Origin: Rhodothermales bacterium
GTDB taxonomy: Bacteria > Bacteroidota > Rhodothermia > Rhodothermales > UBA10348
Assembly: GCA_030830105.1 (NCBI GenBank)
Contig: JAURNP010000145.1
Location: 1-35,280 of the forward strand
DNA length: 35,280 nucleotides
Direction of reading: 5' to 3'
Part shown: positions 1 through 35,280 of the stretch, piece by piece
How positions within the stretch are numbered: the first letter of the stretch is position 1
How the letters are laid out: each line of letters begins with the position of its first letter
The notes under the pieces: model-generated
Seen by the model: the letters and a program-made list of their open reading frames with translations, nothing else
Databases searched by the model: none
What the model was told of the DNA's origin: nothing
Position numbers and translations under genes: made by a program

Positions 1-39
1 ATGCGAAAGAGCGGGTCTTCAATTGCGGACCAAGATGTG

Positions 40-1278
40 CTATCCGAGACTCGGCAACACTTTCCCGCGACATTCTCCGAATCCAATACGTAGGCCATCT
101 TTTTCAGCGGCACCGCGCATCACTACCGTATCGCCGTCCTGGATGAACTTGCGTTCACTGCCGTCGCTGAGCGGAATGGAGTTTTGACCGCGCCAGGAAA
201 GCTCGAGCATCGACCCATAGCTTCCTTTATCCGGGCCTGAGATCGTCCCCGAAGCCAACAGGTCGCCTGGGCGGATGTTACACCCCGTCACACTATGGTG
301 GGCCAGCTGCTGGCTGATATTCCAGTACATGTACTTGAAATTCGAGCGGCAAACAACGTCATCCGTATCTGCCCCTTCAGGTTGGATGCCCACTTCCAAG
401 CCAATATCGTACGACCGATCTCCCGACCCCTGCAGATAGGGCAGCGGCGTGGGTTCCTGGGATGGGCTGGCGCAGCGGAATGGCTCGAGCGCATCCAAGG
501 TCACGATCCAGGGCGAAATGGATGTGGCAAAGTTCTTGGCCAGGAAGGGGCCGAGCGGCACATATTCCCACTTCTGGATATCCCGAGCCGACCAGTCATT
601 GACCAGTACGAAACCGAATATGTGATCCGTCGCTTCTTCGATGGGAATCGGCGAGCCCAAATCGTTGCCCGGGCCTGTGAAAAAACCAAGCTCCAGTTCA
701 AAGTCGAGCAAGCGACATGGACCAAAGACGGGTGGTCCCTCTGCTGGCTTGGTCTGTCCCATGGGGCGGTGCACATCGGTACCTGAAACCACGACAGAGC
801 TGGCGCGACCGTGATAGCCCACAGGCAAATGCAGCCAGTTGGGAAGCAATGCGTTGTCCGGGTCGCGGAACATGGTCCCTACATTCGTGGCGTGTTCGCG
901 CGAGGAGTAAAAGTCCGTGTAGTCGCCGATATCTACCGGCATCACCATTCGAACATGGGCTTGATGATGGAACGCTCCCGCCCGTAGTGCCTCGTTGTCC
1001 CTCAAGGTGGAATTATCGTCCGACAGCAACGACTGGAGCTGGCTGCGGACAGCTTTCCATACGGGCCGGCCCGCTGCCATGAATGCATTCAGGGTTGGGC
1101 CATCGAATACATCTGTTTCGAGGAGCCCTGCTTCTTGAAGAGCCCTGAGGTCTACCACCCATTCGCCAATCGCCGTTCCCGGTCGAGGCTGATCAGAGCC
1201 GGCGGGCGTAAAAACACCGTACGGGAGGTTTTCTAGGGGAAAATCACTTCCGGCGGGAATCTCGACGAATGAAGTCAT
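40..1278 (-). CDS. fahA: Fumarylacetoacetase
   Basis: Hydrolyses fumarylacetoacetate to fumarate and acetoacetate, the last step of tyrosine/homogentisate breakdown in the cytoplasm. The 412-residue length fits the family. The run [15 protein letters not shown] (from residue 120) and the following [16 protein letters not shown] are close to the animal enzyme. By comparison the metal ligands would be D122, E194, E196 and D228, the catalytic histidine H129 and the active-site lysine K248, all present. The N-terminal SH3-like FAH domain occupies roughly residues 15-115 and the catalytic domain the rest. It lies 36 bases downstream of the unknown gene on the same strand, probably as one operon. 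No Shine-Dalgarno is evident before the ATG. No other tyrosine-degradation gene is in the window. Confidence 0.96.
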
Positions 1279-1314
1279 CTGGTGATGGTGGAATTGGGTG
1301 AAGGGTAAGCGGCC

Positions 1315-2301
1315 TCAGTGCGATAGCCAGCCAAGCTTGTGCAGGTCATGCCGCGGCTCGTCAAAGCTGCAACTGCCAATCGACAGGGCGAGTTGCCGTC
1401 GATCGCGGATGAATTCAGTTGTGGAGGCTGTGAGACCATTCCACTCGATTCCTCGATCGGTAAATGAAAAGTGCGATGGGTCGGTGTCCGCGAGGATGTC
1501 TTCAATGGCAGATGTATCAAGGTCCATACAGCGACCGATGGTGACCGCAAAAAAGACATTCAGGAATCCATGCATCGCCACGCCTTGCCCCTCATTGAAA
1601 TGACGCACGGGATGATGGAGTCCAGCGGTGGCCTTGAATGGATAACCCGTGCGCAGGGCGGCATATAAGAAAGCAGCTAGTTCGCCCGTAGTTGGGAAAT
1701 CGGATTCCTTCATACCGCCGCATCGAATCTTGGCCCGGACGCGATCGCGTTTCTGTTGGGCTCCGAGCGCAAGAAAATAGATGGGAAGTTGCCTCAGGAA
1801 CGCCTCGTCCCGCACAATTTCGAGATAGCGAGGTCGATCGGAAAACGGGGACTCTTCGAAAACAGACTCGATGCGGCTGATGGCCAGAACCGCGGTGGAG
1901 GCTTCCAGCAACGCATCGGCAGGCAGTTTCCATTCGAAACCAACAATGAAAACCCGACCCTCGAATCGTCGGACGTACTCTTCGGCCTCTTCAAGCGCTG
2001 CGGACAGTACCGATTCGATATCTGTCATTTCCCGGGCCGGAGGCGGTAGCAGCTGTACAGGAAGCGGGGAATCTGCGGAAAGGCGCTCGGCCTTATCCAA
2101 CAAACTATCCCAGTGCCCCGAGGTCATAACAAAGGGTCCCAGCATCCAGTCATCGGCTTCCTGGCGGTGTGCCAGGTACTCGTCAACGGCATCATTGAGA
2201 GCCAGTGAGGCAGGGGGAAAGAGCCCAGCATAGTCGAACAGTCCATTCAGAAGTGTCTTAACGCTTGAATTGGCAGGAAATGATGGATTGGAAAGGGGCA
2301 T
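1315..2301 (-). CDS. Conserved protein of unknown function, upstream of fahA
   Basis: About 328 residues, soluble, with no signal peptide or membrane segment. I cannot assign a function. Two stretches look like family signatures: LFDYAGLFPPASL near the N-terminus and SIGSCSFDEP near the C-terminus. I recall similar motifs from uncharacterised proteins of other phyla, but this was not searched. The frame stays open upstream to a TTG at 2343. I chose the ATG at 2301 because the extra 14 residues look non-coding and the TTG has only a poorly spaced AGAGG before it. The gene is co-directional with fahA, 36 bases away, so a role linked to aromatic amino acid breakdown is possible but is inferred from position only. 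Confidence 0.8.
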   Translation of the reverse strand: MPLSNPSFPANSSVKTLLNGLFDYAGLFPPASLALNDAVDEYLAHRQEADDWMLGPFVMTSGHWDSLLDKAERLSADSPLPVQLLPPPAREMTDIESVLSAALEEAEEYVRRFEGRVFIVGFEWKLPADALLEASTAVLAISRIESVFEESPFSDRPRYLEIVRDEAFLRQLPIYFLALGAQQKRDRVRAKIRCGGMKESDFPTTGELAAFLYAALRTGYPFKATAGLHHPVRHFNEGQGVAMHGFLNVFFAVTIGRCMDLDTSAIEDILADTDPSHFSFTDRGIEWNGLTASTTEFIRDRRQLALSIGSCSFDEPRHDLHKLGWLSH

Positions 2302-2404
2302 GATCAGGGCGGGATACGATAGGGGGACCGATTGAGTTGGCAACCTCTGACGGCTCCGTGAGTCCAGACTAAGAACTTGCTATTAAACCTTGTATGAACT
2401 CAGG

Positions 2405-2416
2405 GGTAATATTACC
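2405..2416. promoter_or_regulatory. 12-bp perfect palindrome in divergent intergenic region
   Basis: GGTAATATTACC is a perfect inverted repeat in the 300-base space between the divergent unknown-fahA pair and the TPR lipoprotein gene. Position and symmetry suit an operator for a dimeric regulator. No regulator is identified, and a chance palindrome cannot be excluded. Confidence 0.3.
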
Positions 2417-2424
2417 TTGTTAGG

Positions 2425-2455
2425 TCTGAAATCGGCCTTTTTGGCCTGTTTCAGA
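2425..2455. other. Stem-loop in leader of TPR lipoprotein gene
   Basis: TCTGAAA (2425-2431) pairs with TTTCAGA (2449-2455), and GGCC (2434-2437) with GGCC (2443-2446), around a TTTTT loop with a small internal mismatch. It lies about 150 bases before the lipoprotein start. It could be a transcription-termination or mRNA-leader structure. No long T-run follows on either strand, so the role is open. Confidence 0.4.
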
Positions 2456-2601
2456 AGTTTGAAGCCACCGTGTGACGGAGTCTCGAAATGTGGCTCCAGG
2501 GACCGGTCCACCGCAGTCCGAGGCTTGCAGTGGCACTCTTCACGGCTACCGGCAGTGCGACTGTCGACACACAGACATACCCGTTATCCAATTTGGACGT
2601 C

Positions 2602-3807
2602 ATGAATCGAATTCCCCTATTTCTGAGCCTGATCTTTGCTGCGCTCCTCATCACCGGTGCAGACGGCTGCTCCAGCGATCCGAACGTAGAGGGTGCTAAG
2701 CTCGACCTGCGTAACCAGGATTACGATCGTGCGCTCGGTAATCTCGAGACGGCACTGGAAAAAAATCCGCAGAATGCCGAAGCCTACGAACTGAAAGGGC
2801 GCGTCCTGTCCGAGAAAGCTTTCTCTACGCAAGATCAGGATGAGCACATCGCCACGATTTCAGAAATGCTCGAAGCCTATGAACGGGCCGTTGAATACGA
2901 TCCGCTCTACACGGAGCAGGTTTCCAACGCCTTGAGGTTTGCGTTTGCCAACGAATTCCAACGCGGTATTCAGGCTTTCAACCGTGGCCGAAATGATGAT
3001 AGCCAGTTCCTGGTAGCTGCGCGCTACTTCAATACGGCCGGTGTGATTCAGCCTGACTCCTCCGGTGCCTACGTGAACGAAGCGTACGCCTATATGAATG
3101 GTGGTCAGCCTGAAATGGCCATCGGGCCGTTCGAGAATGCGCTTGAATCAGGAGACACCGAACCGGAAACGTTCCGTTTCTTGGCGCAGCTTTATCAGAC
3201 CACCGATCGCGCTGACAAAGCGGTTGGCCTGCTTGAAGACGCCGCAGCGATGTACCCTGAAAATGTTGATATCCAGACAGAGCTTCTGAATGCGTATCAG
3301 ATGACCGGACAGATCGACAAGGCTCTTGAGCGCTACAGCTCAGCCGTGGAGCGGGATCCTGAGAATGCTCTTTTCCGCTACAACTACGGTTCTCTTCTCA
3401 TTCAGGTTGAGCGCTACGCAGAGGCTATCGAGCAGCTGGAAGCGGCCATCTCTCTTGATGTCGGTTACAGCAGCGCCTACTACAACATCGGTGCAGCACA
3501 TATCAACCAAGCCGTCGATGTCAACTCGCTTATTTCCGATCTCGACGATAACCTTCGTGCGAATCGGGATGCGATGAGTAACGATGAAATATCAGCTGCC
3601 GAAGCTGAGATTGATGCGAAAGTTGAAGAGCGTCGCGCCCATTTCCAGATGGCCATTCAGCCGTTGGAGAAGGCCAAGGAGCTGTTCGAAGGTAATGGTG
3701 AAGAGGTTAGTGACGTCTGTCGTGCACTCTATCAGTCGTACGCTCAGACCAACCAGACCGACCAAGCGCAGGCTGTTGCCGAATGCGCAGGCTACTCCGA
3801 CAACTAG
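2602..3807 (+). CDS. TPR-repeat lipoprotein
   Basis: A 401-residue protein built mostly of tetratricopeptide repeats, a scaffold for protein-protein contacts. The ATG at 2602 was chosen over an open frame reaching back to 2488 because it begins a clean signal peptide (MNRIPLFLSLIFAALLITGA), followed by Cys23 in the context GADGC. That is an acceptable but imperfect lipobox, since Asp sits at -2. TPR-like signatures recur, for example LRNQDYDRALGNLETALEKN, then repeats near residues 100-330 with PENALFRYNYGSLL and SSAYYNIGAAHI. An Asp/Glu-rich helical stretch near residues 310-350 interrupts the repeats. It is predicted to be membrane-anchored facing the periplasm. Partners are unknown. Two hairpins follow the stop. 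Confidence 0.87.
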   Translation: MNRIPLFLSLIFAALLITGADGCSSDPNVEGAKLDLRNQDYDRALGNLETALEKNPQNAEAYELKGRVLSEKAFSTQDQDEHIATISEMLEAYERAVEYDPLYTEQVSNALRFAFANEFQRGIQAFNRGRNDDSQFLVAARYFNTAGVIQPDSSGAYVNEAYAYMNGGQPEMAIGPFENALESGDTEPETFRFLAQLYQTTDRADKAVGLLEDAAAMYPENVDIQTELLNAYQMTGQIDKALERYSSAVERDPENALFRYNYGSLLIQVERYAEAIEQLEAAISLDVGYSSAYYNIGAAHINQAVDVNSLISDLDDNLRANRDAMSNDEISAAEAEIDAKVEERRAHFQMAIQPLEKAKELFEGNGEEVSDVCRALYQSYAQTNQTDQAQAVAECAGYSDN

Positions 3808-3813
3808 TAGCTA

Positions 3814-3834
3814 GTCAGCCTTTTCCGGGCTGAC
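3814..3834. terminator. Hairpin after TPR lipoprotein gene
   Basis: GTCAGCC (3814-3820) pairs with GGCTGAC (3828-3834) around TTTTCCG, starting 6 bases after the stop codon. It is followed by CTGATTT rather than a long T-run, so it is a plausible but not classical intrinsic terminator. Confidence 0.5.
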
Positions 3835-3846
3835 CTGATTTCCAGG

Positions 3847-3878
3847 GCGGGCCCGGGCTGCATGCAGCCCGGGCCCGC
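3847..3878. terminator. 32-bp perfect GC-rich palindrome, probable terminator
   Basis: Two 16-base arms (GCGGGCCCGGGCTGCA and its exact complement) meet with no spacer. As RNA they would form a very stable hairpin closing on a small loop around CATG. It lies between the TPR lipoprotein gene and the PLP-enzyme gene and is followed by GTGGTTT. It most likely ends the upstream transcript together with the hairpin at 3814-3834. No similar palindrome was seen elsewhere in the window. Confidence 0.55.
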
Positions 3879-3910
3879 GTGGTTTCATACCGAACCAAAC
3901 CCGTACCTGA

Positions 3911-5077
3911 ATGAACGCCAACGAAATGAAGAGCATGGGACTCGCCACCCGCGCCGTACACGCTGGGCAGCAGCCTGACGCCTCGACGGGGGCGGTAATG
4001 ACGCCCATCTATCAGACGTCTACCTATGCCCAGGCAGCTCCGGGCGATCACAAGGGGTACGAGTACGGTCGGGTTTCCAATCCCACGCGCACGGCTCTTG
4101 AGGGCAACCTGGCCGGGCTCGAGGGCGGCAAGCATGGTATTTGCTTCTCTTCAGGCGTTGCCGCAACGGACGCTATCGCACGTTGCCTGCGACCAGGTGA
4201 TCATATCCTGGCATCGAACGATCTCTACGGAGGCACTTATCGCCTCTTTCGGCAGGTATTCGGGCCCTTCGGGATCACTTCTGACTTTGTGGATATGTCC
4301 GATGTTGCAATCGTTGAGGCCGCGCTGAAGCCTGAAACGAAGCTGCTATGGATTGAGACACCGACCAATCCACTGGTTCGATTGGTCGATATCCAGGCCT
4401 TGTCGGATCTGGCCCGCTCCCGTGGAATTACTGCAGCAGTAGACAACACCTTTGCCACACCCATTCTGCAGCGCCCCCTGGAGCAGGGAGCCGATCTGGT
4501 AGTGCATTCAACCACCAAGTATCTCGGGGGGCATTCGGACGTGATCGGAGGCGCCGTCTGCACCAACGACGATGCATGGGCAGAGAAATTGCGTTTCCTG
4601 GTCAAGAGTGCTGGGGCAGTCCCTGGTCCGATGGACTGCTTCCTGACGCTTCGGGGTACGAAGACCCTGGATGTGCGCATGCAGCGTCATTGCGAAAATG
4701 CCCAGGCGATCGCCGAATTTCTGGAAGCCGACCCGCGCGTGGCCCATGTGTACTACCCGGGTCTGCCATCATTTCCCGGGCATGACCTGGCAGTCAGGCA
4801 GATGGATGGATTTGGTGGCATGGTTTCCTTCTTGCTCTCGGACGACAGCATGGAAGCCGCCAATCGCGTCCTTTCCGCTACCAAGGTGTTCACCCTGGCC
4901 GAAAGCCTTGGAGGGGTCGAAAGTCTGATGAATCACCCCGCCACCATGACACACGCCTCTATTCCAGAAGAAGAGCGGCGCGCAGCAGGACTGCACGATG
5001 CCCTTATCAGGCTTTCTGTGGGGATCGAATCAAAGGAAGACCTGATCCGCGACCTGGATCAAGCGCTCGGTCAGTAG
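3911..5077 (+). CDS. Cys/Met metabolism PLP-dependent enzyme (cystathionine gamma-synthase/lyase type)
   Basis: A 388-residue fold-type I PLP enzyme of the Cys/Met metabolism family, cytoplasmic and normally a tetramer. The PLP-binding lysine is K203 in HSTTKYLGGHSD. The phosphate-binding YEYGRVSNPTR (from residue 50), Y106 in NDLYGGTYR and D178 in AVDNTFATP are all present. Sequence alone does not separate cystathionine gamma-synthase, cystathionine gamma-lyase and related lyases. The C-terminal SLGGVESLMNHPATMTHAS is common to both synthase and lyase. The gene stands alone, with terminator-like hairpins upstream. Its 3' end overlaps the convergent E1 gene by 7 bases. No SAM-type riboswitch was recognised in the 103-base leader. 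Confidence 0.92.
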   Translation: MNANEMKSMGLATRAVHAGQQPDASTGAVMTPIYQTSTYAQAAPGDHKGYEYGRVSNPTRTALEGNLAGLEGGKHGICFSSGVAATDAIARCLRPGDHILASNDLYGGTYRLFRQVFGPFGITSDFVDMSDVAIVEAALKPETKLLWIETPTNPLVRLVDIQALSDLARSRGITAAVDNTFATPILQRPLEQGADLVVHSTTKYLGGHSDVIGGAVCTNDDAWAEKLRFLVKSAGAVPGPMDCFLTLRGTKTLDVRMQRHCENAQAIAEFLEADPRVAHVYYPGLPSFPGHDLAVRQMDGFGGMVSFLLSDDSMEAANRVLSATKVFTLAESLGGVESLMNHPATMTHASIPEEERRAAGLHDALIRLSVGIESKEDLIRDLDQALGQ

Positions 5078-7200
5078 GAGAGCACGCCGCGCGCTGCTTC
5101 AAGGATGTCGTCATCCTGCGGAAGTAATTCGCGCTCCAGTGCATCGGCAAAAGCGATCGGGGCGAATTTGCCCGCGAGGCGCTTGACGGGTGCATCCAGA
5201 TGCTGAAAGGCACCATCGGAAATCTGAGCTGCCAGCTCGGCGCCGTATCCCAAGAATTCGTGATCCTCGTAGACTACAAGGGCTCGGTTCGTTTTCAGAA
5301 CGGATTCCATGACCGTATCCATGTCGACTGGCAAGAGGGAACGCAGATCGATGATTTCCACCGACACACCTTCCTTCTCCAGGGCACGTGCAATAGTGAC
5401 GGACTTGTGGACCATCATGCCGTAGGTCACAATGGTCAGATCCGTGCCTTCGCGTACCACCCGTGCCTTTCCGAAGGGCAGCAAGTAATCCTGATCCGGC
5501 TCTGGACTGCGCGCAGCAGCGGAGCGGTACAGGGCCTTGTGTTCCATGAACAGGATTGGGTCTTCCATACGGATGGCTGCTTTAAGCAGACCTTTCGCGT
5601 CAGCCGCTGTTGACGGCATGGCAATCTGAAAGCCCGGCATGTGGGCAAAGAACGCCTCAATGTTTTGCGAGTGGCACAGGCCGCCGTGGATATAACCCCC
5701 AACAGGAACGCGGATGACCATGGGGCATCCCCATTCGCCATCTGAACGATAGCGATACGAGGCCACCTGGTTACGCAGCATCTGAAGGGCAGGCCAGATG
5801 TAGTCACCAAACTGGATTTCTACGACCGGTTTGAACCCAGCCGATGCCATTCCCACGGCCGTGCCAATAATAGAGGCTTCCGCCAGAGGGGAGTTGAAAC
5901 AGCGATCCGGTCCAAATTTGGCCGTTAGTTCTCGCGTGGCGGTGAAGACGCCTCCCTTGCCACCGGCTACATCCTCGCCATAGACAATCACGCGATCATT
6001 GCGCTCCATTTCTTCGTGCAGCGCGTGGTTGATGGCGTCCACCATCACAATGGGTTCTCCAGCAGACTCGGACGCCTCGAATTCGAGATCCAGCTCGCCT
6101 TCGAAGAGGACATGCTTGGTGGCTGTTTCCGGCTCCGGATCAGCCTGTCCGTCAGCCCATATGGCCGCCTCATCAACGCTCAGCCGCACTTCTTTGCTGA
6201 TGCGCTCAATGTCCTTCTTTTTCAGCAGACCCGCATCCAGTAGTTGTTTCTCCATCTGGAGAATGGGGTCTTCCCGTTTTTCGGCTTCCAGTTCTTCCGG
6301 CGTCCGATACTTGGCGTGGTTATCCGAGGAAGAGTGGGGAAGAAGGCGAACGAGATCGGCCACGAGGCAGACAGGTCCTTTCCCTTCGCGGATATGCTCG
6401 ATGGCTGCCTTGGCAGCCGAGTAAGTCTGAAAAAAGTCTGTTCCATCGACCTTGATACGGGCCAGGCCTTCGTACCCACGAGCCAATTTATACGCAGATC
6501 CGCCCGCCGTCTGATCCTTGACCGGCACCGAAATTGCATATCCGTTGTCCTGCACGACGAACAGTACAGGAGCGGCTGCGCGGGCCGCCCAGTTCAGCGC
6601 TTCGTGGAAATCGCCCTGGGACGTTGCACCGTCACCACACGAGCAATACACGTAAGCATCCTGGCCATCTCGCTGCAGGGCCATGGCCGTACCTACGGCC
6701 GGCAGAAACTGGGCACCTACTGAAGAGGAGACCGTGAGGATGTTGCGCTCCTTGTTGCCGAAATGCTCCGACATCTGCCGGCCGCCCGAATTCGGGTCGG
6801 TGGCCTTGGCCATGTGATGGAGCATGATCTCTTCTGTGCTACCTCCGAGCATGAGGTACATCATCATGTCTCGGTAATACATACTGAACCAGTCCTTACC
6901 GGGACGGCTCAAACTGCCAATAGCTGCCTGAGTAGCTTCGTGACCGGCGCATCCAATATGGAAGAATCCTTTGCCCTGCTTGAGCAGGGTGAGCATTTTT
7001 TCATCCAGCCGACGGGATGTCAGCATGGTGCGATAGATACCGAGCAGTTCCTCTGCGTCGAAGTCCTTGGGGCCTACCGGATGTACATCAAAATCACCAT
7101 CCAGCAAAAATGGAGCGGCTCCGTTGGCCGTGAGGTCCACGTCGGTGCTGGCGCCGTCCCCGGTAGGGGCCACTTTCTTCGATTTGGAGGTTTTCGCCAT
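5071..7200 (-). CDS. 2-oxoacid dehydrogenase E1, fused alpha and beta subunits
   Basis: Thiamin-diphosphate-dependent decarboxylase component of a 2-oxoacid dehydrogenase complex, most like the branched-chain (2-oxoisovalerate) type. Residues of about 45-360 form E1-alpha, with the ThDP motif GDG at 189-191 and N219 in VVQDNGYAISVP, and with MYYRDMMMYLMLGG near 107-120. Residues of about 384-709 form E1-beta (IVYGEDVAGGKGGVF, FNSPLAEASIIG, VPVGGYIHGG). In many bacteria these are two genes, while fusions are frequent in Bacteroidota-like groups. The first 30 residues are Lys- and Thr/Ser-rich and look like an extension. No E2 or E3 gene is adjacent. Branched-chain versus pyruvate specificity is inferred from resemblance only. 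Confidence 0.93.
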   Translation of the reverse strand: MAKTSKSKKVAPTGDGASTDVDLTANGAAPFLLDGDFDVHPVGPKDFDAEELLGIYRTMLTSRRLDEKMLTLLKQGKGFFHIGCAGHEATQAAIGSLSRPGKDWFSMYYRDMMMYLMLGGSTEEIMLHHMAKATDPNSGGRQMSEHFGNKERNILTVSSSVGAQFLPAVGTAMALQRDGQDAYVYCSCGDGATSQGDFHEALNWAARAAAPVLFVVQDNGYAISVPVKDQTAGGSAYKLARGYEGLARIKVDGTDFFQTYSAAKAAIEHIREGKGPVCLVADLVRLLPHSSSDNHAKYRTPEELEAEKREDPILQMEKQLLDAGLLKKKDIERISKEVRLSVDEAAIWADGQADPEPETATKHVLFEGELDLEFEASESAGEPIVMVDAINHALHEEMERNDRVIVYGEDVAGGKGGVFTATRELTAKFGPDRCFNSPLAEASIIGTAVGMASAGFKPVVEIQFGDYIWPALQMLRNQVASYRYRSDGEWGCPMVIRVPVGGYIHGGLCHSQNIEAFFAHMPGFQIAMPSTAADAKGLLKAAIRMEDPILFMEHKALYRSAAARSPEPDQDYLLPFGKARVVREGTDLTIVTYGMMVHKSVTIARALEKEGVSVEIIDLRSLLPVDMDTVMESVLKTNRALVVYEDHEFLGYGAELAAQISDGAFQHLDAPVKRLAGKFAPIAFADALERELLPQDDDILEAARGVLSY

Positions 7201-7310
7201 CGATTCCGGTCAGGTTGGGTGGAGGAGCCTCTGCTACGGGAAAGGATACAAAAATGTTCGTAGACCTCCGGTCGGGAATTGGTGAAGTTGGCCTCAATAA
7301 TTAACACTGT

Positions 7311-7343
7311 TAAACGCCCTCCAGGTACACTAAAGGGCGTTTA
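7311..7343. terminator. Stem-loop between histidine kinase and E1 genes
   Basis: TAAACGCCCT (7311-7320) pairs perfectly with AGGGCGTTTA (7334-7343) around a 13-base loop. It lies about 95 bases after the kinase stop and 110 bases before the E1 start, reading on the minus strand. AT-rich sequence follows on that strand. It most likely ends the regulator-kinase transcript, but an operator for the E1 promoter is also possible. Confidence 0.5.
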
Positions 7344-7437
7344 GCGACTTTTCAGCCGGCATGAACAGTACAGGAAGCAGGGTGTGTGTGCTTCCCGGGC
7401 TGGTAGGGGCCCTCCGGGGATGATCCGTCGGGAACGG

Positions 7438-8886
7438 TCAGGCTTCGGCCTGGGCCGTTTCCGCAGGTTCGAATGCCAGCTCGAACCAGAAGCGCGTTCC
7501 GCGTCCCACCGTGCTTTCCACGTAAATGTTTTCGCCGTGCGCAGCCAGGATCTGCTTTACGATACTCAGACCCAATCCTGTACCCCCGCTCTTGCGGGAA
7601 CGATCGGGATCAACCCGATGAAAACGTTCGAAAATACGCTCCAGGTGATGTTCCGGAATCCCTTTTCCGGTATCGACGACTTCAATGCGAACCTTGTCCA
7701 GGTGACGCCGATATCGGCACCGGACCGTTCCTTCGTCAGAATAAGCTATGGCATTATCAGTCAGATTGATCAGGACCTGGCGAACGCGCGCGCGATCGGC
7801 GCGAACATGAACGACGGGATTCTCGACGATCAGGTCAATACTTTTCTCGTCAGCCTTGGATTTCTCGATATCGTAGACTTCGTCCAGAAGTTCTGATAAT
7901 TCAAAGACGGATGGCTTGATGAGGTCTTCCCGGTATTCGAGTCGGGCAATCTCGATCAGGTCAGAGAACAGATTGTTCAACCGTTCCAGATTTCTCAGAC
8001 CTTTTTCGGCATAAAACGTCCGTTTGTCGCTATCGAGGCTGTCCGAGCCCAATGCCTCCAGATATCCTCCCACGGCAAAAATGGGGTTTCGAACTTCGTG
8101 AGAGACGTTTCCGATGAACTCATTCTGCAGGGCGGCCATCTTCTGGAGTTCATCGATTTTCTCCTTGAACGTGTCCGACATCAGGTTCAAGCTCTTGGCC
8201 AGGTCCTGGAATTCGGCTGCTCGCGAATCGACAAAAATCTCCTCGTCCAATTTTCCTTCGGAAATGGATTTGGCCGAGTTCCGAATGGCCACGAGGGGTT
8301 GGGTAACACGCTGAGCGGCAATCCAACTTCCAAACATAGCCAGTAGAAGGGCCATGATCATGGCGATCACCAGCGTGAACTGCAGGCGATTGATGAGTCC
8401 GAACAACATGGGACGCGGCTGAGCCACACGCACAATCATTCCGGACGGAATCCGCTTTACCGCCGTGAAATAAACCGGCAGTCCGTTATCCTCGCGGCTG
8501 AGAAAATTCAATTCCTGGCCAGCGCTGAATTGCATTTCTGGCTGAGCAAGGACCCCGGCGTCTTCACGCAAGGTGCCTCGGTCGACATCCAGAAAGAGGG
8601 ACTCGCCAACGACGGTAATGCGCAAATCTCCGAAGCGCGTCATGGTCTGGATGGCTTCCAGACGACGATCGGGATCGGTCTCATCCTCAATGATGGACAC
8701 GACCCGGTTGGCCTCCTGCAGCATGTTCTGCTGATAGGCTATCTGTACTTCGCTGCGCGACACAAACGTGATGTACAGACCCACGGCGGCGACGGCGATG
8801 CCGACCACCAGCAAGAGCGTCAGGATCATCCACGTCTGCGTCGATGCGCGCGTTGGAAATATGCGCTCGACGAGCCGTTCAAACAT
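7438..8886 (-). CDS. Membrane sensor histidine kinase
   Basis: A 482-residue two-component sensor. TM1 lies at about 20-42 and TM2 at about 169-191, bracketing a roughly 125-residue extracytoplasmic sensing region. A HAMP linker follows (to about 245), then the HisKA dimerisation domain with phospho-accepting H263 in NVSHEVRNP and the HATPase domain with N box (NLTDNAIAYSDEG), G1 (DTGKGIPEHH), F box (ERFHRVD) and G2 (GGTGLGLSIV). The intact catalytic boxes indicate an active kinase. The response-regulator gene is 52 bases upstream on the same strand, so the pair is co-transcribed and presumably cognate. The sensing region has no ligand-binding fold I recognise, so the stimulus is unknown. Confidence 0.95.
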   Translation of the reverse strand: MFERLVERIFPTRASTQTWMILTLLLVVGIAVAAVGLYITFVSRSEVQIAYQQNMLQEANRVVSIIEDETDPDRRLEAIQTMTRFGDLRITVVGESLFLDVDRGTLREDAGVLAQPEMQFSAGQELNFLSREDNGLPVYFTAVKRIPSGMIVRVAQPRPMLFGLINRLQFTLVIAMIMALLLAMFGSWIAAQRVTQPLVAIRNSAKSISEGKLDEEIFVDSRAAEFQDLAKSLNLMSDTFKEKIDELQKMAALQNEFIGNVSHEVRNPIFAVGGYLEALGSDSLDSDKRTFYAEKGLRNLERLNNLFSDLIEIARLEYREDLIKPSVFELSELLDEVYDIEKSKADEKSIDLIVENPVVHVRADRARVRQVLINLTDNAIAYSDEGTVRCRYRRHLDKVRIEVVDTGKGIPEHHLERIFERFHRVDPDRSRKSGGTGLGLSIVKQILAAHGENIYVESTVGRGTRFWFELAFEPAETAQAEA

Positions 8887-8938
8887 GGATTCAGACCACG
8901 TTCAGGGGAGGATGGGGGAAGGAACCGCCAGAGGAGGA

Positions 8939-9652
8939 CTAGGCTTCGTCGGGAGCGCCTTCTTCCACGAAGCGGTATCCGACACCACGAACCGTCTGGA
9001 TATGCTGGGCGAACGAGCCGAGCTTCTCGCGAAGGTTCTTGATGTGAGCATCAACCGTGCGCTCAGTGACCATCATGGCATCTTTCCAGATGGTTTCGAG
9101 CAACTGCTGGCGCGTGAACGCCTTGCGTGGATGACGTACGAGGTAGCGCACCAGCTCAAATTCCGTGAGCGTCAGGCCAAGATCCTTACCCTCCAGCGAA
9201 GCACGGTATTCGTCTTCGTAAATGGTGAGATTTTTGACCTGGAGGGTACGACTCTCTTCAATGCCGCTACGTCGGAGCACAGCTTTGACGTGAGCCACGA
9301 TGACCTGCGGGGAGACCGGCTTGGTCAGATAGGCATCCGCGCCCAGCATCAGACCCTTGATTTGGTCATCTTCCTCGCCTTTAGCGGACAGGAAAACGAT
9401 CGGAATCGTCTCCGTCTCCACGCGGCCACGAAGGCGGCGGCAGATTTCATATCCGTCCATCTCGGGAAGCATGATGTCCAGGACGATCAGATCGACGTCA
9501 GGAGTTGCTTTTTCCAGTGCATCACTCCCTGAGTAGGCTTTGTGGACGTTGAAGCCCTCCTGCTCTAGGAAGTGGGAGACCACTTCTACGACGTCTTCTT
9601 CGTCATCAACGAGAAGGATGTGCAACTGGGACGGGTCAAAAGTGCTTGCCAT
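8939..9652 (-). CDS. OmpR/PhoB-family response regulator
   Basis: A 237-residue DNA-binding response regulator. The receiver domain (about 10-125) has acidic D16/D17, phospho-accepting D59 in LIVLDIMLP, S89 and K111. The winged-helix Trans_reg_C domain (about 140-232) has LTLTEFELVRYLVRHP and ERTVDAHIKNLREKLG, ending with TVRGVGYRF. It is first in a two-gene operon with the histidine kinase. The receiver resembles PhoB, and PhoB-PhoR is one possible identity, but no pho genes are nearby to support it. Confidence 0.95.
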   Translation of the reverse strand: MASTFDPSQLHILLVDDEEDVVEVVSHFLEQEGFNVHKAYSGSDALEKATPDVDLIVLDIMLPEMDGYEICRRLRGRVETETIPIVFLSAKGEEDDQIKGLMLGADAYLTKPVSPQVIVAHVKAVLRRSGIEESRTLQVKNLTIYEDEYRASLEGKDLGLTLTEFELVRYLVRHPRKAFTRQQLLETIWKDAMMVTERTVDAHIKNLREKLGSFAQHIQTVRGVGYRFVEEGAPDEA

Positions 9653-9722
9653 GTCAACAACGGTGTAATGCTAATGGCGGGAATGGAGCTGTCGTCGGAC
9701 AGAAACAATCCCCGAAGAGCAA

Positions 9723-9730
9723 CGAATATA
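9723..9730 (-). promoter_or_regulatory. Possible -7 element for the regulator-kinase operon
   Basis: On the minus strand this reads TATATTCG, one base from the Bacteroidota TAnnTTTG element, about 70 bases upstream of the response-regulator ATG. A TTTCGG lies 18-19 bases further upstream as a weak -33 candidate. Pattern match only. Confidence 0.3.
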
Positions 9731-9806
9731 CTACAGCGTCTTCACATCCCGAAAGGTTACCCGTTCCAAACCGACGCATGAACGATTCGAGGCGGATGGT
9801 TTTTGT

Positions 9807-9835
9807 TTGAGCTGACAGGCGGTCGCGCCTATACT
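9807..9835 (+). promoter_or_regulatory. Sigma-70-like promoter for DUF2911 gene
   Basis: TTGAGC (9807-9812), a 17-base spacer, and TATACT (9830-9835) would start transcription about 20 bases before the ATG at 9865. Spacing and hexamers are good for a housekeeping promoter. It lies in the divergent region shared with the response-regulator gene. Confidence 0.45.
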
Positions 9836-9864
9836 CGCGTATCCATTATTCAATCTGGACATCT

Positions 9865-10884
9865 ATGATTCGGCCTATCCCATTGCTTTTAGCCTGTGTA
9901 TCGATGCTTACGGCGCTCGGCACTCCTTCATCGGCCTATGCTCAGGTCTTGGCCAGTGAACGTAGCAATGTGACGCAAATGATCTCTGGAACGGAGATCG
10001 AGATCGACTACTCTCGCCCTTCCATGCGGGGCCGTACCCAGATTTGGGGAGCCATGGAACCATGGGATATTGCTTGGACACCGGGCGCCAATAACTCGAC
10101 CACGTTCAAATTCTCGAATGACGTCACCATAAACGGCGTCGACGTCGAGGCCGGAAAGTACGGTGTCTGGTTCGAGCTCCGGGAAAATGAGCCATGGCGC
10201 ATGATGCTAAACCATGATACGACGCTGTTTCACCTTCCGTATCCACCCATGGATCACGAGGGTCTCTACAAGATCATCGACATTGAGCACAAGGAGGTCG
10301 ATTCGTATGTGGAAACCTTGCGCTTCGATCTTCAGCACATCCGTCCCGATGGTGCCATCATTGAATTCCAATGGGCCACGACGCGCGTTGAGCTGGATTT
10401 GGGCGTGGACCCGGGATATCACATGACGTTTTTCCCCGAAGAGGCTGCTCCATTCGAGGGCACCTGGATTCTGGATACCAGCATGGCGCGTCCGCCAGAC
10501 AGCTCCATCGTCAAATGGCGAGCTGACATGGCCGACAATGAAGGAGACTTGGAGGGCTTTGAAGAGTGGCTGAGCTGGTTCAAACCCGATCAGGAAGTCC
10601 GCCTTGCATACGAGCCGGAAACCGGTCATCTAAGCGGTACCAGCGAATTCATGGCCTGGTGGATTGGTGCGTCGATGGACGTGCCGAACTTGCTTCTCGT
10701 CCAAAAAAGCGAAGACATTTTTGTCGAGGCTGGATTGATGAATGGCACGGTCATGCACGTCAATGACAACACATTCTGGGAGTTTGACCTGGATGAGTCA
10801 GGTCAGGCCACGTTGCTCTTGCAGCGAAGTGCACGGTCGGATGAGATCGTGGGGCGCGCTGTTCGCGAGGACTCGGGAGAATAA
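9865..10884 (+). CDS. Secreted DUF2911-domain protein
   Basis: A 339-residue exported protein. A signal peptide (MIRPIPLLLACVSMLTALGT, likely cut after AYA at residue 26) precedes a DUF2911 domain (about 30-175), recognised by IEIDYSRPSMRGR, IWGAMEPWDIAWTPGANNST, FSNDVTINGVDVEAGKYGVW and RMMLNHD. The family is frequent in Bacteroidota-type bacteria and has no established function that I know. The C-terminal half (about 190-335) is a second, unassigned region rich in acidic and aromatic residues that reads like a beta-sandwich. The product is probably periplasmic or secreted. It is monocistronic, facing the alanine racemase gene tail to tail 23 bases away. Confidence 0.9.
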   Translation: MIRPIPLLLACVSMLTALGTPSSAYAQVLASERSNVTQMISGTEIEIDYSRPSMRGRTQIWGAMEPWDIAWTPGANNSTTFKFSNDVTINGVDVEAGKYGVWFELRENEPWRMMLNHDTTLFHLPYPPMDHEGLYKIIDIEHKEVDSYVETLRFDLQHIRPDGAIIEFQWATTRVELDLGVDPGYHMTFFPEEAAPFEGTWILDTSMARPPDSSIVKWRADMADNEGDLEGFEEWLSWFKPDQEVRLAYEPETGHLSGTSEFMAWWIGASMDVPNLLLVQKSEDIFVEAGLMNGTVMHVNDNTFWEFDLDESGQATLLLQRSARSDEIVGRAVREDSGE

Positions 10885-10907
10885 ACGTCGGTTCTTCGTG
10901 GTCGCCA

Positions 10908-12062
10908 CTAGGAAGGCAGGCGGGGTACGCGCGAGGAGACGGCACAAACAGGTACGTATGTAATGGACTGCGTGTGATCCGCCACATCAAAGGCAGTGGG
11001 TCCGGCGGCTCCGAACAACAATACTTCGTCGCCTACGCGGATATTCCCGCGATCCGGTCCGATGTCAACCATGAACATGTCCATGCACACCGTTCCCACA
11101 ATGGGATACCGGTGATTCCCGATCCGGACGTCTCCTTTACCAGACAGGTGCCGGGAGACGCCATCTGCGTAACCGGCCCCTACCGTAGCAATCCAGGTTT
11201 CCCGCGGTGCGCTCCACCTCGAACCATAAGAAATGGACGTACCCGCCGGCACGTGCTTCATGGATGTGATACGGCTGACCACATCCATGACCGGTTGAAG
11301 GCCCGTTTCCGGCCGATCATGACCCGGTAGGTCCAGCAATCCATAGAGTGCAATGCCCACGCGGGTAATCTGATATCTGGACGCATCCACGGAGCGAGGA
11401 TGGGCGAATACTGCGGCGCTCGCTGCGACGTGCAACGGCGCAGGAGCGCCGCCAAGCCCGTCTATGAAAGCTTCGAACGCCGTCAATTGCCGTTCGGTGA
11501 GGTCCGATTCCGGTTCATCGGCCCGAGCAAAGTGTGTCCATACCGAGCCCAGGTCGAGTCGCTCCGCCGAATCGATGGCTTTCAGCACTGACACAGAATC
11601 TTCCGGACGCCGTCCCAGACGCCCCATGCCGGTATCCACTTTCAGGTGGCAGCGAAGCCGTCCTCGGGTGGCTGCTGCAGCTTGCAGCGATTCTTCTGAG
11701 TCAATCACAACGTCCAGGCATCCTTGTGTTGCCGCCTCGACCCAATCCTCTCGCAGAGGCGCAAAAACCATGATATTGGCCTCGATACCGGCGTTTCGAA
11801 GCTCGAGAGCCTCCGCCACCGTTGCCACGCCAAGATGTTTGACGCCCAACGAGACTAGTTCGCTGGCCACCATGAGAGCGCCATGTCCGTACGCGTTCGC
11901 CTTTACGACGCCCATCATGTCCAATCCGGGAGCCTTGTCTCGGATGGTTTCCACATTGGTACGCAGCCGATCCAGATGGATGACCGCTCGGGTTGTGGCC
12001 AGGCTTGGAGAAATGGGAGTCACTTTCAAGGAAGAAATGGAGTACAAACGGACCAGCTGCAT
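10908..12062 (-). CDS. alr: Alanine racemase
   Basis: PLP enzyme converting L-alanine to D-alanine for peptidoglycan, cytoplasmic. The PLP lysine is K54 in VVKANAYGHG. The catalytic tyrosine on the other face is Y279 in GTSISYGSRW. HLKVDTGMGRLG (from residue 139), THFARAD and GTVCMDMFMVD are further family signatures. The 384-residue length is typical. The first 20 residues precede the conserved barrel (RAVIHLDRL) and the exact start is not certain. D-Ala-D-Ala ligase, the next enzyme in the pathway, is encoded 2.3 kb away at 14384, with unrelated genes between, so the two are neighbours but not one operon. Confidence 0.96.
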   Translation of the reverse strand: MQLVRLYSISSLKVTPISPSLATTRAVIHLDRLRTNVETIRDKAPGLDMMGVVKANAYGHGALMVASELVSLGVKHLGVATVAEALELRNAGIEANIMVFAPLREDWVEAATQGCLDVVIDSEESLQAAAATRGRLRCHLKVDTGMGRLGRRPEDSVSVLKAIDSAERLDLGSVWTHFARADEPESDLTERQLTAFEAFIDGLGGAPAPLHVAASAAVFAHPRSVDASRYQITRVGIALYGLLDLPGHDRPETGLQPVMDVVSRITSMKHVPAGTSISYGSRWSAPRETWIATVGAGYADGVSRHLSGKGDVRIGNHRYPIVGTVCMDMFMVDIGPDRGNIRVGDEVLLFGAAGPTAFDVADHTQSITYVPVCAVSSRVPRLPS

Positions 12063-12104
12063 CAGTTGGACTGATCTCCAGGGAATCTAGCGCCGGCCGC
12101 GTCT

Positions 12105-12124
12105 GTTTTCCACGGTTTTCCACG
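12105..12124. repeat. Two head-to-tail copies of a 10-bp repeat
   Basis: GTTTTCCACG occurs twice in direct succession in the region between divergent alr and the dihydroorotase gene. The TTTTCCAC core resembles a DnaA box variant (TTATCCACA), but the final G and lack of further copies make an origin unlikely. A regulator-binding site is possible. Confidence 0.45.
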
Positions 12125-12231
12125 AGGTGATCATGCATGCAGCCTTCAGCCGTGCGTACCTTGGCTCCATCCACAACCGGGACCGGATTCCCGGTTTACC
12201 GACCGCCCTGTCAACAGTTCAGACTGCGACC

Positions 12232-13527
12232 ATGACCGTTCAAGCCACTCCCGACCTGCTGATCAAGGGGGGAACCCTGCTCGACCCCGTTTCCGGTTCC
12301 GAGTCCCGCTCCGATGTGTTGATCAAGGATGGTCTCATTGCTGCCCTCGGAAAAGATCTGTCCGCGGAAGGCGTTGCTGTTTTCGATGCTTCCGGCAAGT
12401 ACGTTTCCATGGGCTGGATGGACATGCACGTTCACCTTCGCGAGCCCGGATTCGAGCACAAGGAGACTATTCAGACCGGTAGTGCGGCGGCGGCCTTCGG
12501 AGGTTTTACGGCGGTTGCGTGCATGCCAAATACGGATCCACCGATCCATACCCGCGACGTGGTCGAGTTCATTATCGAAAGGGCGGGAGCCACTCCTGTT
12601 GACGTATATCCCATTGCTTGTGTATCGAAGCATCGTAAGGGAGAAAGTCTGGCTGAAATGGCCGATCTCGCCGAGGGCGGCGCAGTCGCCTTCTCGGACG
12701 ATGGGGATCCAGTCCAGGATTCCGGCTTGATGCGACATGCGTTGGAGTACAGCCGCATGCTCGACAAACCCATCATCGGCCATGAGGAGGATCTGCCTCT
12801 GGGACCGAAGGGCCATATGCACGAGGGCGAGGTATCCACGCGCCTTGGACTTCCAGGTATTCCGACCATATCAGAGGAAATCATGATCGCCCGTGATATC
12901 CTCTTGGCTGAGTACACTGGCGGTCACGTCCACATCGCCCATATTTCGACGGCGAATGCCGTGGACCAAGTACGCCTGGCCAAAAGCAAGGGAATCAACG
13001 TGACCACTGAAGTGTGCACACACCACTTTACCCTTACCGACAAGGCCGTGGAGGACATGGACTTCGATACCCATACCAAGATGCATCCGCCGCTTCGTAC
13101 GCAGGCAGATATTGATGCCATCAAGGTGGGGCTGAAAGATGGAACCATCGACGCCATATGTACCGATCATGCTCCGCACGCATCGTTTGAAAAAGAAGTC
13201 GAATACGTAGCTGCTCCATTCGGTATCCTGGGGCTGGAAACGGCCTGGGGACTTACCGGCCGCGAACTGATCGAATCCGGTATTCTCAGCATCCAGGAGG
13301 CGGTTTACAAGCTGACGGTGGCACCGCGAGAAATCCTGCGAATTCCTGTGCCGACCATGGCAGAAGGCCAGCCGGCCAACCTCACCATATTCGATGCCCA
13401 CTCTAAGTGGACGTTTGAGAAAGAGCACATCCACTCCAAGAGTGTCAATACGCCGTTCGTAGGAGACCGCATGGTGGGCAGGGCCTGGGCGACCTACAAC
13501 AAGGGTCAGCTGGTCAACAACGCCTGA
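12232..13527 (+). CDS. pyrC: Dihydroorotase
   Basis: Zinc amidohydrolase of de novo pyrimidine synthesis that cyclises carbamoyl-aspartate to dihydroorotate. The metal-binding HxH is H66/H68 in DMHVHLREPG. Further ligands would be D157 in FSDDGDP, H184 in IIGHEED and H237 in IAHIST. The catalytic aspartate is D312 in CTDHAPHA. The long bacterial (class I-like) form is about 430 residues, and this is 431. The ATG at 12232 was chosen because the family begins just before LLIKGGTLLDP. The frame is open from 12127, but those 35 residues look non-coding and overlap the intergenic repeat. Its stop is 2 bases from the stop of the convergent phosphoesterase gene. Confidence 0.95.
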   Translation: MTVQATPDLLIKGGTLLDPVSGSESRSDVLIKDGLIAALGKDLSAEGVAVFDASGKYVSMGWMDMHVHLREPGFEHKETIQTGSAAAAFGGFTAVACMPNTDPPIHTRDVVEFIIERAGATPVDVYPIACVSKHRKGESLAEMADLAEGGAVAFSDDGDPVQDSGLMRHALEYSRMLDKPIIGHEEDLPLGPKGHMHEGEVSTRLGLPGIPTISEEIMIARDILLAEYTGGHVHIAHISTANAVDQVRLAKSKGINVTTEVCTHHFTLTDKAVEDMDFDTHTKMHPPLRTQADIDAIKVGLKDGTIDAICTDHAPHASFEKEVEYVAAPFGILGLETAWGLTGRELIESGILSIQEAVYKLTVAPREILRIPVPTMAEGQPANLTIFDAHSKWTFEKEHIHSKSVNTPFVGDRMVGRAWATYNKGQLVNNA

Positions 13528-13529
13528 GG

Positions 13530-14231
13530 TCAGTTTCCGCGTTCGAGACGCCGCCCGAGCGACGAGGGCAGACCTTCTTCGCGAATGCGCTGACGGGCTC
13601 GGTCCACGTTGTAGGGCACGCGCTTCAAGTCGGAGTGATACGTGTCGGAATCAAAGATTCCATAGCAGGCCCGGGAATCGCCATCTCTCGGCTGCCCGAC
13701 ACTGCCAGCATTGATGATGAATCGATGTCCTGCCCGTGGTCGAAGGACTCCCAGCGTCTCCGATAGGACTCCTGGCATATGGGTGTGGCCGACGAAGCAG
13801 ACGTTCGTTTCAAAGTGCCTGAACTGCTCTTGCGCCAGGAAGAAAGACTCGATTCGCATCCACCGTTCCGGAAATTGAGGGGACGCGTGAGCGAGTGTCA
13901 CATCGTGGATGACCTGCGTCAGCGGAAGATTCGCCAGCCAGGTGAGATCGGCATCCTCGAGCTCGTCAGCATTATGCTCGGCCGCCACCTGACCATGATC
14001 CGGTAGCATTTCGATTCCTTCTCCGGTGGCCACCGCGAGATCGTGATTACCAAGAACAACCGCATCACACCACTCTCGAACCAGCTTGACGCATGCAAGA
14101 GGATCCGCTCCGTATCCGACTACATCGCCGAGGCACAGCACAGCGTCCGGCTTGGCCTTCTGAAGGTCAATCAGGACGGCCTCCAGGGCAGGCAGATTGG
14201 AGTGGATATCGGAGATTATAGCGAGGCGCAC
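13530..14231 (-). CDS. Metallophosphoesterase
   Basis: A calcineurin-like phosphoesterase with all the dimetal motifs: SDIHSN close to the N-terminus, GDVVGYG, LGNHD, a histidine in TLAHASP, and FVGHTHMPG. Compact proteins of this kind (about 233 residues from the GTG at 14231) belong to the YfcE/diadenosine-tetraphosphatase-like group of small cytoplasmic phosphoesterases. The substrate cannot be read from sequence. I prefer the GTG at 14231 because the domain starts immediately (RLAIISDIHSN). The frame is open to another GTG at 14333, but that would reach to within 50 bases of the divergent ddl start, and the extension is Arg-rich and non-conserved in appearance. Confidence 0.88.
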   Translation of the reverse strand: MRLAIISDIHSNLPALEAVLIDLQKAKPDAVLCLGDVVGYGADPLACVKLVREWCDAVVLGNHDLAVATGEGIEMLPDHGQVAAEHNADELEDADLTWLANLPLTQVIHDVTLAHASPQFPERWMRIESFFLAQEQFRHFETNVCFVGHTHMPGVLSETLGVLRPRAGHRFIINAGSVGQPRDGDSRACYGIFDSDTYHSDLKRVPYNVDRARQRIREEGLPSSLGRRLERGN

Positions 14232-14383
14232 AGCAGGTTTGCTTGTTCGAGTCGGCAGAGGAGAGCGGGTCAACGCCACTGGGCGCACGAAGATCGCGGA
14301 CCAGAGTAGACAACGCAACCTTCGATCATACACACATCCGACGTTCCGCTTTGTATTTTCGTCCTAGGTAACATTTCATCCCG

Positions 14384-15592
14384 ATGCATAGATATCCAGT
14401 CGCCGTATTTTTTGGAGGGCCCTCGCCAGAGCACGAGGTGTCTGTTATAACGGGTCTTCAAGCGGTTTCAGCGCTGAAGGGCCGAGGCCACGATGTCCTG
14501 CCTGTCTATGTTTCGAAAGGCGGTCGGTGGTTTACCGGAGATGGTCTGGACGACGTAGGTCTTTACAAGAATTTGAGCGCCTTACAAAAGGCGGCGGATG
14601 AAATGGCACTGGCTCCAGGCCCAGGGCGGTCCCTGCGATTGATACCGGTGGATCAACCCCTGCTCGGCCGTCAGGATGGCGTCCTGGTGGATTGCGTATT
14701 GCTTGCTTTCCACGGTGGAGCGGGAGAAAACGGCGGGGTTCAAGGATTATGTGAGAGTCTGGGCGTGCCATTTACAGGATCCGGCGTGATGGCATCCTCA
14801 GTCGGCATGGACAAAGTGCGAGCCAAACGGCTGTGTCAGGCGGATGGTATTCCCGTGGTCGAATGGGTAGAGGTTACGGAGCAAGCATGGGTGGGTGATG
14901 AAGACGCGCGATTGGACCATATTATCGACACACTTGGATTTCCGGCCATCGTGAAGCCGGTACATCTTGGGTCATCCATAGGAATTGCGCGGGTAGAGGA
15001 GCGGAGTGAACTCGAAGCGGCTGTTGAGGAAGCCTTCCGTTACGATGCTTCGGTGATGATTGAACGCTGTGTGACCAATCTGCGGGAGATCAACTGCTCT
15101 GTCCTGGGTGCGGCGGGTGACAGGACGGTATCGGTACTCGAAGAACCGGTCTCGGGCGATGGCACGCTTTCCTTCGAAGACAAGTACGTGCGCGGCTTGG
15201 GCGGGAAAGGAAGCAAAGGGCGATCGGAAGCTGGTATGGCGTCGCTGGATCGCATTATTCCCGCACGGGTTGAGGACGAGGTGGCCGAACGCATCGGGGA
15301 TCTGGCTGGTCGTATATTCGATGCCTTGGACGCTAGTGGGGTGGCCCGAATCGATTTCCTGATGGATGATGCCACCAACGAAGTCTTGTTCAACGAGATC
15401 AATACGATTCCGGGCTCGCTCTCTTTCTACCTTTGGGAGCCGACAGGAGTGCCTTTCGGCGAGCTGTTGGAGAAATTGTTGGCATTGGCTATCAATCGGT
15501 TCGAGACGCGGAGCCGACGCGTTAGCACCTTTGAGACGAACCTGCTCGATGCCCGAGCCTCAGGTGGACTGAAGGGCAAGCTCGGATCCTAG
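14384..15592 (+). CDS. ddl: D-alanine--D-alanine ligase
   Basis: ATP-grasp ligase that joins two D-alanines for the peptidoglycan peptide stem, cytoplasmic. The N-terminal signature is FFGGPSPEHEVSVITG (from residue 9), followed by AFHGGAGENGGVQG (from residue 109), the ATP-binding FPAIVKPVHLGSSIGI, and the C-terminal metal-binding FNEINTIPGSLSFYLW. The 402-residue length exceeds the E. coli enzymes (about 310-360) because of a longer central insertion and a tail after LLALAINRFE. TATTTTCG at 14354-14361 is one base from TAnnTTTG and could be its -7 promoter element. The last four bases, CTAG, are shared with the convergent psuG stop. Confidence 0.95.
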   Translation: MHRYPVAVFFGGPSPEHEVSVITGLQAVSALKGRGHDVLPVYVSKGGRWFTGDGLDDVGLYKNLSALQKAADEMALAPGPGRSLRLIPVDQPLLGRQDGVLVDCVLLAFHGGAGENGGVQGLCESLGVPFTGSGVMASSVGMDKVRAKRLCQADGIPVVEWVEVTEQAWVGDEDARLDHIIDTLGFPAIVKPVHLGSSIGIARVEERSELEAAVEEAFRYDASVMIERCVTNLREINCSVLGAAGDRTVSVLEEPVSGDGTLSFEDKYVRGLGGKGSKGRSEAGMASLDRIIPARVEDEVAERIGDLAGRIFDALDASGVARIDFLMDDATNEVLFNEINTIPGSLSFYLWEPTGVPFGELLEKLLALAINRFETRSRRVSTFETNLLDARASGGLKGKLGS

Positions 15593-16443
15593 AGAGCGAC
15601 CGCAATGCGGGCGGCCAACTGTGCATTCTGCTCCAGCAAGGCAATATTGGCGGCCAGTGCTTTATCGCCGAGTTGTTGGCGAACCTGGTCAAGTAGATAC
15701 GGGGTGACCTCAGCCGGCCTCAGGCTCTGCGCGATCGGTAGGCCCAAGGCCTCGGAGACCACACGCTGGACCTCTTCAATGGGCAGTGCATGGGCTTCAG
15801 GTAAAGGGACTGTGACCAGAATGGCCTGCGGAAGCCGAAGCGCATCCCGGGAGCGCACGATGGCGGCGACTTCCTCAATGCTGTTGCATCGCACATCAAC
15901 GGGAAACGACGTCTCCCCGCAGTAAAATGCCGGCATGGTGTCGGTCTGCCAACCGACAACGGTCACGCCAAGCGTCTCCAGTCTTTCACGGGTAGCTTCC
16001 AGATTAAGGATCGCCTTTGGACCGGCGCAGACAACGGTGACGGGGCAACGAGCCAATTCCGTCAAATCGGCACTTTCATCCCACAGTGGCTGTCCGTCTG
16101 CACCCTGATGTACACCCCCAATACCTCCGGTTGCCATCACCCGGATTCCCGCCTGGTGGGCGAGTCGAATGGTGGCCGCGACGGTAGTGGCCCCGCTTCT
16201 ACCCTGGGCGACAACCGCTGGTAAATTTCGCAGGCTTACCTTTTCGATTCCGTCCTCCTGGCAGAATCGCTCCAGATCTGCTCGGTCACATCGGGTGGCG
16301 ATCTTGCCGTCCAGAATGCCTACGGTCCGTGGCTCGGCTCCATTTTCTCGAACAAGCGTCTCAACAGACAGCGCCAGTTCCATATTGGCTGGCCAAGGGA
16401 GACCGTGGGAAAGTACCGTGGTTTCTAAGGCAACAGAAGACAT
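15589..16443 (-). CDS. psuG: Pseudouridine-5'-phosphate glycosidase
   Basis: Reversibly splits pseudouridine 5'-phosphate into uracil and ribose 5-phosphate. Agreement with E. coli PsuG runs the whole length: VALETTVLSHGLPWP, RSGATTVAATI, RVMATGGIGGVHQGAD, VTVVCAGPKAILNLE and MPAFYC. The proposed Schiff-base lysine is K143 in CAGPKAIL. E7 in ALETT and K68 in EKVSLRNLP match other active-site positions. The ATG at 16443 gives 284 residues, about 28 shorter at the N-terminus than E. coli. An ATG at 16512 in the same frame would add 23. The usual partner, pseudouridine kinase (psuK), is not adjacent. Divergent from the M28 peptidase gene. Confidence 0.94.
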   Translation of the reverse strand: MSSVALETTVLSHGLPWPANMELALSVETLVRENGAEPRTVGILDGKIATRCDRADLERFCQEDGIEKVSLRNLPAVVAQGRSGATTVAATIRLAHQAGIRVMATGGIGGVHQGADGQPLWDESADLTELARCPVTVVCAGPKAILNLEATRERLETLGVTVVGWQTDTMPAFYCGETSFPVDVRCNSIEEVAAIVRSRDALRLPQAILVTVPLPEAHALPIEEVQRVVSEALGLPIAQSLRPAEVTPYLLDQVRQQLGDKALAANIALLEQNAQLAARIAVAL

Positions 16444-16550
16444 GATGATAGAGCGTGCCTGGGCGATGTCAGGGAAGAATGGAGCGAATTCGCAACCTAC
16501 GAAAGCAGGCATCGTTGGTCTTGAAAGTAACCTTGTCTGAATCGAGTAGC

Positions 16551-17531
16551 ATGAATCTCTCAAAACGTCTCTCTACCTGCCTTCCCGTTCTCCTACTCCT
16601 GCCGATCATGCTCGCGGCTTCGGCCTGCGGCCAGTCCTCGACCGCAGACGATGAGAAAGAGCAAGCGCCTTTATCAATTGATGGGGAGCGTTTGCTACAG
16701 CACGTGGAGGTGCTTTCATCCGATGCCTACCAGGGGCGGAAATCGGGTACCGAAGGAGGACTCAAGGCACGGACATACATCGAGGCGGCTTTTGATGAAC
16801 TCGGAGTGCAGCCTGCCTGCGGGGATTCGTTCCAGCAACCATTTACTTTCACCGGTCGACTTGGGCAGGTGGATGCGGTCAATCTGATCACGCGCATTCC
16901 GGGTACTTCCGGAGGAGGGTCCATCGTACTGACCGCCCATTTCGACCACCTGGGCGTTTTCAATGGCGATATCTACAACGGTGCTGACGATAACGCCTCG
17001 GGTGTAGCCGCTCTGCTGGAAGTTGCTCGTTCTGTTCGCGCGGCGCCCCTGGAGCACGATCTGATTCTGGCCGCACTGGATGCGGAAGAAACCGGATTAT
17101 TGGGGGCTCGACATCTGGTTGATTCAGCTTGTTTTGACGAGCTGGATGTCAAGGTCAATGTCAATCTGGACATGGTCAGTCGTAGTGAGGCCGGTGAGCT
17201 TTACGCGAGCGGTACGTATCAGTATCCGTTCCTGAAACCGGTGCTGGAAGCGCTCAGTATTCGAGACAAAGTTACCCTTCTTCTCGGTCACGATGTGCCC
17301 GGTTCAACGCGCATGGATTGGAGCAACTCCTCCGATCACGCTGCTTTCCACGCCGCAGGAATTCCTTTCGTCTACTTTGGGGTAGAGGACCACGCGGGTT
17401 ATCACAACCCGACGGACGATTTCGAAGCGATCACACCCGAGTTTTTTCAGTCCGCAGTGGATTTCGTGTATCAGGCCGTCCGGGCGCTGGATGTGGCCAT
17501 TCCGGGATTCCCTGCTTCCTCAAGCGACTGA
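16551..17531 (+). CDS. M28-family metallopeptidase lipoprotein
   Basis: A 326-residue exported zinc aminopeptidase. The ATG at 16551 starts a lipoprotein signal peptide ending LAASAC, with the lipidated cysteine at Cys26. The frame opens earlier at 16455, but that part is non-coding in appearance. The two-zinc M28 ligand set is visible: H130 in LTAHFDHLG, D146 in GADDNASG, catalytic/ligand E179-E180 in DAEETGLLGA, D207 in VNLDMV, and a late histidine in DHAGYHNPTDD. It is likely anchored in the periplasm or on the surface for peptide scavenging. The stop lies 6 bases before the MOSC gene, so the two are probably co-transcribed. Confidence 0.93.
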   Translation: MNLSKRLSTCLPVLLLLPIMLAASACGQSSTADDEKEQAPLSIDGERLLQHVEVLSSDAYQGRKSGTEGGLKARTYIEAAFDELGVQPACGDSFQQPFTFTGRLGQVDAVNLITRIPGTSGGGSIVLTAHFDHLGVFNGDIYNGADDNASGVAALLEVARSVRAAPLEHDLILAALDAEETGLLGARHLVDSACFDELDVKVNVNLDMVSRSEAGELYASGTYQYPFLKPVLEALSIRDKVTLLLGHDVPGSTRMDWSNSSDHAAFHAAGIPFVYFGVEDHAGYHNPTDDFEAITPEFFQSAVDFVYQAVRALDVAIPGFPASSSD

Positions 17532-17537
17532 CGCACG

Positions 17538-18362
17538 ATGAGCGTCCAAGCGCCGTTCATAGAGCAGTTGGTCACCTATCCCGTCAAAGGATTGCCGGGC
17601 ATTGCGCTGGATGAGGCCATCGTGACACCCTTTGGACTGCGAGGGGATCGGCGATACATGCTTATCGATCCGACGGGCCGATTCATGTCTCAGCGAGCGA
17701 CACCGGCGTTGACGCAATTCGGAGTAGGCATACGCGGAAAGGAGAGCGTGTCCATCTCCATGGAGGGGGTGGGAGCAATTGAACTATCCCTTGACGACAT
17801 CGATACGGCTGGAATGATGCCTGAGAGGAGGCAGGTTCAGATCTGGGATGACACTCTGGAAGCAGCTGTGGGAAACGTGGAGGCCGATGCCTTTTTCTCC
17901 GACGCTCTTCAGTCTCCTGTCCGTCTTGCGTGGATGCCACCCGGTGCGCGCCGGATAGCCGACTCCATGTATGCACAAAATGAGGCTCGGGTGAGCTTCG
18001 CCGATGGATTTCCCATCCTGGTGCTGGGAACGACTTCCATTGCCGAGCTCAATCAGCGCTTGGACCAACCTGTGCTGTTGAATCGCTTTCGGGCGAACGT
18101 TCTGGTGGGCAACAGCAAACCGTGGGAGGAGGATGCATGGGTCGAGATGTCCACGGACAAGGTGTCAATGGAACTCGTCAAACCTTGCGCTCGCTGCGTG
18201 GTGATTGCCACGGATCAGGAGAGCGGTGAGCGATCGACAGAGCCAACGGCGACGCTGGCTACCTACCGCGTGCGCGATGGGAAGGTGATGGTCGGAATGA
18301 ACGCAGTGGCACGTCCCGAAGGGGGGATTCTGCGTGTGGGTGAGCAGCTCAAGATCACATAA
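17538..18362 (+). CDS. MOSC-domain protein
   Basis: A 274-residue cytoplasmic protein with the MOSC N-terminal beta-barrel (IEQLVTYPVKGLPG, GDRRYMLIDPTGRFMSQR) followed by the MOSC domain with its conserved cysteine in LVKPCARCVVIATD and FRANVLVGN. It resembles YcbX and mitochondrial amidoxime-reducing component proteins, which bind molybdenum cofactor and reduce N-hydroxylated compounds. There is no C-terminal 2Fe-2S ferredoxin domain as in YcbX, so electrons would come from separate partners. The substrate is unknown. It sits 6 bases after the M28 peptidase gene. An imperfect nested hairpin follows at 18422-18456. Confidence 0.9.
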   Translation: MSVQAPFIEQLVTYPVKGLPGIALDEAIVTPFGLRGDRRYMLIDPTGRFMSQRATPALTQFGVGIRGKESVSISMEGVGAIELSLDDIDTAGMMPERRQVQIWDDTLEAAVGNVEADAFFSDALQSPVRLAWMPPGARRIADSMYAQNEARVSFADGFPILVLGTTSIAELNQRLDQPVLLNRFRANVLVGNSKPWEEDAWVEMSTDKVSMELVKPCARCVVIATDQESGERSTEPTATLATYRVRDGKVMVGMNAVARPEGGILRVGEQLKIT

Positions 18363-18421
18363 CCGTTATCCGGCGGTAATTGATCGACGAAAGGTCTTTT
18401 CTGATTGACTCTGAATTACGT

Positions 18422-18456
18422 TATTGAGCCCGAGATCTCCGGGAAGCATCTCAATA
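18422..18456. terminator. Nested stem-loop after MOSC gene
   Basis: TATTGAG (18422-18428) pairs with CTCAATA (18450-18456), and inside it CCCG (18429-18432) with CGGG (18440-18443). A 6-base bulge interrupts the right arm. It lies 60 bases after the MOSC stop in a 282-base gap before the HNH gene. A terminator or mRNA-end structure is the simplest reading. No T-run follows. Confidence 0.35.
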
Positions 18457-18644
18457 CCCGTTATTGCAACAAGGAATGACCGACTTGGAAAGCGTCGCCG
18501 ATGGGCCGCTCAGTGGCTTGACGCCGATGCGATCTGGGTCCGAACCATTCCAACCATCCCAACCATCAAGGTGAGGCAAAACCTTCCGAGAACTCGAAAT
18601 CTTCCTTTCCGGCGCAACTTGGGTCCCTTCATCATGGAGGGGCC

Positions 18645-19175
18645 ATGTCTGCTGAAACCGCCTACTCAAGTGCCCTGTCCGGGCATGTGCTCGTCCTGAA
18701 CCAGGACTACCAAGCACTAAGTATCACCAGTGTCCAGCGAGCCATCGTCCTCGTACTTCTCCAGAAAGCGGAGCTTGTCGAGGCCGAAGAAACCCGTTTT
18801 GTTCGCAGTCCCAGTCAACACATACCTTGGCCGAGCATCGTGCGTTTGAAGGCCTACGTGCGCGTGCCCTACAAACGGGTCTTGCTTACACGTAAGAACG
18901 TGATCAGGCGAGATGGTAGTTGTTGTCAGTATTGCGGATCACACGATCAGCTTACCATAGATCACGTGATGCCGCGCTCACGTGGAGGGAAGGATACCTG
19001 GACGAACCTGGTAGCTGCCTGTGTGCCATGTAATAACCGAAAGGGTAGTCGAACGCCGCAAGAGGCGGATATGCTGCTGAAGCGGAATCCATTTCGACCC
19101 AGCTACGTGATGTACATCCGTGATTTTGTCGGTTCGCTGGAGTCTACCTGGAAGCCGTATCTCTTTTTGTCTTGA
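18645..19175 (+). CDS. HNH endonuclease family protein
   Basis: A 176-residue protein with a C-terminal HNH nuclease domain (about 83-145). Structural zinc CxxC pairs are C94/C97 (CQYCG) and C126/C129 (CVPCNN). The catalytic core is D106-H107 in TIDHVMPRSRGG with N121. The N-terminal half (LVLNQDYQALSI, RAIVLVLLQKAELVE) is typical of a widespread, non-mobile bacterial HNH family of unknown cellular role, so this is not evidence for an intron or phage. GGAGG ends 6 bases before the ATG, one of the few strong ribosome-binding sites in the window. It is flanked by non-coding gaps and is probably monocistronic. Confidence 0.93.
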   Translation: MSAETAYSSALSGHVLVLNQDYQALSITSVQRAIVLVLLQKAELVEAEETRFVRSPSQHIPWPSIVRLKAYVRVPYKRVLLTRKNVIRRDGSCCQYCGSHDQLTIDHVMPRSRGGKDTWTNLVAACVPCNNRKGSRTPQEADMLLKRNPFRPSYVMYIRDFVGSLESTWKPYLFLS

Positions 19176-19334
19176 GCCAAGTGCCCGTTCGCGTCTCGGT
19201 CGTTTGATCAGAACCCATTGATTCAATGCGCGGATGGCCAGCGCAGTTTGGCTTCATTTTCATCACGCATGGGAATCCGGCCAAGCGTCCCTCGGTAACA
19301 GCGGTTCATAGACCTCGGTCAACGCTGTTCTCGA

Positions 19335-19406
19335 ACGTCTTTCCAACTCCGGACGTCTTTCCAACTCCGGACGTCTTTCCAACTCCGTATGTCTTCTCAA
19401 CTCATA
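19335..19406 (+). repeat. 18-bp tandem repeat (three full copies and a degenerate fourth) spanning a start codon
   Basis: The unit ACGTCTTTCCAACTCCGG occupies 19335-19352 and 19353-19370. A third copy (19371-19388) differs in its last base. A fourth, degenerate copy (19389-19406) begins ATGTCTTCTCAACTC, so its ACG-to-ATG change is the start codon of the next gene. The unit length is six codons and the reading frame runs through it (T S F Q L R repeated) from a stop at 19296. Confidence 0.9.
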
Positions 19407-19832
19407 GCTCGCGTGGCCTGGGTAATCCCAGTACTCCTCCTCTCCCTGGCAATTCATCAGGTCAGTACGGCCGTAAATCTGGGGCGTACGCTGGACGAAG
19501 GCGAACAAGCCATGGCCCAGGTCACCCGGTATGACCGCTCTGATAGAAAGGATGTGACGCACGTAGAGCTTGATCTGCTCGTGAAACTGGCCGATGGGAC
19601 CAGCCTGGTGCGTAATCGTATGGCTCTTCCGTACTCTATCGGGCATCGCGTGGAGGCGGAATCTCTTGCTGTGACCGTGCTGCCCGGCAGTGGCCAGGAA
19701 GTGGTCATCAATCAGATTGGACGCACTCAGGTACGTATTGCATGGAGCAACGCTGCCATGAGCTTCATCGCGTTCCTGATGGGGTTTGCAGGTGTGTTCA
19801 GCTGGAACCGCTGGCTGTCCAGGAAAGGCTGA
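19389..19832 (+). CDS. Small membrane protein, DUF3592-like
   Basis: A 147-residue protein with a hydrophobic segment near residues 7-27 and another near 120-137, and between them a roughly 85-residue domain rich in beta-type sequence (AMAQVTRYDRSD, LDLLVKLADGTS, ESLAVTVLPGSGQEVVINQI). This two-helix-plus-soluble-domain plan fits DUF3592, but the match is by pattern only and no function is known. The start is uncertain: the ATG sits in the last copy of an 18-bp tandem repeat, and the same frame is open to 19299 without another common start codon that I can see. It is isolated, with no co-directional gene closer than 200 bases. Confidence 0.75.
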   Translation: MSSQLIARVAWVIPVLLLSLAIHQVSTAVNLGRTLDEGEQAMAQVTRYDRSDRKDVTHVELDLLVKLADGTSLVRNRMALPYSIGHRVEAESLAVTVLPGSGQEVVINQIGRTQVRIAWSNAAMSFIAFLMGFAGVFSWNRWLSRKG

Positions 19833-19933
19833 AAGGCAGTCCGCCATTGGGAGGCTTTGGACTACGAAGCAGGATCTATTCCTGATTCACGAGGGATTCC
19901 CCGTCCCGATCCCGGACGTGACTGATCCGATTG

Positions 19934-19941
19934 TATATTTG
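19934..19941 (+). promoter_or_regulatory. Promoter -7 element (TATATTTG) upstream of the TPP riboswitch
   Basis: TATATTTG is an exact match to the Bacteroidota housekeeping -7 consensus TAnnTTTG. Starting transcription about 7 bases later puts the transcript's 5' end at the first paired base of the aptamer, which supports both calls. I do not see a clear -33 TTG at the expected distance. Confidence 0.6.
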
Positions 19942-19948
19942 GGTTCCT

Positions 19949-20019
19949 CGTTGGGGGTGCCCATGTGGCTGAGATCATACCCCTGGAACCTGCCCGGATA
20001 ATGCCGGCGAAGGGAAACG
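19949..20019 (+). promoter_or_regulatory. TPP riboswitch (thi-box aptamer)
   Basis: The conserved thi-box blocks occur in order and at the right spacing: GGGGTGCC (19954-19961), CTGAGA (19969-19974), ATACCC (19977-19982), GAACCTG (19986-19992), GGATAATGCCGGCG (19996-20009) and GGCGAAGGGA (20006-20015). CGTT (19949-19952) and AACG (20016-20019) close the P1 stem. Thiamin diphosphate binding normally shuts down the downstream gene, here a TonB-dependent receptor beginning 134 bases later. A second copy of the palindromic GCCGGC (20046-20051) could pair with the aptamer's own GCCGGC (20003-20008) as part of a switching structure; this last point is inference. Confidence 0.93.
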
Positions 20020-20152
20020 GATTGATGATGAGGCGACGCCGCAATGCCGGCTGCTTCCTGGATGTGCCTCCCGACGAAGACTGGATCATACCCTGCTTTA
20101 CGCTTCTGCGCGCACCGTGTGATCGGCTCTCAGTTACCCAACCGGTCTCGTC
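20020..20152 (+). other. Leader between TPP aptamer and receptor gene (probable expression platform)
   Basis: 133 bases without a convincing gene. They contain GCCGGC at 20046-20051, self-complementary to the aptamer's GCCGGC. I see no strong hairpin followed by a T-run, so control of translation or an alternative fold is more likely than simple intrinsic termination. No Shine-Dalgarno precedes the ATG at 20153. Confidence 0.4.
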
Positions 20153-22729
20153 ATGATGACTCTGCGACTCTTTTCAACGCGGGCCATTGCTCGATCACTC
20201 TTTCTTGGCCTGCTGCTGACTATGCTGGCTGTGAGTGCCATCCTCGCGCCCCATCAATCAGCTCAGGCTTCCGCTCATCTGAATGATCGGATTGATGCCG
20301 CGCTCTCCGGCACGGTCGTGACGGAAGGGGGAGATTTCGTCTCAGGCGCCACCCTACAGTTGTTCGTTCGAGGATCCGGACAGCCTCGAGCGGGCACCGT
20401 CACGGATGCAGAGGGCCGATTCCGGTTCGATCAGGTCGGGCCAGGACAGTACAGCCTCTTCGTTTCCCACGTCGCCTTCGGTTCTCGCAGTATTGCGGTG
20501 AGTATCGATTCAGACCAGGTGGATCTCACGATCCAAATGCGCTCTGGCGTAATGGCCCACGAGGAAGTCGTGGTCAGTTCCGGACGCGCACGGGAGGGCC
20601 TCACCCCGGTCACCGTGACCAATATTTCCAAAGCTGAGCTGGACAGACAGCCGGACATGAAGGATTTGCCGGTACACCTGGCTCGCCAGCCGGCCATCAC
20701 TTGGTCTTCGGAAAATGGTAATGCCATTGGCTATTCCACCCTTCGAATGCGAGGCTTCGGACAGCGACGCCTGGCAGTGGCCATCAACGGTATTCCGCAG
20801 AATGATCCGGAAGAATTCAACGTCTTCTGGATCAACTTTTTCGACATCCAGGGGGCGGTTCAGGACATCCAGATTCAACGGGGTGCCGGCAGTTCGGTCT
20901 ATGGTCCAACCGCCATTGGTGGCGCGATAAATCTCAGGGCGATGCCCTACCTGCCCGACTTTCACGCCATGGCCCAAGTCGGGGCAGGGGCATTCGGGAC
21001 ACGCCGGTTCACTGCAGAGGTAAATTCGGGTCTACTGGCTGATCGATGGATTGCCTTTGGACGCCTCAGCCGACTCGAGTCGGATGGGTACAGGGACTGG
21101 TCCTGGTCGGAATTTTGGCGCTTCTTCGCCGGCGTCACACGATATGGCGATAGCAATTCTCTCACGATCCAAGCCTACGGTGGTCCTCAGAAAGATGGAC
21201 TGGCCTATTCAGGCATTCCAAAGGCTGCGAACGAAACAGCGATCGACGATGGGTTCGGTGGAACGATTGATCGGAAGTACAACTTCTCTGCGTTTGACCG
21301 GGACGTGGAGAACTTCCATCAACCTCACGTCGAACTCCACCATGAGTGGGATATCCGCGACGGACTCTCGTTCAACCAATCGCTGTTCTGGGTGAAAGGA
21401 GAAGGGTATTTCGATTTTGGAGGCACGTTCCGGAGTGCGGATTACCTGCGACTCCCGGATGGAACTGTGGCTCCCGGGGAAGAGGCACTTCCGCTATTCC
21501 TCAGCCGGCCGGATCTAACCGTCCTATTTCGTGCCTACCTGGATCAGTGGCAGGTAGGCTGGATGCCTAGTATGACATGGCAAGATGAGGTCAGCACAAC
21601 CACCGTCGGAGCCGAAGCACGCCTCCATCGCAGCCTTCGCTGGGGCCGCGTCCAGGAATCGAACGGGCTACCGTCCTCTGTCGTGGGGTCGGACGCGAAT
21701 GCGCGTGTGTATTCTTTCAACGGCGAAAAAGCGATCGCCTCCCTCTACGGATCGCACCTGCGCCGCTGGGATAATCGATGGGCCGTACAGGGCGATTTCC
21801 AGGCTACTTGGCGGCAGTATCGCGTCTATGATGAGGCATTTTTTGGCACCTCTTTTTCGAAGCCGTTCGTGTTCTTCAACCCACGAATTGGTGTGACCTG
21901 GCGTCCGGAGCAGCCTTTCAGCGCATTCGGATCAATCGCGCTGGCCAGTCGGGAGCCGCGCATGAAGACGCTTTACGACGGAGAGGAAGCCGGTAATGGC
22001 TTTGAGCCTCGCTTCGAAACAGACGCGAGCGGTAATCTCGATACGGATAATCCGCTGGTGGAGCCGGAGCACCTGCTCGACCTTGAGTCGGGTATACGAC
22101 TCAGCCGCGAGGACTGGAAGCTCGCGGCTGGCGCATTCTGGATGGAATTCCAGGATGAAATTGTCCCATCAGGTGGACTCGATCAGTATGGTGTCCCGCG
22201 CACGGGGAACGCCGAGCGTACCCGTCACATCGGACTGGAATTCGATGGCGAGTGGCGTCCCGCTCTCGCTGTAACCGTGTCGGCAAATGCGACATTCTCG
22301 CGCAACCGTTTCATTGATTTTGAGGAGTTCGTCTTTACCGGTGCCTCAACAGAGCGCCTGGATCGCGCGGGGAATACCATCGCCGGTTTCCCTTCACGTA
22401 GCGGCAATCTGGGCGTGGACTGGCGACGTGGCCCGTTTTCACTTTCTGTCATGAGCTCGTGGGTCGGAGAGCAATTCGTCGATAATGGAAACGGCCGAAA
22501 TGCGGCAGGAGAGCAGATGGACGATCTGGTAGTGGACGCCTTCATGCTTATCGACTCCAGTGTCCGTTGGAGCATGCAAAAGCGACATCGGATCGAAGTC
22601 AGCTTGGACATCAATAACATCCTCAACGACCAGGTCCTTACCTACGGAAACGTATCGGTTGTTGGACCGCAGTTCTTTCCTGCAGCCACACGCCACCTGT
22701 TCTTGTCTACGAAGTTGACCCTGCGATGA
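20153..22729 (+). CDS. TonB-dependent outer-membrane receptor, predicted thiamin transporter
   Basis: An 858-residue outer-membrane receptor. A signal peptide (residues 1 to about 38, ending AQA) is followed by a carboxypeptidase-regulatory-like domain (about 47-130: LSGTVVTEGGDFVSGATLQL, TDAEGRFRFDQVGPGQYSL), then the plug (about 135-260, from EEVVVSSGR to QIQRGAGSSVYGPTAIGGA) and a beta-barrel. The last residues are STKLTLR, with no terminal aromatic residue. The family imports large or scarce nutrients using TonB energy. The TPP riboswitch just upstream indicates thiamin, its phosphates or a precursor moiety as cargo, as for the riboswitch-linked receptors of Bacteroidota (Omr1/OMthi). No inner-membrane thiamin transporter (PnuT type) or thi gene is adjacent, and the next gene is convergent. 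Confidence 0.92.
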   Translation: MMTLRLFSTRAIARSLFLGLLLTMLAVSAILAPHQSAQASAHLNDRIDAALSGTVVTEGGDFVSGATLQLFVRGSGQPRAGTVTDAEGRFRFDQVGPGQYSLFVSHVAFGSRSIAVSIDSDQVDLTIQMRSGVMAHEEVVVSSGRAREGLTPVTVTNISKAELDRQPDMKDLPVHLARQPAITWSSENGNAIGYSTLRMRGFGQRRLAVAINGIPQNDPEEFNVFWINFFDIQGAVQDIQIQRGAGSSVYGPTAIGGAINLRAMPYLPDFHAMAQVGAGAFGTRRFTAEVNSGLLADRWIAFGRLSRLESDGYRDWSWSEFWRFFAGVTRYGDSNSLTIQAYGGPQKDGLAYSGIPKAANETAIDDGFGGTIDRKYNFSAFDRDVENFHQPHVELHHEWDIRDGLSFNQSLFWVKGEGYFDFGGTFRSADYLRLPDGTVAPGEEALPLFLSRPDLTVLFRAYLDQWQVGWMPSMTWQDEVSTTTVGAEARLHRSLRWGRVQESNGLPSSVVGSDANARVYSFNGEKAIASLYGSHLRRWDNRWAVQGDFQATWRQYRVYDEAFFGTSFSKPFVFFNPRIGVTWRPEQPFSAFGSIALASREPRMKTLYDGEEAGNGFEPRFETDASGNLDTDNPLVEPEHLLDLESGIRLSREDWKLAAGAFWMEFQDEIVPSGGLDQYGVPRTGNAERTRHIGLEFDGEWRPALAVTVSANATFSRNRFIDFEEFVFTGASTERLDRAGNTIAGFPSRSGNLGVDWRRGPFSLSVMSSWVGEQFVDNGNGRNAAGEQMDDLVVDAFMLIDSSVRWSMQKRHRIEVSLDINNILNDQVLTYGNVSVVGPQFFPAATRHLFLSTKLTLR

Positions 22730-22778
22730 GTTCGTGACTGCCCGCACGTCCGGCCTGCCGGTGAAGCGGTGCTTCCTA

Positions 22779-23666
22779 TCAGGTCATCAATTTCATGCAG
22801 AAGACGGATCCTCCTGATTTGAGGTATTCGTCCGTATCGACTTCGATCACTTCGAATCCGTGATCGCGAAGTGCCGTGTTCGTTTTAGTACACCCTCGCT
22901 GGATGACCACGTGTTTTCCGTCGGGAGAGTGGGCATTGCAGGCGAACAGCTCACGCGCTTCCGTCTCAGGCGCTTCTATGACGCGTGGAAAAAATCGCCT
23001 GATGAGCGCCAACCCTTCTTTCGTGTATGCTGGAGGGTAGATCAGGGCTGTGTCCTCATTCAGGATGCACAGGCAGGTGTCCAAGTGGTAGAACTCGGGA
23101 TCGTCCAACTGAAGAGCGATGACAGGAGTATCCAACCCTTGCGAAATCGTGTCATAAACGGAAATGTCCGTGCGGAAGCCGTGTCCTCCCCACAAAAGCC
23201 GCTTTCCACGGTGCCAGAGCGCATCTCCCATGCCCTCAAAGTCGATATCGCCGTGATATATCTTGTCAAATACATCCCATCCGCGATCCGCAAACCACGC
23301 TTCGAAGTGCTTGACCTCGCCGGACCGCTGCGCGGCGTGCATCTTGCTCAGTATGATCCCTTTCGACCCATCCGTACGCAGGAAGGGAAGCGTTTGATTG
23401 GCACAGAACACCATGTCCGGTTGGCCAGGCATTCCCTCAACGACGTCAACGGGAATGCCGCAGCGCGCGAAGGCCTCTTTGAGGTCATCCCACTGCTGCC
23501 GTGCCCTGTTTTTGTCGACCGATCCAATATTGCCCGCCATGTGCGGATTGATCACATAGTCGATGGAGAAGTGATCTGGAGTCGTCATCACCAGCCGTGA
23601 GGCCGGAGGCATATGGGGCAACTGATCCAGCTCGAAATCGAGCTCGGACACTCGGGTGTAGACCAT
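22779..23666 (-). CDS. Arginine deiminase-superfamily (amidinotransferase/DDAH-like) enzyme
   Basis: A 295-residue cytoplasmic guanidino-group-modifying enzyme of the pentein fold. The presumed catalytic residues are E144 in GDIDFEGMGDAL, H194 in FYHLDTCLC and the nucleophile C290 in SGGSVFCMKL. NPHMAGNIGSVD and GMPGQPDMVFCANQ near the N-terminal half are typical of the dimethylarginine dimethylaminohydrolase-like group (COG1834). The true substrate (arginine, dimethylarginine, other guanidines) cannot be read here. The ATG at 23666 was chosen: AGGA lies 6 bases upstream, and the 22 residues of open frame before it look non-coding. It lies 137 bases beyond the exporter-lipoprotein genes on the same strand and may be the end of that operon. 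Confidence 0.88.
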   Translation of the reverse strand: MVYTRVSELDFELDQLPHMPPASRLVMTTPDHFSIDYVINPHMAGNIGSVDKNRARQQWDDLKEAFARCGIPVDVVEGMPGQPDMVFCANQTLPFLRTDGSKGIILSKMHAAQRSGEVKHFEAWFADRGWDVFDKIYHGDIDFEGMGDALWHRGKRLLWGGHGFRTDISVYDTISQGLDTPVIALQLDDPEFYHLDTCLCILNEDTALIYPPAYTKEGLALIRRFFPRVIEAPETEARELFACNAHSPDGKHVVIQRGCTKTNTALRDHGFEVIEVDTDEYLKSGGSVFCMKLMT

Positions 23667-23802
23667 GGACGTCCTGTTATCCTGCAATTCTGAAGGAGTA
23701 CCGTGACATCGATTCGAGACAAAGACAGGCACGAGGCCTGGCTTTCAACGGTCCGAATCGATCGGCTCTCAAAATTAGGAATCCACGCCCTGAAGCCAAA
23801 CC

Positions 23803-24801
23803 CTAGTTGAAGGTAGCGCCCATTTCTTCACGCAGCTCGTCGCCGAGGCGCTCCATGTCTGCGTGGTCGAAGTCGAGGGAGAGCGCAACCCACTCATTTT
23901 CAGCTTTGATCTCGATATCGTCGATCATTTCCATGGCAACATCCAGATCGCGGAGTTGAAGGCGCATCATGGCGCGCACACCGGACAACAGGTTGGCGTA
24001 GTCCTCGACAGTTACCGAACCCGAAGGGCGGATGAGGACTGTTGCGTCCATTGACTCCGTATCCTGATTCATTCCGATGGCCATATCTTCCAGGCTGGTC
24101 AGCAATGGACGGGCCATGGCGATTTCGATAGGCATCTCCGATTCCGGGATTTCATTCGTGTATTCGCCGATGCCGCGCACGATCATCCAGGACTTTCGAT
24201 CGGCTACCTCGGACAACATGTCATCTGTGGACACCAGACCCCCTTCTTCATACGCACGGTCCAGCATGGTTTCGAGATAGTCCCTGCTGGAAGCGAGAAC
24301 AACCAGCGATCCCTCGGCGAACGCGATCGCCGCCCCATTGTCCTGATCTTTCAACGTGTAGGCATCAGCAGGCCAACCCGTATCGATACGTACGACCTCA
24401 TCCATCGAAGCAGCCTGGTTGGCTACCGCATCTGGATCATAATCCACGAATGCTACGATGCCACCTTCGGCAGCATCAGAAAAATCGGTGAGTCCCATGT
24501 AGACCGCGTGGACATCTTCATCAATTCGGATGCCGCTCATTTCGAATACGCGTTCCAGGCCTTCTTCCATCATGACCTGCTCTTCAGCATCCATACCCAT
24601 CATCTGGCGGGCCATGTCAATTTGGTCGTCCACATCGGCATAGGCCAGCATGCGGGAGTCCACGCGCAGGATTCGCAGAGCAGTATCCCGCTCTGAGGAG
24701 TCCGCCGTCAGCATGCCCTCGGAGTCACAGCTGGTCAGTGTCAGGACAAAGGCCGCACATACCAGGAAGGCAAAGCCAAGGCTGCGTCGCGCTCGATGCA
24801 C
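23803..24801 (-). CDS. Lipoprotein of unknown function, linked to an ABC exporter
   Basis: About 332 residues beginning with a near-ideal lipoprotein signal peptide, HRARRSLGFAFLVCAAFV followed by LTLTSC (Cys25 lipidated) if translation starts at the GTG at 24801. An ATG at 24882 in the same frame would give 359 residues, but it places the signal 27 residues from the start and overlaps the permease gene by 41 bases; both starts remain possible. The rest is acidic and alternates alpha and beta (LAYADVDDQIDMARQMMGMD, SSRDYLETMLDRAYEEGG). I do not recognise the family. It resembles bacterial proteins that monitor or bind rather than catalyse, with no metal or nucleophile motifs visible. Its position suggests a role with the exporter. 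Confidence 0.8.
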   Translation of the reverse strand: MHRARRSLGFAFLVCAAFVLTLTSCDSEGMLTADSSERDTALRILRVDSRMLAYADVDDQIDMARQMMGMDAEEQVMMEEGLERVFEMSGIRIDEDVHAVYMGLTDFSDAAEGGIVAFVDYDPDAVANQAASMDEVVRIDTGWPADAYTLKDQDNGAAIAFAEGSLVVLASSRDYLETMLDRAYEEGGLVSTDDMLSEVADRKSWMIVRGIGEYTNEIPESEMPIEIAMARPLLTSLEDMAIGMNQDTESMDATVLIRPSGSVTVEDYANLLSGVRAMMRLQLRDLDVAMEMIDDIEIKAENEWVALSLDFDHADMERLGDELREEMGATFN

Positions 24802-24841
24802 AAATGAGTGCTTGTAGGCGGAGACAGCCGTCAGCGCGGTG

Positions 24842-25708
24842 TCAGAAGTCGCGGCGTGAGAACCAGAAAAATCCGATGCCATAAGTCACAGACCCGAAAA
24901 GGAGGGAGGAAATAAAGGGATACCACGTCGTTACGACTTGCCCCTCCACGAGTTGCGCTTGCACGCCGACCACTTCGATGAAATTGGGCAATACGTGGTA
25001 GAACGTCATGAAAATGGCGGCATTTCCCTCCGAAAGGACCGGTACAATCTGATCGTGCGACGCCAAGATGATCGAAAGGAAGATGAGCCCGTAGGTTACT
25101 ACCAGACCCAGTCCCGATGAGCGACTGATGATCGAGATGGTCAGGATCACGGAGTACATTACGCCGAACATGACCGTGATGAATGGGATGGCCATCAAGA
25201 ACTGCGGCATCCAGATGCCCGTCTTGAGCGAAAGAGAGAGCCATACACCGCCCACCAAGTAAGCGGAGAGGACCAGAACCGTCAACCAGACCCCGGTCAG
25301 GTGGCCGACCAAGAGGCGTGCGCGGGATAGCGGCTTGGATAGTAGCAGATCGATCCGGCCGTGCTCGAGGAATCCGTTGATGAGGGGCATCGTGGCAAAC
25401 AGCCCGAGCAGTGTACCGAGGAAATATGCGGCACCGAATACGAACGTGTTGATCCCGATCAAGAACTTGTCCAGGCTGAGCGCTTGACTCACCCACTCTC
25501 CGGATTCCTCATTGAAGACACCATCCGTGGGGGTGGTGTCAAAACCGAAAATGCGCACCGCCGCCATGGAGCCCTCCACGACATCCATGTTCAGGGCAAA
25601 CGAGAGCAGGAGCCACGCCAGCGAAGCAATGACCAGCATTGCTTGGGTGAGTCGCATGGCCCACAGCTCACGGAAGGTTAGCAGGAGGGATCCGGACAGC
25701 GTAGTCAT
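24842..25708 (-). CDS. ABC-2 type transporter permease
   Basis: A 288-residue integral membrane subunit with about six hydrophobic segments (roughly 17-38, 85-108, 130-157, 168-190, 197-215, 268-283). The region LLLSKPLSRARLLVGHLTGV is the cytoplasmic coupling segment typical of ABC-2 permeases of the NosY/GldF kind. The segment between TM1 and TM2 (about 40-84) is a larger extracytoplasmic loop. The ATG overlaps the ATPase stop codon (ATGA), so the two are translationally coupled. Together they would form an exporter or a membrane complex of unknown substrate. A gliding-type (Gld) role is possible by family but is not supported by other gld genes here. Confidence 0.9.
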   Translation of the reverse strand: MTTLSGSLLLTFRELWAMRLTQAMLVIASLAWLLLSFALNMDVVEGSMAAVRIFGFDTTPTDGVFNEESGEWVSQALSLDKFLIGINTFVFGAAYFLGTLLGLFATMPLINGFLEHGRIDLLLSKPLSRARLLVGHLTGVWLTVLVLSAYLVGGVWLSLSLKTGIWMPQFLMAIPFITVMFGVMYSVILTISIISRSSGLGLVVTYGLIFLSIILASHDQIVPVLSEGNAAIFMTFYHVLPNFIEVVGVQAQLVEGQVVTTWYPFISSLLFGSVTYGIGFFWFSRRDF

Positions 25709-26673
25709 GGCATGTCCTCCTGCGCCGTGATCAGGTCGATGAATCCAGCTTCGAGGGAGGCGCGATGTCGCTCAATCCCCAGGATCTGGACGCCGTCTGC
25801 GCGCAATTGGTCGATCAGTCGGTTCAACGTAGCAGGCAAACCGTCCTCGACGAGGATGGCGCGTCTGGATTCTTCCAACGAGACCGGCCACATTGTGGAA
25901 TCGAACGATACGGGGAGTCGATCCACTTCAATGCGCCAACCCGTGCCCTGCTGTGCGAGCTCATCCACCGTGCCCGAGCGAATGATTCGTCCTTTGTGCA
26001 TGATCAAGACCCGGTCGCAGACCAATTCAATTTCAGAAAGGAGATGTGAGTTGATCACAATCGTCGTTCCGGTCTGTTTCAGCGCACGTAGCCGATCTCT
26101 GATATCCCGTCGACCCACCGGGTCCACGCCGTCTGTGGGTTCGTCCAGAACCACTATCTCTGGCTGATTCAACAGCGCCTGGGCAAGTCCCAGCCGCTGC
26201 ATCATTCCTTTGGAGAATTTGCCCACGCGGGTGTCTTCCCAGGAGGCCAGTCCTACTTCTTCGAGAAGCCTGGGGATACGCTCCTTGCGTGCGGCATCAG
26301 GCAGGTCGGCCAACCGGCCATAGATGTCGAGCGTCTGTCGGGCCGTGAGATACGTCGGGAATCGGTGGTTTTCAGGTAAGTAGCCGAGTCTCCTGCGTGC
26401 GGTTGGGTCTCCGGCAGGCTGTCCAAACAGCCGTGCTTCTCCTGACGTCGGAAGAACGATTCCCAGAAGGACTTTCAGCAGCGTCGTTTTGCCCGCACCA
26501 TTCGGCCCCAGGATTCCCAGGACTTCTCCTGCCGGGACCTGCATGTCCACTCCCTTGAGGGCATGGATTTTACTGCGCCGTATGCCGGTGGCGTACGTCT
26601 TGTGCAGCGCTGAGATATGGATGACCGGAGATGAGATGTCCGAAGCTACGTAAATTCCTTCGTCGGGATGCAC
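25705..26673 (-). CDS. ABC transporter ATP-binding protein
   Basis: A 322-residue ATPase partner of the ABC-2 permease. Walker A is GPNGAGKT (56-63), the signature is [15 protein letters not shown], Walker B is [13 protein letters not shown], followed by a histidine switch in VINSHLLSE. The signature SKGM replaces LSGGQ, which is usual in the CcmA/DrrA/NosF group. The C-terminal 80 residues ([15 protein letters not shown] to [10 protein letters not shown]) form the accessory domain of that group. It begins 12 bases after pgk on the same strand, so it is probably in the gap-pgk transcript. Confidence 0.94.
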
Positions 26674-26685
26674 GAGATGCGATGT

Positions 26686-27873
26686 TCAGGCTTTCAGCGC
26701 CTTGACCCCAGGCAGTTCTTTGCCTTCGAGCAGCTCGAGCATTGCGCCACCGCCCGTGGATACATGCGATACCCTGTCCGCCATACCTGCCCCCACAATG
26801 GCCGCTACGGAGTCTCCACCTCCAACCACTGAGAACGCACCGTTGTCGGTCGCTGCAACCACTGCTTCAGCAATACCGTGGGTCCCTTTGGCAAAGCTGG
26901 ACATTTCGAAAACGCCCATGGGGCCGTTCCAGACGATGGTCTTGGCCTCGGCGATCACGTCTGCATAGGTGGCCAAAGTCTGGGGCCCGATATCGAGACC
27001 CATGAGTCCTTCCGGGATCGATCCTTGAGTCACCGTGGATGATGCGTCATTGTCGAAGGCGGCCGCACACGTATGATCGCTCGGCAGATGAATACGATCG
27101 CCTGCCTCGTCCAGAAGCTGACGGGCCAGGTCAATACGATTTTCTTCGACCAGGGACGTACCGGTCGTCAAGCCTTGAGCACGCAGGAACGTGTAGGCCA
27201 TGGCGCCGCCAATCAACAAGTGATCTGCTTTGTTCAACAACTGGGAAATGATGCCAATTTTGTCCGACACCTTGGCGCCACCCACGATCGCCACAAATGG
27301 CTTGTCCGGATCGGTGATCAATTTGCCAAGCGTATCGAGCTCCCGCTGCATCAGGAAGCCCGGCGCTTTTTCTGCAATCAGATGCGCGACACCTTCCGTT
27401 GAGGCATGAGCTCGGTGAGCCGTTCCAAAAGCATCGTTCACATAGACATCGGCCATGGCGGCCAACTGTTGTGCAAGATGCGGATCGTTCTTTGTCTCTC
27501 CGGCTTCGAAGCGAACATTTTCCAGCAGCAGGATCTCTCCAGCACCCACCGAGCGCACGATCTCTTGGACGTCGTCACCCACGACAGCAGGTGCGATGAC
27601 CACTGGATGACCCGTCAACAACGACAGGTGCCGGCCCACGGGACGCTTGGAGAACTCTGGGTTGACCTCGCCCTTGGGGCGTCCGAGATGCGACACCAGA
27701 ATCGCCGTTGCGCCTTGGCTCAAAACGTGCTGGATCGTGGGAATGGCGGCGCGGATGCGCGTGTCGTCATCGACGACACGCGCTCCGTCATCACCCGTAG
27801 ACAGCGGGACGTTGAAGTCCACACGAATGAGAACCCGCTTTCCCTGCAGGTCCAGATCGGTCAGAGTTGTCAT
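26686..27873 (-). CDS. pgk: Phosphoglycerate kinase
   Basis: Glycolytic enzyme converting 1,3-bisphosphoglycerate and ADP to 3-phosphoglycerate and ATP in the cytoplasm. 395 residues is the normal bacterial length. Signatures are [12 protein letters not shown] near the N-terminus, [47 protein letters not shown] and the nucleotide-binding [11 protein letters not shown] close to the C-terminus. It follows gap by 30 bases on the same strand, the usual glycolytic pairing, and is followed after 12 bases by the exporter ATPase. The gap-pgk spacer carries two copies of CCTGATT (minus strand). Confidence 0.97.
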
Positions 27874-27903
27874 GAGCCGGAATCAGGAATCAGGAAGCAG
27901 GGA

Positions 27904-29189
<1,286 letters not shown>

Positions 29190-29218
29190 TTGCCGATCCG
29201 CTCTATTGGGCTGATAAT
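29190..29218 (+). promoter_or_regulatory. Sigma-70-like promoter for the TPR-ntrC operon
   Basis: TTGCCG (29190-29195), a 17-base spacer and GATAAT (29213-29218) would start transcription near 29225, about 30 bases before the ATG at 29256. Hexamers and spacing are good, but the call rests on pattern only. Confidence 0.45.
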
Positions 29219-29255
29219 GCGAGCAACCTGGCCCTATGAGCCGTAAACGGATCAC

Positions 29256-29954
29256 ATGTCAACTCTGAACCCAACCCGGAAAGTATCTCGTCGCCAGGAA
29301 TTGCGCGAGGACAAAGTTGTCACTTTCTATGCCCGTGTCCTGAACATTTTTGAGAACAACCGTCAGGCCGTCATTGGTGCCGGCGCTGCTGTTCTGGCCG
29401 TGATCCTTCTGGCTATGGGCTGGAACTGGTACCAGGGTAACCGCAACGATCAGGCCCTGTCCGAAATGGCCGAGGCTGTCAGTCTCTACGAGGCCGAATC
29501 GTTTCAGGCTGCCCTTGATGGCGACGTTTCGTTTCTAGGCTTCATGGACATCGTAGATTCGTACGGTGGTACGGACTCGGGTAACCTTGCTCGGTTCTAC
29601 GCGGCCGATGCCCTGTTCCGTACGGGTGATCTCGAAGGAGCTCTCGAAATGTTCGAATCCTATTCCAAAGGAAACGACTATATCGGCGCCTCAGCCTTCG
29701 CCGGTGAAGCCGCCATCCACGAGACGCAGGGTAATCACGAACGTGCCGGCGACCTCTACATGCGTGCTGCCAACGTTTACTCCAGCGAGATTACCTCGCC
29801 GATGTACCTCTCCAATGCTGCCCGCGCCTACACGTCCGCTGGCGAATTCGGAGATGCGATTGACGCGCTGGAAATGATAGAAGGAGACTATCCGGACTCG
29901 CAGGCTGCCCGTTCGGTCGAATACAAGCTTGCCAAGCTCAATGCCGGCAGCTGA
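29256..29954 (+). CDS. Membrane-anchored TPR protein
   Basis: A 232-residue protein with a basic cytoplasmic N-terminus (about 1-36), one transmembrane helix at about 38-59 (AVIGAGAAVLAVILLAMGWN) and a periplasmic region of tetratricopeptide-like repeats (ALFRTGDLEGALEMFESYSK, NHERAGDLYMRAANVY, AYTSAGEFGDAIDALEMIEG). The plan resembles YfgM and other TPR proteins that work with the Sec translocon or outer-membrane chaperones, but length and order alone do not prove it. It is first in an operon: the NtrC-type regulator starts 22 bases later. Confidence 0.88.
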   Translation: MSTLNPTRKVSRRQELREDKVVTFYARVLNIFENNRQAVIGAGAAVLAVILLAMGWNWYQGNRNDQALSEMAEAVSLYEAESFQAALDGDVSFLGFMDIVDSYGGTDSGNLARFYAADALFRTGDLEGALEMFESYSKGNDYIGASAFAGEAAIHETQGNHERAGDLYMRAANVYSSEITSPMYLSNAARAYTSAGEFGDAIDALEMIEGDYPDSQAARSVEYKLAKLNAGS

Positions 29955-29976
29955 TCTGTCATCCTCCTGAATTTAT

Positions 29977-31365
29977 ATGGCCGTTCCTGTCATCCTTGTA
30001 GTCGACGACGAAGCCAGCATCCGAAGGACGCTGCGCGAAATACTGGAATACGAAGACTACGCGGTTGAGGAGGCTGAGGATGGAGAGGCTGCGCTGGCCA
30101 AGTTGCGCAAGGACCGCTTTGACGTGGTTCTCCTTGATGTGAAGATGCCCAAGGTAGACGGACTTGAAGTCCTCACCGCCATGGGGAAGGAGCAGATTGA
30201 CGTCCCCGTCGTGATGATCTCGGGCCACGGTACTATCGAGACCGCCGTGGAAGCGACCAAGTTGGGAGCCTTCGACTTTGTTGAGAAACCCCCAGATCTC
30301 AACCGCCTGCTGCTCTCGATCCGCAACGCGATGGATCGCGGACAACTTGAGTCCGAGAACAAGCGCATGCGGCAGACCATCGTGGAGAAGGTATCGGGGG
30401 AACTGACCCCGATTCTCGGCGAGACCCCCGGTATCCGCAGTATCAAGGATACGATTGAGCGAGTCGCACCCACGGAAGCCCGTGTGCTGATTACGGGTGA
30501 GGCCGGAACGGGTAAGGAGTTGGTAGCCAAATGGGTCCACAAATTGTCCCATCGCGATGAGGGGCCGGTTGTTGAAGTCAACTGTGCCGCCATTCCGTCC
30601 GAGCTGATTGAAAGCGAACTGTTCGGGCACGAAAAGGGCAGCTTTACCGGTGCCACAAAGCAGCGTATCGGGAAGTTTGAGCAAGCGCACGGTGGAACGC
30701 TGTTCCTGGACGAAATCGGCGATATGAGTCTTTCGGCTCAGGCCAAGGTGCTTCGGGCCCTGCAGGAAAACACCATTACACGCGTGGGTGGCGATCGATC
30801 CATTCCGGTTGATGTCCGCGTGATTGCAGCCACCAACAAGGATCTGTTGGCCCGCATTGGTGAGAATGAATTCCGCGAGGACCTCTACCACCGGCTTTCC
30901 GTCATCCTGATTCACGTTCCGCCACTTCGTGAACGTCGCGGCGATGTCCCGGTCATTACCGAGAATATCGCCGAGCGCATTGCACGCCGAAACGGGCTGG
31001 AACCCAAGCCTTTCACGAGAGATGCCCTCACGGCGCTATCCAACTTTGATTGGAGAGGCAACGTTCGGGAGCTTCACAACGTGGTGGAGCGCTTGACCAT
31101 CCTGAGTCAGGGCGAGCGGATCACGGAGCTGGACGTAGAGCGCTATGTCCACCCGGGTGGTGCTTCCGGCAATCCCATTATTGGACTGCTGGACCGATTC
31201 GAACAGTTTTCTGACTTCCGCGATAGCGCCGAGAAGCTCTTCATCGAGCATAAGCTCACACAGAACGACTGGAATATTTCCCGTACCGCGGAGGCCATTG
31301 GCATCCAGCGCTCTCATCTGTACAACAAGATGAGCAAGTACGACATAAGTCGCGACGAGGAGTAG
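29977..31365 (+). CDS. Sigma-54-dependent response regulator, NtrC family
   Basis: A 462-residue transcription activator. The receiver (about 5-120) has D10/D11, phospho-acceptor D54, S82 and K104. The AAA+ domain (about 145-380) has Walker A GEAGTGKE (174-181), GSFTGA at 221-226 and Walker B LFLDEIGD (242-249), followed by the arginine-finger region. A Fis-type helix-turn-helix ([20 protein letters not shown]) closes the protein. GSFTGA replaces the textbook sigma-54-contacting GAFTGA. The variant is known in functional members, so loss of function should not be assumed. No histidine kinase is adjacent. The stop overlaps the ribosome-binding region of the LolD-like gene. Confidence 0.95.
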
Positions 31366-31369
31366 GAAC

Positions 31370-32053
31370 GTGATTCTTTCGGCGCGCGGCGTTTCGAAGG
31401 CATACCCGGTTACGGGAAAAGAGCCATTGACGGTTCTTGAGGGGCTGGATCTGTCCGTCGAACCGGGAGAATTCCTGGCCATCACAGGCGAGTCCGGATG
31501 CGGAAAAAGTACCTTGCTTCACGTACTTGGTGCGCTGGACCGCCCCGACAGCGGACTGATCGAAGTGGACGGCGTGGACGTCTTTACCCAGAACGATGAG
31601 GAGTTGTCCGAATTCCGGAATCGCCGGATTGGTTTTGTATTCCAATTCCATCACCTATTGCCCGAGTTCACCGCCGAGGAGAACGTTATGATGCCCGCTT
31701 TGGTGGGAGGAAAACGAGCGACAGAAGCGAAGGGTCGTGCGCATGAATTGCTTGACCTGGTGGGATTGGGCGCCCGTGCGGAGCACCGCCCAGGCGAACT
31801 CTCCGGTGGCGAGAAGCAACGGGTGGCTATTGTGCGGGCCTTGATGAACGAGCCGGATATCGTTTTGGCCGACGAGCCGACCGGCAACCTGGATGAGAAG
31901 ACCGCTGACGCCCTTCATACAGAGCTTATCCGCCTGAGCCGGGATCTGGGACAGACGTTTGTTGTGGTGACCCACAACCGGGATTTTGCCGATATGGCGG
32001 ACCGTGAAATGATTCTTGAACATGGACAACTGAGGGCATCAGTTTCTCCTTGA
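31370..32053 (+). CDS. LolD-like ABC transporter ATPase
   Basis: A 227-residue ATPase of the LolD/MacB group. Walker [10 protein letters not shown] (40-48), signature [15 protein letters not shown], Walker [14 protein letters not shown] and H-loop [10 protein letters not shown]. The [10 protein letters not shown] and EPTGNLD combination is typical of lipoprotein-releasing and MacB-type ATPases, and LKGLDL-like residues before Walker A fit. It starts with GTG 4 bases after the ntrC-type gene, with AGGA as ribosome-binding site. The partner permease (LolC/E type) is not in the window, so assignment to lipoprotein sorting is family-based. Confidence 0.9.
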
Positions 32054-32094
32054 TCCACTTGGCAGCCGCCAAGCTCTCTCTGACCTGTCTTCCT

Positions 32095-32754
32095 ATGCGC
32101 ATTCTCAAGAATCTTCGAGCCCTTATGACGTCCGGTGCCGGCATCGTGGTTGGTATGGGGGATGCCGATTCTGACCCGGATCCTGTTCGTCTCTTTCAGG
32201 CGTGGTTCAAGGCGGCTCAAAAGTCAGGGCTCTTTCTTCCGGAAGCGATGACCGTCGCCACGGCTTCTCCGGAAGGGAAGCCGTCGGCGCGTATGGTGCT
32301 GCTTAAGCACGCCGATGAGCAAGGATTTGTGTTCTACACCAATTACGGCAGCCGCAAGGCATCTGAGCTGGAAGCAAATCCGCACGCCTCGCTGCTTTTT
32401 CACTGGCCCATCCTGCAGCGGCAGGTCCGCGTGGAAGGCGCCGTTAAACGCGTCTCGCGTGAAGAGTCGGCAGACTATTACCACTCGCGTCCTCGCGGAA
32501 GCCAGATCGGTGCCTGGGCCTCGAAGCAATCGTCCAAATTGGACGCCCGATCCGGGCTGGAGCAGCGCGTAGCGGACTTTGAACGTGAATTTGGTGATGG
32601 CGAAATCCCGCTTCCGGACCACTGGGGAGGCTATCGAATCGTTCCCGAGCGGATTGAATTTTGGCAGGGTCGCCCGTTCCGCCTGCATGACCGGATCATT
32701 TTCGAGCGCGACAATCCAACGGAGAACTGGAAGACGCACCGCCTCTATCCTTGA
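32095..32754 (+). CDS. pdxH: Pyridoxamine 5'-phosphate oxidase
   Basis: FMN enzyme making pyridoxal 5'-phosphate from pyridoxine or pyridoxamine phosphate. The family signature is close to complete: MVLLKHADEQGFVFYTNYGS, SRKASELEANPHASLLFHW, YYHSRPRGSQIGAW, SKQSSKL, and the C-terminal RIEFWQGRPFRLHDR. About 219 residues from the ATG at 32095. The frame reaches back to a TTG at 32050 overlapping the LolD stop; the family normally begins just before DPVRLFQAWF, so even 32095 may be long. The product would supply PLP to the alanine racemase and the Cys/Met-metabolism enzyme in this window, though the link is only metabolic. Confidence 0.95.
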   Translation: MRILKNLRALMTSGAGIVVGMGDADSDPDPVRLFQAWFKAAQKSGLFLPEAMTVATASPEGKPSARMVLLKHADEQGFVFYTNYGSRKASELEANPHASLLFHWPILQRQVRVEGAVKRVSREESADYYHSRPRGSQIGAWASKQSSKLDARSGLEQRVADFEREFGDGEIPLPDHWGGYRIVPERIEFWQGRPFRLHDRIIFERDNPTENWKTHRLYP

Positions 32755-32899
32755 TACAGCAGGGGAGTCGCCGCTCGAAACAGGCAGCGGATGGACATTT
32801 TGGTCGATTCAGGCTGAACAATGAAGGCTTGAACGGGTTAAACGCCGACTGCCCCCAACGGCGGTCCGCCCAGTTTTCCGCATCGAACGAAGCCTTCCG

Positions 32900-33952
32900 A
32901 TGGTCGCTGACCTCGTCCAGATTCTCAAGAACGCCGACCGTGTCGTTATCTCCACCCACCAGCGTCCCGATGGGGATGCCATCGGGTCCCAGGTAGCGCT
33001 CGGTCATTTTCTGCGAGACAAGGGGAAGCAGGTCTGGATGATCAACTCTGATCCGGTGCCATATAATCTGGAATGGATGCCTGGTTCGTCCGATGTTCAG
33101 GTCTACGTGCACTCCCTCGACCAAGTCGAAGCCATCGCCTCGGCCGATGCGATAGTCGTTGTCGATACGAACGCCATGGGTCGGTTGGGTAGGCCGGGGA
33201 AACAGCTCAAGGGATCCAGCGGCCAGAAAATCCTGATCGATCACCATACTGATCCGGAGGATTGGTTCGAGATCAGTCATCGCAGGGAATCGGCGTCTTC
33301 AACGGGTGAGCTCATCTACGAATTGATGGCTGCCTGGGACCTTTCCGGTATCACCTCCGAGGTGGCAAAGGCCCTCTACGTGGCCATTATGACCGATACG
33401 GGTTCATTCCGATTCGCCAGCGTATCTCCGGCGCTACACCGCATGACGGCCGACCTTCTGGAACGATCTGACCTGGGTCCTGCAGAAATGCATGCCTTGG
33501 TCTACGATCGCAAGTCGCCTGAGGGCATGCGCCTCATGGCTGCCGTGCTGTCTTCGTTGCAGTTGCATTATGGCGGCGTGGTGGGCACGATGCTTGTCAC
33601 GCGACAAATACTGGCAGACACCGGCGCCCCGGTCGAAGAGACGGATGGGTTCGTCAATATGCTGCTCACCATCGAAGGGGTCAGCGTGGCACTCATCATG
33701 ACCGAGACGGCCAAGGGTACTAAAATCAGCTTTCGATCCAAAGGGGACTGGGAAGTTCACAAGTGGGCGCAAAGTATGGGTGGCGGAGGCCACAGAAATG
33801 CAGCTGGTGCTTTCGTCCAGGACGGCCTGGATAGCACGCTCAAGACGGTGATGCAGTCTGCACCCCGTTTCCTGAAACTGGATCAGTCCGCTGATTCGTC
33901 TGAATTGTCGGTGGAAGATGCCGACTACCTGGCCATGCTGGGAGGCGGCTGA
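32900..33952 (+). CDS. nrnA: DHH/DHHA1 phosphoesterase (NrnA-type oligoribonuclease / pAp phosphatase)
   Basis: A 350-residue cytoplasmic DHH-family phosphoesterase. Motifs: STHQRPDGDAIGS near residues 18-30, VVDTNAMGRLG around 90-100, ILIDHHTD near 111-118 with the paired histidines, and the DHHA1 substrate-binding MGGGGHRNAAG near 293-303. NrnA-like enzymes degrade short RNA oligonucleotides and dephosphorylate 3'-phosphoadenosine 5'-phosphate. Which activity dominates here cannot be read from sequence. It follows pdxH by 145 bases and precedes the aminopeptidase gene, separated from it by two hairpins. Confidence 0.93.
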   Translation: MVADLVQILKNADRVVISTHQRPDGDAIGSQVALGHFLRDKGKQVWMINSDPVPYNLEWMPGSSDVQVYVHSLDQVEAIASADAIVVVDTNAMGRLGRPGKQLKGSSGQKILIDHHTDPEDWFEISHRRESASSTGELIYELMAAWDLSGITSEVAKALYVAIMTDTGSFRFASVSPALHRMTADLLERSDLGPAEMHALVYDRKSPEGMRLMAAVLSSLQLHYGGVVGTMLVTRQILADTGAPVEETDGFVNMLLTIEGVSVALIMTETAKGTKISFRSKGDWEVHKWAQSMGGGGHRNAAGAFVQDGLDSTLKTVMQSAPRFLKLDQSADSSELSVEDADYLAMLGGG

Positions 33953-33961
33953 TCCCATGAT

Positions 33962-33979
33962 GCCGGAAACCTGTCCGGC
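33962..33979. terminator. Hairpin after nrnA
   Basis: GCCGGA (33962-33967) pairs with TCCGGC (33974-33979) around AACCTG, 10 bases after the stop codon. Weak on its own. It pairs with the next hairpin as a possible tandem terminator. Confidence 0.4.
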
Positions 33980-33992
33980 GCTGAATAGGAGG

Positions 33993-34011
33993 CTGACCCT
34001 TCGTGGGTCAG
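33993..34011. terminator. Second hairpin after nrnA
   Basis: CTGACCC (33993-33999) pairs with GGGTCAG (34005-34011) around TTCGT, preceded by AGGAGG. No T-run follows, so terminator strength is uncertain. It may instead regulate or protect the start of the aminopeptidase message. Confidence 0.45.
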
Positions 34012-34054
34012 ACCGACGTCCGAATCGCAGAAATAACTTCACGTTTCCAACTCC

Positions 34055-35280
34055 ATGAAAGTATCTGTTTCCACTGTCTCGCTGGCAGAGCTGGATGTCG
34101 ATGTTCTCATCGTTCCAGTGTCCTCTGAACATGTCGCGGACGGTTTGGAAGACCTGGTAGACGCCTTTGGTTCTGTCGTAGAGCGCGCGCGCGTCGATAT
34201 TGCCGGTGCTCCTGGTGATTCCATGGTGCTGTATCCCGATTCGGGTACGGCCAAGCGGGTCGTACTGGTAGGTATCGGCGAAATGGGCGAGGCTTCTCTT
34301 GAGTCGCTTCGCAACGCAGCCGCATTGGGTGCGGCTTCCGCAGGAAGTGTCAAAGCGGAGACGGTCGGGATTTCGGTTCCGGAAACCGATCTCGACGGAG
34401 ACGACGCGGCACAGGCGCTGGTGGAAGGATTCATGCTGGGGTCATACCGGTTCGATCGCTATCGTACAACGCAGGAGGAGCGGGTCGCGGCCCAGCGCCT
34501 CGTGATCCAGACATCCGATCAGGACAAGCAAGTTCGCCGCGGCGCAGATCGCGGACGTATTGTGTCTGAGGCGACGGCAACGGCGCGTGACCTGGTCAAC
34601 CTTTCGCCCGATGAGAAGACTCCGGTCCTGCTGTCTAAAGCCATCGAGAAGTCGGCCAAGAAGTGCGGTTATGAAGTCACCGTTTGGGACAAAGAGCTGA
34701 TAGCAGAAGAAGGAATGGGAGGCCTGTTGGCCGTAAATCGGGGAAGCCAGGACCCACCGACCTTCTCCGTTCTCGAATGGCAGCCTGAACACGCTCGCAA
34801 CAGCCGTCCAGTCATCCTGGTTGGGAAAGGTGTTGTATTCGATACCGGTGGACTCTCCCTGAAGCCGACCAAAGGGTCGATGGACTCGATGAAGTCCGAC
34901 ATGGCAGGAGCTGCAGCGGTAATCGGAGCCATGGAAGCTGTCGCCAAATTGGAACTACCGATCTACGTGATTGGATTGATTCCGGCGACCGACAATCGTC
35001 CCGGCGAAACGGCTTACGTGCCCGGCGACGTTGTGAAAATGCATTCCGGGAAAACGGTCGAGGTACTGAACACGGATGCCGAAGGCAGGATGATCCTCGC
35101 TGACGCCCTTTCCTATGCAACGTCGTTCTATCCCGAACTGGTCATCGATCTGGCAACGCTCACGGGCGCGGCCGTTGTGGCCCTTGGCGATATTGTTGCC
35201 GCAACCATGACGAACGACGAGAAAGGATCGGAAGAGCGCCTCTCTGCCATGGTTTCCGCTGGGGAAGCTTCTGGAGATCG
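34055..35280 (+). CDS. pepA: Leucyl aminopeptidase, M17 family (partial, runs off the window)
   Basis: About 408 codons are present; the 3' end lies beyond the window. The N-terminal domain begins MKVSVSTVSLAELDVDVLIV. The catalytic domain has GKGVVFDTGGLSLKPTKG (from about residue 257), MKSDMAGAAAVIGAM and NTDAEGRMILADALSYA, matching the M17 two-metal active site and its NTDAEGR signature. M17 enzymes release N-terminal residues from peptides in the cytoplasm as hexamers, and some also bind DNA. The start is supported by position, and the leader contains ACGTTTCCAACTCC directly before the ATG, resembling the 18-bp repeat unit at 19335-19388. Confidence 0.95.
   Translation, partial: MKVSVSTVSLAELDVDVLIVPVSSEHVADGLEDLVDAFGSVVERARVDIAGAPGDSMVLYPDSGTAKRVVLVGIGEMGEASLESLRNAAALGAASAGSVKAETVGISVPETDLDGDDAAQALVEGFMLGSYRFDRYRTTQEERVAAQRLVIQTSDQDKQVRRGADRGRIVSEATATARDLVNLSPDEKTPVLLSKAIEKSAKKCGYEVTVWDKELIAEEGMGGLLAVNRGSQDPPTFSVLEWQPEHARNSRPVILVGKGVVFDTGGLSLKPTKGSMDSMKSDMAGAAAVIGAMEAVAKLELPIYVIGLIPATDNRPGETAYVPGDVVKMHSGKTVEVLNTDAEGRMILADALSYATSFYPELVIDLATLTGAAVVALGDIVAATMTNDEKGSEERLSAMVSAGEASGD

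Follow-up and report, generated by a model that had tools for sequence, protein, structure and literature searches.

A TonB-dependent receptor under a TPP riboswitch in a Rhodothermales bacterium: a candidate uptake unit for a vitamin B1 building block

What does an outer-membrane receptor import when its gene lies behind the only TPP riboswitch of its genome? This question is raised by a locus from a Rhodothermales bacterium, which we analysed within a window of 35,280 nt (the whole stretch of DNA studied). An earlier note had proposed that a TPP riboswitch here controls the import of thiamin or a precursor, and had suggested a search with the Rfam model RF00059. That covariance-model search returned a single Rfam match in the window:

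19943 to 20032, plus strand: TPP riboswitch aptamer (RF00059), 65.4 bits, a full-length model match and the sole copy in the genome

The match spans the whole model (1-105) with an E-value of 7.6e-11 and lies above the gathering score of 54.3 bits. The thi-box blocks described earlier are present, with the core motifs CUGAGA, ACCU, CCGG-UAAU-CCGG and GAAGGGAA all seen in the covariance-model alignment, and the distances that the note gave from promoter element to aptamer and from aptamer to receptor are correct. A genome-wide search of the assembly (2.5 Mb, 221 contigs, 91% complete) found no further TPP riboswitch. We predict that this aptamer binds TPP and thereby lowers expression.

The gene that follows encodes a TonB-dependent receptor with these features:

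20153 to 22729, plus strand: TonB-dependent outer-membrane receptor, 858 aa (Pfam domains, conserved family of 28 rows, AlphaFold model)
20303 to 20539, plus strand: CarboxypepD_reg-like N-terminal domain (PF13620, residues 51-129)
20603 to 20926, plus strand: Plug domain (PF07715, residues 151-258, 52.6 bits)
21155 to 22621, plus strand: TonB-dependent beta-barrel (PF00593, residues 335-823, 106.5 bits)

The 858-residue protein recognized in the earlier note is complete, and each of its three domains scores above the Pfam cut-off. Just ahead of the Plug, at about residues 138-142, is a TonB-box-like sequence motif, EVVVS, that is conserved in the 28-row consensus. The AlphaFold model (pLDDT 82.8) is a plug-and-barrel TonB receptor whose best fold match in the PDB is PqqU (9c4o, E 1.4e-48, 15% identity). 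Because a fold search of this kind matches all TonB receptors, the PqqU match does not identify the cargo. A sequence search of solved structures returned generic TonB receptors only. None of the NCBIfam receptor models had its cut-off passed by the 858-aa ORF, so we assigned the receptor to no known cargo class; the best partial matches, far below their cut-offs, are to siderophore and heme receptors.

No same-strand gene follows the receptor, since the next ORF (22779-23732) runs on the minus strand. The receptor therefore stands alone, as had been claimed. We rejected the downstream gene as a functional partner: what comes next is either encoded on the opposite strand or unrelated. The minus-strand ORF itself is dimethylargininase/arginine-dihydrolase-like (215 bits, below the equivalog cut-offs), and a minus-strand ORF of similar size adjoins the receptor genus-wide. 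Elsewhere in the window, positions 18645-19175 on the plus strand encode a small HNH endonuclease of 176 aa, for which the best NCBIfam likeness, far below cut-off, is the HNH part of IscB/Cas9.

We examined how widely the arrangement is conserved using a class-wide sample of 146 genomes. All 17 sampled members of the window's family carry exactly one TPP riboswitch, and it lies directly before a receptor orthologue in each of the 16 family loci examined, the window included. These orthologues are 49-86% identical to the window's receptor. The same receptor type is found behind the riboswitch in families f3, f4, f5, f7, f14 and f15 and in one f6 genome. Most of the closest named relatives are MAGs that bear the label Rhodothermales, Rhodothermia or Bacteroidetes/Bacteroidota; three others are labelled Ignavibacteriae, and each of these has an RF00059 match just upstream of a receptor that is 32-35% identical to ours. 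In a tree of 42 riboswitch-linked receptors, the window's type forms one clade of 28 rows. The TPK-bearing families f16-f20 contribute two other, well-separated clades, which indicates that different receptors came under TPP riboswitches in this class. One relative (L064) has the receptor and no detectable riboswitch. The conserved association across many genomes and phyla strongly supports the prediction that this gene encodes a receptor for vitamin B1 or a precursor under TPP riboswitch control.

Two further observations concern TPP riboswitches in the class at large. Thirteen of the 146 genomes, from f7 and f12, have no detectable TPP riboswitch, and these include f12 genomes with ThiC. In L144, L146 and L152, from other families of the class, the riboswitch precedes a gene that reads as ThiM-like, a different salvage strategy.

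The riboswitch has another target in relatives that keep thiC. ThiC was found in 23 of the 146 genomes, all from the same order as the window. In every ThiC-bearing genome with a listed riboswitch position (13/13), the riboswitch lies 468-541 nt before the ThiC domain. The receptor is the target in 27 of the 33 genomes of the order that lack ThiC and have a resolved riboswitch target, and in none of the 13 ThiC-bearing ones, counts that come from genomes that are not phylogenetically independent and that concern the riboswitch target only, rather than receptor copies elsewhere in ThiC-bearing genomes. The remaining six ThiC-less riboswitches belong to family f6, and several of them appear to lead to a THI5/NMT1-like protein or TenA. 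Since the riboswitch precedes thiC in all 13 thiC-keeping relatives with a listed riboswitch position, the receptor occupies the place of thiC.

The THI5/NMT1-like protein deserves separate mention. It has 307 aa and no obvious signal peptide, and its gene (L119 1601-2521 and relatives) lies directly under the TPP riboswitch in thiC-less f6 genomes. In f10 genomes, for example G112 and G045, the same protein is encoded immediately upstream of thiC. Candidate roles are an HMP synthase or a binding protein.

These patterns bear on whether the cargo has anything to do with B1. The siderophore and heme receptors among the partial NCBIfam matches and the generic fold matches would suit an iron chelate, heme or other unrelated cargo, with the riboswitch as a coincidental neighbour. 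Retention of the pair across families and in the Ignavibacteriae-labelled relatives at 32-35% identity, and the exclusive alternation of the riboswitch target with thiC, make this explanation very improbable.

We then considered which B1-related compound the source genome could use. ThiC and thiamin pyrophosphokinase (TPK) are each absent from all 21 family genomes, and TPK was found nowhere in the sampled order, as against 72 genomes outside it. A search of the sampled genomes of the window's family (f1) with one f6 protein as query, rather than the whole NMT1 family, found no THI5/NMT1-like protein. Genes for the other steps are present in the source genome: ThiG, TenI, ThiD and a ThiO-like oxidase on contig 68, TenA on contig 84, ThiE on contig 148 and ThiL split over two contigs. 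Absences from this genome refer to an assembly that is 91% complete. The cell can probably produce its own thiazole, couple it with HMP-PP and phosphorylate TMP, and the pyrimidine (HMP) half of B1 is probably beyond its synthetic capacity. The genome appears to hold neither a known HMP source nor a known direct use for thiamin.

With TPK and ThiC absent and thiazole synthesis, ThiD, ThiE and ThiL retained, a pyrimidine precursor fits the genome better than thiamin does. We therefore favour, with moderate confidence, the reading that the locus is a TPP-repressed uptake unit for a vitamin B1 building block, an HMP-type pyrimidine rather than thiamin. The earlier proposal of thiamin or precursor import is thus borne out in its broader form, a B1 or precursor receptor, and weakened for thiamin as such by the lack of TPK and ThiC. 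A rather doubtful alternative is that intact thiamin is the cargo, the proposal made for Omr1/OMthi, and that it is split by TenA or phosphorylated by an unrecognised thiamin kinase before ThiL acts. The locus shares its architecture with OMthi (PMC5613172), and the basal f15 relative L153 lies in a TPK-bearing genome. Against it, TPK is missing from the family and the sampled order, and the retained thiazole synthesis would be wasted on an input of whole thiamin.

The main conflict with a pyrimidine cargo comes from genera g3 and g4 of the family (G024, G034, G150, G151), which have no ThiE and no TenA and keep ThiL. In the two of these genomes sampled for ThiG, it is absent (G024) or represented by weak matches only (G034). 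Only in G034 is the riboswitch placed (L038), and there the receptor still follows it. HMP would not be enough for a ThiL-only cell, which would need TMP, or thiamin plus an unknown kinase; these relatives thus also count towards intact thiamin, in which the two halves are already joined. Either orthologues carry different cargoes, or recognition is of the pyrimidine ring and extends to thiamin or TMP. This conflict is why our confidence in the cargo is moderate.

Thiamin phosphates are another candidate, with TMP or TPP imported and TMP passing straight into ThiL. ThiL is the one thiamin enzyme found in nearly all family members, including those without ThiE, as this explanation would predict. 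It is nevertheless improbable: it leaves the retained ThiG, ThiD and ThiE unexplained, it needs an inner-membrane phosphate-ester transporter and none was identified, and one coastal study found dissolved TMP to be mostly too low to quantify (PMC10881298).

We looked for genes that might act with the receptor. A PnuC-type gene was rejected as the inner-membrane partner because it is unlinked, adjoins a tRNA-editing gene and has PnuC as its best model; no such gene was found in the receptor-bearing genomes G081 and G120. On contig 68 of G000, a TonB protein gene (L103 4245-5063) follows thiD on the same strand at a distance of 177 nt. A TonB gene adjoins thiD in 9 of 13 family clusters and in none of 8 clusters from elsewhere (Fisher p 0.005, without phylogenetic correction). 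The thiD-adjacent TonB protein is a possible dedicated energiser of the receptor. Only tentatively do we put forward a fuller version of the pyrimidine reading, in which HMP and its aminated or formylated relatives would be the main cargo, the receptor would be governed by the riboswitch that controls thiC in relatives, and the thiD-adjacent TonB protein would serve it in part of the family.

How might the riboswitch control the receptor? The leader contains the following elements:

19933 to 19939, plus strand: promoter -10-like element GTATATT, the part conserved among seven genus-level leaders
19948 to 19957, plus strand: 5' strand of P1/P2, UCGUUGGGGG, which pairs within the aptamer or with the anti-aptamer (covariance-model alignment, folds)
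20067 to 20077, plus strand: predicted anti-aptamer, CCUCCCGACGA, complementary to the P1/P2 5' strand (MFE fold)
20073 to 20084, plus strand: GACGAAGACUGG, predicted partner of CCGGUCUCGUC once the aptamer has formed (duplex/permutation test)
20142 to 20152, plus strand: CCGGUCUCGUC, just before the AUG, the predicted masked translation start region

The earlier note had read a TAnnTTTG promoter here. The corresponding letters, TATATTTG, are indeed found at 19934-19941, but conservation across the genus is limited to (C)GTATATT, and only the window has the TTTG ending. We therefore rejected TAnnTTTG as the promoter. GTATATT keeps a nearly constant spacing before the aptamer in the seven genus-level leaders compared, and this spacing is more variable in other family members. 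Transcription would start at P1 or just before it; the leader measures about 205 nt.

The unconstrained MFE fold pairs UCGUUGGGGG (19948-19957) with CCUCCCGACGA (20067-20077), an arrangement incompatible with the aptamer. Free-energy folding favours this anti-aptamer state by about 5-11 kcal/mol when ligand is absent. In a permutation test that swapped P1 strands among 31 leaders with differing P1s, pairing with the leader's own P1 was better overall (p 0.007 for the 31 loci, 0.048 for 21 representatives), and a 7-nt P1 probe gave no significant result in this pairing test (p 0.07-0.10). Complementarity between GACGAAGACUGG and CCGGUCUCGUC was supported within the genus (permutation p 0.007, 7 sequences). 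Forcing the aptamer increased AUG-proximal pairing in 6 of 7 sequences, and most relatives then formed a start-masking helix of the same kind, with L033 as an exception. In the window's own best aptamer-forced fold, the start is masked by a neighbouring segment, a different partner from GACGAAGACUGG. The whole-leader MFE was not more stable than that of shuffled sequences (z 0.54), so we did not use overall folding energy as evidence. The anti-aptamer and start-masking pairings are predictions only, based on modest permutation values and free-energy folding, and they suggest a mutually exclusive expression platform for translational OFF control by TPP.

TPP riboswitches use both transcription termination and start masking. 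The anti-aptamer by itself leaves the read-out unspecified, and a leader of this length would be in keeping with transcription termination, Rho-dependent or intrinsic, in place of start-codon masking. We judge termination unlikely, given that no intrinsic terminator was found between the aptamer and the receptor start and that start-proximal complementarity is conserved in the genus.

Our preferred reading, a pyrimidine importer controlled at translation, would work as follows. HMP, or a pyrimidine that TenA can convert such as AmMP or FAMP, would cross the outer membrane through the receptor using TonB, and ThiD, ThiE and ThiL would build TPP from it and self-made thiazole. Possible roles for TenA are the conversion of aminopyrimidine breakdown products and the splitting of thiamin. 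Abundant TPP would stabilise the aptamer and release GACGAAGACUGG to cover the start codon, stopping translation; at low TPP, the anti-aptamer helix would form and leave the start more open.

The pairing of a TPP riboswitch with a TonB receptor is already known in other bacteria. This locus adds to it a pattern of thiC replacement, the lack of TPK and, from these, the prediction of a pyrimidine-precursor cargo. HMP auxotrophy is described in one published account (PMC11452348) as the commonest B1 dependence in marine microorganisms, and dissolved pyrimidines occur at picomolar levels (PMC10881298). If the cargo is HMP-type, this receptor would carry a B1 precursor across the outer membrane by an energy-coupled route. 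Its gene would then serve as a marker in metagenomes, and the locus would illustrate clearly how a receptor can replace a lost enzyme under one riboswitch.

We compared the locus with known systems; a literature search turned up nothing that linked Rhodothermales to thiamin, auxotrophy and TonB. By architecture, the closest system is Omr1/OMthi, in which a TPP riboswitch likewise immediately precedes the gene for a TonB-dependent receptor. OMthi (BT2390) of Bacteroides thetaiotaomicron has this arrangement and is required for growth on low thiamin when biosynthesis is deleted, and its transcript is unchanged by thiamin (PMC5613172), a result that would fit translational control. B. thetaiotaomicron combines de novo thiamin synthesis with pnuT-tnr3, whereas our source genome lacks ThiC and TPK, and its receptor stands alone under the genome's only TPP riboswitch. 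The partnership of PnuT and TPK, usual in the gut Bacteroidetes operon and not strictly defining, was not found in the source genome. The proteins also differ in size, at about 740 aa for OMthi (as implied by the deletion coordinates in the 2017 paper) and 858 aa here. In marine SAR86 and Flavobacteriales MAGs, omr1 encodes a TonB-dependent receptor with a nearby TPP riboswitch and is listed for potential B1 transport (PMC10881298); these are other taxa, and the annotation is for B1 rather than the pyrimidine precursor suggested here. PqqU (YncD), the TonB-dependent PQQ receptor of Escherichia coli, is a precedent for a TonB receptor with a small organic cofactor as cargo, and its likeness to our receptor, at 15% identity, lies in a fold common to all TonB receptors and is uninformative on cargo. 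Finally, in the thiC-less marine Pelagibacterales, a TPP riboswitch adjoins the gene for the pyrimidine-vitamer importer ThiV (PMC10881298). ThiV is an inner-membrane sodium:solute symporter, whereas the gene in our window encodes an outer-membrane TonB receptor.
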